DNA of 64,000 nucleotides from Polaromonas sp. (GTDB taxonomy: Bacteria > Pseudomonadota > Gammaproteobacteria > Burkholderiales > Burkholderiaceae_C): positions 1-64,000 of the forward strand of contig JAQGNE010000032.1 in NCBI GenBank assembly GCA_028291985.1. The letters run 5' to 3'. The translations under genes were made by a program, and so were the position numbers. Shown piece after piece: positions 1 through 64,000 of this stretch (the first letter of the stretch is position 1; each line of letters begins with the position of its first letter). The notes beneath the pieces were generated by a model that was given only the letters and a program-made list of their open reading frames with translations, ran no database searches and was not told the DNA's origin.

Positions 1-251
1 TTCTGACCGGGCAATGGCTTCTCGAAGCGTGTTAGACACCAGGTCAAACACGGGCCGTTTGGCCATGCGGTACGCGATGATCTCACCGTTGTAGAGGTCC
101 ATGCAGGCCGACAGATAGAGCTTGTGCTGCGGGCAAGGCCTGCTACCTGCAGCAGGTCCGCTAGTTTATGGTGACGCCTTAACCCAGCGATCAGACGCGC
201 TTTGTCGGCGCAGCTGATCTTTTCGCCCGGATTAAGGCTTGCAATTTTTTT
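1..251 (-). pseudogene. IS3-family transposase OrfB fragment (DDE domain), deleted
   Basis: After a -1 shift at the A7 tract the frame reads into ARLIAGLRRHHKLADLLQ and VAGLARS, the start of an IS150-type OrfB. At about 128 the sequence jumps, out of frame, to KLYLSACMDLYNGEIIAYRM, which belongs to the integrase core more than 100 residues further on. So an internal deletion of some 300-400 bases, plus a frame change, removed the HTH_21 region and the first catalytic Asp. The fragment continues beyond base 1. Confidence 0.7.
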
Positions 252-715
252 AAGTACGCCACCTTCGCGCGCAGTTGCTCGTTCTCTTCACGCAGTGCCT
301 GCGTCGAATCGGTGATAACAGCGCTTGGCGGCGCCGGACTGCGTCGTTCTGACTTCATATTGGTGCGCCTTTGCTCCCCCTTCGAGAAAGCCTCCATACC
401 GCTTTCATCGAAATTGCGTCGCCAGACCACCACTTGGTTGGGATTACGGATGTCATAGACCGCCGCCACTTGACGGCTCGAAAGCTGTTCACGGTCCTGA
501 TGAGACAGAACCTGTAGTTTGAATTGGGCACTGTACGCGCTGCGTTTAGGAAGCAAACCGTCTACACCGTGCAGGCGGAAGAGTTTAGTGGTTCACCCAG
601 GTTCGGATCTTCTCTTCGGCCACTGACCACTGCCGCGCCAGCAACTTTGCCCCGCCGTCACCGGCCATAAAACTCTTTACGACTTTGAGCTTGAACTCTG
701 TTTGTACTTTTCCAT
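191..715 (-). pseudogene. IS3-family transposase OrfA, frameshifted
   Basis: OrfA would bind the element ends and regulate transposition. The ATG at 715 opens with MEKYK, then a missing base in the next codons and a two-base loss near 585-590 break the frame. The middle and C-terminal part (from about 556 down) is open and shows the second HTH and a leucine-zipper-like tail (EENEQLRAKVAYLKKLQ). Joining the pieces gives the double helix-turn-helix layout of IS150-group OrfA. The reading is direct; the family call rests on the motif order. Confidence 0.78.
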
Positions 716-769
716 GAAACCCTTTGAAGTTTGTCCAACTTCTGGGGGTCAGTTCAAAGCCGGGGCGAT

Positions 770-1077
770 TCAGTTCACGATCTTTTGAGAAAACATTCCG
801 CGAAGGCGGTAGTAGCGCTTAGGGTCACTGCTCAATGCTGAGGGCTCCGGCAGCGCTCCCATGGCGACCTGGGCGGGAACCTAAGTTTAGGAGCTGCGGC
901 TTTTAGGCGACCGAGAAACTCCAGCTCGTTGGCAGTCACCAATCGTTTCGGCTTGAACGCATTCAGGTCATCTGAAGATGAACCGGTCGCTCTGAGCTTG
1001 GCTTTGAGCACTGCTACGCCAAGGAACGCGACGCCCCCGATGGCCGATACGAAAACTAGATTGGACAGAAGGCTCAT
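770..1077 (-). pseudogene. DUF2726 membrane-anchored protein, truncated by the IS
   Basis: ATG at 1077 gives one N-terminal transmembrane segment (residues ~4-24, LVFVSAIGGVAFLGVAVL), then PKRLVTANELEFLGRLKAA, the usual opening of a DUF2726 domain. A frameshift near 880-890 follows. The next frame continues with FPAQVAMGALPEPSAL and YYRLRGMFSQKIV, again DUF2726-like, and ends abruptly at the IS boundary. Intact relatives run for another 60 or more residues. DUF2726 is distantly endonuclease-like but its role is not settled. Both a frameshift and an IS truncation make this a dead gene. Confidence 0.6.
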
Positions 1078-1394
1078 GAAAGCAGTCTTGTTTAGACAGG
1101 TCGGCTCCAAGCCAAACTCGTCAATACGTTAAAAGGTCAGTTCCATTGATGAGTTCAACTGTCGAATATCTAACTCGGCCATCGCCCGAACGGGGGTCCA
1201 CCAGCGGAACGCTAGTTGTGAGCATTCGACAGCGATGAGTCTGGGCGAATAAAGCGAAACAGGGTACGTTCCGCGCGTGCTTCATGTTGATTGCTAGTGG
1301 GCAGCCTAGAGGAAGCAGCCAGTAGCTCTACAAGGCAATCGCACTCACAAGCGAATTCAAGCCCATCGCGTATTGGTAGAAGGGATGGTAGAAG
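1078..1394. other. Non-coding stretch next to the IS remnant
   Basis: I see no gene here. Both strands have only short frames without family signatures, and base composition is visibly less GC-rich than the core genes that follow. It is probably decayed accessory DNA between the IS remnant and the tRNA-Ser terminator. Confidence 0.5.
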
Positions 1395-1424
1395 CAAAGA
1401 AAAAGCGCCTTGAAAGGCGCTTGT
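1395..1424 (-). terminator. Intrinsic terminator after tRNA-Ser
   Basis: On the minus strand AAGCGCCTT / AAGGCGCTT forms a 9-bp stem with a 2-base loop (1403-1422), followed by TTTTTCTTT. It lies 13 bases past the CCA end of tRNA-Ser, so it ends the serS-tRNA transcript or the tRNA precursor. Confidence 0.85.
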
Positions 1425-1434
1425 TTCATGATTG

Positions 1435-1524
<90 letters not shown>

Positions 1525-1652
1525 GTGAGGCGTGATTCTAGCAGCCTGCGATGTGTGATCATGCCCCTGCGTTTGCAGCTGTTGGGCCGCAAACCGCTTT
1601 ATCGCACCAAGCCGGCATATCACGCAGATTGCCCAGCGGTTAGGACCAGGCT

Positions 1653-3948
<2,296 letters not shown>

Positions 3949-3950
3949 AA

Positions 3951-4009
3951 GAATAAAGTGGCTGTAGCCCTTATGAAATCTGCACAAACAGCTATCAATT
4001 TCATAGCAA
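3951..4009 (+). repeat. Interspersed ~55-bp repeat, copy 1
   Basis: Reads AAAGTGGCTGTAGCCC, then TTATGAAATCTGCACAAACAG and CTATCAATTTCATAGCAAC. It has the family layout: a GGC-tRTAGCCC block, an ~18-base middle, and a closing AGCTAT-N-ATAGC inverted motif. Nine similar segments occur in this window. It lies between ispH and the 5' end of the dehydratase pseudogene. Confidence 0.75.
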
Positions 4010-4035
4010 CCAGTCACAGGAAACGGCCACGCTTA

Positions 4036-5094
4036 TCAGGTTGCCTGATGAAGCCGGCTGTCGCCCATCTCCAGCGTATGCCCGAACGCATCGAGCTTCA
4101 GGCCCTTGGGCAACGGAAACTTAATGGTTTCTTCAATGCCCTCCATCTTGCGCACCGAAACCGCGCCCAGCGCCTTGATGCGATCAATCACCTGCCTCAC
4201 CAAAACCTCTGGCGCTGATGCACCGGCCGTCAAGCCAACGCGTGATTTGCCCTCAAACCAGGCTTCCTGCAGTTCGCTGGCGTCATCGACCATATACGCC
4301 TCTGTGCCCAGCTTGGCGGCCAGTTCGCGCAGGCGGTTGCTGTTGGAGCTGGTGGGGCTTCCCACCACGATCACGATGTCAACCTGAGGGCTCAATACCT
4401 TGATGGCGTCCTGACGATTTTGGGTGGCATAGCAAATATCCTGCAGCTTCGGGCTGCGCACACTGGGAAAGCGCGTCTTCACCGCCGCGGTGATCTCGGC
4501 CGCGTCATCCACGCTCAGCGTGGTTTGCGTGACCACCGCAAGCCGCTCGGTCTGCAGCGGCGAAATGCGCGCCACATCGGCCACGTCTTCCACCAGATGG
4601 ATGCCGCTATCCAGCTGGCCCATCGTGCCTTCGACTTCGGGATGACCCTTGTGGCCGATCATGATGAACTCGAAGCCTTCCTTGTGCAGTTTGGCCACTT
4701 CGACATGGACCTTCGTCACCAGCGGACAGGTCGCATCAAAAACCTGAAAACCACGACGCTCGGCCTCAAGCTGGATGGCCTTGCTCACCCCGTGCGCGCT
4801 GAACACCAGTGTTGCGCCGGGCGGCACATCGGATAGCTCTTCGATGAATATGGCGCCCTTTTCCTTCAGGTCATTGACCACATAGGTGTTGTGAACAATC
4901 TCGTGCCGCACATAAATCGGCGCACCGAATTTGGTCAGTGCACGCTCGACGATCTCGATGGCGCGGTCAACGCCGGCACAAAAACCGCGTGGCTCGGCCA
5001 GTACGATTTCATGCGGCTGCCTGGCGGTAATGCCGGAAGGTGCGGCTGACGTGCCAGGCAGGGTCGCCGGCGAAAGGTGTGAAGTACTGGTCAT
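4036..5094 (-). CDS. ispH: 4-Hydroxy-3-methylbut-2-enyl diphosphate reductase
   Basis: Last enzyme of the MEP isoprenoid pathway; it reduces HMBPP to IPP and DMAPP with a [4Fe-4S] cluster in the cytoplasm. The three cluster cysteines are in [24 protein letters not shown] and [12 protein letters not shown]. The SAHGVS and TSSNSNRL substrate motifs are also present. The protein is 352 residues, about 30 longer than common relatives because of a Ser/Thr/Pro/Ala-rich leader before [11 protein letters not shown]. The start is kept because its ATGA overlaps the stop of fkpB by 4 bases, indicating translational coupling. This fkpB-ispH order is widespread in proteobacteria. Confidence 0.97.
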
Positions 5095-5564
5095 AAAACG
5101 CCAATCACCTGAACTTCAAACACCACCGGCTGGCCCGCCAGCGGATGGTTGAAATCAAACTGCACTGCGTCGCCACCGGCCTTTACCTGCTGCACACTGC
5201 CCGCGTACTGCCCCATGCCGTCCGGCGTCGGAAATTGCACCACATCGCCAGCGCGGTATTGCTCATCAGGATCCCCCAGCTCATTGAGCAGCTTGCGGCC
5301 CACCCACTGCACCAGGTCAGGGTTGCGTTCGCCAAATGCCTCGCCGGCAGCCAGGGCGAAGCTGGTGCGCGCGCCTTCAGCAAGCCCCATCAGGCGCTGT
5401 TCAATGGCTGGCGACAGCTCGCCAGCGCCCAGGCTCAGGGTAGCGGGCTTGCCGTGAAAGGTGTTGATGATGTCTGCACCGTCGGGGCCAGCCATGCGGT
5501 AGTGCAAGGTGAGAAAAGAGCCCTGCTTCACAAGGGGTGGCCGGGCAAGTGGTGGGGTTGACAT
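5091..5564 (-). CDS. fkpB: FKBP-type peptidyl-prolyl isomerase (SlpA/FkpB)
   Basis: Cytoplasmic SlpA-type proline isomerase and chaperone of about 157 residues. It shows the FKBP core split by the insert-in-flap domain: SFLTLHYRM, then [16 protein letters not shown], then [12 protein letters not shown], and at the end [17 protein letters not shown], the signature of the slpA branch. ATG at 5564 starts shortly before the conserved strand; another ATG at 5594 is possible. It is the first gene of a two-gene unit with ispH (4-base overlap) and is divergent from radC. Confidence 0.92.
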
Positions 5565-5789
5565 AGGGCTTTCTGCGCTACGGGGCGCTGGCATGGGGTT
5601 GGCACGTGTTCGGCAGTGCCCCCATTGTAGAAAGTTGGCCATGGGCGGGTTTGCCACGGCTTTTCGGCCGCTGCCGAGCGCCAGTTGCCGGCCTGAGTGG
5701 CTTACTGCCTGCGCCTGAACCGGCACCGCTAAACTGTCCGGCTTGGCGTAACGCTCCTGCTGCGCTGCAAACCCAACTGCACGCGTGCC

Positions 5790-6464
5790 ATGCTGATCAA
5801 AGACCTGCCCGAAGACGCCCGCCCCCGCGAAAAGCTGCTGGCCCGCGGACCTGGCGCCCTGAGTGATGCCGAACTACTGGCACTGCTGCTGCGCACCGGG
5901 TTGCCTGGCAAAAATGCGCTGCAGATGGGGCAGGAAATGATGGACACCTTCGGCGGCGTGGCCGGCCTGCTGCATGCCGGGCCGCAAGCCCTAGCCGCCA
6001 TCAAGGGACTTGGCCCAGCCAAGCGGGCGGAAATTGTGGCTGTGCTGGAGCTCGCCCGCCGCGCCCTGGCTGAGCAGTTGAAGGAAAAGCAGCTGTTTGC
6101 ATCACCCCAGGCGGTGCGCGACTACCTGCAATTGCAGCTGGGCAGCCGCCCGCACGAGATTTTTGCAGTGTTGTTTCTGGACAGCCGGCACCGCCTGATT
6201 GCGCTGGAAGAGCTGTTTCGGGGCACTTTGAGCCAGTCCAGTGTATACCCGCGCGAAGTCGTGATCAGGGCGCTGGCGCTGAATGCAGCCAGTGTGGTCC
6301 TGGCGCACAACCACCCTAGTGGCACGGCCCAGCCCTCTCGCGCCGATGAAGCCTTGACGAAGACGCTCAAAGCCGCTTTGGCGCTTGTAGATGTGCGTGT
6401 GCTGGACCATTTTGTGGTGACCAGCTCCCAAGCAGTGTCCATGGCCGAGATGGGCATGGTTTGA
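5790..6464 (+). CDS. radC: RadC family JAB-domain protein
   Basis: 224 residues. The N-terminal helix-hairpin-helix region ([16 protein letters not shown]-like, residues ~65-90) precedes a JAB/MPN metalloprotease-like domain with the zinc motif HNHPSG plus a downstream Asp. Despite the old name, RadC is not an established repair protein; the JAB fold suggests a metal-dependent hydrolase or DNA-associated role. ATG at 5790 fits the family start ([17 protein letters not shown]). The length is normal, and it is divergent from fkpB. Confidence 0.93.
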
Positions 6465-6488
6465 CATATCGACGATGGCATTTACTCT

Positions 6489-6540
6489 GCAAGACCGCTA
6501 TTGCAAGACCGCTATTGCACGACCGCCTTTGCAAGGCCGA
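6489..6540. repeat. 14-bp tandem repeat, about 3.7 units
   Basis: Two exact units of GCAAGACCGCTATT (6489-6502, 6503-6516), a variant GCACGACCGCCTTT (6517-6530) and a partial fourth GCAAGGCCGA (6531-6540). It lies in the gap between the convergent ends of radC and the sensor kinase gene. Confidence 0.85.
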
Positions 6541-6564
6541 TCAGGGGGTATCGGCCGCCGGCGT

Positions 6565-7920
6565 TCAATCCACCGGCGCGGAGGCAGCTGGAACCGACAG
6601 GCGATAGCAGCTGGTAAAACCCTTGGGCGCCGCGACCCGCGTGAAAACGCCGCCGTGGATGTGAGCAATTTTTTCCACGACCCGATGGCCAAGCCCAAGG
6701 CCTAGCGAGGTACCCTGCGGCGGCTTACCGTGCCGCTCACTGTCTGACGGCGGCCTGCCGGCGTTGTCGCAAACCTGTATCCAGCCACTGACGGGGTCAA
6801 GCTGCACCTCAACCTGGGTTCCGGCCGGGGTGTGGCTCAAAGCGTTTTCCAGCAAATTTCGCAGCGCCAGACCAAGCAGCAACGGATGCCCCGTGACCGG
6901 AAACGGTCCTGGGCTGAGCAGCGCCAGTTGATGGCCACTGCGCAGGGCAGCTTGCGCAAAACTGGCCAGCTCTTCACGCGCTATCGCATCCACGTCAAGC
7001 GGCTGGCGGGCTTCGGCCAATTCGGTGCGGCTAGCCCGGGCCAGTGCCAGCAGGTCATTGAGCACTTGGCCAGCGCGAAGCGCGTCGCGCTCGAGCTGGT
7101 CCAGAACCGCCATGCGGTGCTGCTCCGGCAACGCCTGCTGCAACGCGCGCGCTTGCAGCGTGACCGAAGCCAGCGGTGTGCGCAGTTCATGCGCAAACTC
7201 ATTGGCAAGGTCTCTTTCCCGGGACACTGCGGCATGGTACCGGCCTGCCAGCGTGTTGATGGAATTGACCACAGTTTGAAACTCAGCCTGCTGGTAAGTG
7301 TTGCGCAGTGGCGATGCCTGCCGGATATCCAGCGCATCGACATCGTGCGCCAGCCGGTAGAGCGGGCGCAGCCCCCGATGAATGGCCAGGCCCAAAGCCA
7401 GCGCCACTACCGGTAGCAGCCAGAAACCCGGCTCGGTGACCTGTTCGGCAATATCCTGCGCCAGATCGTCGCGCTCGCTCACGCTGAGCAGCACCGCAAC
7501 CTTGCGCTCATGGCGCGGCCCGTCCCAGCGCGAAAAAGCGCGCCAGGCCACCGGCGGGTTGCCGAGCTGCAGGGTTTCAAAGCCTTCGCTCTGACTGAAC
7601 GGCACAGGGGCGGCTTCGCCGGAGCGCATCAGAACCCGGCCGCTTGCATCCCAGACCACCAGGCTCATCGAACGCTGGTAGTCGTGGCTTTTCAGATCAG
7701 CCATTTCGGGCAGAGCCGCAACGCTGCCGCGACTGGCAAAATCACCCGAATAGCCCTCCAGCTGCAAAAGCGCCACGCTCGCCAGGTGGCCATCGGTCAG
7801 TTCGTCGGCCTCGTGAATGCCCGTGCGGTAACCCAGGGCCACAAAGCTTGCCCACACCAGCAGCAACGCGCCCAAGGCCCATGCCATCAGGTTTAGCGTC
7901 AGTGAGCGCTGGGTCATCAT
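6565..7920 (-). CDS. Sensor histidine kinase, PmrB/QseC type
   Basis: 451-residue inner-membrane kinase. TM1 is at ~10-32 (LMAWALGALLLVWASFVALG), followed by a periplasmic sensor of ~130 residues and TM2 near 165-185 (FWLLPVVALALGLAI). Next come a HAMP-like linker, the dimerisation box with the phosphorylated His (NEFAHELRTPLAS) and an ATPase domain with N box (LALRNLLENALSH) and G boxes (GLGLGHRVVEKIAHIHGG). Its ATG overlaps the response regulator stop by 4 bases, so the two form one operon. The neighbouring lipid A-modifying gene and the PmrA-like box suggest it senses envelope conditions such as cationic peptides, metal or pH; that is inference. Confidence 0.92.
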   Translation of the reverse strand: MMTQRSLTLNLMAWALGALLLVWASFVALGYRTGIHEADELTDGHLASVALLQLEGYSGDFASRGSVAALPEMADLKSHDYQRSMSLVVWDASGRVLMRSGEAAPVPFSQSEGFETLQLGNPPVAWRAFSRWDGPRHERKVAVLLSVSERDDLAQDIAEQVTEPGFWLLPVVALALGLAIHRGLRPLYRLAHDVDALDIRQASPLRNTYQQAEFQTVVNSINTLAGRYHAAVSRERDLANEFAHELRTPLASVTLQARALQQALPEQHRMAVLDQLERDALRAGQVLNDLLALARASRTELAEARQPLDVDAIAREELASFAQAALRSGHQLALLSPGPFPVTGHPLLLGLALRNLLENALSHTPAGTQVEVQLDPVSGWIQVCDNAGRPPSDSERHGKPPQGTSLGLGLGHRVVEKIAHIHGGVFTRVAAPKGFTSCYRLSVPAASAPVD

Positions 7921-8600
7921 GCGGCGTCCTCGGCGACAAAATAGCCTACGCCGCGCAGGGTTCGTATCGCGCCCTCGCCCAGTTTTTTGCGCAGGTGATG
8001 CACATGTACCTCTACGGCGTTGCTGTCAAGCACGTTGTCCCAGTTGTAGAGCCTGGTTTCTATCTGCGCGCGCGACAGCACCCGCGGGCGCACCTCGACC
8101 AGGGCCAGCAAGATGCCAAATTCGCGCGATGACAGGTTGACGGGCCTGCCGTGAAGCAACACTGACCGCGTGGCGGGATCGATCTGAATCGGCCCACAAA
8201 CCAGCAGCGCTTGCGCCCGGCCGACCGAGCGCCTGCGCAGTGCGCGCATGCGCGCGGCCAACTCGTCGGGGTCAAACGGTTTGGTGACGTAATCATCCGC
8301 GCCCAGGTCCAGCGTCTGGATACGCGAGCTGACCTGGTCGCGTGCAGTCATGATCAGCACCGGCGTGGCACTGTCTGGCAGGCGTCCGGCGGGCGCCTGC
8401 CGCAACCGCTGCAACACTTCTGCGCCGTCGCCGTCGCGCAGACCCAGATCAAGCAAAACCACGTCGAAAGGTTCGGCGCACAAGGCAAGCCACGCTTCGG
8501 CCACGCTGGGCATGACATCAACGGCCCAGCCCAGCTGGCGCAAATGAACTTCCAGCCCGGCGGCAATGCCTTCGTCGTCCTCAACCACAAGTACCCGCAT
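7917..8600 (-). CDS. OmpR-family response regulator, PmrA/QseB type
   Basis: 227 residues: a receiver domain (1-~120) with acidic pair EDD, phosphoacceptor in VVLLDLGLRDGDG, switch Thr in LIMTARD and Lys in VTKPFDPDEL, then a winged-helix DNA-binding domain (~130-225) ending in the conserved HHLRKKLG and IRTLRGVGYFV. ATG at 8600 gives the canonical MRVLVVEDDEGI; the open frame upstream carries no homology. First gene of the operon with the kinase. A perfect YTTAAKNNNNNYTTAA site lies ~107 bases upstream on the same strand (8708-8723), pointing to autoregulation and control of the divergent transferase. Confidence 0.93.
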   Translation of the reverse strand: MRVLVVEDDEGIAAGLEVHLRQLGWAVDVMPSVAEAWLALCAEPFDVVLLDLGLRDGDGAEVLQRLRQAPAGRLPDSATPVLIMTARDQVSSRIQTLDLGADDYVTKPFDPDELAARMRALRRRSVGRAQALLVCGPIQIDPATRSVLLHGRPVNLSSREFGILLALVEVRPRVLSRAQIETRLYNWDNVLDSNAVEVHVHHLRKKLGEGAIRTLRGVGYFVAEDAA

Positions 8601-8678
8601 CGCCCGATTGTGCTCGACGCCAACGTGGGCATGCAAAGCCCGAGGAGGAGGAGGCTTGCTTTGCAAAGGAACGCCATG

Positions 8679-8699
8679 AATGCAATGCAATGCAATGCA
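8679..8699. repeat. Pentanucleotide (AATGC)4 microsatellite in a divergent promoter
   Basis: Four exact AATGC units plus one base, between the response regulator start (8600) and the PmrA-like box (8707-8723). Each unit contains ATG in a different frame. Slippage would shift spacing by five bases in the leader or promoter of the two-component operon, and would change any upstream start for the transferase. Confidence 0.85.
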
Positions 8700-8706
8700 G
8701 CAGTCC

Positions 8707-8723
8707 GTTAAGGATGCCTTAAG
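8707..8723. promoter_or_regulatory. PmrA-type box
   Basis: Minus strand CTTAAGGCATCCTTAA matches the PmrA/BasR consensus YTTAAKNNNNNYTTAA at all fixed positions; on the plus strand GTTAAGGATGCCTTAA matches except for the first pyrimidine. The two TTAA half-sites are 11 bp apart, one helical turn. It sits between the divergent PmrAB-like operon and the PAP2-EptA fusion gene, which is where a shared operator would be expected. The consensus is known from enterics; its use here is inference. Confidence 0.65.
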
Positions 8724-8745
8724 ACAACCTGCCGAAGCTGCCCGC

Positions 8746-11271
8746 ATGCAAATCATGACTAACAAGCGGCTGGCGCTGTACACGGCCGCGCTCGGGCTGG
8801 CACTGATAGCCTGGGATTTTTCTGGCTTTGACCTTGTTCTCGCGCACCTGTCGGGCAACGCCAATGGTTTTCCACTACGGGAAAACTGGTTTTTGGTGCA
8901 AGTGCTGCACGAGGGCGCCCGCCGTGTGGCCTGGCTGCTGGTGCTGGGGCTGTGCCTTTGTGTATGGTGGTGGCCGGGCCAGCGTTGGAGCCACCTGCCC
9001 CGTCTACCGTTCAGCCAGCGCCTGCAGCTGGCGGTGACGCCCCTGCTTGCCGCAGCGGTTGTCAGCCTGATCAAATCATTCAGCGCCATCAGTTGCCCAT
9101 GGAGCCTTGCAGACTTTGGCGGCATCGCGCACTACAGCGCGCACTGGCGTTATCTGCTTCAGCCTGACGGCGGCAGCGGAGGCTGCTTTCCGGCAGGCCA
9201 TGCCGTCTCGGGCTTTGCCTTCGTTGGCGGGTATTTCGCATGGCGCCGGCATTCCGCCCTTGTGGCCCGCCGCTGGCTGGCGGGTGCCGTGCTGGCAGGC
9301 CTTTTCCTTGGAGTGGCTCAGCAGCTGCGCGGCGCGCATTTCATGAGCCACACCTTGTGGTCGGGCTGGATCTGCTGGTGCGTCGCCTGGGCTCTCGACG
9401 CGGCCTGGCCCTACTTGTGCCGACTGGCAAGCACCAACAGTGCCGCCGGCGCTGCGCCAGCCACCGGAGAACTCGCGCTGACGCTGGCGGTTGAACATCA
9501 CACCGTGCGGGCAGTTGCTGGCCTGCACGGTGCGACCTGGTTGCGCCATCCGCTCTGGCTGCTATTGGCAGCTGGCACCTGGATGGCCCTTCCCGCCAAT
9601 CTTTCCTTGTGGCAGGCGCTGGCCGATATCCTCATACCGGGCAAGGCGGCCTGGGCCTTTGAAACCGGCATGGCGGTGATGATTGCAGCAGCGCTTACCG
9701 CTCTGCTCAGTCTTGCCGCCTGGCGCTGGACGCTCAAGCCTGCGTTGATTCTGACCATGTTGATGGCCAGTTGCGGCGCTTACTTCATGACCAGCTACCA
9801 CGTGGTGATTGATTCGGCCATGCTGGTCAATGCACTGCACACCGACGCACGTGAAGTGCGCGATCTGCTCAGTGCCAGGCTGCTTGGGTTTTTGCTGGTG
9901 CTGTGGGTCGTGCCATCAATTGTGGTATGGCGCTGGCCGGTGGTTTACGGCCACTGGATGCGGCGCGCCTGGCAAAATCTGGCGACTTTTGTGGCAGCCG
10001 TTGTGGTGGTAGGCATGGCAGTGCTTGCCAGTTTCAACCCGCTGTCGTCAACCATGCGCAACCACCACGAGTTGCGCTACCGGATCAACCCGCTCAATAC
10101 CATTTATGCGCTGGGCCAACTGGCGGCCGTGCCCTTGCGCCGCAACGAATCGGTGATTGAGCCCCTGGGCCTTGATGCACGCATCGCCATGCCGGCAGCG
10201 GGTGCGCGCCCGCCATTGCTAGTGCTGGTGCTGGGTGAAACCGGGCGCAGCGGCAATTTCAGCGTCAACGGATATGCCCGCAGCACGACGCCTGAGCTGG
10301 CCCGGCAAGACATTGCCAGCTTCACCAATGCATGGTCTTGCGGCACCAGCACCGCCGCGTCGGTTCCCTGCATGTTTTCAAATTTGGGACGCAGCGGCTA
10401 TGAGGCCCGCAGCCGCAATACTGAAGGGCTGCTTGACGTGATCCAGCATGCCGGAATGGCCGTGCTGTGGCTTGACAACCAGTCGGGCTGCAAGGGCGTT
10501 TGCGACCGGGTGCCCAGCGTCAGCACCGCCAACCTGCAGGATGCCGAGCTGTGCCCCAACGACGAATGCTTTGATGCCATCATGCTCAAGGGCCTGGAGC
10601 AGCGCATCGCTTCGCTGCCCGCTGAGCGCCGGGCCAAAGGCGTGGTGCTGGTGTTGCATCAAATGGGCAGCCACGGGCCTGCCTACCATTTGCGCTCACC
10701 CCGGGCTTTCAAGCGCTTCATGCCCGAATGCGCCGACAACTACCTGCAAAACTGCAGCGCGGAAGAGTTGACCAATGCTTATGACAACACCGTGGCGTAC
10801 ACCGACCATGTGTTGGCCTCCGCCATCGACTGGCTCAAGGCGCAGCAGGGCAGCTACGCCCCGGCGCTAATGTTTGTGGCAGACCACGGCGAGTCATTGG
10901 GCGAGCACAACCTTTACCTGCATGGGCTTCCGTATCTGATTGCGCCGGACGTTCAAAAACATGTGCCCTGGATCACCTGGTTTTCTGGTGGCTTTACGCG
11001 GCAAACCGGTATCAGCAGCGCTTGCTTGCGGGCTCACGCCCACGAGCGGGTCACGCACGACCAGTATTTCCATTCGGTGCTGGGCCTGCTGCAGATCAAC
11101 AGCGCCAGCTACGATCCCAGGCGAAATGCCTATGCCGCTTGCGCCGTGACGCCGTTGGCGCCGGATGCCGCAGCGCCGGGCTTGTGGGCAAAGTCGGAGC
11201 CGGTCGAGCCCGCCAGAGCCGCATCGGTGAAGGCAGCCCGTTCATCATCAGCTCCGCGGCCCCGAGGCTAG
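8746..11271 (+). CDS. PAP2 phosphatase - phosphoethanolamine transferase (EptA/MCR-like) fusion
   Basis: 841-residue membrane protein with two enzyme modules in one frame. The N-terminal ~250 residues are a multi-TM PAP2 lipid phosphatase with K110 (KSFSAISCPW), CFPAGH (149-152, the PSGH motif) and RGAHFMSH (R195, H202). The C-terminal ~560 residues are an EptA/MCR transferase. It has five predicted TM segments, then a periplasmic alkaline-phosphatase-fold domain with GETGRSGNFS (E498), CGTSTAASVPC carrying the likely nucleophile Thr536, and D713/H714 in VADHGESLGE. It would move phosphoethanolamine from phosphatidylethanolamine to lipid A phosphates. The PAP2 part might dephosphorylate lipid A or recycle the lipid by-product. 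ATG 8755 or the in-repeat ATG 8680 are alternative starts. Confidence 0.9.
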   Translation: MQIMTNKRLALYTAALGLALIAWDFSGFDLVLAHLSGNANGFPLRENWFLVQVLHEGARRVAWLLVLGLCLCVWWWPGQRWSHLPRLPFSQRLQLAVTPLLAAAVVSLIKSFSAISCPWSLADFGGIAHYSAHWRYLLQPDGGSGGCFPAGHAVSGFAFVGGYFAWRRHSALVARRWLAGAVLAGLFLGVAQQLRGAHFMSHTLWSGWICWCVAWALDAAWPYLCRLASTNSAAGAAPATGELALTLAVEHHTVRAVAGLHGATWLRHPLWLLLAAGTWMALPANLSLWQALADILIPGKAAWAFETGMAVMIAAALTALLSLAAWRWTLKPALILTMLMASCGAYFMTSYHVVIDSAMLVNALHTDAREVRDLLSARLLGFLLVLWVVPSIVVWRWPVVYGHWMRRAWQNLATFVAAVVVVGMAVLASFNPLSSTMRNHHELRYRINPLNTIYALGQLAAVPLRRNESVIEPLGLDARIAMPAAGARPPLLVLVLGETGRSGNFSVNGYARSTTPELARQDIASFTNAWSCGTSTAASVPCMFSNLGRSGYEARSRNTEGLLDVIQHAGMAVLWLDNQSGCKGVCDRVPSVSTANLQDAELCPNDECFDAIMLKGLEQRIASLPAERRAKGVVLVLHQMGSHGPAYHLRSPRAFKRFMPECADNYLQNCSAEELTNAYDNTVAYTDHVLASAIDWLKAQQGSYAPALMFVADHGESLGEHNLYLHGLPYLIAPDVQKHVPWITWFSGGFTRQTGISSACLRAHAHERVTHDQYFHSVLGLLQINSASYDPRRNAYAACAVTPLAPDAAAPGLWAKSEPVEPARAASVKAARSSSAPRPRG

Positions 11272-11348
11272 CAAGCCCGGCAGGCTCGCGGCCGCAGGCC
11301 GGTGACGGCAACAACGGCGCGATAACGGCGCCACAGGGGCTTAGACAT

Positions 11349-11366
11349 GGCGGCCGGATGGCCGCC
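11349..11366. other. Strong GC hairpin between the transferase and the Smr gene
   Basis: GGCGGCC-GGAT-GGCCGCC, a perfect 7-bp stem about 80 bases after the transferase stop. No T-tract follows, so it may be a weak or Rho-assisted terminator or just a palindrome. Confidence 0.35.
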
Positions 11367-11422
11367 GGTATTGAACTAGCATGGTGCCAACTGCCACGCC
11401 ACGATGTCGCCGTCGATACCTC

Positions 11423-12130
11423 ATGTCCGCTCCTGCTCCTAAATCACCCAAGCGTCCCAAGCCTTCTGCACCTTCTCCCGGCACGCCGATCAGGGACTTT
11501 AAGGACCTGAAAATTGTCAAGCAGGCGGTTGAACTGCGCGCGCGCCTGGCTGCCGAGCAGGAGGCCGCGCGCAAGGCGGCAGCGGCCAGGGCACGCGAGG
11601 AAAAGGAGTTGTTTGTGCGCGCCATCGGCCCGATCAAGCCGCTGCCGCCCAAGCATCTGCCCGGCAGCCGCGTCTATCTTCCGGCGGCGCAACCTGCACC
11701 AATTGCCGTGCAGCAGCAACTCGATGAGCAGCGTGTGATGCATGAGGCGCTGTCGGACGAGTTTGATGTGGAAACCTTGCTGGATACCGATGAAGCGCTC
11801 AGCTTCAGGCGACCGGGCGTGGGGCCGGAAGTGGTGCGCAAGCTGCGCCGCGGCGGCTGGAGCATCCAGGGCCAGCTGGATCTGCATGGCCTGCGCCGGG
11901 AAGCGGCTCGCGACAGCCTGAGCCAGTTCGTCAAGGATGCGCACAAGGCGGGCTGGCGCTGCGTGCGGGTGGTGCATGGCAAGGGCCTGGGCTCGCCCGG
12001 CAAGACACCCGTGCTCAAAGGCAAGGTGCAGAGCTGGCTGATTCAAAAGCAGGAAGTGATGGCCTTTGTGCAGGCCCGGCCAGCGCAGGGAGGCGCAGGC
12101 GCGCTGGTGGTCTTGCTCGCGCAGAGGTGA
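11423..12130 (+). CDS. Smr (small MutS-related) domain protein
   Basis: 235 residues. The N-terminal half is a Pro/Ala/Lys-rich and charged region that is probably disordered or helical (residues ~10-110). The C-terminal Smr domain (~150-232) has LDLHGLRREAARDSL and the VVHGKGLGS loop. Smr domains bind or nick nucleic acids, and bacterial stand-alone forms have been linked to endonuclease activity and ribosome rescue. ATG at 11423 (MSAPAPKSPKRPK) is preferred because the 14 extra upstream codons lack conservation. It is transcribed alone after the transferase. Confidence 0.88.
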   Translation: MSAPAPKSPKRPKPSAPSPGTPIRDFKDLKIVKQAVELRARLAAEQEAARKAAAARAREEKELFVRAIGPIKPLPPKHLPGSRVYLPAAQPAPIAVQQQLDEQRVMHEALSDEFDVETLLDTDEALSFRRPGVGPEVVRKLRRGGWSIQGQLDLHGLRREAARDSLSQFVKDAHKAGWRCVRVVHGKGLGSPGKTPVLKGKVQSWLIQKQEVMAFVQARPAQGGAGALVVLLAQR

Positions 12131-12281
12131 CTGCAGGACCGCATACGGGGTGCGGGTGCTGCGCTCCGCGCAGGCTGTTCAGGCCTATGCACTTGTCGAT
12201 GCCGCCTGATGGCAAACGTGGACGGTCGACCGGCATGCTGCCAATACCGATTGGCAAGCCAGGGTTCTCCGGTTTATAAGC

Positions 12282-12340
12282 AAAATAGGGCTTTAGCCCA
12301 TTAATTACGCCGGGTACAGGCTATCTATTTTGTAGCAAAA
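12282..12340 (+). repeat. Interspersed ~55-bp repeat, copy 2
   Basis: AAAATAGGGCTTTAGCCCAT, then TAATTACGCCGGGTACAG and GCTATCTATTTTGTAGCA. One of the most complete copies; it occupies the gap between the convergent Smr gene and the small membrane protein gene. Confidence 0.8.
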
Positions 12341-12374
12341 ACCAGTCGTTATGAAGCTGACCGCGCCAGTCAGT

Positions 12375-12593
12375 TCAGAGCTCTTTCGGAGCACCAGGGC
12401 TGCGCACCAGCCGCCAGGCAAACCAGGTACCCAGCAAGGCGTTGGCCAGGGCGAAGAAACCAACCAGCAGCACACCCAGTGTATTGAGCGGCCTGTTCTG
12501 CACCAGCCATACCAGTGCCATCGACAGCAGATTGAGCGCCATCATCATCCAGAAAAGTGGATTGCGCGGCTGAAAAAGGCGTGAGAGCTTCAT
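12375..12593 (-). CDS. Small two-helix membrane protein
   Basis: 72 residues from ATG 12593 (MKLSRLFQPRNPLFWMMM). Two transmembrane helices (~14-32 NPLFWMMMALNLLSMALVWL and ~40-62 LGVLLVGFFALANALLGTWF) are joined by a short NRPLNT turn; the C-terminal tail is charged. I do not recognise a named family. The composition and hydrophobic periodicity suggest a real gene. It sits alone between Smr and the truncated haemoglobin gene. Confidence 0.6.
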   Translation of the reverse strand: MKLSRLFQPRNPLFWMMMALNLLSMALVWLVQNRPLNTLGVLLVGFFALANALLGTWFAWRLVRSPGAPKEL

Positions 12594-12743
12594 AAGGCGG
12601 TATTTTGCATGGCGCACAGGCGGTTGTTGGCGCAAGGCATGCAACTCGAAAAGCGGCTTCCATGAGGATAGTTCGCGAAAAATGGTACCCCAGGCTGGTT
12701 TGCAGCACGCGCTCCTTTCACCGCCCCTTTCGCCGCCCTGCTC

Positions 12744-13178
12744 CTACGCTTCGCTGCGGTTGCGCATCCAGTCAGCCGTCTGGAAAAACGAAGCGTTCAA
12801 ACGAATGCGCAAGGCGTCGTCCACACTGGTTTCCAGCATTGCCTGGTTCATGCACGCCAGCCACTGGTCACGCTCTGCGACGCCGATCGAGCCGCCACCG
12901 GTCTGCTGCGGCATGTGCCGCATGCGCAGCCGGGGGTGGCCAAAGCGGTCGGTGTAGTGCTGGGGTCCACCGAGCCAGCCGCACAGAAACCAGAAGAGGC
13001 GTTGGCGTGCGTTGTCAAGCGTCGAGCCATGCGCCGCGCGTAGCAGCGCATAAGCAGGCTCCAGATCCATCAGGTCGTAGAAACGCTCTACCAGTGCCTG
13101 GACGCGGGCCTCGCCGCCTATCCAGGCGTAAGGTGTTTCAAACGGTGGATCACCGGGCGGTTTTTCTTCAATCTGCAT
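12744..13178 (-). CDS. Group II truncated haemoglobin
   Basis: 144-residue cytoplasmic globin of the 2-over-2 fold. Visible group II features are helix B tyrosine (ERFYDLM), the proximal His region GHPRLRMRHMP and Trp G8 in ERDQWLACMNQAM. The family binds O2/NO/H2S and is linked to NO or peroxide detoxification. ATG at 13178 (MQIEEKPPGDPPFETPYAWIG) matches the usual short N-terminus. It lies 83 bases downstream of the permease gene on the same strand and may be co-transcribed with it. Confidence 0.92.
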   Translation of the reverse strand: MQIEEKPPGDPPFETPYAWIGGEARVQALVERFYDLMDLEPAYALLRAAHGSTLDNARQRLFWFLCGWLGGPQHYTDRFGHPRLRMRHMPQQTGGGSIGVAERDQWLACMNQAMLETSVDDALRIRLNASFFQTADWMRNRSEA

Positions 13179-13261
13179 GGCAATAAATAGGGTGGTCTGA
13201 TGGTCTGGCGAGCTGGCTAGAAAGGAGAAAGACGCAATATCGGTTGGGCTGACGCGCCCTG

Positions 13262-15820
13262 CTACTGGGCCTTGCGCAGCGTCTCGACCACCGGGGTATT
13301 GAGCACCGCGCGCAAACCCCACCAGCCGGCCGCAAGTGCGAGCAAGGCGCCCGCAAGGCTGCCCAGCACCGGCACCGTCCATGAGCCAGTCCAGTTGAAA
13401 TCAAACACATAGCGCGCCAGCCCCCAGCCTACGGCCAGCGCGACGATAGACGCCAGAAAGCCTGCCAGCAGGCCGACACCGGCCAGCTCTGCCCGCTGAA
13501 CCTGCCTGAGCAAGGACGCCCGCGCCCCGACGGCGCGCATGATGGCGAACTCGCGCGCGCGCTCTTCGCGGGTGGCGGTAATGGCCGCAAACAACACCAC
13601 CAGACCGGCCGCCAGCGTAAAACCAAACAGGAACTCGACCGCGCGTATGACCTGGTCCAGCACCCGCTGAACCTGCGCAAGCGTGCTGCTCATGTCCACA
13701 TTGGTGATGTTGGGGAAAGCCTTGACCAGTGCATTGTCAAAACTGGGCGGCTTGGGCTGCCCGCTTGCCACTGCGGCAGGCTCGGGCGCGCGGAAAGCAC
13801 TGATATAGGACACCGGCACATCGGCCAGTTCGGCCACCGGATACATCACAAAAAAGTTGACCCGCATGGAACCCCAGTCGACCTTGCGCAGGCTGGTGAT
13901 TGTGGCCTCACTGAGCTGCCCACCGATATCAAACCGGAGCGAATCACCCAGCTTCAGGCCCAGCGTTTCTGCCAGACCCACTTCCACGCTGACGGCATCT
14001 TTCTCGCCGGGAATCCACTGCCCCGCGACAACCTGGTTGTGCCCAGGCATGGTCAGGTCGTTGGACAGGTTGAACTCGCGGTCGACCAGGCGTTTCGCGC
14101 GACCGTCTTCATAATCGCTGGTTGACACCGACTTGTCATTGACCGCCACCAGCCGGCCCCGAATCATAGGGTACCAATCGAATTTACTCACGCCGCCAGC
14201 GCGCAGGGCCTTCTGGAAAGCCTCGCTCTGATCGGGCTGCACATTGATGACAAAACGGTTGGGTGCATCAGGCGGCGTAGCCTTGCGCCAGCTGCTGATC
14301 AGGTCGGTTCGCAGCAGCACCAGCAGCATGAGCGCCAGCAGGCCAACGGCCAGTGCGCTGGTCTGCACCACGGCGTATACCGGTCGTGCCGACAGTTGCC
14401 GGGTGGCCAGCACCAGCCAGCGGGGCGCTGTGGTTTCGTTGACGCTGGCACGCAGCAACTTGACGGCGGCAAAGCTGGCCCCGGCAAACACCAGCACTGC
14501 ACCTGCAAATCCGCCAACAGCTATCAGGCCGAGCTTCAGGTCGCTACTGGCGGCCACAAGCAAGGCGGCAAAGCCCAGCATGCCCAGGCCGAGAACGGCA
14601 ATCGATGCCGGCTTGAGGTTGCCCACATCCCGGCGAATTACCCGCAGTGGTGGGACCTGGGCCAGCTGCAGCACGGGCGGCAATCCAAAGGCCATCAGCA
14701 AGGTCAGGCCCATGCCCATGCCAAAGGCTACCGGCCATGCAGTAGCGGCAGGCAATGAAGTCTCGACCAGACCGGCCAGCAACAGTACAAAGCCGTAATG
14801 CACTGCAAACCCCAGCAGCACGCCGAATGCGCTGGCCACCATGCCGGCAATCACGAACTCGAAGCTGTACGCCAGGGCAATGGTGCGCTGGGGCTGGCCC
14901 AGCACCCGCAGCATGGCGCAGTCGTCAAGGTGCTTGGCGGCAAAGCCGCGCGCCACAATCGCCACCGCGACCGCACTCAGCAGTGCGGCCAGCAGCGCCA
15001 CCAGGTTGAGGAATTTTTCGGCGCGGTCCAGGGTCTGCCGCATCTCCGGGCTGCCCGATTCCAGCGACTCAAGCCTGGCGCCACGCACGCCCGACTGATC
15101 AAACGGTTTTTGCAGCTCTTCATTGGCCCATTTCACATAGTCACTGACCGCTTTTTCGTCGCCAGCGACTGCAAACCGGTAATTGGTACGGCTTGCCGGC
15201 TGGATAAGGCCGGTGGCGGCGACATCGGACGCATTGACCATGACGCGCGGCGAAAAGCTGATGAAGCCAGCGCCCCGGTCGGGCTCCTGCACGATGATAC
15301 GGGTGAGCTTGAAGCTGGCATCACCCATCAGCAGCGTCTGCCCCAGCTGGAGGCCGATCGAGTCAAGCAGCGAGGCATCGACCCAGACTGTTCCGGGCGC
15401 AGGGATATCGCGGGTATTAACGCCCGGCTCTCCTGCGTTTGTGGCCGTCCTTACACTGCCGCGCAGCGGATAGCCTTCAGGCACGGCCTTGAAGGCGACC
15501 AGTTTGCTGGCGCCGCCATCGGCATCGGTGGCGCGGGCCATCGTGGGAAACGTCACGGTCGATGTGGCCTTCAGCCCCAGCGCCTGTGCCTTGGCAATAA
15601 AGCTGGCCGGCGTGACGCCATCGCTGCGAATCACCGCATCGCCGCCAAGCAGCTGGCGCGCGTCACGTTCAAGCCCACCCTTGAGCCGGTCGGCAAAGAA
15701 ACCTACTGCGGTCAAGGCCGCCACTGCCAGCGTGACAGCCACCATCAGCAGCCGAAGCTCTCCAGCGCGCAGGTCGCGCACCAGCGTTCGCCAGCCCAAT
15801 TTTACGAACAGCAATTTCAT
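13262..15820 (-). CDS. FtsX-like ABC transporter permease (YbbP type)
   Basis: 852-residue inner-membrane protein. TM1 is at ~22-42 (LRLLMVAVTLAVAALTAVGFFAD), followed by a large periplasmic MacB-PCD-like region (GLERDARQLLGGDAVIRSDG). FtsX core segments lie near 265-400, two further central helices near 410-460 and 500, a second periplasmic region ~510-720, and the last three TM at ~730-850, ending LRAVLNTPVVETLRKAQ. The YbbA-YbbP pair is thought to act as a mechanotransmission-type ABC system on envelope lipoproteins or esterases. No ATPase gene is adjacent here, so the partner must be encoded elsewhere. Confidence 0.9.
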   Translation of the reverse strand: MKLLFVKLGWRTLVRDLRAGELRLLMVAVTLAVAALTAVGFFADRLKGGLERDARQLLGGDAVIRSDGVTPASFIAKAQALGLKATSTVTFPTMARATDADGGASKLVAFKAVPEGYPLRGSVRTATNAGEPGVNTRDIPAPGTVWVDASLLDSIGLQLGQTLLMGDASFKLTRIIVQEPDRGAGFISFSPRVMVNASDVAATGLIQPASRTNYRFAVAGDEKAVSDYVKWANEELQKPFDQSGVRGARLESLESGSPEMRQTLDRAEKFLNLVALLAALLSAVAVAIVARGFAAKHLDDCAMLRVLGQPQRTIALAYSFEFVIAGMVASAFGVLLGFAVHYGFVLLLAGLVETSLPAATAWPVAFGMGMGLTLLMAFGLPPVLQLAQVPPLRVIRRDVGNLKPASIAVLGLGMLGFAALLVAASSDLKLGLIAVGGFAGAVLVFAGASFAAVKLLRASVNETTAPRWLVLATRQLSARPVYAVVQTSALAVGLLALMLLVLLRTDLISSWRKATPPDAPNRFVINVQPDQSEAFQKALRAGGVSKFDWYPMIRGRLVAVNDKSVSTSDYEDGRAKRLVDREFNLSNDLTMPGHNQVVAGQWIPGEKDAVSVEVGLAETLGLKLGDSLRFDIGGQLSEATITSLRKVDWGSMRVNFFVMYPVAELADVPVSYISAFRAPEPAAVASGQPKPPSFDNALVKAFPNITNVDMSSTLAQVQRVLDQVIRAVEFLFGFTLAAGLVVLFAAITATREERAREFAIMRAVGARASLLRQVQRAELAGVGLLAGFLASIVALAVGWGLARYVFDFNWTGSWTVPVLGSLAGALLALAAGWWGLRAVLNTPVVETLRKAQ

Positions 15821-15877
15821 GGCTGGACCATACCCGAAAGTGCAGCGCCACCTGCCGCAGCGGGTTTTTGGAGGCCG

Positions 15878-16897
15878 TCAGGCGGCAGGGCGTATGTCGT
15901 CCGGCTTCGTGCCGGCGAGGCCTGGCTCCATCTGCAGCCGCTGGGAATGGCTGTAGCAGATAAACCGCTTGTTGGTCGCGCGGCCTATAGCACATAGCCC
16001 GACGAGTTGCGCAACCTCATGCCCCATCTGGGTGATACCGCTGCGCGACACCACGACGGGTACGTTCATCTGGGCTGACTTGATCACCATCTCGCTCGTC
16101 AGCCGCCCCGTGGTGTAAAAAACCAGCCCATTTGAGGAGAGATCGGTTGATGGAGAGCCGGGCGCTGTAGAACTGTCTACAGCAGCCGGGACCGCCGAAC
16201 CTGCTGCGCCGGGCCGCAGGCGCAGCGCTCCCTCGGGGGGCAGCGACCCGCACACTCTGGGAAGCGTGGGGGCCGTATTCATCCACATCCAGCCGGCAAT
16301 CGTGTCAATCGCGTTATGCCGGCCGACATCTTCTACAAACAGCAGCATGGCCGGCGCCGCGGGCGTGGTGTCGAACAGTGCACAGGCATGCACGGAACCA
16401 GCTGACTTGTAAGTGGTTTCCTTGAGCCGAATCGTGTTGACCAGCGAGTACAACTGACCCTGCGTCAGCTTGCCGGAGGGTGGCAGGCTGATTTGCCCGA
16501 CGTCATCCATCAGCGCGCCAAAGACGCTGCCTTGGCCACAGCCGGTCGTCACGACTTTTCGCGCGGTTTTCTCCTCGATGTCTGCAATGCCATGACGTGT
16601 CTTGACCGCTGCCGCACCGACGTCCCAATCGACAGTGATGGATTCGATATCCTGTACCCGTGTCACCAGCCGCTGATTGCGCAGGTAACCCAACACCAGA
16701 AGCTCTGGATTTGCCCCCAGCGTCATCAGTGTGACCAGCTCGCGTTTGTCGACATACACCGTCAGTGCACGCTCTGCAGGTATCGACACCTGCTGGGACT
16801 CGCCGTGCTCATTGATGGCGTTGATCTCGCAGGTTAGCGGCGCCTGTGCCTGGGTCAGGCGGGGCAACAGCATGGGTTCAAGGTCGATGTCAGGCAT
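15878..16897 (-). CDS. fdhD: FdhD sulfurtransferase for formate dehydrogenase
   Basis: Transfers sulfur from the IscS desulfurase to the molybdenum cofactor so that formate dehydrogenase becomes active. FdhD features are PAERALTVYVDKRELVTLM, the cysteine loop VTTGCGQGSVFG (C120; the second cysteine of the classical CxxC is absent, as seems usual in this lineage), SAGSVHACALF, VEDVGRHNAIDTIAG and YTTGRLTSEMV. Residues ~208-256 form a Pro/Ala/Ser-rich insertion encoded by a GC-rich repeat-like segment; without it the protein would have normal size (~290). It closes the formate cluster after a terminator, so it probably has its own promoter. Confidence 0.95.
   Translation of the reverse strand: MPDIDLEPMLLPRLTQAQAPLTCEINAINEHGESQQVSIPAERALTVYVDKRELVTLMTLGANPELLVLGYLRNQRLVTRVQDIESITVDWDVGAAAVKTRHGIADIEEKTARKVVTTGCGQGSVFGALMDDVGQISLPPSGKLTQGQLYSLVNTIRLKETTYKSAGSVHACALFDTTPAAPAMLLFVEDVGRHNAIDTIAGWMWMNTAPTLPRVCGSLPPEGALRLRPGAAGSAVPAAVDSSTAPGSPSTDLSSNGLVFYTTGRLTSEMVIKSAQMNVPVVVSRSGITQMGHEVAQLVGLCAIGRATNKRFICYSHSQRLQMEPGLAGTKPDDIRPAA
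16128..16276. repeat. GC-rich repeat-like insertion inside fdhD
   Basis: This segment encodes the extra ~49 residues of FdhD. It contains the block GCAGCGCTCCCTCGGGGGG followed by CAGCGACCC, which resembles a short GC-rich intergenic repeat of Comamonadaceae. The reading frame is kept. Assignment as a repeat is from memory of such blocks, not from a second copy in this window. Confidence 0.4.
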
Positions 16898-16913
16898 GCA
16901 TGAACGCTACAAC

Positions 16914-16949
16914 AAAAAGGCCAACACCTTGCGGAGCTGGCCTTTTTTC
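16914..16949 (-). terminator. Intrinsic terminator of the formate dehydrogenase operon
   Basis: AAAAAGGCCA ... TGGCCTTTTTT folds into a hairpin with A-tract and T-tract on either side, so it can act on both strands. It lies 31 bases beyond the stop of the last membrane-FDH operon gene and 17 bases before the fdhD start. Confidence 0.85.
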
Positions 16950-16979
16950 GCGCGGCGTGTGAAACGCCATCACCCTAGG

Positions 16980-17372
16980 CTACTTTTTGGCCGGATTGGC
17001 GACCGCATCCGGTGTCTTGGTGCTGGGCGGGCTTACCGCAGTGGCTGCGGGAGAATGTGCGCCCGACGCTTCAATCGGCTTGGCGTCCGGCGGTACGTAC
17101 GCGAAAGGCCCCGGCTCGGCGCACGGCGCAGTTGCAGTTGGCGGCTTGGTCTGCCTGCCAGCGCTTTGCGACATCTTGTAGTACGCGGCAGCTACCTTGT
17201 CCTGTGATTTGCACAACTGGTAGCCGTCCTGCTTGGCCGTCCACGCCGTCTTGGCTGCTGCTTCTGCGGCTTTTGCCTTGGCTTCATCGCTCACGGGTGG
17301 AAGTTTCGCGAATGCCGACGCTGTCAGTCCCATCAAAAGACCGGCCGACAAAATTTGGGAAAACTGGTTCAT
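16980..17372 (-). CDS. Small exported protein of the formate dehydrogenase operon
   Basis: 130 residues with a clear Sec signal peptide (MNQFSQILSAGLLMGLTASAFA, cut near 22). The mature part is Ala/Lys-rich and helical with one cysteine (QLCKSQ) and a second (APCAEPGPF), then a Pro/Ala/Thr-rich tail ending in Lys-Lys. ATG 17372 chosen; the frame upstream overlaps the cytochrome gene and lacks a signal. It follows fdoI by 13 bases and precedes the operon terminator, so it belongs to the unit. Function unknown; the two cysteines could form a disulfide or hold a cofactor. Confidence 0.75.
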   Translation of the reverse strand: MNQFSQILSAGLLMGLTASAFAKLPPVSDEAKAKAAEAAAKTAWTAKQDGYQLCKSQDKVAAAYYKMSQSAGRQTKPPTATAPCAEPGPFAYVPPDAKPIEASGAHSPAATAVSPPSTKTPDAVANPAKK

Positions 17373-17385
17373 GAGTGTCTTTCGG

Positions 17386-18606
17386 TTATGCCTGGACTGG
17401 CTGACCTTGCGCCGCAGCTTCGCTGCGGTGTGCAGGAATTCTTCCAGCCTTGATGTCGTCGTACCAGTACTCGTGGTGCTCCTGTGCCCAAGCTTCATCC
17501 ACGTAGCCATGGCGCATACCGTCATAAGCACCCTCCATGCCCACGGAGCCGAGGTAGGCATGTGCAAGGAACATGGCCAGCATGAACACGCTGGTCAAAG
17601 CGTGCACCATATGAGCGATCTGCATCGTCCCACGCTCGTAAATCAGCCCCGGCACGATCTTGTCCATCACAAAGCCTGAAGCGATGATGATGATGCCCAG
17701 GAAAAACACCCCGCCCCAGAAAATGATCTTTGAGCCTGGATTGAAACGGTTGCTTGGTGGTGCGTGACCGTCTCCCAGCATGCCGCCACCTTTCAGTATC
17801 CACTGCAAGTCACCTTTCTCGGGCCAGTTGTCTTTTAGGAAGGTGAAGAAGACCACCACCAGAGAGACAGCAAACAGGGGACCGGCAAAATTGTGCAAAT
17901 TTTTCAGGGCATAAGTGAGCCAGCCAAAGAGCGTGCCACCCATGATGGGCAACAGGAAAAACTTGCCGAACGCCATGACGACGCCTGACACACCGAGCAC
18001 CACAAAAGCAATCGCATTAGCCCAATGTGCTGCGCGTTCAAATGGCGTAAAGCGTTCGATCTTGCGGCCTGTTGCCGGCAGCTTGGTCTTGATAGGACCC
18101 TTGGCAAAATAAGCAAAAGCCAATGCCAGCATCACGATCAGCAGCAAGGCGCCGCCGTACGGAATTAGCCAGTTGTTGCGAACCTGCCGCCAGGCCTCGC
18201 CTGCGTTGGTCAGGCGCGAACCGGGATACTGCACAAAAGGCTGAATCAGGTTGCCTGCTTCGGGGGCTTCGCTTTTTGGCAGGCTGCTGTAGCCTGTGGC
18301 ACCCGCGCCCACCTGCCGCCACATCGGCGCATTGTTACCGGGCTGAACCCGCGCACGCTCTCCGTTGCTCTGCTTGAGGTAGCTCGGATCTTCGCTTGCC
18401 TCAGGTTTCACCTCAAAAATATTCTGTCCCTGAATGCCAGCCGTGCCAGGCGACGCCGCAGCCGCAGCGGGCTGGCCGCTGACCAGACCCGACGCCTGCG
18501 GGCCCTTCACGGCAGGCGCTACTGCAGCACCTGACGGTGCTTGCGCGTGGAGCAATCCGGCAAAACCCAATGCTATAGAAAATATAGCTATATGCGCTTT
18601 TCTCAT
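17386..18606 (-). CDS. fdoI: Formate dehydrogenase gamma subunit (cytochrome b556)
   Basis: 406 residues. Signal peptide (MRKAHIAIFSIALGFAGLLHA), a ~130-residue periplasmic region, then the cytochrome b of the FDH-N/O type. TM helices: WLIPYGGALLLIVMLALAF, WANAIAFVVLGVSGVVMAF, LFAVSLVVVFFTFL, VFFLGIIIIASGFV and HALTSVFMLAMFLAH. Haem-ligand histidines are in FERAAHWANA, NLHNFAG, AHMVHALTS and LAHAYLG. It takes electrons from the beta subunit to quinone. ATG 18606 has GGAG 6 bases upstream. Signal-peptide codons come from an interspersed repeat (18571-18602). Confidence 0.92.
   Translation of the reverse strand: MRKAHIAIFSIALGFAGLLHAQAPSGAAVAPAVKGPQASGLVSGQPAAAAASPGTAGIQGQNIFEVKPEASEDPSYLKQSNGERARVQPGNNAPMWRQVGAGATGYSSLPKSEAPEAGNLIQPFVQYPGSRLTNAGEAWRQVRNNWLIPYGGALLLIVMLALAFAYFAKGPIKTKLPATGRKIERFTPFERAAHWANAIAFVVLGVSGVVMAFGKFFLLPIMGGTLFGWLTYALKNLHNFAGPLFAVSLVVVFFTFLKDNWPEKGDLQWILKGGGMLGDGHAPPSNRFNPGSKIIFWGGVFFLGIIIIASGFVMDKIVPGLIYERGTMQIAHMVHALTSVFMLAMFLAHAYLGSVGMEGAYDGMRHGYVDEAWAQEHHEYWYDDIKAGRIPAHRSEAAAQGQPVQA
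18571..18602 (-). repeat. Interspersed repeat, copy 3 (partial, in the fdoI signal peptide)
   Basis: Minus strand AAAGCGCATATAGCTA then TATTTTCTATAGCA, the closing half of the repeat family. It encodes residues 3-13 (KAHIAIFSIAL) of the FdoI signal peptide. Confidence 0.6.
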
Positions 18607-18620
18607 AGGGGCTCCGGGCA

Positions 18621-18857
18621 TTATTTAGCTAAAGGCAGCTTGTTGTATTCGTTCTGGGTGTTCTGCAGCCGCGCCTTGAGCCCTTGCTCCCAGCTTGCCT
18701 TGTCGCCAGCCTTCCAGCCGGTGGTCGTATACGGTCCTGTAGCGCCCTGGAAAGCAGGAATATCGCTCTTGTAAGTCTGCATGACCTGAGGCTTGTCGCC
18801 GCAAGCGGACAGCACCATGACACCGGAGAGTGCAAAAAACATCAGTGAACGGTTCAT
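18621..18857 (-). CDS. Small lipoprotein of the formate dehydrogenase operon
   Basis: 78 residues with lipobox SGVMVLSAC, so Cys19 would be lipidated. The mature part is hydrophilic (TYKSDIPAFQGATGPY, then TTTGWKAGDKASWEQGLKAR). Its ATG overlaps the fdoH stop by 4 bases and fdoI follows after 14 bases, so it is translated within the FDH unit. It is unnamed; a role in anchoring or assembling the periplasmic enzyme is inference from context only. Confidence 0.78.
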   Translation of the reverse strand: MNRSLMFFALSGVMVLSACGDKPQVMQTYKSDIPAFQGATGPYTTTGWKAGDKASWEQGLKARLQNTQNEYNKLPLAK

Positions 18858-19474
18858 GACTTGACTCCTGGTGCTGCCTTGCCAGCCTGCTGGCTGCCAT
18901 ACGCGGTTCCCCAGCCCCAGACCTCGGCACCCTTGCCACGCTGGACAACCCGGGTGCGGAAGATATCTGCAACCACATCGCCGTCGCCGGCCAGCAGAGC
19001 CTTGGTAGAGCACATTTCAGCGCAGGCCGGCAGTTTGCCTTCAGCCAGGCGGTTGCGGCCATATTTTTCAAACTCGGCCTGGCTGCCGTTGGCCTCGGGA
19101 CCACCAGCGCAGAAGGTGCACTTGTCCATCTTGCCGCGCACGCCGAAGGTGCCGGAAGCCGGAAACTGTGGCGCACCGAACGGGCAGGCATATGAGCAGT
19201 AACCGCAACCGATGCAGATGTCCTTGTCATGCAGCACCACACCTTCGTCGGTACGGTAAAAGCAGTTGACGGGGCACACTGCCATGCAAGGTGCATCGCT
19301 GCAGTGCATGCAGGCTACCGAAATCGATTTTTCACCCGGTACACCGTCATTGAGGGTGACCACGCGGCGGCGATTCACGCCCCAGGGAACTTCATTTTCG
19401 TTTTTGCAGGCAGTAACGCAGCCATTGCATTCAATGCAGCGCTCGGCGTCACAGACAAATTTCATGCGTGCCAT
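18854..19474 (-). CDS. fdoH: Formate dehydrogenase beta subunit (4x[4Fe-4S])
   Basis: 206-residue ferredoxin-like electron-transfer subunit between the catalytic subunit and cytochrome b. Cysteine groups in order are CIECNGCVTACKNEN (~14-24), CMHCSDAPCMAVCPVNC, CIGCGYCSYACPFGAPQ and the split CTFC ... CAEMC pair: four clusters. Unlike FdnH/FdoH of E. coli (~290 residues) it has no C-terminal transmembrane anchor, so it is the short NrfC/HybA-like form. It has no signal peptide and would be exported with the Tat-bearing alpha subunit. 9 bases after fdoG. Confidence 0.93.
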   Translation of the reverse strand: MARMKFVCDAERCIECNGCVTACKNENEVPWGVNRRRVVTLNDGVPGEKSISVACMHCSDAPCMAVCPVNCFYRTDEGVVLHDKDICIGCGYCSYACPFGAPQFPASGTFGVRGKMDKCTFCAGGPEANGSQAEFEKYGRNRLAEGKLPACAEMCSTKALLAGDGDVVADIFRTRVVQRGKGAEVWGWGTAYGSQQAGKAAPGVKS

Positions 19475-19483
19475 GTTGAGTCC

Positions 19484-22462
19484 TTAAGCTTTCTCGACGT
19501 TGCAGATCGTCGTCTTGGTTTCCTGCATCATCGTCACGCTGTCATAACCGTATGTTGTGCCGGTGTTGACCGCCTCGCCGCGCACGACGGGGTAGGCGCC
19601 TGCTGGGTAATGGGCCAGCATGTCGGCGCCCTGCCACCGGCCAGAGAAGTGAAACGGCAGAAAAACCGTATCGGGTCCAACCCGCTCAGTGACCAATGCC
19701 TGCACGTTCATTCGGGCACCGGTGGGGGTACTCACCCACGCGCGCTCACCGTTGCGAATGCCCTTAGCCGCGGCGAGTGAGGGATTGATCTCCACAAACA
19801 TCTCCTGCTGCAACTCGGCCAGCCAGGGGTTGGATCGGGTTTCTTCGCCGCCGCCCTCGTATTCAACCAGTCGGCCCGATGTCATGATCAGTGGGAACTT
19901 CTCATGCACTTTGTCGGCGATGTTTTTGTTCTGAACGGTCTTATACAGCGTGGGCAGGCGCCAGAACGCTTTCTTGTCGTCATGGGTTGGATATTTGGCC
20001 ATCAGATCCGGACGGGTACCGTAGAGCGGCTCACGATGTTGCGGTATCGCATCGGGAAAGTTCCAGACCACAGCACGGGCCTTGGCGTTACCAAATACAT
20101 GGCAACCATGGTTTTTCATCACAACCCGGATGATGCCGCCCGACGAGTCCGTCTTCCAGTTCTTACCTTCTGCTGCGGTCTTTTCAGGCTCGGTGAGTTC
20201 ATCCCACCAACCCAGCTTTTTGACCAGCACGTGGTCAAACTCAGGATAGCCGGTCGTGATGTCAGCCCCCTTTGAGTGCGACCCGTCCTCGGCAAGCAGA
20301 TTGATGCCGTCCTTGTCAACGCCGAAGTTCGCACGGAAGTTGCCGCCGCCATCCATGACATGCTTGGAGGTGTCGTACAAATTAGATGACCCAGGATGCT
20401 TCAGTTCCGGCGTTCCAAAACACGGCCATGGCAAACCAAAATAATCGCCAGTGGTGTCATAGCCGCTCTTGGCATCCTTGCCGCCCTTGGACTTGAGTGT
20501 CTTGACGTCAAACAAGTGCATGCTGCGCATGTGCGCCTGCAAACGCTCCGGGCTTTGACCGGTGTAGCCAATGGTCCAAACGCTTTTGTTGATTTCGCGC
20601 AGGATATCGTCGGGAACCGGCTCGTCCATCCCCTTGACCTTTTGCATCTTGTAGTTCTTGGACAGTTCCTTGGCGAACCCGAGCTTTTCAGCAAGTTGAT
20701 GCATGATCATGTGGTCACTGCGGCTTTCCCACAGCGGTTCGATCACTTTTTCTCGCCATTGCAGCGAGCGATTTGATGCAGTTACAGAACCGCTCGTTTC
20801 GAATTGCGTGGCTGCCGGCAGCAAATAAACAGCACGGTTGGCGTTGAGGTCTTCGGCCTTTCCGGGCATGGCCGCCATGGCAGCAGTAGCAGATGGATAG
20901 GGATCGATGACTACCAGCAGATCCAGCTTGTCCATCGCACGCTTCATTTCCAGTCCGCGCGTTTGCGAATTGGGCGCATGGCCCCAAAAAACCACACCAC
21001 GCAAATTGGCGTCTTGGTCGATGAATTCGTTTTTTTCCATCACGCCGTCGATCCAGCGCGATACGGTGATACCGGGCTTGCCCATCATGGCCGGTGACGC
21101 GTAACGGCCCTTGATCCACTCGAAGTCCACACCCCAGGTATTGGCAAAGTGCTTCCATGAGCCTTCTGCCAGCCCGTAGTAGCCGGGCAGCGAATCGGGA
21201 TTGGGGCCAACGTCGGTAGCGCCTTGCACGTTATCGTGACCGCGGAAAATATTGGTACCGCCACCGGAGATGCCAACATTGCCCAAGGCCAACTGAAGAA
21301 TGCACGAGGCACGAACCATGGCGTTGCCGATGGAGTGCTGGGTCTGTCCCATGCACCAGACGATGGTTGATGGCCGGTTCTTGGCCATCATCTCCGCAGC
21401 CATGTAAACACGAGCTTCCGGTACGCCACAAGCCTCTTCGACCTTGTCTGGCGTCCATTTGGCCATCACATCGGCCTTGACCTTGTCCATGCCATACACA
21501 CGGTCATTGATGTACTTGGTATCTTCCCAGCCGTTCTTGAAGATGTGGTACAGCATGCCAAACAGGAATGGAATGTCCGAGCCCGAGCGTATCCGGATGT
21601 ACTCGTCGGCCTTCGCTGCTGTGCGCGTGAAACGTGGGTCAACCACAACCATCTTGCAGCCCTTTTCCTTGGCGTGCAGCATGTGCAGCATGCTGACAGG
21701 ATGGGCTTCTGCAGCGTTCGAGCCGATGTACAACGCGCACTTACTGTTCTGCATGTCGTTGTACGAATTGGTCATGGCGCCATAGCCCCATGTATTGGCA
21801 ACGCCCGCGACGGTGGTCGAGTGGCAGATCCGCGCCTGGTGATCGCAGTTGTTGCTACCCCAGAAACTCATCCACTTGCGCAGCAAATAGGCTTGTTCGT
21901 TGTTGTGCTTGGACGAGCCGATTACATAAAGGGAATCCGCGCCACTTTCCTTGCGCAGCGCCAGCATCTTGGCCGAGATTTCATTGAGCGCTACGTCCCA
22001 TGTGATGCGCTCGTACTTGCCGTTGACCAGCTTCATCGGATAACGCAGTCGGTACTCGCCATGGCCATGCTCGCGAAGCGCGGCACCCTTGGCGCAATGT
22101 GCACCCAGGTTGATCGGAGAATCGAAGACCGGCTCCTGGCGAACCCAAACACCATTTTCGACCACTGCGTCGACAGCGCAACCTACCGAGCAGTGCGTGC
22201 AAACGGTTCGCTTGACTTCAATCTTTCCGCTGCCGTCCGGAGCAGCGCCAGAAGTGGCAGCGCCGGCCTTTTTGACCAGCGTCAACTGGGTAGCTGCGAG
22301 GCCAACGCCGACGCCAAGGCCGGAGCGCCGCAAAAACGATCGCCGGTCCATCGTGGGCAGCGCGCCAGAAAGCCCCCTCGAGAGGCTGTGCACGAAACGG
22401 GATGAACTTCCACGATTGGCGGAATCAAGATGAATGGCGTGGGATTTTTTCGTGAGAAGCAT
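19484..22462 (-). CDS. fdoG: Tat-exported formate dehydrogenase catalytic alpha subunit
   Basis: 992-residue molybdopterin (or tungstopterin) enzyme oxidising formate to CO2 in the periplasm. Long N-terminus with Tat motif DRRSFLRRSGLG (residues ~39-50). The [4Fe-4S] site is C88, C91, C95 and C123 (CTHCSVGC). The metal-ligand residue is Cys213 (ARICHSTTVAG), encoded by TGC, not selenocysteine. Further bis-MGD motifs include YIGSNAAEAHPVSM, WCMGQTQHSIGNA and GISGGGTNIFRGHDNVQGATD. The C-terminal MopB domain ends ATTICNVEKA-like. It heads the structural genes alpha-beta-gamma and is preceded by a Tat-signal small protein gene. Confidence 0.95.
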   Translation of the reverse strand: MLLTKKSHAIHLDSANRGSSSRFVHSLSRGLSGALPTMDRRSFLRRSGLGVGVGLAATQLTLVKKAGAATSGAAPDGSGKIEVKRTVCTHCSVGCAVDAVVENGVWVRQEPVFDSPINLGAHCAKGAALREHGHGEYRLRYPMKLVNGKYERITWDVALNEISAKMLALRKESGADSLYVIGSSKHNNEQAYLLRKWMSFWGSNNCDHQARICHSTTVAGVANTWGYGAMTNSYNDMQNSKCALYIGSNAAEAHPVSMLHMLHAKEKGCKMVVVDPRFTRTAAKADEYIRIRSGSDIPFLFGMLYHIFKNGWEDTKYINDRVYGMDKVKADVMAKWTPDKVEEACGVPEARVYMAAEMMAKNRPSTIVWCMGQTQHSIGNAMVRASCILQLALGNVGISGGGTNIFRGHDNVQGATDVGPNPDSLPGYYGLAEGSWKHFANTWGVDFEWIKGRYASPAMMGKPGITVSRWIDGVMEKNEFIDQDANLRGVVFWGHAPNSQTRGLEMKRAMDKLDLLVVIDPYPSATAAMAAMPGKAEDLNANRAVYLLPAATQFETSGSVTASNRSLQWREKVIEPLWESRSDHMIMHQLAEKLGFAKELSKNYKMQKVKGMDEPVPDDILREINKSVWTIGYTGQSPERLQAHMRSMHLFDVKTLKSKGGKDAKSGYDTTGDYFGLPWPCFGTPELKHPGSSNLYDTSKHVMDGGGNFRANFGVDKDGINLLAEDGSHSKGADITTGYPEFDHVLVKKLGWWDELTEPEKTAAEGKNWKTDSSGGIIRVVMKNHGCHVFGNAKARAVVWNFPDAIPQHREPLYGTRPDLMAKYPTHDDKKAFWRLPTLYKTVQNKNIADKVHEKFPLIMTSGRLVEYEGGGEETRSNPWLAELQQEMFVEINPSLAAAKGIRNGERAWVSTPTGARMNVQALVTERVGPDTVFLPFHFSGRWQGADMLAHYPAGAYPVVRGEAVNTGTTYGYDSVTMMQETKTTICNVEKA

Positions 22463-22498
22463 CGTGCTCTCCGTATAAATTGAAACCGGAATAGAAAA

Positions 22499-22714
22499 TT
22501 AAACGCGAGTTGTTTTGTAGTAATGCTTGACGTGTTCCGACAAAACATATCCACCACCTTTTTCAGGGGCGGGCCGTGCCTCCGGAACCGCAGCCTCTGC
22601 AGCCACTTGACTGCTGATACGGGGCAGTGCGACCACCGCAGCCGCCGCGGCACCTGTCGCGACGGTACCGAAAAAGAAGCCCCTGCGTGAGGGCTTGGGC
22701 TGATGATCCTGCAT
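22499..22714 (-). CDS. Formate dehydrogenase region Tat-signal small protein
   Basis: 71 residues from ATG 22714. Twin-arginine signal SRRGFFFGTVATGAAAAAVVALP near the N-terminus, then a short tail rich in Ala/Pro/Glu ending YVLSEHVKHYYKTTRV. It fits the formate-dehydrogenase-region Tat target family (TIGR02811 type), whose members sit just before the catalytic subunit gene. Role unknown; it may be a small subunit or an export escort. 36 bases before fdoG. Confidence 0.85.
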   Translation of the reverse strand: MQDHQPKPSRRGFFFGTVATGAAAAAVVALPRISSQVAAEAAVPEARPAPEKGGGYVLSEHVKHYYKTTRV

Positions 22715-22920
22715 AAGATGACCTCCAATAAATGCTTGCTGGCTATGTAACCGTTTGCATGTGCTTGTACTGTAAGACAGAGCGCCATGCACCACAATAG
22801 TTAACGCGGCTGAACCGCCGAGCCCTAGGGAAAACGATAAGTAGACTTATGGTTATTGCGCCAATGATGGCAGGTACGTAGACCGATCAAAAATTGTGCC
22901 GCGATAGCACTTGTTCGGCA

Positions 22921-23538
22921 CTATGCCAGCATGTCAAAGCCTTGTGCCTCGACACTGACAAAAGCCTGGGTTAATGCGGCAAGCGCTGCATAAAAGCGCG
23001 CCTTCGGATGAGCTGCCAGTGACTCGCACATGCGGGGCAGCCAGGTCTGCACATGACGCCCGAAGAACTCTCGCTGGCGCGTCAAATTCGACACCGCAGC
23101 ATCGTCACCGGCGATAAGGTAGCGCATGACCTCAAGCACATAAGCTGCATGGTCCTCGGTTTCTGGCAGCGATTCGTCGCGCGTCAGCCCCAGTGCTGCA
23201 ATGTCCGTTCGCAGCAAGGCCAGTGGTTTTTCGTTCAAGAAGCCACTCAGGTAATGTGACCCGAACAGATAGACCTCGGGCTTGCCGACGCCACCGAACA
23301 GTGCGTCATATTCCGCGCAGATATCGGCCAGCGTTTTGCCGCGCGCCGCCGCTACCAGCTCAGTCCAGGAATCCTCCAGAACCGCACCTGGCGCCGGCGC
23401 CTGGGTGGCTGCCACTTTCAGTCCCTGGTAGAGCTCGTCGGAGGGAGCCGAATAAAATAAAGCCGACAGCAGGCCATAGAGTTCGGCGCGCGCGGTTTCT
23501 TCGTCAAGCGAGGACGCTGCCAGGTCAGTTTGAATCAT
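22921..23538 (-). CDS. TorD/DmsD-family molybdoenzyme chaperone
   Basis: 205-residue all-helical cytoplasmic chaperone. TorD-like features are RAELYGLLSALFYSAPSDELYQ near the N-terminus, CAEYDALFGGVGKPEVYLFGSHYLSGFLNEKPL in the middle (the E-Y-x-x-L-F-x-G and P-x-x-S-x-Y type core) and PETEDHAAYVLEVMRYLI. These proteins bind the Tat signal and the cofactor-free alpha subunit until the metal cofactor is loaded. It lies between the polyferredoxin gene (22 bases upstream) and the membrane FDH genes, fitting maturation of that enzyme. About 200 bases separate it from the Tat small-protein gene, where a second promoter could lie. Confidence 0.9.
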   Translation of the reverse strand: MIQTDLAASSLDEETARAELYGLLSALFYSAPSDELYQGLKVAATQAPAPGAVLEDSWTELVAAARGKTLADICAEYDALFGGVGKPEVYLFGSHYLSGFLNEKPLALLRTDIAALGLTRDESLPETEDHAAYVLEVMRYLIAGDDAAVSNLTRQREFFGRHVQTWLPRMCESLAAHPKARFYAALAALTQAFVSVEAQGFDMLA

Positions 23539-23560
23539 TGTTTTTCCGTTCCGAACGCGG

Positions 23561-25699
23561 CTAGCGAATGTCGGTTATGAGAAGTTCGTTGCTGGCCGAA
23601 TACAGGTCAATCACTCGGCAGTCCCCGCACATCTTCAGTCGATCCGCCGCACTGCCCTGAAACATGCTGTGGCCTGCGAGTTTGCCGAGCATGGACTCGA
23701 TGCCTTTCAAGGTGCCAAAAGGTTTGCTGCAGCGAACGCAGTGGTAGGGCGCGCTCTCGTTGAGGATGCGTGCCTCCTTGCGCTGCGGTGACAACAGAAG
23801 CCGGGACTGCAGGGTAATGGCGTCTTCCGGGCAGGTGGTGGCGCATAGGCCGCACTGCACGCAGTTTTTCTCGATGAACTTAAGCTGTGGGCGGTCCGGG
23901 TTGTCTTGCAGGGCACTGGCCGGACAGGCGCTAACGCAACTCAGGCACAGCGTGCAAGCATCCTTGTTGACCAGCAGGCTGCCGAAAGGCGAGCCAGCGC
24001 CCGGCAACTCAATGGCCTCTGGCAGTGGCGCTGGCGCACTGCTTGTCAAATGGTCCAGCGCCATGTCGAGCGTGCTGCGTTTTTCTTGGGCAACAGCAAA
24101 GCGCGCGGAAGCAGCAGGCACAGACGTGCGCCCCTTGCTCAATGCCTGAAGGCTTTGGTCGAGTTCCTCGACGGCCGCATCGCCCTGCCCCGGGCGAAAA
24201 CGGACCAGATGAAAGTGAACCCCCTGGTAACCCAGACCAGTCATGATGGACTGCGCAATTGCCATTTGTGCGTTCAGGCCTGCAACGTAATCGGGCGCAT
24301 CCTCATCTGTGACCAATACTGCAACCCGCGCCGCGCCAAACGCGACGGCCGACAGCCACAGATCGATGCCCACGCTGGCGGTATGCCACAGCGCCAGCGG
24401 AATCATCTGCGCCGGCACGCCACGAATCTGTTTTTTCAGGCTGGCGCCACGGCCCAACGCATCTACTGCGGCCTGGCCCTTGACTTGGCTGTGCAGCAGC
24501 AAGGTGGCAGCCGTGCCGCCCGCCTTTGCATAGCTTGACAACAAGGTCTTCAGCCGCAGTCCCTGCTCGCTGGCGCGCGGGTATGCATATGTCAGCGCAC
24601 CGGTCGGGCAAACCGTCGTGCACGCGCCGCAGCCTACACACAGATTGGGATTGACGACGATTTGCTGGCGGCTTTTCTCGCTGCTGATGGCCGCGGCAGA
24701 GCAGATATCAACACAAGCCGTGCAACCCACGGTTTCATTGCGGCTGTGCGCGCAAAGCTTTTGCTTGTAATTGAAGAATTTTGGTTTCTCGAACTCGCCA
24801 ACCATGTCGCGCAACCGGACCACTGTGGCAAGCAGGCCGGGCGATGCCAGCCCTTGCCGGGCATCCACCGCAAAGTAGCCTTGCGGCGGTGCATGCAGCA
24901 TGATCAGCGGTACAGCACCCAAATCAAGCACAAGGTCGAACTTCTCGCTGAGCGCCTGCGCGGGACGGTTGAAGTCAATTGCGCCTGCGACCCTGCACAC
25001 CGCCACGCAGTCACGGTGCGACGTACATTTGGTGCTGTCCACCTGATAGCTGAGGTCGATGGCGTTCTCGGGGCAAGCGGCAACACAGGCATTGCAACGG
25101 GTGCACAGGTCCAGATCAACCGGATTGGTTTTGCTCCATGTCGCCTCAAAGGCACCCAACCAGCCCTTAACCCCCAGGCCGCTACCGCTGATGACAGGGT
25201 ATTTGCGCTCCTGGAAGGGCTGGTCGTGTGCCGCGGCTGTTACTCCCTGCGCAAAAATCGTCACATCCATCGTGTCGGCCAGCAGTGCCGACACCTGTTC
25301 TGCCTGGTTGAGCGGTCCGACCACCAGCACCCTGCCAGCGCTCCTGTAGGTGACGGTGGCAACCGGCTCGGCATCGGGAAGATGAGCCAGCGACAGAAGT
25401 GCTGCCATCTTGGGCATGGCTGATGAGGCATCCTTGCTCCAGCCGCCGGTCTCCCGGATGTTGACGAAACGGATGACCGACTGGGCACCTTCAGTCTGTT
25501 GTGCGATTTCTGTAAAAAGGCGTTTTTCCTGGGTGCAGGCGACGATGACATCATCTGCTGATTTGATGGCTTTTTGAAATTCGCCGGCCTCCCGCCGGCA
25601 TAACGCCGAGTGCAGCGTTAACGGTTCATTCAGCGCTGCGCCCAGCTTTTGGGCCTGGAGCGGCATCGTCTGGTTGCAGTCGCAGATCAGTGTTGGCAT
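23561..25699 (-). CDS. Multi-cluster polyferredoxin of formate dehydrogenase loci
   Basis: 712 residues starting MPTLICDCNQTMPLQ. The N-terminal ~170 residues are cofactor-free with an Rossmann-like stretch (SAGRVLVVGPLNQAEQV). Ferredoxin clusters follow: CTRCNACVAACPENAI, CTSHRDCVAVCRVAGAI, CTACVDICSAAAI, CVGCGACTTVCPTGAL, then after a ~200-residue cluster-free domain CTLCLSCVSACPASAL and CVQCGLCATTCPEDAI, ending with a CxxC pair (HCVRC ... CGDC). At least six cysteine sets are visible. It probably carries electrons between a cytoplasmic donor or acceptor and the FDH system; the partner is unknown. Its start overlaps the DUF3306 gene by 74 bases. Confidence 0.85.
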   Translation of the reverse strand: MPTLICDCNQTMPLQAQKLGAALNEPLTLHSALCRREAGEFQKAIKSADDVIVACTQEKRLFTEIAQQTEGAQSVIRFVNIRETGGWSKDASSAMPKMAALLSLAHLPDAEPVATVTYRSAGRVLVVGPLNQAEQVSALLADTMDVTIFAQGVTAAAHDQPFQERKYPVISGSGLGVKGWLGAFEATWSKTNPVDLDLCTRCNACVAACPENAIDLSYQVDSTKCTSHRDCVAVCRVAGAIDFNRPAQALSEKFDLVLDLGAVPLIMLHAPPQGYFAVDARQGLASPGLLATVVRLRDMVGEFEKPKFFNYKQKLCAHSRNETVGCTACVDICSAAAISSEKSRQQIVVNPNLCVGCGACTTVCPTGALTYAYPRASEQGLRLKTLLSSYAKAGGTAATLLLHSQVKGQAAVDALGRGASLKKQIRGVPAQMIPLALWHTASVGIDLWLSAVAFGAARVAVLVTDEDAPDYVAGLNAQMAIAQSIMTGLGYQGVHFHLVRFRPGQGDAAVEELDQSLQALSKGRTSVPAASARFAVAQEKRSTLDMALDHLTSSAPAPLPEAIELPGAGSPFGSLLVNKDACTLCLSCVSACPASALQDNPDRPQLKFIEKNCVQCGLCATTCPEDAITLQSRLLLSPQRKEARILNESAPYHCVRCSKPFGTLKGIESMLGKLAGHSMFQGSAADRLKMCGDCRVIDLYSASNELLITDIR

Positions 25700-26354
25700 G
25701 GTCTTGGTGGCTGGCGCCAGAGCCAGGTGGTGAGGGCAGTGGCTCTGGCTGGCTATTTAGGGAGGAAATCGGCGAAGCGCCGTCCGTTGATGGGGCAATA
25801 CGCGCACCGTCGGTTCTGGTTGAATGTGCCACGGTTTGTACCTCGTCGTTATTCGCATTTTCCCGCGGCACCTGAGGGATTTCCGGGTTTTCCGTGTCTT
25901 TGTCCTCACCAAACAGATTCAGAAATTTTGCACCCACCATTTGCCTCAGCATGGATTCGGGAATCGGATCGGATTTCGAGTAATCGTCGATGTAGATATC
26001 CAGGCCGTCCATGATGTTGTAGTGCGGGTCTGAGAACAGCTTTTTCATGGCCGCATTCCTGACGCCGGGCTCCACCCTGCTGGTCATGAAGGGTTTGAAA
26101 TCCGAATCGCTGGTGAGCAGGCGGGCATCCTCGAGCGTCAGTCGCGGCGCAGCACCTTCGACATTCCTGGCTGCTGTCGGCACCGGTTCCCGGGTGGTAT
26201 CGACAAGCACCTGGGCTGCCGGCTTGTCGGAAACAACAGGCCTGTCGGGTGGCACTGCCTGCGCGGGAGCAGGATCGGCGGGTAGCTTGCCCTTCAACAC
26301 CTCGGCCTTGCGCTGCGACCAGCGACCCAGAAAACCTTTGCGCTCTTCAGCCAT
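25626..26354 (-). CDS. DUF3306 family protein
   Basis: 242 residues from ATG 26354 (MAEERKGFLGRWSQRKAEVLKG), a typical DUF3306 opening. The conserved core is LTLEDARLLTSDSDFKPFM, then VRNAAMKKLFSDPHYNIMDGLDIYIDDY and ESMLRQMVGAKFLNLF. The C-terminal ~70 residues are low complexity, rich in Ser/Pro/Asp, and run over the start of the polyferredoxin gene in another frame. No TM or cofactor motif is visible. The family nearly always accompanies DUF3305 and formate dehydrogenase genes; role unknown, possibly assembly. Confidence 0.85.
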   Translation of the reverse strand: MAEERKGFLGRWSQRKAEVLKGKLPADPAPAQAVPPDRPVVSDKPAAQVLVDTTREPVPTAARNVEGAAPRLTLEDARLLTSDSDFKPFMTSRVEPGVRNAAMKKLFSDPHYNIMDGLDIYIDDYSKSDPIPESMLRQMVGAKFLNLFGEDKDTENPEIPQVPRENANNDEVQTVAHSTRTDGARIAPSTDGASPISSLNSQPEPLPSPPGSGASHQDHANTDLRLQPDDAAPGPKAGRSAE

Positions 26355-26934
26355 GGTCTTGTCCGCCCCTGCTCTTGTCGGTGCTGACGCGCGCGGGATT
26401 GCCAAACCGGTCCTGCAGCGGTTTGAAGCTCTGCGGGCGTTGCCGTCGCTTGGCTTCCAGCACATGATGCTGGTCTACAAATTGCTGCATCCAATCGACA
26501 ACCGATGCCGGGGCCGGAACTTGCTCCACCGTCTCCTGCGCATCCAGCCAGCGGCCCGCGTCGTGATAACTCACGGTCACAGTCTGCGGCACGGCCAGCA
26601 TCTCGCCAGCACGGCTTGCGTCTTCCTGTAGCCGCCAGACCACCCAGAAACAAGGTTGTGGCGTGGTGAGGTTCAGGTAGTAGCCCTCGGCGTCGCCCAA
26701 AAAAAGTTCGACATCAAACGCCGGGTAAAGCCAGCGTTCATGCTGCCCGTCCTTGACCAGCAGGCGCGGTTGCATGCCGAAACCTTCCTCATGCGGGACG
26801 ACATCCGCCAGTTCCCAGCGCCAGGGTTGCCAGGTATTTGCAATCGTCACACGCCGCATGATGACGGCCACCCGCATGCAAGGCCGACGCAGTGCGGCGT
26901 CAGTATCCGGCGAACGCATCACAAAATCAGACAT
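26347..26934 (-). CDS. DUF3305 family protein
   Basis: 195 residues. The conserved N-terminal half reads RVAVIMRRVTIANTWQPWRWELADV, then QPRLLV, WLYPAFDVELFLGDAEGYYLNLTTPQPCFWVVWRL and VTVSYHDAGRWLDAQETVEQVPAP; the tail is Arg/Lys/Gln-rich. No membrane segment. It overlaps the DUF3306 start by 8 bases, so the two are translationally coupled, and it sits 62 bases downstream of fdsA. Known only as an FDH-associated family; I infer a role in enzyme maturation. Confidence 0.85.
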   Translation of the reverse strand: MSDFVMRSPDTDAALRRPCMRVAVIMRRVTIANTWQPWRWELADVVPHEEGFGMQPRLLVKDGQHERWLYPAFDVELFLGDAEGYYLNLTTPQPCFWVVWRLQEDASRAGEMLAVPQTVTVSYHDAGRWLDAQETVEQVPAPASVVDWMQQFVDQHHVLEAKRRQRPQSFKPLQDRFGNPARVSTDKSRGGQDHG

Positions 26935-26996
26935 CCGGGCAGTGTACGGCGACAGCGGTGAGCAGGTCCTGCATCCGGCACATGAAAACCCCGAGA

Positions 26997-29894
26997 TCAG
27001 ACAGGGCTTGTCGCCGGCCCGCCATAGCCGGAAACCACAGCCGCCTGGCCGCCGCGCCTGACAGCCACTGCACAGTACTTGAACTCCGGAATCTTTCCGA
27101 AAGGGTCGAGCGCGGCATTGGTCATGAGGTTTGCCGCCGCCTCGTAATAGGCAAAGGGGATGAAGACAGCGCCCTGCGGGGTGCCGTCATCACGCCGCAC
27201 ATGGATGCCCACGCGTCCACGGCGCGATTCGACCGTGATGACATCACCCGGCGCAAGCCCCATGGCGGCAAGGTCTGCCCCGCACATGGACGCAGTCGCC
27301 ATCGGCTCGATCGCATCGAGGACCGTTGCCCGCCGCGTCATGCTGCCGGTATGCCAGTGCTCCAGCTGGCGGCCGGTGATCAGCACAAACGGATAGTCGG
27401 CATCAGGTCTCTCGTTGGCCGGAATGATGTCGGCAGGCACCAGGTGCACACGGCCATCGTTCGTTGCAAAGCGCTCGATGAACACGGTTGGCGCACCAGG
27501 GTCCTCGGCGCTCAGGCACGGATAGGTAACGCTGGATTCGCGCTGTAGCCGCTCCCAGGTGATGCCGGCAATCGAGGCATGCATGGCCTGCCTCATCTCG
27601 TCATAGACCGCCGCAACCCCGTGGTGCTCGCCCGGGTAGTCCCACACCAGGCCCAGCCGGGCAGCCAGTTGCTGAAGAATCCACAGGTCCGCGCGCGCGT
27701 CGCCGGGCGCGTCAATCGCCTGCTTGCCCAGTTGCACCATGCGGTCGGTATTGCTGACGGTGCCGGTTTTCTCGGGCCAGGCAGTCGCAGGCAACACCAC
27801 ATCGGCCAGCCAGGCGGTTTCGGTCATGAAGATATCCTGCACGACCAGATGCTCCAGACTGGCCAGCGCATGCCGTGCATGGTTCAGGTCAGGGTCGCTC
27901 ATGGCCGGGTTTTCGCCCATCACGTACATGCCGCGTATCTTGTGCGGGTCGCTGTCATCAGCCAGCGCCTTGTGCATGATCTCGACCACGGTATAGCCGG
28001 GCTTCTCATCCAGTTTGGTGTCCCAGAAGCTTTCGAACCACTGATGCGCAGCCGCATTGTCGACCCGCTGGTAATTCGGAAACATCATCGGAATCAGCCC
28101 GGCGTCGCTGGCGCCCTGCACATTGTTCTGGCCGCGCAGCGGATGCAGGCCGGAGCCCGGTTTGCCAATCTGGCCGGTGACCGTCACCAGTGCGATCAGG
28201 CAGCGTGCGTTGTCAGTGCCGTGCACATGCTGGCTGATGCCCATGCCCCACAAAATCATCGCGCCTTTGGCGCTGGCAAAAGCACGGGCGACCTCACGCA
28301 GGGTATCGGCGGGTATGCCGCAGATGGGCGCCATCGCCTCGGGGCTATAGGCCTTGACATTCTGGCGCAGCGCCTCGAAGTTGCTGGCCCGGTCGCGAAT
28401 GAATGCATGGTCCGACAGGCCCTCCTCGATCACCGTGTGGATCAGCGCGTTGAGCATGGCCACATCGGTATCAGCCTTGAACTGCAGCGTTCGCCAGGCA
28501 TGCTTGCCAATATCGGTGACGCGCGGGTCGGCCAGCACGATCTTCGCGCCTCGCTTGGCCGCATTCTTCATCCAGGTGGCGGCCACCGGATGGTTGGCTG
28601 TCGGGTTCGAGCCGATGACGAAGATCAGGTCAGAGTGCTCGACATCATTGACCTGGTTGCTCACCGCGCCGGAGCCCACGCCTTCCAGCAGGGCCGCTAC
28701 GCTGGACGCATGGCAAAGACGGGTGCAGTGATCGACGTTGTTGCTGCCGAAACCGGTGCGCACCAGTTTTTGAAACAGATAGGCTTCCTCGTTGCTGCCT
28801 TTGGCAGACCCGAAACCAGCGAGCGATTTTTTGCCTTTGGTGTCGCGGAGCTTGCTGAGCGCTTTTCCGCTGACCTCAAGCGCTTCTTCCCAGCTGGCCT
28901 CACGAAACACGGCGGACCAGTCAGCAGTGTCCCGGTTCAGCGACTCCAGTGCCTGCGGATCTTTGGCCACGCCAGCCTTGCGAATCAGCGGCCTGGTCAA
29001 GCGCTGCGGGCTGTGGGCGTAGTCAAAACCGAAACGGCCCTTGACGCACAGCCGGCTGTGATTGGCGGGCCCGTCGCGGCCGTCCACGCTCACGATGGCG
29101 TTGTCCTTGACGTTGTAGGTCAGCAGGCAGCCAACGCCGCAAAACGGGCATACCGAATCCACTTTCTTGTCAACCGCCTGGCTGCCGATCTGAGTTTTCG
29201 GCATCAGGGCGCCGGTCGGACAGGCCTGCACGCATTCGCCGCAGGCCACGCAGGTACTGTCGCCCATGGGGTCTGCCAGATCGAACACGATCTCGCTGTG
29301 GTTGCCGCGCAAGGCATAGCCGATCACATCATTGACCTGCTCTTCCCGGCATGCCCGTACGCAGCGGTTGCACTGGATGCAGGCGTCCAGGTTGACCGCC
29401 ATGGCCGGATGCGAAACATCGGCGGCGGGCTGCTCACGCCGCAGCGCCTTCAGTTCGGGACGCACGGTGACGTCCATGCGTGCGGCCCAGGCGCTCAGTT
29501 CACCATGCTGGCCCACCGGAGCCGTGGGTGCCGCGTCGCTTTCGCCATCTGTCCATTTGTAGCCGGTATCCGGCATGTCAGACAGCAGCATCTCGAGCAC
29601 CATCTTCTGGCTCTTCAGCGCGCGCGGGCTGGTGGCCGAAACCTCCATGCCTGCTGTGACATTGCGGCAGCAGCTGGGGGCAAGCACCCTTTCGCCCTTG
29701 ACCTCGACCACGCATGAGCGGCAGTTGCCATCCGCACGCATGCCGTCCTTGTAGCAAAGGCGGGGAATATCCACGCCATGGCGCTCGGCAGCCTTGAGGA
29801 TGCTCTCGCCATCAAAAGCAGTTGCATCCCGGCCGTCGAGCTTGAACGCTAGAGTTTGCGGCAGCACTTCAACGGGTTGGGTGGGTGCGTTCAT
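26997..29894 (-). CDS. fdsA: NAD-dependent formate dehydrogenase alpha subunit
   Basis: 965-residue cytoplasmic catalytic subunit. A NuoG-like N-terminus carries a [2Fe-2S] site (LCYKDGMRADGNCRSC), a His-Cys type site and two [4Fe-4S] motifs (CIQCNRCVRAC, CVACGECVQACPTGAL). The FDH domain follows with CPFCGVGCLLTYN. The metal ligand is a cysteine in CTRLCHASSVAALLEG (TGC codon). GQIGKPGSGLHPLRGQNNVQGASD is a bis-MGD motif. It oxidises formate and passes electrons to the FMN/NAD module. The ATG overlaps the fdsGB stop by 4 bases. No fdsD-like small gene follows; DUF3305 and DUF3306 take that place. Confidence 0.95.
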   Translation of the reverse strand: MNAPTQPVEVLPQTLAFKLDGRDATAFDGESILKAAERHGVDIPRLCYKDGMRADGNCRSCVVEVKGERVLAPSCCRNVTAGMEVSATSPRALKSQKMVLEMLLSDMPDTGYKWTDGESDAAPTAPVGQHGELSAWAARMDVTVRPELKALRREQPAADVSHPAMAVNLDACIQCNRCVRACREEQVNDVIGYALRGNHSEIVFDLADPMGDSTCVACGECVQACPTGALMPKTQIGSQAVDKKVDSVCPFCGVGCLLTYNVKDNAIVSVDGRDGPANHSRLCVKGRFGFDYAHSPQRLTRPLIRKAGVAKDPQALESLNRDTADWSAVFREASWEEALEVSGKALSKLRDTKGKKSLAGFGSAKGSNEEAYLFQKLVRTGFGSNNVDHCTRLCHASSVAALLEGVGSGAVSNQVNDVEHSDLIFVIGSNPTANHPVAATWMKNAAKRGAKIVLADPRVTDIGKHAWRTLQFKADTDVAMLNALIHTVIEEGLSDHAFIRDRASNFEALRQNVKAYSPEAMAPICGIPADTLREVARAFASAKGAMILWGMGISQHVHGTDNARCLIALVTVTGQIGKPGSGLHPLRGQNNVQGASDAGLIPMMFPNYQRVDNAAAHQWFESFWDTKLDEKPGYTVVEIMHKALADDSDPHKIRGMYVMGENPAMSDPDLNHARHALASLEHLVVQDIFMTETAWLADVVLPATAWPEKTGTVSNTDRMVQLGKQAIDAPGDARADLWILQQLAARLGLVWDYPGEHHGVAAVYDEMRQAMHASIAGITWERLQRESSVTYPCLSAEDPGAPTVFIERFATNDGRVHLVPADIIPANERPDADYPFVLITGRQLEHWHTGSMTRRATVLDAIEPMATASMCGADLAAMGLAPGDVITVESRRGRVGIHVRRDDGTPQGAVFIPFAYYEAAANLMTNAALDPFGKIPEFKYCAVAVRRGGQAAVVSGYGGPATSPV

Positions 29895-31774
29895 AGCGGG
29901 TCTTCCTGGGGCGAATGTTCGGTCACGGCGGGCTCGCCGGGTGGCGGCAAGCTTCCTTTCCAGGGCGGCTCACCCACCTCGTGCGAAAAATACTTCTGGA
30001 TGCTCCGAATCGGGTTCGGCGCAGCCTGACCGAGGCCGCAAATGGATGCGTCGCCCATGACTTCAGCCAGGTCCTCCAGCAGTTCGGCGTCCCACACCCC
30101 GGCCTGCATCAGTGCCGATGCTTTCGCGGTGCCTACCCGGCATGGCGTGCACTGCCCGCAGCTTTCATGCTGGAAAAAGCGCATCACATTGCGTGCTGCG
30201 TCGCTCGCCTTGTCCCGATGGCCCAGCACGATAACGGCGGCAGAGCCGATGAAGCAGCCGTAGGGCTGCAACGTGTCGAAGTCAAGCGGGATATTGTTCA
30301 GGCTCGCCGGCAAAATTCCGCCCGATGCGCCACCGGGCAAGTAGGCATACAGCTCGTGGCCTTCAGCCATGCCGCCGCAATACTCGTCGATCAGTTCCTG
30401 CAGGGTGATGCCCGCTGGCGCCAACTTGACGCCGGGTTGCCGGACCCGCCCGCTGACACTGAAACTGCGCAGGCCCTTGCGGCCTTGGCGGCCAAAGCCG
30501 CCGAACCAATCGGGGCCTTTTTCAACAATGTCGCGCACCCAGTAAAGGGTTTCAAAATTGTGCTCCAGCGTAGGCCGCCCGAACAGGCCGACCTGCGCGA
30601 TATAGGGCGGACGCATGCGGGGCTCGCCGCGCTTGCCTTCAATGCTTTCAATCATGGCGGACTCTTCGCCGCAGATGTACGCGCCACCCCCGCGGCGCAG
30701 CTCTATCAGCGGCAAGGGGCATGGCGGGTCGGCGCGCAGGCGGCCCAGTTCAAGCTCCAGCACTTCACGGCAGCCGTGGTATTCGTCCCGCAGGTAGATG
30801 TAGCAGCTGGCAGTGCCCACCACCTGCGCGGCCACCAGCAAGCCTTCCAGAAATCGGTGCGGATCACGCTCCAGGTAGGTGCGGTCCTTGAAAGTGCCGG
30901 GCTCCCCTTCGTCGATGTTCACAGCCATGAGGCGCGGCGCGGGCTGATCGCGCACGATGCGCCATTTGCGCCCTGCCGGAAAGCCTGCGCCGCCCAGTCC
31001 GCGCAAGCCGGAATTTTCCATCGCCTCAAGAACCTGTTCGCCGCTTTCCTCCCCGTTGACGAGCGCAGCCGCCAGACGGTAGCCGCCTGCTGCGCGGTAC
31101 ATGGCATACGTTGTGTAGCCAGGCGTCATGCCGCCAGCTTCCTGCGGTATGCTTTTCTCGGCAAAGTCTGATGCTACGAAATTAATAGCTGAAACCCCTC
31201 GTACTTCATGGTCTATAGCACTATTTACCACTGAAACAATGCTTTCCGATGTGGCAAAGGGCACCGGGCACTGGTGCACCACGGCTGCCGGTGCCTGCTC
31301 ACAGCGGCCAATGCAGGGCGCTGCTATCACACGCACATCCTGCGTACCCAACAGCGCAGGCAGCCTGGCCAACAAATCCTTGGCGCCGGCCAGCTCGCAG
31401 GCCAGGCCGTCGCACACCCGCACGGTCAGGCCAGGCGCCCGGGCATCGCCCCTGAGCACCTCAAAGTGATGGTAGAAAGTCGCGACCTCATAGACCTCGG
31501 CCATCGGGATATTCATCACCTTTCCCAATGCCACCAGGTGGCGCTCGTGCAGGCCGCGCCAGGCGTCGTTGAGCTTGTGCAGATGCTCGATCAGCAGGTC
31601 ACGCCGATGTCCGCCAGTTGGAGCCTTCCCCAGCAATGCCTCGACTTCCGACAGCGATACGTCATCAGCCTGCCGTCCCTTGAGCTTGCTCTTCTGGCGG
31701 ATGCGCTCGCGCAGCTGCTCTGCGGTTCCGAGGGCAACAGCCTTCACTTGAGGGGGAGCGACGGGATGATTCAT
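29891..31774 (-). CDS. fdsB: Formate dehydrogenase diaphorase subunit, FdsG-FdsB fusion
   Basis: 627 residues joining a NuoE/FdsG-like [2Fe-2S] domain and a NuoF/FdsB-like FMN-NAD domain. NuoE cysteines are C121, C126, C154 and C158. The FdsB part has GLRGLGGAGFPAGRKW (FMN/NAD), GEPGTFKDRTYLERDP, GGGAYICGEESAMIESIEG and the [4Fe-4S] motif ESCGQCTPCRVG. It delivers formate electrons to NAD+. The linker (residues ~181-206) is encoded by an interspersed repeat (31172-31228) that keeps the frame. First gene of the large operon, ~400 bases from the LysR gene. Confidence 0.93.
   Translation of the reverse strand: MNHPVAPPQVKAVALGTAEQLRERIRQKSKLKGRQADDVSLSEVEALLGKAPTGGHRRDLLIEHLHKLNDAWRGLHERHLVALGKVMNIPMAEVYEVATFYHHFEVLRGDARAPGLTVRVCDGLACELAGAKDLLARLPALLGTQDVRVIAAPCIGRCEQAPAAVVHQCPVPFATSESIVSVVNSAIDHEVRGVSAINFVASDFAEKSIPQEAGGMTPGYTTYAMYRAAGGYRLAAALVNGEESGEQVLEAMENSGLRGLGGAGFPAGRKWRIVRDQPAPRLMAVNIDEGEPGTFKDRTYLERDPHRFLEGLLVAAQVVGTASCYIYLRDEYHGCREVLELELGRLRADPPCPLPLIELRRGGGAYICGEESAMIESIEGKRGEPRMRPPYIAQVGLFGRPTLEHNFETLYWVRDIVEKGPDWFGGFGRQGRKGLRSFSVSGRVRQPGVKLAPAGITLQELIDEYCGGMAEGHELYAYLPGGASGGILPASLNNIPLDFDTLQPYGCFIGSAAVIVLGHRDKASDAARNVMRFFQHESCGQCTPCRVGTAKASALMQAGVWDAELLEDLAEVMGDASICGLGQAAPNPIRSIQKYFSHEVGEPPWKGSLPPPGEPAVTEHSPQEDPL
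31172..31228 (-). repeat. Interspersed ~55-bp repeat, copy 4 (inside fdsGB)
   Basis: Minus strand AAATAGTGCTATAGACCAT, GAAGTACGAGGGGTTTC, then AGCTATTAATTTCGTAGCAT. Both the opening TATAG and the closing AGCTAT...TAGC blocks match the other copies. It is translated in frame as the linker between the NuoE-like and NuoF-like domains. Confidence 0.65.
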
Positions 31775-32170
31775 GAGGCTTTCTTAAGAGGTCATGGCCA
31801 GATTAACCGGCCGCTGAGCACGCAGGCCGTCACGGGGGGACGGCCTGCTGGTTTGCATCAGGCCGCAGAAGTGTCGGGCGCAGGCCGTAGGCCGTCCAAT
31901 TGAATCGAAACATACCGCGATTCAAAAACTAAATCTGCGTGTTAGTACGTAGAGCTTCGTGCGGATCGCTTGCAAAGCAATAAAAAAGACGTAAAGGATA
32001 GGAATGTTCTTTAAGCCATTGCCCGCTCTACTTAATTGCCATTTTATTTGTAGCATCTGCGATCATCGTCGCGTCTGGCAGGCTCGAAACCGGCTGTCAG
32101 TCATTCGGTGAGTCGGTCCGCAAGGCGCATGCCGGGCAGGTGCAGGCATGCCACCCGCCGGCAACGGTGA
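31775..32170. other. Intergenic promoter region upstream of the formate operon
   Basis: 396 bases without a gene, between the LysR gene and fdsGB, both on the minus strand. It holds an 8+8 inverted repeat (31900-31925), several GGCCGTC/GACGGCC blocks (31825-31900) able to form GC hairpins in the leader, and an AT-rich stretch (31980-32060). The part 32036-32060 resembles the tail of the interspersed repeat family but is too short to call. Confidence 0.55.
31900..31925. promoter_or_regulatory. Candidate LysR operator upstream of fdsGB
   Basis: Perfect inverted repeat TTGAATCG-N10-CGATTCAA, 126 bases before the fdsGB start and centred where a LysR-type activator would bind. The size (26 bp) and dyad fit such a site. 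The adjacent LysR gene is the obvious candidate regulator; binding is inference. Confidence 0.5.
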
Positions 32171-33115
32171 CTAGGCCGCCAGCAGGCCGCTGTGCGCGGC
32201 CGCATGCCGCAGCCAGGCCGCATCCTGCGCCAGCGTCATCGCAGCGTCCAGGGTGCGCGATGTGCGATCGCCCGCCTGGATCATGAAGCCTATGGCGGTC
32301 CGCACCTCCGGCCCGCTAAGCGGCAGGGCTTCCAGTTCACGGTAGCCGCGCACCGCACCAATCAGCGCGCCAGGCAGCACGCTGCAGACTTCGCCCACCA
32401 CCACGCTCAGGGCCAGCGTCAGGATCGAGTTGGTTTCTATGGCGGGCTTGACGCTGGCGCCGGCCATCTCGAATGCCGCGTCAATGATGGCGCGGTTGTG
32501 CATCTCAGGGGTGAGCAGACACAGCGGAAGCACGCTTGCTTCCAGCCAGGACATCTTCGGCCCTATCTGCATTTGCTCCGAGTGAATCTGTCCGGCCCGC
32601 CGCACCAGAAAATAATGTTCGGTGTACTGCGCCACATGCCGAAGGCGCCGGCCGTGCCGTGCCATGCGCTCGGTGTAGCCCAGCCCCATATCGAGCGACA
32701 GGTTGTCCAGTCCGTTTTCAAGCTCCGAAGAACTCATCGACAACACCACGGGTGCGATGCCCGGATGCCGCGCCTGCAGCATGGCCGAAAACCGCGCCGC
32801 AATCGGCATCGCCGTGGGAACAGCGCCAATGCTCAAGGACCCCCGGGGCTTGCCAGCCACGCTGTTCAGGTCTTGCTGCAGCAGTTCACGCTCATGCAGC
32901 ATGCGTTGCGCGCTGGCCAGAACTCGTTCGCCCTCGGCGGTGAAGCCGCCAAACGAGCGGCCTCGTTTGACGATGGCGGTACCGAACTCTTCTTCCAGCG
33001 CACGCAGGGCATTCGACAACGCCGGCTGGGTGATGTGGCAGGCCTGCGCCGCCCGGCCGAAATGCCGGTGCTCGTCCAGGGCGGCCAGGTAACGCAGAGA
33101 GGCCAGCAGGTTCAT
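32171..33115 (-). CDS. LysR-family regulator of the formate cluster
   Basis: 314 residues. N-terminal winged HTH (LRYLAALDEHRHFGRAAQACHITQPALSNALRALEEEFGT, residues ~7-45) and a periplasmic-binding-like effector domain (~90-300). It lies immediately upstream of, and on the same strand as, the formate operon, as does the LysR regulator FdsR in Cupriavidus, so it probably activates or represses fds in response to formate. A 3-base-rich gap of 35 bases separates it from apbC upstream, so it may share that transcript. Confidence 0.88.
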   Translation of the reverse strand: MNLLASLRYLAALDEHRHFGRAAQACHITQPALSNALRALEEEFGTAIVKRGRSFGGFTAEGERVLASAQRMLHERELLQQDLNSVAGKPRGSLSIGAVPTAMPIAARFSAMLQARHPGIAPVVLSMSSSELENGLDNLSLDMGLGYTERMARHGRRLRHVAQYTEHYFLVRRAGQIHSEQMQIGPKMSWLEASVLPLCLLTPEMHNRAIIDAAFEMAGASVKPAIETNSILTLALSVVVGEVCSVLPGALIGAVRGYRELEALPLSGPEVRTAIGFMIQAGDRTSRTLDAAMTLAQDAAWLRHAAAHSGLLAA

Positions 33116-33150
33116 GGCATGGTGCCTGTTGCGTTATCGGCAAGCCGCGA

Positions 33151-34242
33151 TCAGGTGTCCTTGGAGATCTTGATCGTTGGGAACTTGGCAGAAAAGTCCT
33201 TGGACTTGGCCGCCACGGTGATCGCCACTTTGCGCGCCACCGTTTTGTAAATGGCGGCAACGTCGCCGTCAGGATCGGCCACCACCGTCGGGCGGCCGTT
33301 GTCTGCCTGCAGGCGAATCTGCATGTCGAGCGGCAAGGCGCCCAGGTAATCCATGTTGTAGTCAACAGCCATTTTTTTGCCGCCGCCTTCGCCAAAAATG
33401 TGCTCGGCATGGCCGCACTGGCTGCAGATGTGCACAGCCATGTTCTCCACGATGCCCAGGATGGGAACACCCACTTTTTCGAACATCTTGATGCCCTTTT
33501 TCGCATCGAGCAGGGCAATGTCCTGCGGCGTGGTGACGATCACCGCTCCGGTCATCGGCACCCGCTGGCTCAGGGTCAGCTGGATGTCGCCAGTGCCGGG
33601 CGGCATGTCGACGATGAGGTAGTCCAGATCCTTCCAGTTGGTCTGGCGCAGCAGTTGCTCCAGCGCCTGCGTGGCCATCGGGCCGCGCCAGATCATGGCT
33701 TCATCCTGCGCCACCAGAAAACCGATGGACATCACCTGGATGCCATAGTTTTCCATCGGCTCCATGTTCTTGCCGTCCACGCTTTCGGGCCGGCCTTCGA
33801 TGCCCATCATCATCGGCTGGCTGGGGCCGTAAATGTCGGCATCAAGCAGGCCGACACTGGCGCCTTCAGCGGCCAGCGCCAGCGCCAGGTTGACGGCAGT
33901 GGTGCTTTTACCCACGCCGCCCTTGCCCGAAGCAACCGCAATGATGTTTTTCACATTGGGCAGCAGTTGCACGCCGCGCTGCACGCTGTGGCTGGCGATT
34001 TTCACGCTTACGTTGACGGATACGTTCTCGACACCGGCAACGCTTTTGGCGGCGGCAATCAGGCTTTTGCGAAAACCGGGAATCTGGCTTTTTGCCGGAT
34101 AGCCCAGTTCCACATCAAAAGCCAGGTCACTGTCGGTGATCTGCAGGTTTTTGACCGCCTTGGCAGTCACAAAGTCTTTGCCGGTATTGGGATCGATAAC
34201 GGTCTGCAAGGCGTTCATTACCGCCTGTTGGTCAATAGCCAT
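33151..34242 (-). CDS. apbC: Mrp/ApbC iron-sulfur cluster carrier ATPase
   Basis: 363 residues. N-terminal MIP18/DUF59 domain (residues ~5-80, VMNALQTVIDPNTGKDF), then a P-loop deviant Walker A GKGGVGKSTTAVNLA, switch motif LLDADIYGPSQP, VDMPPGTGDIQLTL, and the carrier cysteine pair CSQCGH near residue 270. It binds and transfers [4Fe-4S] clusters to apoproteins. ATG 34242 has GGAG 10 bases upstream. Divergent from metG. Its product would be of use to the many FeS enzymes in the next operon, but it is a general factor. Confidence 0.95.
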   Translation of the reverse strand: MAIDQQAVMNALQTVIDPNTGKDFVTAKAVKNLQITDSDLAFDVELGYPAKSQIPGFRKSLIAAAKSVAGVENVSVNVSVKIASHSVQRGVQLLPNVKNIIAVASGKGGVGKSTTAVNLALALAAEGASVGLLDADIYGPSQPMMMGIEGRPESVDGKNMEPMENYGIQVMSIGFLVAQDEAMIWRGPMATQALEQLLRQTNWKDLDYLIVDMPPGTGDIQLTLSQRVPMTGAVIVTTPQDIALLDAKKGIKMFEKVGVPILGIVENMAVHICSQCGHAEHIFGEGGGKKMAVDYNMDYLGALPLDMQIRLQADNGRPTVVADPDGDVAAIYKTVARKVAITVAAKSKDFSAKFPTIKISKDT

Positions 34243-34429
34243 CTCAAAAGTCTCCGGGGGGTTGTTTTGTGCTTGATCTGATCTGCCCTTGCCTGGCGTC
34301 GCCGCCGGCTGGCGTGGCCTGAAGTCTAACGCTGCGCGTTCAAATCCGGCTGCAGCGGGGATATGCAGACGCAGGATGCGCACCACTTAAAATCGCGGGT
34401 TAGCTACTTTGCAACCGCAAGCTCTATTT

Positions 34430-36529
34430 ATGTCACCTCGCCGCCTCTTCGTCACCACCGCCCTGCCGTATGCCAACGGCAACTTCCACATCGGGCACAT
34501 CATGGAATACATCCAGGCCGACATCTGGGTGCGCTACCAGCGGATGCAGGGCCATGAAGTCAATTTCGTCGGCGCAGACGACACCCACGGCGCGCCCATC
34601 ATGATTGCGGCAGAAAAAGCCGGCGTGACGCCGCAGGCATTTGTGGCCAACATTGCGGCTGGCCGCAAGCCCTACCTTGACGGCTTTCATATTGCCTTTG
34701 ACAACTGGCATTCGACCGATGCGCCGGAAAACCATGCGCTGGCCCGGCAGATTTACCTCGACCTGAAGGCAGCCGGCCTCATCGCCACCAAGACGATCGA
34801 GCAGTTTTTTGATGCCGAGAAAAACATGTTTTTGCCCGACCGCTTCATCAAGGGCGAGTGCCCGCGCTGCCATAGCAAGGACCAGTACGGCGACAACTGC
34901 GAGGTTTGTGGCGCGGTGTATGCGCCTACCGACCTGATCAACCCGTACTCGGCACTGTCGGGCGCCAAGCCGGTCCTAAAAAGCTCGGAGCACTTCTTTT
35001 TCAGCCTGTCAGACCCGCGCTGCGTGGCGTTTCTGGAAGATTGGACGCAGGGCGTTGATGCCAGCGGCCGTTCGCGCCTGCAGCCCGAGGTGGCCAACAA
35101 GGTCCGGGAATGGTTCAGCGTACGGACGAATCAGGATGGCAGCACATCCGAGGGCCTGGGCGATTGGGACATTTCCCGCGATGCGCCCTACTTCGGCATC
35201 GAGATTCCCGACGCGCCCGGCAAGTATTTTTATGTGTGGCTCGACGCACCGGTGGGCTATCTGGCATCGCTGAAAAACCTGCTCGACCGGCGCGGGCAGG
35301 ATTTCGATGCCTACATGGCCGACCCGGCACTGGAGCAGTACCACTTCATCGGCAAGGACATCGTGACCTTTCACACCCTGTTCTGGCCCGCGATGCTCAA
35401 GTTCAGCGGGCGCAAAACGCCAGACAGCATCTTTGTGCACGGCTTCCTTACCGTGAACAACGGCGAAAAAATGAGCAAAAGCCGCGGCACCGGACTGGAC
35501 CCGCTCAAGTATCTGAGCCTGGGCATGAACCCGGAATGGCTGCGCTACTACCTGGCTGCCAAGCTCAATGCGAAGAATGAGGACATTGATTTCAATGCCG
35601 ATGACTTCATGGCGCGCGTCAATTCCGACCTGATCGGCAAGTACATCAACATCGCCAGCCGCGCGGCCGGGTTTGTGGCCAAACGCTTCGGCGGAAAACT
35701 GGGCGCGGTGTCGGCCGACGGTGCGGCGCTGCTGGGAAGCTTGCGCTCACAGGCCGATGCCATCGCTGCGCTGTATGACAGCCGTGATCTGGCCAAGGCC
35801 CTGAAAGAAACCATGCTGTTGACCGACCGCGTGAACGCCTATGTCGATCAGAACAAGCCCTGGGAGCTGGCCAAACAGGCTGGCATGGACGCCCGGCTGC
35901 AGGATGTGTGCACGGTGTGCATCGAGGCGTTCCGCCTGCTGACGATTTACCTCAAACCGGTGTTGCCGGGATTGGCGGGCCAGGTCGAAGCGTTCCTCAA
36001 GACTGCGCCGCTGGCCTTTGGCGATGCCGCCACCGCATTGGGTGAAGGTCACCAGATCGGCGACTACAAGCACCTGATGCAGCGCGTGACGCCCGAGCAG
36101 CTTGATGCTCTTTTTGAGGCGCCAGCCCAGGCAGAACAAGCCTTGGTAGCTCCTGAAACCTTAGCACCTGGCGGCGAGGCGATTGCGCCCACGATCTCGA
36201 TTGACGACTTCGCCAAGGTTGATTTGCGCATTGCAAGAATCGTTCATTGCGAAGCGGTCGAAGGCTCGACCAAGCTGCTGCGCCTGACGCTGGATGTGGG
36301 CGAAGGAAAGACACGCAATGTTTTCAGCGGCATCGCCAGCGTCTACCGCCCTGAAGACCTCATCGGCAAGCACACCGTGATGGTGGCCAATCTGGCGCCG
36401 CGCAAGATGAAGTTTGGCATCAGCGAAGGCATGGTGCTGGCTGCCAGCCACGCCGACGAGAAGGCGCAACCAGGCATATACGTGCTGGAGCCGGTAGCCG
36501 GTGCCACGCCGGGCCTGCGGATTCACTGA
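34430..36529 (+). CDS. metG: Methionyl-tRNA synthetase
   Basis: 699-residue class I synthetase. HIGH motif in [14 protein letters not shown], zinc knuckle [22 protein letters not shown] in [14 protein letters not shown], anticodon-binding helical domain (~400-560), and a C-terminal Trbp111-type tRNA-binding OB domain (~595-699, [14 protein letters not shown] ... [23 protein letters not shown]). ATG 34430 ([16 protein letters not shown]) is the family start; a TTG 21 bases upstream is less likely. Divergent from apbC. Confidence 0.97.
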
Positions 36530-36555
36530 GCCGGCACCTGAGAGAGTTTTCCAAC

Positions 36556-36786
36556 ATGACCTTCCCATTAGCTTTACGTCAGCACTCCAAGGCGCTGCTG
36601 CTTGCCGGCTTGCTGGCCGTGTCCAGCCTGCAGGGTTGCGCGGTGGTGACGGTTGCCAGCACGGTGACGTCGGTGGCGGTGGGCACGGCCGGGCTGGCGG
36701 CCAGCGCAGTGATTGGCACGGCGCGCATCGCCGGCTCGGCAGTTGGCGCGGCTGCAGATGCGGTGCTGCCAGCCGCTGAACAGTAG
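36556..36786 (+). CDS. Small Gly/Ala-rich lipoprotein
   Basis: 76 residues: positively charged start (RQHSKA), hydrophobic core LLLAGLLAVSSLQGC with lipobox ending at Cys28, then an Ala/Val/Ser/Gly-rich mature part (VVTVASTVTSVAVGTAG, LAASAVIGTARIAGSAVGAAA). Of the NF038104-like/small hydrophobic lipoprotein kind found in beta- and gammaproteobacteria; function not known. A GAGAG ribosome site precedes the ATG. 26 bases after metG, likely co-transcribed with it. Confidence 0.8.
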   Translation: MTFPLALRQHSKALLLAGLLAVSSLQGCAVVTVASTVTSVAVGTAGLAASAVIGTARIAGSAVGAAADAVLPAAEQ

Positions 36787-36968
36787 GGCCTAAAAAGCAC
36801 GAGCTGTGAAGCAGGCCGGCGCCGCCATCATGGCTGGCCAAGCCCTGCAGCGTCGATTCCGTCCCCTGTAGCGCAGCCTGCCCCGGTCATTGCATGGCCG
36901 GTGGCAGAAAGACCACTGCAAGCCGCTCGCGATGGAAAACGCCGGGACACGGGCGCACAATCAAAACC

Positions 36969-38639
36969 ATGCACCTGCCCTTTCAATTTGCCCGGTTTCG
37001 CCCCCGGCTGCTGTCGGCCATGGCGGGCTACCGCCGCGAGCTTTTTTTCAAGGACGCCGGTGCCGGCCTGACCGTGGGCATTGTTGCGCTGCCGCTGGCC
37101 ATGGCCTTTGCGATTGCCAGTGGCCTGAAGCCGGAAGCCGGCATCTGGACCGCCATCATTGCCGGGGCGCTGATCTCGGGCCTGGGCGGCTCGGCCGTAC
37201 AGATCGGCGGGCCGGCCGGTGCCTTCATCGTGATTGTTTACGGCATCGTCGAACGCTACGGCCTGGCGAACCTGCTGATTTCAACAGCATGCGCGGGCGT
37301 GCTGCTTTTTCTGCTGGGTTTCTTCAAGCTGGGTACGCTGGTGCGCTATGTGCCGGTCAGCATCGTGGTGGGTTTTACCAACGGCATTGCGGTACTGATA
37401 GCGCTGTCGCAGGTCAAGGATCTGCTGGGTTTGGTCGTGCCCAAGATGCCGGCGGATTTTTTCTCCCAGATCAAGGTGATTGCAGGTCATATTGAGGGCG
37501 TGAACTTTCACGCACTGGCGCTCGGGCTGGTCTGCCTGTCAGGTCTTTTCATCTGGCCACGGCTTTTTTCCGTCAAAGAGCGTGACGCCAGCGGCTTGCC
37601 AGCCCGCCTGCTCAAGATGATTCACGCGGTGGAAGGCCTGCATCTCATGCGCGCCACCCGCAAGGCCTCCCGCATGCCCGGGCCTATCGTGGCGCTGGTG
37701 ACGCTTACCGCCGCGTCATACGTTTTGCAGTTGCCGGTCGAAACGATAGGCTCGCGCTTTGGGGGCATTCCGCGCGCCCTGCCAGCGTTTGACCTGCCCG
37801 ATTTCTCATGGGAAACGGTGCGCCTGCTAATTGCGCCGACCATCACCATTGCGTTGCTCGGCGCCATCGAATCGCTGCTCTGCGCCCGTGTGGCGGACCA
37901 GATTTCCGGCCTGCGCCGGCATGACCCGAACCAGGAACTGATGGCGCAGGGCATTGCCAACTTTGTGGTGCCGTTTTTCGGCGGCATGCCAGCCACCGGT
38001 ACCATTGCCCGCACCGTGACCAATGTGCGGTCCGGCGCGACCACGCCGGTGTCTGGACTGGTGCATGCGCTGACGCTGGTGGTGGTGGTGCTGGTGGCCG
38101 CGCCCCTGGCGGTGCATGTGCCGCTGGCCGTGCTGGCGGGCATCCTGCTGTATGTAGCCTGGAACATGGGCGAGTGGCGCGAGTTTGCGCATATCAGCCG
38201 CGCCACCAGCCACTACAGCCTGATCATGCTGGGCACCTTTTTGCTGACGGTTATTTTTGACCTGACCGTGGCGCTGCAGGTGGGCCTGATCCTGGCATGC
38301 GTGCTGTTTGCCCGGCGCATGAGCACCCTGTTTCAGGTGGTCGAGGTCTCGCACACGCCTGATTCGGCCAGCTTTCAGCTGTATGGCTCGCTCTTTTTTG
38401 GCGCGGTGGGCAAGATCGATCCCATCCTCACCATGGTGGAAAGCGCGCCCCAGGGCCTGGCGGTGCGGCTGGATGTGCAGTCGCTGCAGTCGCTCGACAC
38501 CTCGGGCCTGGATGTGCTGGACCAGTTGCAAAAGGCCATCGTGCTGCGTGGCGGCAAACTGGTGCTAGCCGGGCTCAATGCGCAGCCCAAACGGGTGATG
38601 GAGCGCGCCGGGTTTCTGGAAAAGGTAGAGCTTGTCTGA
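36969..38639 (+). CDS. SulP-family anion transporter with STAS domain
   Basis: 556-residue inner-membrane protein. About 12-14 hydrophobic segments from residue ~28 (GLTVGIVALPLAMAFAIASG) to ~430. SulP signatures include IGGPAGAFIVIVYGIV, NGIAVLIALSQVKDLLG and MPATGTIARTVTNVRSGATTPVSGLVHAL. The C-terminal STAS domain (~440-550) has VRLDVQSLQSLDTSGLDVLDQL. SulP proteins carry sulfate, bicarbonate or dicarboxylates; the substrate cannot be told. ATG 36969 precedes the first conserved residues; the longer open frame upstream is Arg/Thr-rich without a match. Confidence 0.92.
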   Translation: MHLPFQFARFRPRLLSAMAGYRRELFFKDAGAGLTVGIVALPLAMAFAIASGLKPEAGIWTAIIAGALISGLGGSAVQIGGPAGAFIVIVYGIVERYGLANLLISTACAGVLLFLLGFFKLGTLVRYVPVSIVVGFTNGIAVLIALSQVKDLLGLVVPKMPADFFSQIKVIAGHIEGVNFHALALGLVCLSGLFIWPRLFSVKERDASGLPARLLKMIHAVEGLHLMRATRKASRMPGPIVALVTLTAASYVLQLPVETIGSRFGGIPRALPAFDLPDFSWETVRLLIAPTITIALLGAIESLLCARVADQISGLRRHDPNQELMAQGIANFVVPFFGGMPATGTIARTVTNVRSGATTPVSGLVHALTLVVVVLVAAPLAVHVPLAVLAGILLYVAWNMGEWREFAHISRATSHYSLIMLGTFLLTVIFDLTVALQVGLILACVLFARRMSTLFQVVEVSHTPDSASFQLYGSLFFGAVGKIDPILTMVESAPQGLAVRLDVQSLQSLDTSGLDVLDQLQKAIVLRGGKLVLAGLNAQPKRVMERAGFLEKVELV

Positions 38640-38673
38640 CGCAGCCGCTTGGTCGCACCGACTGAAACCATTA

Positions 38674-38732
38674 TTTTGCTTCTATATTCATAGCATATAC
38701 CCCATATGAATACTGGGCCGCAGACCTAAAAA
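38674..38732 (-). repeat. Interspersed ~55-bp repeat, copy 5
   Basis: Minus strand TTTTTAGGTCTGCGGCCCAG, TATTCATATGGGGTATAT, then GCTATGAATATAGAAGCA. It stands between the convergent ends of the SulP gene and the ferredoxin gene. Confidence 0.7.
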
Positions 38733-38857
38733 GCGCAATAAGCGGCTTTTGAGGCAAGCACCGACAGGCTACGTTGGCAACAACGTGTTGACATGGCCGA
38801 AAGCAAAAGCGTGCAAGTCGAGGAGGTTGCGTCAGCCCTCTGGGGCAAAGCCAGCCG

Positions 38858-39654
<797 letters not shown>

Positions 39655-39709
39655 CAGCTGATTATCCCGCGCCCGGCATTACCGGCTGCATCAAAAGGCT
39701 GATCGGCGA

Positions 39710-40423
39710 TCAGGCAGCGTCAGCCAGGTCAGGCGCAGCGGTGGCACGGGTCCCGTCCGCACGCTCCAGCAGGTGAAAGTGCACTGCACCGGCCCTGTCC
39801 GACTTGCGCACCTGCAGGCCGAACTCCAGCAGTTCGGCGTCAGCCCAGGGTTTGGGTGCCTCCAGGTAAACCAGCCCAGTGGGATGAATCGCCTGGGCTG
39901 CGGCTTTCAGCGCCGGGGCGTACAGCGCGCTGTCAAAAGGCGGGTCGATAAACACCAGTTGCAGGCTGTCAGCCGGCAAGCGACGCAGCAGGCTGACGCC
40001 GTCGCTGCGCTCGATGCGCACCATGGTGGCTTTCAGCTTGACTTGCAGGGCTTTGAGCTTGTCAACCAGCAGCGGGTCCTGCTCGCCCAGGATGACATCG
40101 GCCGCCCCACGGGACGCGGCTTCAAATCCCAGCACGCCGGTGCCGGCAAACACATCCGCGCAGCGCCAGCCGGTCAAGTCCTGGCCCAGCCAGTTGAAAA
40201 GCGTTTCGCGCACCCGGTCAGGGGTAGGACGCAGGCCGGGGCGGTCGGCCACCGGCAACTTGCTGCGCTTGTACTGGCCGCCAATAATGCGTACCTCACC
40301 GGGCGGCACCGACTTGCGTGCCACCACCTTGCCGGGCTTGTTGCCGGCCCGGCTGCCCGGCTTGGCGCCAGAACGTGCGTCCTGGGTGGGAACTGGCCGT
40401 TTGGCCGCTGCGGTGTATTTCAT
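39710..40423 (-). CDS. rsmD: 16S rRNA (guanine-N2-966) methyltransferase
   Basis: 237 residues with an extra basic N-terminus (~40 residues rich in Ala/Lys/Arg/Pro). Core SAM-dependent fold: VRIIGGQYKRSKL, LRPTPDRVRETLFNWLG, DVFAGTGVLGFEAASRGA (motif I) and the catalytic VFIDPPFDSALY. Methylates G966 of 16S rRNA in the 30S subunit. Its ATG overlaps the upstream M16 gene stop by 4 bases, and coaD follows after 55 bases, the common rsmD-coaD order. Confidence 0.95.
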   Translation of the reverse strand: MKYTAAAKRPVPTQDARSGAKPGSRAGNKPGKVVARKSVPPGEVRIIGGQYKRSKLPVADRPGLRPTPDRVRETLFNWLGQDLTGWRCADVFAGTGVLGFEAASRGAADVILGEQDPLLVDKLKALQVKLKATMVRIERSDGVSLLRRLPADSLQLVFIDPPFDSALYAPALKAAAQAIHPTGLVYLEAPKPWADAELLEFGLQVRKSDRAGAVHFHLLERADGTRATAAPDLADAA

Positions 40424-41781
40424 GGAGTACTGCCCAAAATGACCGTAACCATACTCGAAGGCCGCAGCTTTCTGGCAAACGCTGCCTTCACGTCCGACAC
40501 CGTGATCCGGTCAACCTGTTGCGTCCAGGTGTCCAGGTAGTCCAGCGGCAGGTCATTCCAGGCGATGTTTGAGATATTGCCGAGCAACTTGCGGTTGCTG
40601 TCGATGAGCAGCGCAAAGCCGCCGATCAGGTTGTCCTTGGCCGCCTGCAATTCACCGGTTGTAGGGCCTTCGGCAACAAAATCACGTACCACCTTCTGGG
40701 TCACGTCCAGCGCCTGCCGGGCCTGATCGGGCCGCGTCTGCAGGCTCACGGTGAAGGCGCCCGCATGCAGCCCTGGCGAAAAGCTGCTGCTGACGCCATA
40801 GGTCAGGCCGCGTTTTTCACGCACCTCGTTCGTCAACCGCGACACGAAGCCGCCGCCGCCCAGCACATAGTTGCCCACCAGCAGCGCAAAAAAATCAGGA
40901 TCAGCGCGCTTGTAGCCTGGCTGACCCATCAGCACCTGCGCCTGGGCGGAAGCGAATGGAATCAGCTGCTCGCTGGCCTGGCGCAAGGGCGCCACGTCCG
41001 GCACAGGCACTGGTGCGGGCAGGCTGGCGCAAGGCGTTTGTGGCAAGCGCGCCAGCAGGCGGCTGGCCAGCGCATCGGCCTGCGCGCGTGTCACGGCGCC
41101 AACCATGCTGATGCGCGCGCGGCATGCCACTACGCCGGCCGCATGAAACGCCTGCATGTCGGCCGTGCTGATGCGCGCGACCGACGCCTCGGTCATCTGA
41201 TAGCCATAGGGATGGTCGCCGTACACCGCCTTTGAATAGGCGCGGCCGGCCACACTGGCAGGCCGGGTGTAGGACTCCCGCAATCCGGCCACGATTTTTT
41301 GCTGGTCACGCCGCCACACATGCTCCGGAAAGGACGGCTCGCCGATATGCCGGGCCGCCAGTGCCGTCGCCTTGTCGAGCAGACCAGGCTCGGTCAGCGT
41401 GCGCAGCGAAAAACTCATGCGGTCTGCGCCGGCGCTGCTGCCAAACTGCGCACCCAGGTCCGCCCAGGCTTCGCCCAGTGCGTTTTCGTCCAGCGCGGGC
41501 TGGCCATCACGCGCTGCAACGCCTGAGGTGATGAGCGATGCGGTGGCGCTGGCAAGACCGGCTTTCTCGGCCGGGTCACGCCGGCCGCCGGCATCAAAAT
41601 CAATCTGCACATCCAGCATGGCGATCGACGGGCTTTCGACCAGATACACCCGCGCGCCGTTGGGCTGCACCCAGTGCTGAATCGGTATGGCAGCCCAGGA
41701 ATAAGGGCAAAAGAGAGCACTAGCCCACAAGACAAGAGGGCGTATAGCTATTTTTTTGGTAGCAATTTTCATCGGGATCAT
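40420..41781 (-). CDS. M16-family peptidase-like protein, non-catalytic partner
   Basis: 453 residues with a signal peptide (IRPLVLWASALFCPYSWA). M16 fold throughout (VQPNGARVYLVESPSIAMLDVQIDFDAG; SRLTNEVREKRGLTYGVSSSF), but the HxxEH zinc motif is missing: the equivalent position reads AGLASATASL. Such subunits pair with an active M16 protein as in mitochondrial processing peptidase; that active partner is the gene just upstream. Periplasmic. The ATG at 41781 is followed by another at 41772. Codons for KIATKKIAIR come from an interspersed repeat (41742-41770). Confidence 0.9.
   Translation of the reverse strand: MIPMKIATKKIAIRPLVLWASALFCPYSWAAIPIQHWVQPNGARVYLVESPSIAMLDVQIDFDAGGRRDPAEKAGLASATASLITSGVAARDGQPALDENALGEAWADLGAQFGSSAGADRMSFSLRTLTEPGLLDKATALAARHIGEPSFPEHVWRRDQQKIVAGLRESYTRPASVAGRAYSKAVYGDHPYGYQMTEASVARISTADMQAFHAAGVVACRARISMVGAVTRAQADALASRLLARLPQTPCASLPAPVPVPDVAPLRQASEQLIPFASAQAQVLMGQPGYKRADPDFFALLVGNYVLGGGGFVSRLTNEVREKRGLTYGVSSSFSPGLHAGAFTVSLQTRPDQARQALDVTQKVVRDFVAEGPTTGELQAAKDNLIGGFALLIDSNRKLLGNISNIAWNDLPLDYLDTWTQQVDRITVSDVKAAFARKLRPSSMVTVILGSTP
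41742..41770 (+). repeat. Interspersed repeat, copy 6 (partial, in the M16 signal peptide)
   Basis: TATAGCTATTTTTTTGGTAGCA, the closing AGCTAT-N-TAGC half of the family. On the minus strand it encodes the basic n-region of the M16 partner's signal peptide. Confidence 0.55.
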
Positions 41782-41818
41782 GGCCGGTTGCTGCTGTCGA
41801 CAATCAAGACACGTGGGA

Positions 41819-43327
41819 TCAATGCCGGGGTGTGGCAGTGCCACTGGCGGGCCTGCCGCGGGGCTTGCGGTCAGGGTCGGCCGGCTGCGGCAACAAGGTG
41901 GCGGTGGTCATCTGGTCTTCGCCAAAATAGCGCGCGGCGACCGACTGCACCTCGGCGCTGCTAATCGTGCGCAACTGCGCAATCAGCCGGGTGCCGGCGT
42001 CCAGCGGCAAGCCGGTGACCCAGTTCGACCCCAACTCCCGCGCCTGGTTGAAGATGCCGTCAAGCTTGTAGGTTTCGCCGGCGGCCCATTGCGTTTTCAC
42101 GCGGTTGAGTTCTGCATCGCTCACGCCTTCTCGGGCGATTTTCGCAACTTCGGCCAGCAAACCGGCTGACAGATCAGCACTGGTCTTCCCCTCCGCCGGC
42201 ACGCCGCTCAGCATGAATATCTGCGGGCCGCGCCCCATCAGCCCGTTGGACGAACCGGCACTGTCGGCGACCCGGGGTTTGCCTTCCTGGCCCTGCTCCA
42301 GCGCGCGCTGCAGGCGGGCGCCGTTGTAGCCATCAAGTACCGCCGACAGTACGGTGAGCGCCAGCGCATCGCGACCGGGCGATGCCGCCAGCGCAGCAAC
42401 TGCCATACCCGCAGCCGGCGCGGGCGGCAAATCGGCAGCCTCCACCTTTGGCACCTTGAAGGCCATCGCCACATACGACTGGCTGGCGACCGCCTTGAAG
42501 TCCATGCGGCGCGGGCCGGATTGCTCGGGTTCCAGCCGCGGCTTGCGGGCTGGCACCGGCCGGGCGGCAATGGCGCCGTAGTATTTCTCGGCCAGGCGGC
42601 GTACCTCGGCCACCTTGACATCGCCGGCAATCACTACGGCGGCATTGGCCGGCACGTACCAGCGGCGGTAAAACTCGCGCGCATCGTCCGGTGTCATGGC
42701 GTCCAGGTCGCTCATCCAGCCGACGATGGGCCGGCGGTACGGCGAGGCGGTGAACATCAGCGCATTGGCCAGTTCGAACATCTGCGCACGCGGCGACTCT
42801 TCGGTGCGCAGGCGGCGTTCCTCCTTCACCACCTCAATCTCGCGCTTGAACTCTTCGTCGGGCCATTGGTTGTTGGCAAAGCGGTCCGCCTCCAGTCGCA
42901 TCACTTCTTCCAGGCGCGCAGCCGGAAGCTGCTGGTGGTAGCCCGTGGCGTCCCTGCTGGTGAAGGCGTTCTCGCGTCCGCCCAGCGCTGCCACCCGCCG
43001 CGAGAACTCGCCCGCCCTGACTTCTGCCGTGCCCTTGAACAGCATGTGTTCGAGCACATGAGCCACGCCCGACGTGCCGTCCACCTCGTCCATCGAGCCG
43101 ACGCGCACCCACAGCATGTGCGCCACGGTAGGCGCCCGGTTGTCAGGCTTGACGATCACCGTCATGCCGTTGCGCAGGGTGAACTGCTCGACAGGCGGGG
43201 GCACGGGCGCTGTCGTGGAAGGGATGCTGCCCTGCGCCTGCGAAACCGGTTGCGATAACGCAGGATTTGATGCCAGTGCGCCCGGCAACAGCAGAAAGCA
43301 TGAGGCGGCGCGAAAAATAGGGTTCAT
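41819..43327 (-). CDS. M16-family zinc metallopeptidase, catalytic
   Basis: 502-residue periplasmic protease with signal peptide (CFLLLPGALASNPALSQ). Zinc motif HVLEHMLFKGT (HxxEH), with the third ligand glutamate in EVVKEERRLR about 75 residues on. Two M16 half-domains (~45-230, ~240-460). Degrades or processes short peptides. Followed after 37 bases by the non-catalytic M16 gene, and divergent from ftsY, as in many Burkholderiales. Confidence 0.94.
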   Translation of the reverse strand: MNPIFRAASCFLLLPGALASNPALSQPVSQAQGSIPSTTAPVPPPVEQFTLRNGMTVIVKPDNRAPTVAHMLWVRVGSMDEVDGTSGVAHVLEHMLFKGTAEVRAGEFSRRVAALGGRENAFTSRDATGYHQQLPAARLEEVMRLEADRFANNQWPDEEFKREIEVVKEERRLRTEESPRAQMFELANALMFTASPYRRPIVGWMSDLDAMTPDDAREFYRRWYVPANAAVVIAGDVKVAEVRRLAEKYYGAIAARPVPARKPRLEPEQSGPRRMDFKAVASQSYVAMAFKVPKVEAADLPPAPAAGMAVAALAASPGRDALALTVLSAVLDGYNGARLQRALEQGQEGKPRVADSAGSSNGLMGRGPQIFMLSGVPAEGKTSADLSAGLLAEVAKIAREGVSDAELNRVKTQWAAGETYKLDGIFNQARELGSNWVTGLPLDAGTRLIAQLRTISSAEVQSVAARYFGEDQMTTATLLPQPADPDRKPRGRPASGTATPRH

Positions 43328-43444
43328 AGATCGAAGGTTGGGATGACGAGACCGAATGAGCGGCTACCAGCATGACTACCTTGCGCTGGCGGACAGGCTT
43401 GTGGGCAGCGTTTCATAGAATGATGCGATTCAAAAGCAGAGCCA

Positions 43445-44734
43445 ATGTTCAGTTTCTTCAAGAAAATACTCAAATCCGGTGCGCCACCACCTCCCGTGGC
43501 AGACCCCTTGCTGCCGGCCGCGCCACCCCAGCCGCCCTTGCCTGCGCCGGAGCCCGTACCAGCACCGGCACCAACGTTTCCACTGGCGCCAGCGTCAACG
43601 CTACCGTTGCCCCCTGCGGCCGCAGAGCCGCTGCCGGAACCCGCCCGCGCATCAGATGCCGCTCGGCCGGCTCCTGCCAGCGGCGTGAGTGCCACCCCTG
43701 CCGCACCGATGCCGGGCGGCTTCGGCGCTTCCGGCAAAAGCATGATCGGCAGCGCGCTGGTCACGCCTATCGACATCTCCAAGATTCCGGCGATAGCGCC
43801 CGAACGCGAGCGCTGGTTTGCCAAGCTCACATCGGGCCTGAAGAAAACCGGCTCCAGCATATCCGCGGTGTTCACCGGCACCGAAGTGGACGACGCCTTG
43901 TTCGAAGACCTGGAGTCGGCACTGCTGATGGCTGATACCGGCATGAAGGCCACCACCTATCTGCTGGACGAGGTCAAGCGCAAGGTCAGGGACAGCGGCG
44001 TCACCAATCCGCAGGCAGTTCGCAATATTTTGACCGAAGCACTGGCCCAGCTGCTCCGGCCGCTGGAGAAAGCCCTGGTGATCGGCGAGTTTCAACCCAC
44101 CGTCATCATGGTGGCGGGGGTCAATGGCGCGGGCAAAACCACCTCCATCGGCAAGTTGACGCGGCATCTGGCCAATGAGGGCGCGTCGGTGCTACTGGCC
44201 GCGGCAGACACTTTTCGGGCCGCGGCGCGCGAGCAGCTCAGCATCTGGGCAGACCGCAACACGGTGGAAATCATCAGCCAGGAAGGGGGCGACCCCGCCG
44301 CCGTGAGCTTCGATGCAGTCACCGCCGGCAAGGCGCGCGGCAAAGACGTGGTGCTGGTCGACACGGCCGGCCGGCTGCCTACCCAGCTGCACCTGATGGA
44401 GGAGTTGAAAAAAATCAAGCGCGTGGTGCAGAAGGCGGATATCACGGCGCCACATGAGGTGCTACTGGTCATCGATGGCAACACCGGGCAGAACGCGCTG
44501 TCGCAGGTGAAGTCATTTGACGATGCGCTGCAACTGACTGGCCTGATCGTGACTAAGCTCGATGGCACGGCCAAGGGCGGCGTGTTGGCGGCGATAGCAC
44601 TCTGGTCGCGCGAGCGCAGCCAGGACAAGCCGGACCTCAAACCGGTGCCGGTCTACTTCATCGGGGTGGGCGAAAAACTGGAGGACCTGGAAACCTTCGA
44701 CGCGCGCGAATTTGCACTGGCGCTCCTGTCATAG
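43445..44734 (+). CDS. ftsY: Signal recognition particle receptor FtsY
   Basis: 429 residues. N-terminal membrane-targeting helix MFSFFKKILK, a Pro/Ala-rich linker (15-110), then the NG domain: N helices ~130-215, P-loop GVNGAGKTTSIGKL, DTFRAAAREQL, DTAGRLPTQLHLMEEL, TKLDGTAKGG and the closing GVGEKLEDLETFDA. GTPase that receives SRP-ribosome complexes at the inner membrane. Divergent from the M16 genes. Confidence 0.97.
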   Translation: MFSFFKKILKSGAPPPPVADPLLPAAPPQPPLPAPEPVPAPAPTFPLAPASTLPLPPAAAEPLPEPARASDAARPAPASGVSATPAAPMPGGFGASGKSMIGSALVTPIDISKIPAIAPERERWFAKLTSGLKKTGSSISAVFTGTEVDDALFEDLESALLMADTGMKATTYLLDEVKRKVRDSGVTNPQAVRNILTEALAQLLRPLEKALVIGEFQPTVIMVAGVNGAGKTTSIGKLTRHLANEGASVLLAAADTFRAAAREQLSIWADRNTVEIISQEGGDPAAVSFDAVTAGKARGKDVVLVDTAGRLPTQLHLMEELKKIKRVVQKADITAPHEVLLVIDGNTGQNALSQVKSFDDALQLTGLIVTKLDGTAKGGVLAAIALWSRERSQDKPDLKPVPVYFIGVGEKLEDLETFDAREFALALLS

Positions 44735-44973
44735 CCTCATGTTTTTTCGGAACTATTTCCGGTCTTGGCGACTCTTTTAGAAAAAGCTGCCCGTCCATCG
44801 GTGCTGGGCGTGAAATACCTGATGCGATAGCGCCACGAAGCTCTTGTTTAAGTACCGTGGGGGTTTTACAGTTAGTGAATACGCACTTCGATTTTCCTAG
44901 CCCAGTTGCTGACAGTACCTGTGCCCGTGTAAGCAACAAGCGTGCGTCTGAAGCCAGCTAACGAAAGCATGCG

Positions 44974-45435
44974 ATGCCTACTGCAACCGCCTACACCATT
45001 CCCACCCAAAGCCGCCGGGTTGACCAGCTGCTGGACCACTACGGCGAAAGCCATCAGAACCCGCACAATGAGCTGATCCACTTTGTGGCGATTCCGCTCA
45101 TCATGGTCAGCCTGGTGGGCATGATGTTTGCGCTGCATCCCTATGTGGCCTATGCCTTTGTGGCAGCCAGCATGATGTATTACGCGCGGCTGTCGCTGGT
45201 TTTCTTGTTGACCATGGTGGTATGGAGCGTGCTGATGTTCGCTGTCATTCTGGCGCTCGGCCCGCTGGTGCTGATGGTCAGCGTGGCGGTCTTTGTCGGC
45301 GCCTGGGTCATGCAGTTCATCGGCCACAAGATCGAAGGCAAGAAGCCCTCGTTTTTTGAAGACCTCCAGTACCTGTGGGTGGGCCCGCTTTTTGTAGTGT
45401 CCCGACTCTTTGTGAAGCTCGGTATACGCTGGTAA
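44974..45435 (+). CDS. Mpo1-like (DUF962) membrane protein
   Basis: 153 residues. YTIPTQSRRVDQLLDHYGESHQNPHNELIHFVAIPLIM is the DUF962/Mpo1 start, with conserved His pairs (Y-x-x-x-H-x-N-x-x-N-x-x-x-H) that in yeast Mpo1 hold Fe2+ for alpha-oxidation of 2-hydroxy fatty acids. Four hydrophobic helices follow, and FIGHKIEGKKPSFFEDLQYLWVGPLF near the end carries another His motif. The preceding 240 bases (44735-44973) hold no gene that I can support. Confidence 0.88.
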   Translation: MPTATAYTIPTQSRRVDQLLDHYGESHQNPHNELIHFVAIPLIMVSLVGMMFALHPYVAYAFVAASMMYYARLSLVFLLTMVVWSVLMFAVILALGPLVLMVSVAVFVGAWVMQFIGHKIEGKKPSFFEDLQYLWVGPLFVVSRLFVKLGIRW

Positions 45436-45511
45436 TCTTTAAGCCTGCTGCCGCGGCACTTGCAATCTGCAGGATTCGGCCTGATCTTGTTATTTTGACA
45501 CCCTTGAAGGA

Positions 45512-45820
45512 ATGACTTTGCCCGGAAAGATCCTGAGGTTTTTCGTGAAACTGGTGTTTGCCATTTCCGCCGTGATCGTTGGCTTTGGTCTGCTGATGCT
45601 GGCGATGGTGGTGCTGGCGCTGTCGTGGCTTCGGGCACTGGTCACAGGTCGCAAACCGGCGCATGCATGGATCTTTGGCCGGTTCCAGGGCTTTCCGGCC
45701 ACGGGCTCATGGCCGGGCACACCCGCGGTACGGCCAGCTGCAGGCTCTGCACAGGGCGAGATTGTGGACGTGGAGATGCGGGAAGTGCCAGATGCTCGCA
45801 ACGAGCGGCGCCTGCCTTGA
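45512..45820 (+). CDS. Small membrane protein of unknown function
   Basis: 102 residues with GAAGGA seven bases before the ATG. One long hydrophobic stretch (~11-40, KLVFAISAVIVGFGLLMLAMVVLALSW), perhaps two helices, followed by a soluble tail with RKPAHAWIFGRFQGF and an acidic end EIVDVEMREVPDA. I do not recognise the family. It follows the Mpo1-like gene by 76 bases in the same direction. Confidence 0.6.
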   Translation: MTLPGKILRFFVKLVFAISAVIVGFGLLMLAMVVLALSWLRALVTGRKPAHAWIFGRFQGFPATGSWPGTPAVRPAAGSAQGEIVDVEMREVPDARNERRLP

Positions 45821-46248
45821 CGAACAGCACATCAACCACTTAGGTGGTCTTCCGGGGTATGACGGCCACGCTGAAAGGCCTGCCGGCAGCTGGCGACACT
45901 TTGCTACCGGTTGTAACGCAGGGCTCTATTCCCAGCATGCCGGTTGGTTTGACAGTCAAGCAGTAGCTGGACGGCTGCTTGGCTGATCTGGCTGCTGCGG
46001 TTTCGGATCGTCCCGCTGACCGCTGGTCTCTTCCTCGCTACCAGCTTCCCCGAACACGCTGTTTGACAGGCACCGACGCGGGTAGCGGGGCGACTCTCCG
46101 AGTCGGCCGAAGAAGTACCAGCTACGCCCAGCGTCCCGCAGAAAGCCGATGCGCCAATAATTTCAACTGATGCCGCCACCATCAATCCGAAAAAAATGCT
46201 TGGTTTTTCGTTTTCGTATACGATATATCGGATGCGAACGAGAATTCC
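45821..46248. other. Intergenic region before the GntR gene
   Basis: 428 bases. No coding region with recognisable features on either strand. Near the start ACCAC-TTAG-GTGGT (45834-45847) could be a weak terminator hairpin for the small membrane protein gene. The last ~60 bases are AT-rich (AAAAAAATGCTTGG, TTTTTCGTTTTCGTATACG) and carry the GntR-type palindrome. Confidence 0.5.
46214..46223. promoter_or_regulatory. GntR-type operator palindrome
   Basis: TCGTATACGA, a perfect 10-bp dyad around the GTATAC core typical of FadR/GntR operators, directly followed by GATATATC. It is 26 bases upstream of the GntR ATG, so autorepression is likely. Inference from motif and position. Confidence 0.6.
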
Positions 46249-47016
46249 ATGCTTCCCTGGCTGATCGCAACCGACCCCAACCTGCTGAGCGGCGTGCGCG
46301 ACACCTCGCTGGCCAAGCTGGTGCGTGACGACATGCTCGGCATGATTCTGAAAGGTGTTCTGGTCCCTGGCCAGCGCATCAATGAGCCCGATGTGGCCAG
46401 CCGGCTGCAGGTATCCCGCGTGCCGGTACGTGAAGCACTGCGTGAGCTTGAAAGCTCCGGTCTGGTGGTTTCGCGCAAGCACTCCGGCGTTTTTGTTCGC
46501 CAACTCGATGCGGCGGAAATTCTGGACCTGTACCAGCTGCGCGGCCTGCTGGACGGCTTTGCAGGACGCTGTGCGGCGCAGTTGCAGGGCCAGTCGCGAC
46601 AAGCGCTGCTCGACACGCTGGAGGCCTCGGCGGCCGCCATGATAGAAGCCGCTGCCCGGCACGATGTGCAGCATTACTACGCGGAAAACCTGCACTTTCA
46701 CTGGGCCATTGTGGAGGCCACCGGCAACCGACAGCTGATCGACACCTACCGCGGGATCGTGCAGAAACTGCATATCTCGCGGCTCAAGAATCTGTCGCAA
46801 GACATCGGGATGCAGGCATCGATTGCCGAGCATGTGGAGATCATGGCGGCGGTACGTGATGCCAATGACGCCCGCTGCGAGGCGCTGATGTCGCGCCATG
46901 TTGCAGGCGCTTTCATACGGCTGCGCGATGCTGCCGCTGGCGCAGACCCGGCCTCGGCGGCGGCATCTGTCGGCGTGCGGAACGGTGCAACGCCGGGCAT
47001 CGACGTGCTCGAATAA
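46249..47016 (+). CDS. GntR-family (FCD domain) transcriptional regulator
   Basis: 255 residues. N-terminal winged HTH (LVRDDMLGMILKGVLVPGQRINEPDVASRLQVSRVPVREALRELESSGLV, ~25-75) and all-helical FCD effector domain (~95-230) with metal-ligand-like residues in LHFHWAIVEATGN and AEHVEIMAAV. FadR subfamily members respond to organic acids. It heads a cassette with a solute receptor, a MmgE/PrpD protein and a D-2-hydroxyacid dehydrogenase, so it probably senses that pathway's substrate. Confidence 0.92.
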   Translation: MLPWLIATDPNLLSGVRDTSLAKLVRDDMLGMILKGVLVPGQRINEPDVASRLQVSRVPVREALRELESSGLVVSRKHSGVFVRQLDAAEILDLYQLRGLLDGFAGRCAAQLQGQSRQALLDTLEASAAAMIEAAARHDVQHYYAENLHFHWAIVEATGNRQLIDTYRGIVQKLHISRLKNLSQDIGMQASIAEHVEIMAAVRDANDARCEALMSRHVAGAFIRLRDAAAGADPASAAASVGVRNGATPGIDVLE

Positions 47017-47127
47017 GCCACGCGCTGAACCCGCCACGCATCGCGACGGTCTTGAACCACTACAGATCACCACAGCTGACCGTCCACAACCAACCATAAC
47101 CACCGCTCATCAACGCCGGAGACAAGC

Positions 47128-48099
47128 ATGAAACGACGCACCCTGCTGCAGGCATCGCCTGCGCTGATTTACGCACCCAGCCTTGCGTTTGCGCAGGTGG
47201 CCTACCCGTCCAAGCCGATTCGCTACATCGTGCCGGTCTCCGCCGGCGGTGGCAGCGACATGGTGGGGCGAACCGTCACTGAGCGCTGGGGCGCGCTGCT
47301 GAAGCAAAGCTTTATCGTGGACAACCAGGGCGGCGGCGGCGGTGTGATTGCCAGCCAGGCCACGGCCCGTGCAGCACCCGATGGCTACACGCTGATGCAG
47401 GGCTATGTCGCCACCCACGGCACCAGCCCGGCAACGCGGCGCCTGCCTTATGACGCGGTCAAGGACTTCACGCCGATTGCGATGATTGGCGCCACGCCCA
47501 ATGTGCTGGTGGTCAACACTGCCTTACCGGTGACCAATGTGAAGGAATTTATCGAGTACCTGCGCAAGAACCCGGGCAAGGTCAGCTATGGTTCGGCCGG
47601 TCAGGGCTCGCTCACGCACCTGACGATGGAGCTCTTCAAGCAGCAGGTGAACTCTTTCATGGTGCACATCCCCTACCGCGGGGTGGCGCCTGCTTTCAAC
47701 GACCTGATCGGAGGGCAGACCCAGGCGATGTTTCCAGGCCTTGCCGCAGCCGTGCCGCATATCCGCTCGGGCCGGGTCAGGCCGCTGGCCGTTACCGGCC
47801 TCACGCGGCATCCGCAGTACAAGGACTTGCCAACGCTGGACGAATCGGGCTTCAAGGGGTTTGATGCGCAGCAGTGGTACGGCGTTGTCGGCCCTGCCGG
47901 CATGCCCCCGGCCATCGTCAGGCAACTCAACGAAACGCTGGCGACGGTGCTGAAAGCGCCAGACCTGCGCGAGAAGCTGTCGGTGGAGGCCATCGAGCCG
48001 CTGGTGATGTCGCCGGAGCAGTTCGCTGCCTTCATCAAGACCGACATCGAGCGCTGGACCAAGCTGGCCAAGGACAGAAAGATCGAGTTGGACAGCTGA
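47128..48099 (+). CDS. Bug/TctC-family tripartite tricarboxylate receptor
   Basis: 323-residue periplasmic binding protein. Signal peptide MKRRTLLQASPALIYAPSLAFAQ. Mature start YPSKPIRYIVPVSAGGGSDMVGR is the classical Bug opening; IVDNQGGGGGVIASQATARAAPDGYTLMQG and HIPYRGVAPAFNDLIGGQTQAMFPG follow. Such proteins bind carboxylates, often citrate-like or aromatic acids. No TctA/TctB membrane genes are next to it, so it must share a transporter or act as a sensor. GGAGAC precedes the ATG. Confidence 0.93.
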   Translation: MKRRTLLQASPALIYAPSLAFAQVAYPSKPIRYIVPVSAGGGSDMVGRTVTERWGALLKQSFIVDNQGGGGGVIASQATARAAPDGYTLMQGYVATHGTSPATRRLPYDAVKDFTPIAMIGATPNVLVVNTALPVTNVKEFIEYLRKNPGKVSYGSAGQGSLTHLTMELFKQQVNSFMVHIPYRGVAPAFNDLIGGQTQAMFPGLAAAVPHIRSGRVRPLAVTGLTRHPQYKDLPTLDESGFKGFDAQQWYGVVGPAGMPPAIVRQLNETLATVLKAPDLREKLSVEAIEPLVMSPEQFAAFIKTDIERWTKLAKDRKIELDS

Positions 48100-48142
48100 T
48101 GCGCACCATGCCTGCTCGTACTCCCATGTCCGACACCTTTCA

Positions 48143-48199
48143 CAAAATAGCCCGATAGCCCAATAGATACAAGGAGTTATAGCTCCTTTACCGATAGCG
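48143..48199 (+). repeat. Interspersed ~55-bp repeat, copy 7
   Basis: AAAATAGCCCGATAGCCCA, ATAGATACAAGGAGTTAT, then AGCTCCTTTACCGATAGC. It lies in the 200-base gap between the Bug receptor gene and the MmgE/PrpD gene. Confidence 0.75.
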
Positions 48200-48301
48200 A
48201 ACTGGCACTTTTTGTCCGTGTGACGAACGGCTTCCTTTCGCTTTTCATACCTTCATTTCGTATCTTCAACCTGGCAATCCCTTGCCCCAACTACCCTCTG
48301 T

Positions 48302-49702
48302 ATGGCCCGTAATACCCAAGTCTTAGCCGACCACAACGCCCCGCCCGTCACCCGCATCCTGGGCGAATTCGTCGCCACCCATCCTGGCTTTCTGGCCGGC
48401 GGCTGGAGCGCCGAGGTAGACCATGAAGCGCACCGCACGTTTTCGAACTGGCTGGGCTGCGCAGTAGGCGCCGCCCAGCATGAAGCTGTGGATGCTGCGC
48501 TGGCGGCGGTCAGCATGCTGCAGCCTGCCTCTCAGGCCACCGTGCTGGGACGGGCTGAGAGAGTCGACATGGCCAGCGCCGCGCTGCTCAATGGCATCTC
48601 GTCGCACACCTTTGACTTTGACGACACCCACCTCAAGACCATCATTCACCCAGCCGGCCCGGTGGCGTCAGCCATCCTGGCACTGGCCGAGCATCTGGGC
48701 AGTTCGGGGCGGGAGCTGATCGACGCACTGGTGCTGGGCGTTGATGTGTCATGCCGGGTTGGCAACGCGATGTACCCCGACCACTACGACCGCGGCTGGC
48801 ACATCACCGGCTCTACCGGCACGCTGGGCGCAGCGGCCGGCTGCGCCAGGCTGCTGAAGCTCGATACAGAAAAAACCACGATGGCCATCGGCATCGCCGC
48901 CTCACAGCCGGTCGGCATGCGCGAGCAGTTCGGCACCATGACCAAGCCGATGCACCCCGGCGCTGCTGCCAGAGCAGGACTGATGTCAGCCCTGCTGGCC
49001 AGCAAGGGCTACACCGCCAGCCACAAGGCGCTGGAAGCGCCGCGCGGCATGATGCAGACGGTCTCGCTCAAAAACGACTGGAACGAGATCACCCATGAAC
49101 TGGGCCAGCGCTTCGAGATTTCATTCAACACCTACAAGCCGTTTGCCTGCGGCATCGTGATTCACCCCAGCATCGACGCCTGCGCCCAGCTGCGCGCCCG
49201 CTTTGCGCAGGATGGCGTCACGCTGGAGCAGGTTGAGCGCATCGAGCTCAAAGTGCATTCCCTGGTGCTGGAGCTGACCGGCAAGAAAGAGCCGGCCGAT
49301 GGCCTGCAGGCCAAGTTCAGCGTCTACCACGGCTGCGCCGCAGGCCTTACCTTCGGCTTTGCCGCAGAAGACGAGTTCTCGGACGCCATCGTCAACCGCC
49401 CGGATATGGTCGCACTGCGCCGCAAGGTGGTTGCCACGGTTGACGACAGCATCGACGAAGCCAGCGCCGACGTGACTGCCGTTCTGACCGACGGCCGCCG
49501 TCTGCATGTGTTCGTCGAGCACGCAATCGGCTCGCTGCAAAACCCGATGTCGGATTCGCAACTGGAGGCGAAATTCCAGGGCATGTCCGACCGCATTCTG
49601 GGCGCGGGCAGAACCAGCGAGCTGATCAACGCGTGCTGGGCGATGGGCGGTGCAGGCAGCGTGGCCGCGGTGGTGGGACTTGCCGTACCGGAGCAGGTAT
49701 GA
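48302..49702 (+). CDS. MmgE/PrpD family protein
   Basis: 466 residues. Family traits are SSHTFDFDDTHLKTIIHPAGPVASAILALAE (the conserved D-D-T-H block), GVDVSCRVGNAMYP, GWHITGSTGTLGAAAGCARLL, TKPMHPGAAARAGLMSALLA and FKPFACG-like YKPFACGIVIHPSIDA. Relatives are 2-methylcitrate dehydratase, cis-aconitate decarboxylase and iminodisuccinate epimerase, so the reaction is a dehydration, decarboxylation or epimerisation of a carboxylic acid. The specific substrate is not readable. The last codon overlaps the next gene by 4 bases. Confidence 0.92.
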   Translation: MARNTQVLADHNAPPVTRILGEFVATHPGFLAGGWSAEVDHEAHRTFSNWLGCAVGAAQHEAVDAALAAVSMLQPASQATVLGRAERVDMASAALLNGISSHTFDFDDTHLKTIIHPAGPVASAILALAEHLGSSGRELIDALVLGVDVSCRVGNAMYPDHYDRGWHITGSTGTLGAAAGCARLLKLDTEKTTMAIGIAASQPVGMREQFGTMTKPMHPGAAARAGLMSALLASKGYTASHKALEAPRGMMQTVSLKNDWNEITHELGQRFEISFNTYKPFACGIVIHPSIDACAQLRARFAQDGVTLEQVERIELKVHSLVLELTGKKEPADGLQAKFSVYHGCAAGLTFGFAAEDEFSDAIVNRPDMVALRRKVVATVDDSIDEASADVTAVLTDGRRLHVFVEHAIGSLQNPMSDSQLEAKFQGMSDRILGAGRTSELINACWAMGGAGSVAAVVGLAVPEQV

Positions 49703-50706
49703 GCGCGCCGTCCAGCACGGCTCACAGGCCCCGTCCGCAAGTTGTCATCGTTGGCGACGCCGAGCAGGCCTTGCGACGGCTGGGCGACTGGCAGGCCATT
49801 GATGCACGGGCTGATGTCAAGGTTCATCATCTGCCGCTGCAGGGCCAGGCGCTGGTCAATGCACTGAAGGACGCCGATGCCATGGTGCTGGTGCGCGACC
49901 GTACGCCGTTTGATGCCGCATTGCTGGCCCAATTGCCCAGGCTGCGTTATGTGGTCTTCACCGGCAGCCGCAACTCCACGCTTGACCTTGCCGCGCTAGC
50001 AGCCCAAGACATTCCGGTCAGCCATACCGAGTGGGGCCCATCAAAAGACAGCACCTGCGAGATGACCTGGGCGCTGATTCTTGCTGCCACGCGCCAGCTG
50101 GAGCCGCACATGGCCAGGCTGCGCGAGGGCCAGTGGCGCGCAGCGGCATCCGAGCCGCTGGCCGGTGTGCTGCACGGCAAGACGTTAGGCTTGATCGGCC
50201 TAGGCGAGATTGGCGGCCGGGTGGCCCGCGTCGGCAAGGCGCTGGGCATGAACATCATCACCTGGAGCCCGCGCATGACGCCCGAGCGCGCGGCCGAACA
50301 CGGCGCGCAGGCGGTGTCGCTTGAAGCGCTCCTGGGCAGCTCGCAGGTGGTCAGCCTGCACCTGGTGCCCACGCCGGCCACACGGCATGTGCTCAATGCC
50401 GAACGCCTGGGCCTGATGCAGCCCGGCAGCCTGCTGGTCAATACCTCCCGCTCGGCGCTGATCGACGGTGCGGCACTGGTTGATGCACTCGGCAAAGGAC
50501 GGCCCGGTTTTGCCGCGCTGGATGTGTTCGATGTGGAGCCGCTGCCGGCCGATGACCCGCTGCGCAGGCTGCCCAATGTGCTGCTCACGCCGCATCTGGG
50601 CTTTGTGGTGGAGCCGGTCTACCAGCGCTTTGCGGCCGGCGTCACCGAATGCCTGCAGGCCTGGCTGGACGGGAAACCCCTGGTACGACTGGCATCACCC
50701 GCCTGA
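49699..50706 (+). CDS. D-2-hydroxyacid dehydrogenase
   Basis: 335 residues. NAD-binding GKTLGLIGLGEIGGRVARVGKALGM, and the catalytic triad Arg in NTSRSALID, Glu in DVFDVEPLP and His in LTPHLGFV. It interconverts a D-2-hydroxyacid and its 2-keto acid. ATG 49699 is coupled to the MmgE/PrpD stop (ATGA). With the receptor and regulator this suggests uptake of a carboxylate, conversion by the MmgE/PrpD protein, and redox of a hydroxyacid. Confidence 0.92.
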   Translation: MSAPSSTAHRPRPQVVIVGDAEQALRRLGDWQAIDARADVKVHHLPLQGQALVNALKDADAMVLVRDRTPFDAALLAQLPRLRYVVFTGSRNSTLDLAALAAQDIPVSHTEWGPSKDSTCEMTWALILAATRQLEPHMARLREGQWRAAASEPLAGVLHGKTLGLIGLGEIGGRVARVGKALGMNIITWSPRMTPERAAEHGAQAVSLEALLGSSQVVSLHLVPTPATRHVLNAERLGLMQPGSLLVNTSRSALIDGAALVDALGKGRPGFAALDVFDVEPLPADDPLRRLPNVLLTPHLGFVVEPVYQRFAAGVTECLQAWLDGKPLVRLASPA

Positions 50707-50751
50707 CGGTCAAGTCCAAGAAAAAGGTGAACGCCAAGGTTCGGGCGTGAG

Positions 50752-51351
50752 TTACCGGCTCTTGGGATAAACGCTTTCTTCCTCAGCCGACGCGGTGCTG
50801 ACCACCCGCAGGTCGGTGTTGAAAACCACCGTGAAGATCATCGCGGTGTTCGGCGGGTTGAGGTAGCGCCAGTCGTAATGGGTTTGCTGGCTCAGCGCGT
50901 AAGGTGTGACCTTCATCGGCTTGCCCAGCATCTTGCGCACCTGCTCCATCGACATGCCGGGCTGCACTGCCTGAAAGTTTTGCGGTGTCAGCACCTGGCG
51001 GATGGCGCTCAGCGTGCCGGTCGGGCCAATCGTGATCATGTAATTGGTCATGCCCTGGGTCTGGCGGTTGTACTCGAAGGTTCTTGCGCCCGGTTCGGTA
51101 GCAGCCCTTGCGCTGCCGCCAGCCAGCGGAACCGACGCCATGTCTGAAGCGGTCCATATTTTTTCAGGCTCGCCAAAGCGGCTCCTCACGTCGGCTTCGG
51201 TCGAGACGCCCTCTTCCAGCTTGTCGATGTTTTGCTGGTCACAGCCGCCCAGGCTGAGAAAAAACGACAGTAATCCCATTAAAGCCAGTGTCTTGATGTG
51301 CCGGCTTGCGTTGACAGAACGCGGGCCGGCGGTTTGAAAAAGAGCCTGCAT
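50752..51351 (-). CDS. BamE/SmpA-like outer-membrane lipoprotein
   Basis: 199 residues. Lipobox in MGLLSFFLSLGGC (Cys at ~37 from ATG 51351; a shorter start at 51279 is possible). Two SmpA/BamE-like repeats, EGVSTEADVRSRFGEPEKIW and PGMSMEQVRKMLGKPMKVTPY, each a helix-turn before a beta hairpin. Classical BamE is ~115 residues with one such domain, so this is a two-domain relative and not BamE proper. Probably periplasm-facing and involved in envelope maintenance. Confidence 0.8.
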   Translation of the reverse strand: MQALFQTAGPRSVNASRHIKTLALMGLLSFFLSLGGCDQQNIDKLEEGVSTEADVRSRFGEPEKIWTASDMASVPLAGGSARAATEPGARTFEYNRQTQGMTNYMITIGPTGTLSAIRQVLTPQNFQAVQPGMSMEQVRKMLGKPMKVTPYALSQQTHYDWRYLNPPNTAMIFTVVFNTDLRVVSTASAEEESVYPKSR

Positions 51352-51411
51352 GGCGGTCCCCGGTAAAATCAGTCCACTATACGTTTTACGCCCTACTGGC
51401 AGTTTAGAACC

Positions 51412-51630
51412 ATGTCCATTTTTCGCCGCGACGATTACACCTCTGAGGCCACCCAGTTTATTGATGGCCTGAAAGCTGCCAAGCCCAGCCTGGAGGCCGA
51501 GCAGCGGGCCGGGCGCGCCATCTGGTGGGACAAGAAGCTCAGCCGTGAAGAGCAGGCCGAGTACGCTGAAGGGCGCGTGGCGCAGCAGCCTTATGTGTAT
51601 GGCACCAGCGGCCATTCCAACAGCAAGTAA
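51412..51630 (+). CDS. DUF3460 family small protein
   Basis: 72 residues, MSIFRRDDYTSEATQFIDGLKAAKPSLEAEQRAGRAIWWDKKLSREEQAEYAEGRVAQQPYVYG. It matches the compact DUF3460 family that precedes scpA in Burkholderiales. Soluble, charged, helical; function unknown. Divergent from the BamE-like gene. Confidence 0.88.
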   Translation: MSIFRRDDYTSEATQFIDGLKAAKPSLEAEQRAGRAIWWDKKLSREEQAEYAEGRVAQQPYVYGTSGHSNSK

Positions 51631-51645
51631 AGCCGTATTTGAAGC

Positions 51646-51700
51646 CAAATCGGCCTACAGCCCAGCAAGTATACTGGGTCATAGCTATCTTTTGCATAGC
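51646..51700 (+). repeat. Interspersed ~55-bp repeat, copy 8
   Basis: AAATCGGCCTACAGCCCAGC, AAGTATACTGGGTCAT, then AGCTATCTTTTGCATAGC. It lies between the DUF3460 gene and scpA. Confidence 0.75.
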
Positions 51701-51740
51701 GATTTGACGCAGCTGCAATACTGCGCTTTCGCCCGCGACC

Positions 51741-52613
51741 ATGCTTCCCGCCCACAACTCTGCCACGCTTTTGCCACCGGTCTCCGGGCTGGACCTGGCC
51801 GTGATGGACGCCGATATGCCGACGGTGATTGACCAGGTGGCGCTGGCGCGGCTGTACGGCGAGCCGCTCTTTGCGATGCCGCGTGACCTGTACATACCGC
51901 CGGATGCGCTGCAGGTGTTTCTAGAAGCCTTTGAGGGTCCGCTCGATCTGCTGCTCTACCTCATCCGCAAGCAGAACTTCAACATTCTCGATATCCCGAT
52001 GGCGGCAGTGACCCGCCAGTACCTCAGCTACGTGGACGAGATTCGCGGCAGCAACCTGGAACTCGCGGCCGAGTACCTGCTGATGGCCGCGATGCTGATT
52101 GAGATCAAGTCCCGCATGCTGCTGCCGCCCAAGAAGGTGGCTGAAGGCCAGGAGGCCGAGGACCCTCGGGCCGAGCTGGTGCGCCGGCTGCTGGACTATG
52201 AGCAGATCAAGCTGGCTGCGCATCAGCTCAACCAGATGCCGCAACAGGGCCGCGACTTTCTGCGCGCGCAAGTCTATGTGGAGCAAGCCCTTCAGCCAAG
52301 GTTTCCCGATGTGTCGGTGGTTGACCTGCAGGACGCCTGGCGCGAGATCGTCAAGCGGGCCAGGCTGGTCCAGCACCACATCATCAGCCGTGAGGAGTTG
52401 TCGGTACGCGAGCACATGAGCATCGTGCTGCGCAAGCTGCAGGGGCGCCGCTTCCTGGAGTTTGAAGACCTCTTTGACAGGACGCGCGGCATGCCGGTGC
52501 TGGTAGTTACCTTCATTGCCATGCTGGAGCTGTCAAAAGAAGGCCTGCTGGAGGTGACGCAGGCAGAGGCCTTTGCGCCGATTTACGTACGGCTGGCCTA
52601 TACGCCGGCTTGA
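51741..52613 (+). CDS. scpA: Segregation and condensation protein A
   Basis: 290-residue kleisin of the SMC-ScpAB complex that organises and segregates the chromosome. Core motif FLEAFEGPLDLLLYLIRKQNFNILDIPMAAVTRQYLSYV near residue 55, LELAAEYLLMAAMLIEIKSRMLLP, and the C-terminal winged helix FEDLFDRTRGMPVLVVTFIAMLELSKEGLLEVTQAEAFAPIYV. The N-terminal ~50 residues are longer than in many relatives. No scpB is adjacent here. Confidence 0.95.
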   Translation: MLPAHNSATLLPPVSGLDLAVMDADMPTVIDQVALARLYGEPLFAMPRDLYIPPDALQVFLEAFEGPLDLLLYLIRKQNFNILDIPMAAVTRQYLSYVDEIRGSNLELAAEYLLMAAMLIEIKSRMLLPPKKVAEGQEAEDPRAELVRRLLDYEQIKLAAHQLNQMPQQGRDFLRAQVYVEQALQPRFPDVSVVDLQDAWREIVKRARLVQHHIISREELSVREHMSIVLRKLQGRRFLEFEDLFDRTRGMPVLVVTFIAMLELSKEGLLEVTQAEAFAPIYVRLAYTPA

Positions 52614-52771
52614 GATGGTTCCGCATCGCTTTGCCTGTGCTTGATGTGCTTGCTTTCTTCGCGGAACGCGTCTGGCAGGTCAGTGCACGGTATGGCACAG
52701 GTAAGCCTGTCATTTGTCTCTATTGAAAACCCGTGGGCGCCTTGCTGCGTCGCGGTCACACTTGAAAAACC

Positions 52772-53788
52772 ATGAAAATTTATTCTGAACAGACCATCAC
52801 CGTGCACCCACCGCGCAAGCAGACCGAGCTAATCGCCGGGCACATCCGCTGGAGCGTTGACGCCATCGAAGCCCTGTTGAATCTGCCCTTGCCGGAGCTG
52901 ATGCACCGTGCACAAACGGTGCACCGGGAAAACTTCGATCCCACATGCATTGAGTTCGCCACGCTGCTGTCAGTGAAGACCGGCGGTTGCGCGGAAGACT
53001 GCGGCTATTGCCCACAGGCGGCGCGCTATGACACCGGTATTGAGGCCAGCAGGTTGATGGACGCCTCCGAGGTATTACAGGCTGCGCAACGCGCGCAGGC
53101 CGCAGGCGCTACCCGCTTTTGCATGGGCGCCGCCTGGCGCTCCCCCAAGGACCGGGACATCGAAAAAGTGGCCGAACTGGTTCGCACCGTCAAGGCGCTT
53201 GGACTGGAGACCTGTGCCACGCTCGGCATGCTAGAGGACGGCCATGCCCAGACGCTGCAAAGCGCGGGGCTGGACTACTACAACCACAACCTGGACAGCG
53301 CACCCGATTTCTACGGGGACATCATCACCACACGCGACTACCAGGACCGGCTGGACACCCTCGCCAGAGTGCGCAGCGCTGGCGTCAAGGTTTGCTGCGG
53401 CGGCATTGTCGGCATGGGCGAAACCCGTCGCCAGCGGGCGGGCCTGGTGGCGGAGCTGGCCAACCTTTCGCCCTATCCCGAGTCGGTGCCGATCAACAAC
53501 CTGGTCAAGGTTGAAGGAACGCCGCTGGCAAACCAGCCAGACCTGGACCCTTTTGAATTTGTACGTACCATTGCTGTGGCGCGCATCACCATGCCAACCG
53601 CGAAGGTACGTCTGTCGGCGGGCCGCCAGCAAATGGGCGATGGCGTGCAGGCCTTGTGCTTTCTGGCCGGTGCCAATTCGATTTTTTATGGCGACAAGCT
53701 GCTGACCACCGGCAACCCGGACACCGAAGCGGACATGAACTTGCTGAAGCGTTTGGGCATGCAGCGCCTGGCGCCTGATGCGCGCTAA
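52772..53788 (+). CDS. bioB: Biotin synthase
   Basis: 338-residue radical-SAM enzyme converting dethiobiotin to biotin. CxxxCxxC in [19 protein letters not shown], further cluster cysteines in [11 protein letters not shown] and [47 protein letters not shown], and the conserved Arg in [10 protein letters not shown] that ligates the [2Fe-2S] cluster. Starts panB-panC like a vitamin block; no other bio gene is adjacent. Confidence 0.97.
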
Positions 53789-53834
53789 GCAATCGGGCCG
53801 GATTGTTTAGACTGCCCGCCTACTGAGAATACGC

Positions 53835-54743
53835 ATGACGCCAGACAAACCACCGACTTCCGCCCCGCCTTACGCCGTTGGCGTGGCAGGCCCCTACGGC
53901 ATGCAACCGCCTGCATCCGCACCATCGGCGCGCAAACCCCTGAGCCTGCCACGCCTGCGCGAGATGCACGGGCAGGGCGAAAAAATCACCATGCTGACCG
54001 CTTACGATGCGACCTTTGCCGCGGTGGCCGATGCAGCTGGCGTTGAATGCATCCTGGTGGGCGATTCGCTCGGCATGGTGTGCCAGGGCTTGAGCAGCAC
54101 CGTCGGCGTGACCCTGGACACCATGCGCTACCACACGGAATGCGTGGCCAATGGACTGCGCCGCTCGCAGGCGGTGGCCTGGCTGATTGGCGATCTGCCA
54201 TTTGGCACGTACCATGAATCCAGGGAGCAGGCCTTGCGTAGCGCCGTGACGCTGATGCAGGCCGGCGCCCATATGGTCAAGCTGGAAGGTGGTGGCTGGA
54301 CGGCTGAAGTGGTGCGGTTTCTGGTCGAGCGCGGCATTCCGGTGTGCGCGCACCTGGGCCTGACGCCGCAAACCGTGCATGCGCTGGGAGGCTACCGCGT
54401 GCAGGGCCGAAGCGACGAGGCCGCTGCCACGCTCACACGCGAAGCACACGCGCTGCAGGATGCAGGCGCTGCCATGCTGGTGCTGGAGATGGTGCCAGCC
54501 GCGCTGGCAGCAAGCCTGACGCAATCCCTCAGCCACTGCGCCACCATTGGCATTGGCGCGGGTAACGGCACGGCTGGGCAGGTGCTGGTATTGCACGACA
54601 TGCTGGGCATGAACCTGGGCAAGATGCCCAAATTTGTGCGCAACTTCATGGAAGCAAGCCCCAGCGTGAAAGGCGCGATGGAAGCGTATGTGCGCGCAGT
54701 CAAGGACGGCAGCTTTCCAGTGAACGCCGCCCATGCCTGGTAG
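53835..54743 (+). CDS. panB: 3-Methyl-2-oxobutanoate hydroxymethyltransferase
   Basis: 302 residues, first committed step of pantothenate synthesis with methylene-THF. Motifs are [78 protein letters not shown] and [22 protein letters not shown]. The N-terminal ~35 residues are a Pro/Ala-rich extension. panC follows. Confidence 0.96.
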
Positions 54744-54845
54744 CTGACGCGCGCCGCCTTCGCCAACAGCCCCACAGCGCCGCCCGTGCGCCCAAGAGCC
54801 TGCGAAGCGTGTCTTTTGTTTTTACAGTCCCCTTCGTCATCCTGA

Positions 54846-55703
<858 letters not shown>

Positions 55704-55834
55704 ACGCGGCGGCACCCCGGCTGCCATGCATGGGCTTGCGGCACAGTCGTCAGCAGGTCAGGCATCCGTCTGACGCCGCAGAGCCGGCAGTCTTTGTACA
55801 ACCAGGGCTGGCATCAACTCCAGGGAGTTCTTTT

Positions 55835-56173
55835 ATGGCCATTGCCCATGCCGCGTCGGGCCAGTTGATCGACATCACGCCGCTCGGTGACAGGCTGGCA
55901 CAGGCGCAAAGCCATGCGCTGTGCAAGACCGACGACCTGGAAGTGATGCGCCTGGTGATACCGGCACAAAGAACCGTGCCGCCGCACCATGTCGACGGCG
56001 ACCTGACGCTGCAGTGCCTCGAGGGAGAAGTCGAGCTTACGACCGATGGCCGCACCTGCCAGGTGGCCGCCGGGCAGATGCTGTGGCTGGCGGGCGGGGT
56101 CGAATACAGCATCACCGCGCGGCAAGACGCGTCTTTGCTGGTCACGATTGCCCTCTACCGCCCTAGGGCCTAG
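55835..56173 (+). CDS. Cupin-domain protein
   Basis: 112-residue single-domain cupin. The metal-site region reads VPPHHVDGDLTLQCLEGEVELTTDGRTCQVAAGQMLWLAGGVEYSITARQDASLLV; His-His and Glu fit motif 1, while the motif 2 histidine is replaced (AGGVEYSI), so metal binding may be weak. GGGAG precedes the ATG. Function not assignable; it is not part of pantothenate synthesis as far as I know. Confidence 0.8.
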   Translation: MAIAHAASGQLIDITPLGDRLAQAQSHALCKTDDLEVMRLVIPAQRTVPPHHVDGDLTLQCLEGEVELTTDGRTCQVAAGQMLWLAGGVEYSITARQDASLLVTIALYRPRA

Positions 56174-56219
56174 ACAAGCTGAAGGGCGTGTGAAACTGCG
56201 CCTGGCGGTTATTTTAAGG

Positions 56220-56274
56220 AAAATGCGCCCGAAGTCCAATGAATACAGGAGCTTACAGCTATTATTTCGATAGC
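56220..56274 (+). repeat. Interspersed ~55-bp repeat, copy 9
   Basis: AAAATGCGCCCGAAGTCCA, ATGAATACAGGAGCTTAC, then AGCTATTATTTCGATAGC. It lies between the convergent cupin and gpsA genes. Confidence 0.75.
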
Positions 56275-56367
56275 GTTCAGTGCGCGATACCTTGACGCTC
56301 GCGCGTGGCACCCTGGCCGGCCATCAAGGGTGGCGCGCGCTACCAGCCCGCGCAACCGGACATGCCC

Positions 56368-57456
56368 TCAGACGGCGGCCAGTCCTTCGGCAACCGGCTC
56401 CCGCCCCATCAGCGCAGCGACGGCCTGCCGGGGCTGCAGGGTTCCATCCAGCAACGCTACCACGCTGCGAGCAATCGGCATGTCCACCCCAAGCACAGCG
56501 GCGCGGTGCACGACGGTGCGTGCGCAATACACGCCTTCGGCAACATGCCCCAGCGATTCGACGGCTTGCGCCAGCGTCTTGCCCTGCGCCATTGCCAGGC
56601 CTACCTGGCGGTTGCGGCTCAAATCGCCAGTGGCGGTCAAGACCAGGTCCCCCAGGCCCGACAGGCCTGTCAGCGTCTCTGCACGGGCGCCCAGCGCGAC
56701 GCCCAGGCGCGTCATTTCGGCGAGCCCACGGGTGATCAGCGCGGCGCGGGCGTTAAGCCCGAGCTGAAGGCCATCGCACAGGCCGCACGCAATTGCCAGC
56801 ACATTTTTGACAGCACCGCCGACCTCCACACCCACGATGTCGTCATTGGCGTACACGCGCAGGCTGTTGCCGTGAAATGCCGTGACCAGTGCATGGCGCA
56901 CTTCGGCATGCTCGCTGGCGGCGACCAATGCCGTCGGCTGGCCCCGCGCCACTTCCTGCGCAAAACTGGGACCGCTGAGCACGCCCGCTCTTAGATTTAT
57001 AGCTACATGCGCCCGTATTTCATGGGCCAGCAGGCCAAAAGGCTTGTGATCCGTGCTTGTCGACGCACGAGAGACGGAAGAGACCGAGGAATCGGCGCAA
57101 GCAAGGGATTCGCCCGCTGGCTGCGCCGCTTCAAACCCCTTGCTGAGCCAGGCCACCGGTGCTTGTGCATGCTGCAGGCTGAGCAGCATGGCGCGAACTG
57201 CCGCCATCGGGGTCGCGATGACGATGAGGTCCTGCCCGTCCGTCACGCTCGCCAGCGGTTCGGCCTGCCCACCCCTGAGGCGCAAGGATGGCGGCAATTT
57301 CGCGTCCGGAAGATAGCGGGCGTTGACGCGGCTGCCCTGCATGGCAGCGACCATTGCACCGTCGCGTGCCCACAAGCTCACCTGGTGACCCGCCAGCGCG
57401 GCGTTGACGGCCAGCGCGGTTCCCCAGGCCCCGGCACCCAGCACAACAATATTCAC
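56368..57456 (-). CDS. gpsA: NAD(P)-dependent glycerol-3-phosphate dehydrogenase
   Basis: 362 residues from a GTG start at 57456 ([16 protein letters not shown], Rossmann motif). [47 protein letters not shown] (catalytic Lys) and [43 protein letters not shown] are family signatures. It makes glycerol-3-phosphate for phospholipids. It is some 25-30 residues longer than usual because of an insertion at ~113-157, part of which (137-157) is encoded by an interspersed repeat. Downstream of secB by 19 bases, the common secB-gpsA pair. Confidence 0.95.
56992..57040 (-). repeat. Interspersed repeat, copy 10 (inside gpsA)
   Basis: Minus strand TTTTGGCCTGCTGGCCCAT, GAAATACGGGCGCATG, then TAGCTATAAATCTAAGAGC. 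It matches the first two blocks and part of the third. Translated in frame within GpsA. Confidence 0.65.
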
Positions 57457-57475
57457 GGCAGCGCCCGGGCCGTGC

Positions 57476-57949
57476 CTAGACGATGATTTGCGGCGCGTCA
57501 GGGGCAGGCGGCGTGGCCAGCGCCTGTTGCTGCTGTTGTTCGTACATGGCCTGGAAATTGATCTCAGCCAGATGGACTGGCGGAAAACCGGCCCGCTGAA
57601 TCACGTCGGCCACGTTGCCGCGCAGGTACGGATAAACAATCTGCGGGCAGGCAATGCCCATCAGGGGGCCCATCTGTTCGGTGGCGATATTGCGGATTTC
57701 AAAAATACCGGCCTGCTTGGCCTCGACCAGAAAAACCGTCTTGTCAGCGATCTTGGCGTGCACGGTAGCGGTTACCGTGACCTCAAACAGGCCGTCGGCC
57801 ACTGGCGCAGCTTCCACACCCAATTGAATGTCGACGCCCGGCTGCTCCTGGTTCAGCAGGATCTGCGGCGAATTGGGCTGCTCCAGCGACAGGTCCTTGA
57901 GGTAGATGCGCTGAATTTGAAATGTGGGATCGAGGTTGTCTTCGGCCAT
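57476..57949 (-). CDS. secB: Protein-export chaperone SecB
   Basis: 157 residues. [50 protein letters not shown] and [42 protein letters not shown] are SecB hallmarks. The homotetramer keeps preproteins unfolded and passes them to SecA. Upstream partner of gpsA and downstream of grxC, a conserved order. Confidence 0.97.
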
Positions 57950-58191
57950 GGTGGACTTTCAGTTAGCTTGGGGAAAGGAAAAAGAGGACGGAGAACGAGG
58001 ATGAAAAAAGCAACCGGCACGTGATGCCGCAGCGCTTCAGGACTGAACCCGTGCTATTTTGGGGCAGCGGAAATCGACGGATTATCAGCCCACAAGTACC
58101 CGCTGCCTCAGGTGCAGCCCATCCATTTACTGGCAAAGACCCGATAGCGCGCCACCGGAGTCGCACAGGTACCTGAACTTGCCAGTGACGC

Positions 58192-58452
58192 TCAAGCGGC
58201 GTTCAAAAGCGGCATCAGTCCGCCCTTGCTGTCGAGCGCGACAAGGTCATCACAACCACCTACATGGGTCTCACCGATGAAAATTTGCGGCACGGTGCGG
58301 CGACCCGTGAGTTCGGTCATTTTCTGGCGCTCGCCAGCGATCATATCGACGCGGATTTCATCCAGAACGCTGACGCCGCGTGCCTTGAGCAACTGCTTGG
58401 CGTGGATGCAATAGGGGCAGGTTCCGGTCGTGTATATCTTTACGTTTTGCAT
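58192..58452 (-). CDS. grxC: Glutaredoxin 3
   Basis: 86 residues with the dithiol site TGTCPYCIHAKQLL, cis-Pro in GRRTVPQIFIGETHVGGCDDLVAL. Glutathione-dependent disulfide reductase of the cytoplasm. Follows the rhodanese gene by 71 bases. Confidence 0.96.
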   Translation of the reverse strand: MQNVKIYTTGTCPYCIHAKQLLKARGVSVLDEIRVDMIAGERQKMTELTGRRTVPQIFIGETHVGGCDDLVALDSKGGLMPLLNAA

Positions 58453-58523
58453 GTCTGTTCTCGGTTGGGCGGCGGCAAACCGCGCCTGGCAAGGATGCTG
58501 GCGGCCACCTGGCGCGGGCCTGA

Positions 58524-58934
58524 TCAGGCCCGCTCGACTGGCAGGTTAGCCGCTTTCCAGGATTTCAATCCGCCGCCGAGAGCTTGGGCCTGCTCGTAGC
58601 CGAGTTTTTTGGCGACAGCCAGCGCGCGGCTGGATTTAGCGCCGGAGCCGCAGACCAGAATCACCGGAAGGCTCTTGTTCTTGACAGCTGACGGAAGCTT
58701 TTCCTCCAGCTGGGCGAAAGGAATATTGCGGGCGCCGCCGACATGGCCCGCCGCAAACTCCTCAGCCTCGCTGACGTCAATGACCACGGCCCGCTCCCGG
58801 TTGATCAGCTGCACAGCGCCGCTGGCGGTCAGGTCGCTGGCGTTCATGCCGCTGGCAATCAGAGGCCACACGAGCATGCCGCCGGAAGAAAGGGCGATGG
58901 CAAGCAGCATCCAGTTGTCGATCAGAAATTTCAC
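58524..58934 (-). CDS. Membrane-anchored rhodanese-like sulfurtransferase
   Basis: 136 residues from a GTG start at 58934 (KFLIDNWMLLAIALSSGGMLVWPLIAS), preceded by AAAGG. N-terminal TM (~6-26), then a single rhodanese domain with RAVVIDVSEAEEFAAGHVGGARNIPFAQLE and the active-site loop VCGSGAKSS carrying catalytic Cys. It may deliver persulfide sulfur; conserved neighbour of grxC and secB. Confidence 0.88.
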   Translation of the reverse strand: MKFLIDNWMLLAIALSSGGMLVWPLIASGMNASDLTASGAVQLINRERAVVIDVSEAEEFAAGHVGGARNIPFAQLEEKLPSAVKNKSLPVILVCGSGAKSSRALAVAKKLGYEQAQALGGGLKSWKAANLPVERA

Positions 58935-59091
58935 AGTAGGCCTTTGGATTATTTTCGGTAAGCCACTGATTTTAGAATGCACGACGGCAAGCCCGGGGGC
59001 AGCTGGCTCGGTTACCCCGACGAGCCCCATGCACGGCGGCCAGTAATTCTGCTTTTTCCCCCTCAGATCAACCTCTCAATCATCCTTTCCC

Positions 59092-59838
59092 ATGCACAAA
59101 CTTGTACTGATCCGGCACGGCGAGTCGACCTGGAACCTTGAAAACCGCTTTACCGGATGGACCGATGTCGACCTGACGGAAACAGGCGTTGCGCAAGCCA
59201 AGAATGCAGGCAGGCTGCTGACTGCGGAAGGCTATGACTTTGATCTGGCCTACACCAGTGTGCTCAAGCGCGCCACCCGAACGTTGTGGCATACCCTGGA
59301 CGAGATGGACCGCACCTGGCTGCCGGTTGTCCATAGCTGGCGCCTCAATGAGCGGCATTACGGCGCGCTGCAGGGGCTGAACAAAGCCGAGACCGCCAAG
59401 AAGTACGGCGATGAGCAGGTGCTGATCTGGCGTCGCAGTTATGACACCCCGCCACCGCCGCTGGCCGCCGACGACACGCGCAGCGAAAAGGGCGACAGGC
59501 GTTATGCCAGGCTGCAGCCGGGTCAGCTGCCGCTGACCGAATGCCTGAAGGACACGGTGGACCGTGTCCTTCCTTTCTGGAATGAATCCATGGCGCCAGC
59601 CATCAAGGCCGGCAAGCGCATTGTTGTGGCAGCACACGGCAATTCGATCCGGGCGCTGATCAAGTACCTTGACGATGTGTCCGACACCGACATCGTGGGG
59701 CTGAATATTCCCAACGGTATTCCGCTGGTGTATGAGCTGGACGCTGACCTCAAGCCCATCCGCCACTACTACCTGGGCGATAGCCAGGCAGCGGCCAAGG
59801 CAGCGGCGCTGGTCGGCGCGCAGGGATCGGCGTCCTAG
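59092..59838 (+). CDS. gpmA: 2,3-Bisphosphoglycerate-dependent phosphoglycerate mutase
   Basis: 248 residues. Phosphohistidine motif [54 protein letters not shown], and second His in [17 protein letters not shown]. Interconverts 3- and 2-phosphoglycerate in glycolysis. Upstream of ctpA-moeB, a typical beta-proteobacterial order. Confidence 0.97.
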
Positions 59839-60155
59839 GGTCCGCATGTCTGCCTTGCACCTGTGCCTGCTGCCAGGTCAGGCCGGCCGCAAAAGCCACC
59901 TAAGCTGAAAAAGCCGCTGGGGTCTCACAAGTGCGTTACGCCAGCATCCGGATCACCAGGCGTGTAAACACAAGGTAAAGCCGGCTCCGTCCGGTGCGCG
60001 GCAAGGTCCGCACCGCACGCGAATGGTTCTTTTGCACTGATTTTTACCGGGCATCCGCGCTGCTGGCGGAACTCATACCCGAGGTCTTTCTCCTAGGTGT
60101 ATATTGCTCCCGAACCTTGGAGCGCAGGCTCTTCAACAGGCACTAGAAAGTATTT
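59839..60155. other. Intergenic region gpmA-ctpA
   Basis: 317 bases with no coding region I can support on either strand. It presumably carries the ctpA promoter; the AT-rich GTGTATATTGC near 60095 could be part of it. Confidence 0.5.
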
Positions 60156-61595
60156 ATGGGTCAGAAGCTCAAGATAGCCAGCTGGATTTCAATTGGCGCC
60201 ATCGCCGGTGCTCTTACCACGGTCCAATTGCAGGCTGTCGCTCGCGGTGGATTGAGCCCTCTGCCGCTGGAAGAACTGCAGCAGCTGGCCGCCGTATTTG
60301 GCATGGTCAAGTCCGATTACGTCGAGCCGGTTGATGAGAAGAAGCTGATCACCGATGCCATTTCCGGCATGGTGGCAAGCCTTGATCCGCATTCGGTGTA
60401 CTTCGACAAGAAGTCCTACAAGGAATTCCGTGAAGGCACCAGCGGCCGTTTTGTCGGCGTCGGCATCGAGATCAGTCAGGAAGACGGGCTGGTCAAGGTG
60501 GTGTCGCCCATTGAGGGATCGCCAGCAGATCGCGCAGGGCTCAAGGCCAACGACCTGATTACCCGAATCGATGAAACAGCTGTCAGGGGCCTGTCGCTCA
60601 CGGACGCCGTCAAGAAGATGCGCGGCGAGCCCAAAAGCAAGGTGGTGCTGACGATTTTTCGCAAGGATGAAAACCGCACCTTCCCGGTGTCCATCGTGCG
60701 CGAGGAAATCCGCACCCAATCGGTACGAAGCAAGGTTGTCGAGCCTGGTTATGCCTGGGTTCGCCTGAGCCAGTTTCAGGAGCGTACCGTTGAGGATTTC
60801 ACCACCAAGGTCGAGCAAATCTACAAACAGGAACCTAATCTGAGGGGATTGGTGCTGGACTTGAGAAATGATCCGGGCGGGCTGCTTGACGCTGCAGTCG
60901 CGATATCGGCTGCGTTTCTCCCAGAGAACGTCACGGTGGTGTCGACCAACGGGCAGCTTGCGGAAAGCAAGTTCACCTACAAGGCTTCGCCAGAGTTTTA
61001 TTTGCGGCGCAGCGGGCCCGACCCCCTTAAAAGACTGCCAGCCGCCATCAAGACGGTGCCGCTGGTAGTGCTGGTCAATGAAGGCTCGGCCTCGGCCAGC
61101 GAAATCGTGGCCGGCGCCCTGCAGGACCACAAACGCGCAACCATCATGGGCAACCAAACGTTTGGCAAGGGTTCCGTGCAAACGGTGCGGCCACTGGGAC
61201 CAGACACCGGTATCAAACTCACGACGGCGCGCTATTACACGCCTACCGGCAAGTCGATTCAGGCACGCGGCATTATTCCCGACATCATGGTTGACGAGAC
61301 CGCCGAAGGCAGCCCGTTTGCTGCGTTACGCACCCGTGAAGCGGATCTGGAGAAACACCTGAACAGCGGACAGGGTGCCGACGTGAAAGACGCCAACCGC
61401 GAAAAAGCGCGTGAGGAAGCCCTCAAACGGCTGGAAGAAGACGCCAGGAAAACGCCCGAGCAGCGCCGGCCGCCAGAGCTTGGCAGCGACAAGGACTTTC
61501 CTTTGGCGCAGGCCATCAACCAGCTGAAGGGACGCCCTGTCCTGATCAGCAAGACCGCCACGGTCGAAAACAAGAACGAGAAGAAAGACAACTGA
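60156..61595 (+). CDS. ctpA: Carboxyl-terminal processing protease (S41A)
   Basis: 479 residues. N-terminal signal/anchor (SIGAIAGALTTVQLQAVA), PDZ domain (~80-165, GIEISQEDGLVKVVSPIEGSPADRAGLKANDLI), catalytic domain with NEGSASASEIV (Ser313) and GNQTFGKGSVQ (Lys338), the 25-residue Ser-Lys spacing of S41 proteases. The C-terminal ~90 residues are Lys/Glu-rich and probably flexible. Periplasmic protease trimming envelope proteins and peptidoglycan hydrolases. Confidence 0.96.
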   Translation: MGQKLKIASWISIGAIAGALTTVQLQAVARGGLSPLPLEELQQLAAVFGMVKSDYVEPVDEKKLITDAISGMVASLDPHSVYFDKKSYKEFREGTSGRFVGVGIEISQEDGLVKVVSPIEGSPADRAGLKANDLITRIDETAVRGLSLTDAVKKMRGEPKSKVVLTIFRKDENRTFPVSIVREEIRTQSVRSKVVEPGYAWVRLSQFQERTVEDFTTKVEQIYKQEPNLRGLVLDLRNDPGGLLDAAVAISAAFLPENVTVVSTNGQLAESKFTYKASPEFYLRRSGPDPLKRLPAAIKTVPLVVLVNEGSASASEIVAGALQDHKRATIMGNQTFGKGSVQTVRPLGPDTGIKLTTARYYTPTGKSIQARGIIPDIMVDETAEGSPFAALRTREADLEKHLNSGQGADVKDANREKAREEALKRLEEDARKTPEQRRPPELGSDKDFPLAQAINQLKGRPVLISKTATVENKNEKKDN

Positions 61596-61687
61596 TTGAC
61601 CTGGCCGGCGTGCTGTCCCGGCAGAGACGGCGTTGCCCAGTCATCAGCGAGCCCGTACCGGCAGGGGCCGGAGGGTTTGGACCTACC

Positions 61688-62476
61688 ATGAACGATTCGC
61701 AACTGCTGCGGTATTCCCGGCATATCCTGCTCGACGACATCGGTATCGAGGGGCAAGAAAAGCTTTTGGCGTCTCACGTGCTGATTGTTGGCGCGGGTGG
61801 CCTCGGCTCACCGGTGGCGCTGTATCTTGGCAGCGCGGGCGTAGGACGCCTCACCATCATTGACGATGACCGGGTTGACGCCACCAACCTGCAACGGCAG
61901 ATCGCACACAAACTCTCAGGCATAGGCGGCTACAAGGCCGACTCGATCTGCCAGGCGGTGGCAGACATCAACCCCGATGTGCACGTCACCGCTGTCACAC
62001 GCCGTGCCAACCAGGATTTGCTCAATGAGTGGGTGGCCCGTGCTGATGTCGTGGTGGATTGCACCGACAATTTTCAGACCCGGCACGCGATCAATCGCGC
62101 CGCAGTTCGTCATGCCAGGCCACTCGTATCCGGTGCTGCTATCCGTTTTGATGGGCAGGTGTCGGTTTACGACCGGCGGAACGAGGTGTCGCCCTGCTAT
62201 GCCTGCCTTTTCCCACCGTCCGTGGATTTTGCGGAGGCGCTGTGCGCAACGATGGGTGTGTTCGCGCCGCTGGTAGGGATCATTGGCAGCATACAGGCGG
62301 CTGAGGTCATCAAGTTGCTGTGTGGGGTGGGTGAACCCTTGTCAGGCCGGTTGTTGATGCTAGACGGGCGTGCGATGGAGTGGACGCAGATCCAGTTGCA
62401 TAAAAACGCCACGTGTGAAGTCTGTAATGGGTCGCAACAAGAAGTATTCGCCGGCGACGCTACCCATAGTCGTTGA
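61688..62476 (+). CDS. moeB: MoeB/ThiF-family adenylyltransferase
   Basis: 262 residues. MNDSQLLRYSRHILLDDIGIEGQEKLLASHVLIVGAGGLGSPVALYL (nucleotide loop), DDDRVDATNLQRQI, DCTDNFQTRHAIN, zinc cysteines in CYACLFP and CEVCNG. Adenylates the C-terminal Gly of MoaD or ThiS for sulfur transfer in molybdopterin or thiazole synthesis. MoeB would supply molybdopterin for the formate dehydrogenases here, though ThiF function cannot be excluded. Confidence 0.92.
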   Translation: MNDSQLLRYSRHILLDDIGIEGQEKLLASHVLIVGAGGLGSPVALYLGSAGVGRLTIIDDDRVDATNLQRQIAHKLSGIGGYKADSICQAVADINPDVHVTAVTRRANQDLLNEWVARADVVVDCTDNFQTRHAINRAAVRHARPLVSGAAIRFDGQVSVYDRRNEVSPCYACLFPPSVDFAEALCATMGVFAPLVGIIGSIQAAEVIKLLCGVGEPLSGRLLMLDGRAMEWTQIQLHKNATCEVCNGSQQEVFAGDATHSR

Positions 62477-62586
62477 CCAAACGCACGCTATCTGCATGCT
62501 TTGACGCTCCCGGCAGCCCTAAGCTATTGCATCAGCGGTCAACGCGAAACGCGTACGAAACGCGGGCGCGCGTCACTCGCAAGACG

Positions 62587-62602
62587 GTAGGATCTTTCCT
62601 AC
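62587..62602. promoter_or_regulatory. Inverted repeat upstream of the receiver gene
   Basis: GTAGGA-TCTT-TCCTAC, a perfect 6-bp dyad, overlapping a second TCCT-ACAA-AGGA dyad (62597-62608). It is 130-145 bases before the receiver start. A candidate operator for a response regulator; unproven. Confidence 0.4.
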
Positions 62603-62730
62603 AAAGGATAGGTAGTGCGACTGGCAGAATCCCGCTGTAAACATTTGCGCACATTACTGATTTTCCGCCCGTATTGCTTCACGCATCCACTCGGTTTTCC
62701 GCTCTTCGACGCCGCTTCTGGACACACCTT

Positions 62731-63111
62731 GTGAGACTCCGAACCTTTATCGTTGAAGACAATTCAACGATTCTTGAAAACTTAATGGCTACCCTTGACG
62801 AACTGGCCGGGGTTGTCACTGTAGGAACTTCCGAGACAGAAAACGCCGGGAAGGAATGGCTGCTAGAACATCCCGCCAGCTGGGACCTGGCCATTGTTGA
62901 CCTGTTTTTGAAACAGGGAAGCGGGTTGGGTATATTGGCGGCGTGCCGCAACCGAAGGCCAGAACAGAAGGTGGTCGTTCTGAGCAACTACGCCACCGTC
63001 GACATCCGCAAACGCTGCGCACAGCTTGGCGTTGATGCTGTATTTGACAAATCCAATGAAATTGACGCCTTGGTGGATTATTGTGTCCAGCAAAGCGCCA
63101 ATGAGACGTGA
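62731..63111 (+). CDS. Single-domain response regulator (receiver only)
   Basis: 126 residues from GTG 62731 (RLRTFIVEDNSTILENLMATL); TTG 62674 would add 19 residues with no match. Receiver domain with acidic pair ED, phosphoacceptor Asp in LAIVDLFLKQGSG, switch Ser in VVLSNYA and Lys in AVFDKSNEID. No output domain follows. Such proteins act in phosphorelays or by protein contact. Convergent with a NarL-type regulator, 31 bases apart. Confidence 0.85.
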   Translation: MRLRTFIVEDNSTILENLMATLDELAGVVTVGTSETENAGKEWLLEHPASWDLAIVDLFLKQGSGLGILAACRNRRPEQKVVVLSNYATVDIRKRCAQLGVDAVFDKSNEIDALVDYCVQQSANET

Positions 63112-63116
63112 TCGAA

Positions 63117-63138
63117 AAGGCCTGCGTCAAAGGCAGGC
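63117..63138 (-). terminator. Possible terminator between convergent regulator genes
   Basis: Minus strand GCCTGC-CTTTGAC-GCAGGC followed by CTTTTC, just past the stop of the NarL-type regulator. The stem is short and the T-run poor; it may work in both directions. Confidence 0.45.
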
Positions 63139-63142
63139 GTGT

Positions 63143-63775
63143 TCAATCGATAAGCTTGTTTTTCAGTGCGTAATAGGTGAGATCGCTGTTGGAGGCCAGG
63201 CTCATCTTTTCCATCACACGGGTACGGTAGGTACTGACGGTTTTCACACTGAGCGATAGTGCCTTGGCGATGTCGCCAGCGGTCTCGCCTTTGGCGAGCT
63301 TAAGAAAGACCTGAAACTCACGCTCCGACAGCTGCTCATGTGCAGCCACGTCATTGGGCCTGTTCAGCTGCTGAGCCAGCAACTCTGCCACTGTCGGCGT
63401 GATGTATCGCTTACCAAGGGAAATGACGCGAATCGCGTCGACGATCTCGGCGGGATCGCATTCCTTGTTGAGGTAGCCGCTAGCGCCCTGTCGAATCAGG
63501 TTGACGGCGTAATGTTCTTCCGGATAGCCACTCAAAATCAAAATGCCGACATCAGGGGCCTTGGCCCGGATCATGGCCAGTGCGTCAATGCCGCTTTGGC
63601 CCGGCATCGAGAGGTCCATCACCAAAATATCGAGCTCAACATTGCGAACCAGATCAATGGCTTCACGGCCACTGGCAGCTTCTCCCACCACGCGCAAGTC
63701 GACATGGTCCGAGAAAAACTGCTTAAGGCCGGACCGCACGATGGCGTGATCGTCCACAATTCCAATTTTGATCAT
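63143..63775 (-). CDS. NarL/FixJ-family response regulator
   Basis: 210 residues, UvrY-like. Receiver with VDDHAIVRSGLKQFF, phosphoacceptor Asp in LDILVMDLSMPGQSG, LILSGYPEEHYA and Lys in GYLNKECD. The C-terminal LuxR HTH (~145-205) is LSEREFQVFLKLAKGETAGDIAKALSLSVKTVSTYRTRVMEKM. ATG 63775. Divergent from a membrane protein gene at the window edge that could be its kinase. Confidence 0.93.
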   Translation of the reverse strand: MIKIGIVDDHAIVRSGLKQFFSDHVDLRVVGEAASGREAIDLVRNVELDILVMDLSMPGQSGIDALAMIRAKAPDVGILILSGYPEEHYAVNLIRQGASGYLNKECDPAEIVDAIRVISLGKRYITPTVAELLAQQLNRPNDVAAHEQLSEREFQVFLKLAKGETAGDIAKALSLSVKTVSTYRTRVMEKMSLASNSDLTYYALKNKLID

Positions 63776-63823
63776 CTCGCTAGCTTTCTAAAGAGACCTA
63801 TATATTCACAGGAAACGGAATGA

Positions 63824-63855
63824 GATAGCCTGAATGGCTATCGGTTTTATTTTTG
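63824..63855 (+). terminator. Hairpin with T-tract in a divergent leader
   Basis: GATAGCC-TGAAT-GGCTATC followed by GGTTTTATTTTTG: an intrinsic-terminator shape on the plus strand, between the divergent NarL-type regulator (start 63775) and the partial membrane gene (63907). It could be an attenuator in that gene's leader, or stop antisense transcription. Confidence 0.5.
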
Positions 63856-63906
63856 CAGTGCTCATTATTGACGAAGAATCGGTAAGTGCACTCAACGGAG
63901 CCCGCC

Positions 63907-64000
63907 TTGAGAAAATTTGTGCTTCCCCGAATGGCGGTGAGCTTGCCTCTGTCAATACTGGCAGCCACTTTGCTGATCTTCATCAACGAATTGAGTTTTC
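63907..64000 (+). CDS. N-terminus of a membrane protein, possibly a sensor kinase (partial)
   Basis: Open to the window end. A TTG at 63907 with GGAG seven bases upstream reads LRKFVLPRMAVSLPLSILAA then TLLIFINELSF: a basic start and one transmembrane segment. GTG 63886 and ATG 63931 are other starts. Divergent position from a NarL-type regulator makes a histidine kinase likely, but no kinase motif lies inside the window. Confidence 0.45.
   Translation, partial: MRKFVLPRMAVSLPLSILAATLLIFINELSF

Follow-up and report, generated by a model that had tools for sequence, protein, structure and literature searches.

Lipid A is the charged surface lipid bound by polymyxin antibiotics, and in the window (the whole stretch of 64 kb of Polaromonas DNA analysed here) two types of enzyme that probably remodel it appear to be encoded by a single gene. 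Is this frame truly one gene, and what would its two parts do together? The original prediction had described one 841-residue frame carrying a PAP2 lipid phosphatase and a full EptA/MCR-type phosphoethanolamine transferase. This was borne out by the translation of the window, in which the frame 8746-11271 (plus strand) runs without a stop across 841 residues, and by Pfam and NCBIfam matches to both enzymes. There is, in our judgement, little doubt that it is a genuine gene fusion in an environmental bacterium of the genus Polaromonas. From its sequence, we would class it as an otherwise ordinary lipid A remodelling gene whose architecture is uncommon but not new, as PAP2-MCR fusions were published in 2021 from Sutterella, Parasutterella, Duodenibacillus and CAG-521 (PMC8296556; this and the other papers are cited from excerpts).

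One frame with two enzyme domains

The locus contains the following features.

6565..7920, minus strand: QseC/PmrB-like sensor histidine kinase (Pfam, NCBIfam, 281 aligned columns with 28% identity to E. coli BasS)
7917..8600, minus strand: divergent PmrA/QseB-like response regulator (Pfam, NCBIfam, 39% identity to E. coli BasR)
8707..8723, plus strand: PmrA-box-like site GTTAAG-GATGC-CTTAAG (consensus scan with E. coli controls)
8746..11271, plus strand: fused PAP2-EptA open reading frame, 841 aa (ORF translation, Pfam, NCBIfam)
8746..9402, plus strand: PAP2 (LpxE-like) part, residues 1-219, with K110, C117-P118, P149-x-G151-H152, H198 and H202 conserved (Pfam, alignments)
9403..9549, plus strand: linker, residues 220-268 (AF2 pLDDT about 50 over residues 231-260)
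9478..9481, plus strand: CTGA, probable remnant of an ancestral overlapping stop/start (comparison with relatives)
9550..11145, plus strand: EptA/MCR transferase part, residues 269-800, with E498, T536, D713, H714 and H726 (Pfam, NCBIfam, alignment, structure match)

The domain search proposed with the prediction placed three domains of the fused protein above their Pfam cut-offs, namely PAP2 (PF01569) at residues 93-217 with 35.8 bits (gathering cut-off 27.2), EptA_B_N at residues 314-460 with 147.5 bits (cut-off 22.3) and Sulfatase at residues 490-784 with 184.5 bits (cut-off 25). The AF2 model of the fused protein, built with 95 aligned rows, reached a mean pLDDT of 89.8 and a pTM of 0.82, and comprised a helical PAP2 part, the low-confidence linker and the EptA part. 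An in-frame ATG upstream, at 8680, would give an alternative length of 863 residues; since the box-like site lies between this ATG and that at 8746, a start at 8746 or later is favoured. By comparison with relatives, chance as the source of the frame is not at issue, because syntenic orthologues of both halves, with 59-72% identity, in the same order and with the same regulators, are present in the seven nearest relatives.

In the transferase part, alignment confirmed E498, T536, D713 and H714 at the positions that had been claimed. Together with H726, they occur in all 57 rows of alignment A1 having letters there, and we take these five residues to be the nucleophile threonine and the metal ligands. 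The NCBIfam model of phosphoethanolamine--lipid A transferase (NF028537) matched residues 276-793 with 546.3 bits, above its cut-off of 500. In Foldseek comparisons with the AF2 model, this part aligned to the solved, full-length NmEptA with a TM of 0.92 and to MCR-1 with a TM of 0.88, both by target. It falls outside the named families MCR-1 to MCR-13, with 380.5 bits against 1250 for MCR-5, and scores under the cut-offs of the other numbered MCR models too, among those listed. The E. coli-type EptA model PRK11598 gave 478.5 bits, higher than the 308.3 bits of PRK09598. PRK11598 presumably covers enzymes acting on phosphates, and PRK09598 presumably stands for the H. pylori enzyme; if these targets hold, the preference for PRK11598 implies that the PAP2 part need not act first, and the transferase may act on intact phosphates as well.

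The PAP2 part and a two-step model of lipid A modification

For the PAP2 part, K110 and the PAGH stretch at 149-152 were found by alignment where the prediction had put them. The catalytic pair that it had proposed, R195/H202, was wrong: alignment with E. coli PgpB places the third-motif histidine at H198. Two agreeing alignments with PgpB put the column of the canonical third-motif Arg at Q192, that of the Asp at H202 and that of the first-motif Arg at C117. Set against the canonical PAP2 motif, which we take to be K-x6-R-P, P-S-G-H and S-R-x5-H-x3-D, the part departs from it, keeping K110, P118, G151, H152 and H198 with changes of Arg to C117, Arg to Q192 and Asp to H202. In alignment A2, which brings the window together with unfused relatives and a single Halomonas row and leaves out the fusions of family f20 (described below), all 39 rows share K110, C117, P118, P149, G151, H152, H198 and H202, and Q192 is common to at least 90% of them. 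On this alignment, the non-canonical residues are features of the subfamily.

The LpxE of R. etli and a Xanthomonas LpxE share K127, P135, P164, G166, H167 and H213 (PMC8306577), and these Xanthomonas residues correspond to K110, P118, P149, G151, H152 and H198 of the window. The window and the Xanthomonas LpxE agree in the spacing inside motif one and between motifs two and three; between motifs one and two there is a difference of two residues. On the strength of its subfamily-wide residues and of this match in residues and spacing, the PAP2 part resembles the LpxE-type PAP2 found together with EptA, and it is not classed as a proven member of the lipid A phosphatases (59.8 bits for the PAP2 part alone with the PAP2 family lipid A phosphatase model NF028538, equivalog cut-off 275). 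A profile search returned no solved structure for the PAP2 part at E 1, and an AF2 model of this part alone, made without an alignment, had a pLDDT of 51 and was set aside.

As to its substrate, the evidence tips us slightly towards a lipid A phosphate. The PAP2 part could instead act on undecaprenyl pyrophosphate or phosphatidate and aid the transferase by way of lipid-carrier or phospholipid metabolism, which we think unlikely. The absence of canonical motif residues in the subfamily is consistent with such a role, as are the excerpts of PMC7559476 stating that four genes for undecaprenyl-pyrophosphate phosphatases in E. coli are expressed less as a result of mcr expression and that colistin resistance is maximal with a linked hpap2. 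The same excerpts, however, ascribe bacitracin resistance to the mcr genes and not to hpap2. Moreover, no NCBIfam undecaprenyl-diphosphatase model matched the part at E 0.01, PAP2_lipid_A being the best of two matches and under its cut-off, and the LpxE-EptA precedents given below argue for lipid A.

Less probable still is a PAP2 part that has no catalytic activity and anchors the transferase in the membrane or regulates it. Phosphatase activity is not a given in a fused PAP2: in family f20, the PxGH histidine is replaced in 6 of the 11 fused sequences (5 Ala, 1 Gln), and these six retain the five EptA residues examined. The window gene, however, retains the residues that are invariant in the subfamily, and the dN/dS of its PAP2 part against L032, an unfused relative, is 0.15-0.19 by two methods (0.09-0.18 for the EptA part), with dS near saturation and over the whole time since L032, not only the time after fusion. 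Another role offered by the prediction, recycling of the diacylglycerol by-product, fits badly, as PAP2 enzymes make diacylglycerol from phosphatidate and diacylglycerol recycling is the work of kinases. The source genome gave no DgkA-family match at E 0.001 and one match to DAGK_cat.

Returning to lipid A, the overall model that we prefer, by a modest degree of belief, is an LpxE-EptA-type two-step modification carried out by a genuine fusion under a PmrA-type regulator. The fused product would sit in the inner membrane as a single protein and remodel lipid A at the periplasmic face. Its PAP2 part would most likely remove a lipid A phosphate first, and the transferase would then add phosphoethanolamine from phosphatidylethanolamine, using T536 and zinc, at the same or a neighbouring position, which would lower the negative surface charge under envelope stress.

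Such coupling of phosphate removal to phosphoethanolamine addition, whatever benefit fusion itself may bring, has a strong precedent. In Capnocytophaga, LpxE and EptA come from overlapping genes, deletion of lpxE alone gives the polymyxin B phenotype of the double deletion, and EptA seems to require a free 1-position; the two-step LpxE-EptA route is also given for H. pylori (PMC4730577, excerpts). In one Xanthomonas, the PP-EtN and P-EtN forms are both reported in lipid A, and the LpxE topology is described as six helices with both ends cytoplasmic (PMC8306577, excerpts). For the window protein, sequential exchange at one position is a tentative reading that we rate as somewhat doubtful. The N terminus of EptA is cytoplasmic, and, given the cytoplasmic ends of LpxE, PAP2-first would be the order that can be fused without an added membrane helix.

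The junction, the unfused relatives and the origin of the fusion

The two enzyme types had been predicted to come normally from separate genes, and this holds in the near relatives, where pap2 and eptA are separate neighbouring genes, pap2 directly upstream, in 24 of 24 distinct pairs (repeated loci of one genome counted once). More unfused pap2-eptA pairs occur in other families too. In 18 of the 24, the pap2 stop overlaps an in-frame eptA start by four bases, as ATGA (ATG, 15 pairs) or GTGA (GTG, 3 pairs). The seven nearest relatives (L032, L035, L036, L037, L038, L039 and L123) all have 37 codons from the SHT motif to the pap2 stop; the comparable TGA of the window is in frame +1 at 9479-9481, 22 nt farther from this motif. 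It belongs to the CTGA at 9478-9481, read as CTG in the fused frame and as TGA in frame +1, which is a probable remnant of the overlapping stop/start. The +1-frame TGA could be chance, and the CTGA, weak when taken alone as any +1-frame TGA would look alike, was used only jointly with length and frame.

From these comparisons we infer an ancestral pap2(lpxE-like)-eptA operon, probably translationally coupled via the four-base overlap, whose pap2 tail would have changed by a net +22 nt, bringing the frames into register and giving one gene. Genes overlapping by ATGA merge when the net length change equals one base modulo three, and with no further need of a separate start the ATG at the junction is expected to be lost. 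The divergence of the tail hides the exact event. A one-base frameshift as the entire cause was ruled out, the tail change being +22 nt.

A codon model trained on 19 ORFs of the window mildly supports the fused frame through the linker: frame 0 scores 5.1 over 9400-9540, against -5.9 for frame +1 and -6.9 for frame +2, and 0.7 over 9400-9477, against -3.7 and -3.4. In-frame stretches have a median of 7.1 and a 5th percentile of 0.2, and +1-frame stretches a 95th percentile of 1.1. The linker score of 0.7 is on the low side of the in-frame values and lies under this 95th percentile.

These data bear on an assembly or sequencing indel, by which the true genome would have two overlapping genes joined by one wrong base in the pap2 tail; we regard this as quite improbable. 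The junction comes from one draft genome of 94 contigs, the searches turned up no second strain, pap2 and eptA are unfused in the close relatives examined, the +1-frame TGA at 9479-9481 would give pap2 a plausible length, and the frame-0 codon score over 9400-9477 is weak. However, the tail differs by 22 nt and not by 1, so that an error would be needed on top of a real 21-nt change, and the overlapping start would be CTG, against the ATG and GTG of the 18 overlaps in relatives. Both other frames also score under frame 0 over 9400-9540, and homopolymers over 9400-9477, inspected by eye, do not exceed 3 bases.

The distribution of fused frames was surveyed, as the prediction had suggested, and besides the window genome they were found only in family f20 of the same order, in 18 of 61 genomes (12 confirmed by script, 6 by PAP2 and EptA matches in equal-length frames). 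The protein searches covered 61 genomes of the genus and order (35 matched), 300 of the order (68 matched, E limit 1e-40), 369 of the class (41 matched, E limit 1e-70) and 398 of the phylum (80 matched, E limit 1e-60); these sets overlap, and at the three E limits given a distant fused gene could escape. Contigs of the best 80 of 96 relatives were scanned, and frames of at least 700 aa with an EptA match were opened, except the six f20 frames judged from their equal lengths. A whole-query rerun, in which 197 of 215 loci had an EptA match, found no PAP2 in frame with EptA outside the window and the 12 script-confirmed f20 genomes. Rejected as fusions were L204 and L207 (long frames with no PAP2 match), L205 and L210 (PAP2 in a different frame) and L215 (PAP2 in a 703-aa frame with no EptA match). 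At the DNA level, a search of 87 genomes of the genus with the junction sequence gave matches in 36 other genomes, all ending at or before window position 9407, and recovered the linker from the window genome alone.

In a tree of the EptA half (88 rows, quick method, with weak support at 21 of 85 inner branches and loci with no adjoining PAP2 taken one in three), the window gene stands beside the unfused L032 (SH-aLRT 98), inside the unfused Polaromonas pairs, and the f20 fusions form a separate clade. A single fused clade of the window gene and 11 f20 fusions was ruled out by an AU test on the EptA half (p-AU 3.2e-6; 12 rows against 28, with the long row L177 left out). Given this rejection and its place amid unfused Polaromonas pairs, the window fusion very probably arose independently of the f20 fusions. 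It is unlikely that one very early fusion was undone by many later splits, each restoring two genes. We also infer that f20 corresponds to the published Sutterella-group fusions. More speculatively, and rather unlikely in our estimate, at least two evolutionary origins might have produced a single-chain lipid A head-group exchanger, which would exchange the 1-phosphate for phosphoethanolamine, the dephosphorylated intermediate leaving the PAP2 site for that of the transferase; of these origins, the one in Polaromonas would be recent, with unfused sister genes for direct comparison.

Likeness to known systems and regulation

The window gene has the architecture of the Sutterella-group PAP2-MCR fusions, that is, a single frame with PAP2 N-terminal and EptA/MCR C-terminal. 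Common descent with the f20 fusions as one fused clade was rejected (AU test above), the window gene being outside their clade, and it differs from the Sutterella-group fusions in its Polaromonas-genus host, its unfused sister genes and the PxGH histidine, which it keeps. The lpxE-eptA operons of H. pylori, Capnocytophaga and Xanthomonas resemble it in the paired activities, here predicted, and in the lpxE-eptA order (PMC4730577, PMC8306577), whereas they encode two proteins and the window one. According to the same excerpts, lpxE and eptA overlap by 20 bp in Capnocytophaga (PMC4730577) and by ATGA in Xanthomonas, where a regulator pair is near or adjoining lpxE (PMC8306577).

In the mcr-1/hpap2 pair, as in the window, a transferase is accompanied by a PAP2, one that agrees with the window PAP2 in the K, C-P, H and H columns; unlike in the window, this PAP2 is a gene of its own, lies downstream and has PAAH instead of PxGH, and the window transferase reaches no MCR-number cut-off among those listed. 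The role of the accessory PAP2 beside eptA/mcr is still described as uncertain in excerpts of PMC7559476 and PMC10285318. That the two enzymes seem to have fused a second time, independently, suggests that the accessory PAP2 and the eptA/mcr transferase work jointly. With its close unfused relatives and its PmrA-type box, the fused gene would offer a clean system for the target phosphate of PAP2 and the coupling of the steps, and resistance-gene surveys may mislabel such chromosomal genes as mcr.

The BasR/PmrA-controlled eptA (pmrC) of E. coli is alike in its EptA-type enzyme (37% identity over 504 columns), in a PmrA-like regulator and in a PmrA-box-like site upstream. It differs in having no PAP2 part, and the E. 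coli genes eptA, basR and basS are neighbours on the same strand, whereas the window regulators are divergent from the enzyme. The response regulator of the window scored 201.2 bits with NF007928 (PmrA), best among the 25 models listed and below the equivalog cut-off of 330. A response regulator lies divergent beside pap2 in 23 of the 24 distinct pairs, the exception being L022.

We consider PmrA-type control of the fused gene very likely. A promoter/terminator scan returned no match. The site at 8707-8723 is the only TTAA-N7-TTAA in the 64-kb window, and it agrees at 11 of 12 positions with the PmrA-box consensus, which we take to be tandem YTTAAK half sites with a 5-nt gap. Stretches of 150-403 nt were scanned in 22 of the 24 distinct pairs (L022 and L107 left out) and in the window; among these 23 loci, 18 reached 12/12 and 5, the window included, 11/12. 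Among 4000 random 160-nt stretches of the window, a set that includes some containing this very site, 0.45% reached a score of 11. In the E. coli control scan, the scores were 11 at ais-arnB, 12 at eptA and 12 at pmrR.

Histidine replacement in the PAP2 part of f20 fusions

Sequence comparison of the fused proteins of f20, another family of the same order, showed that the histidine of the PAP2 PxGH motif was replaced by alanine or glutamine in 6 of 11 (L161, L171, L172, L174, L182 and L184), and that the transferase residues examined were intact in the same six. Because of this pattern, the PAP2 part of these fusions of the published type may be inactive.

PmrA-box-like site and start codon

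8707-8723, PmrA-box-like site (GTTAAG-GATGC-CTTAAG)
8746-11271 (+), fused gene

The gap from the end of the site to the ATG at 8746 is only 22 nt, and the spacing is similar in L032, one of the nearest unfused pap2-eptA relatives. The 5' leader of the fused gene is possibly very short or absent, or the start may lie later than this ATG. The PmrA-like regulator still adjoins pap2 in three (L127, L128 and L131) of the eight fetched stretches having pap2 without a downstream eptA.

Diacylglycerol kinases

Diacylglycerol is a by-product of EptA. Whole-genome profile searches of the window genome gave no match to DgkA-type kinases (PF01219, E 0.001) and one to DAGK_cat (PF00781). In some relatives, dgkA was found near the regulator pair (L105, L108 and L109). 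On a Halomonas plasmid (L195, 1312-4049), dgkA, pap2 and eptA lie in a row, the latter two, from annotated coordinates, in the same frame with a 24-nt gap and an intervening stop.
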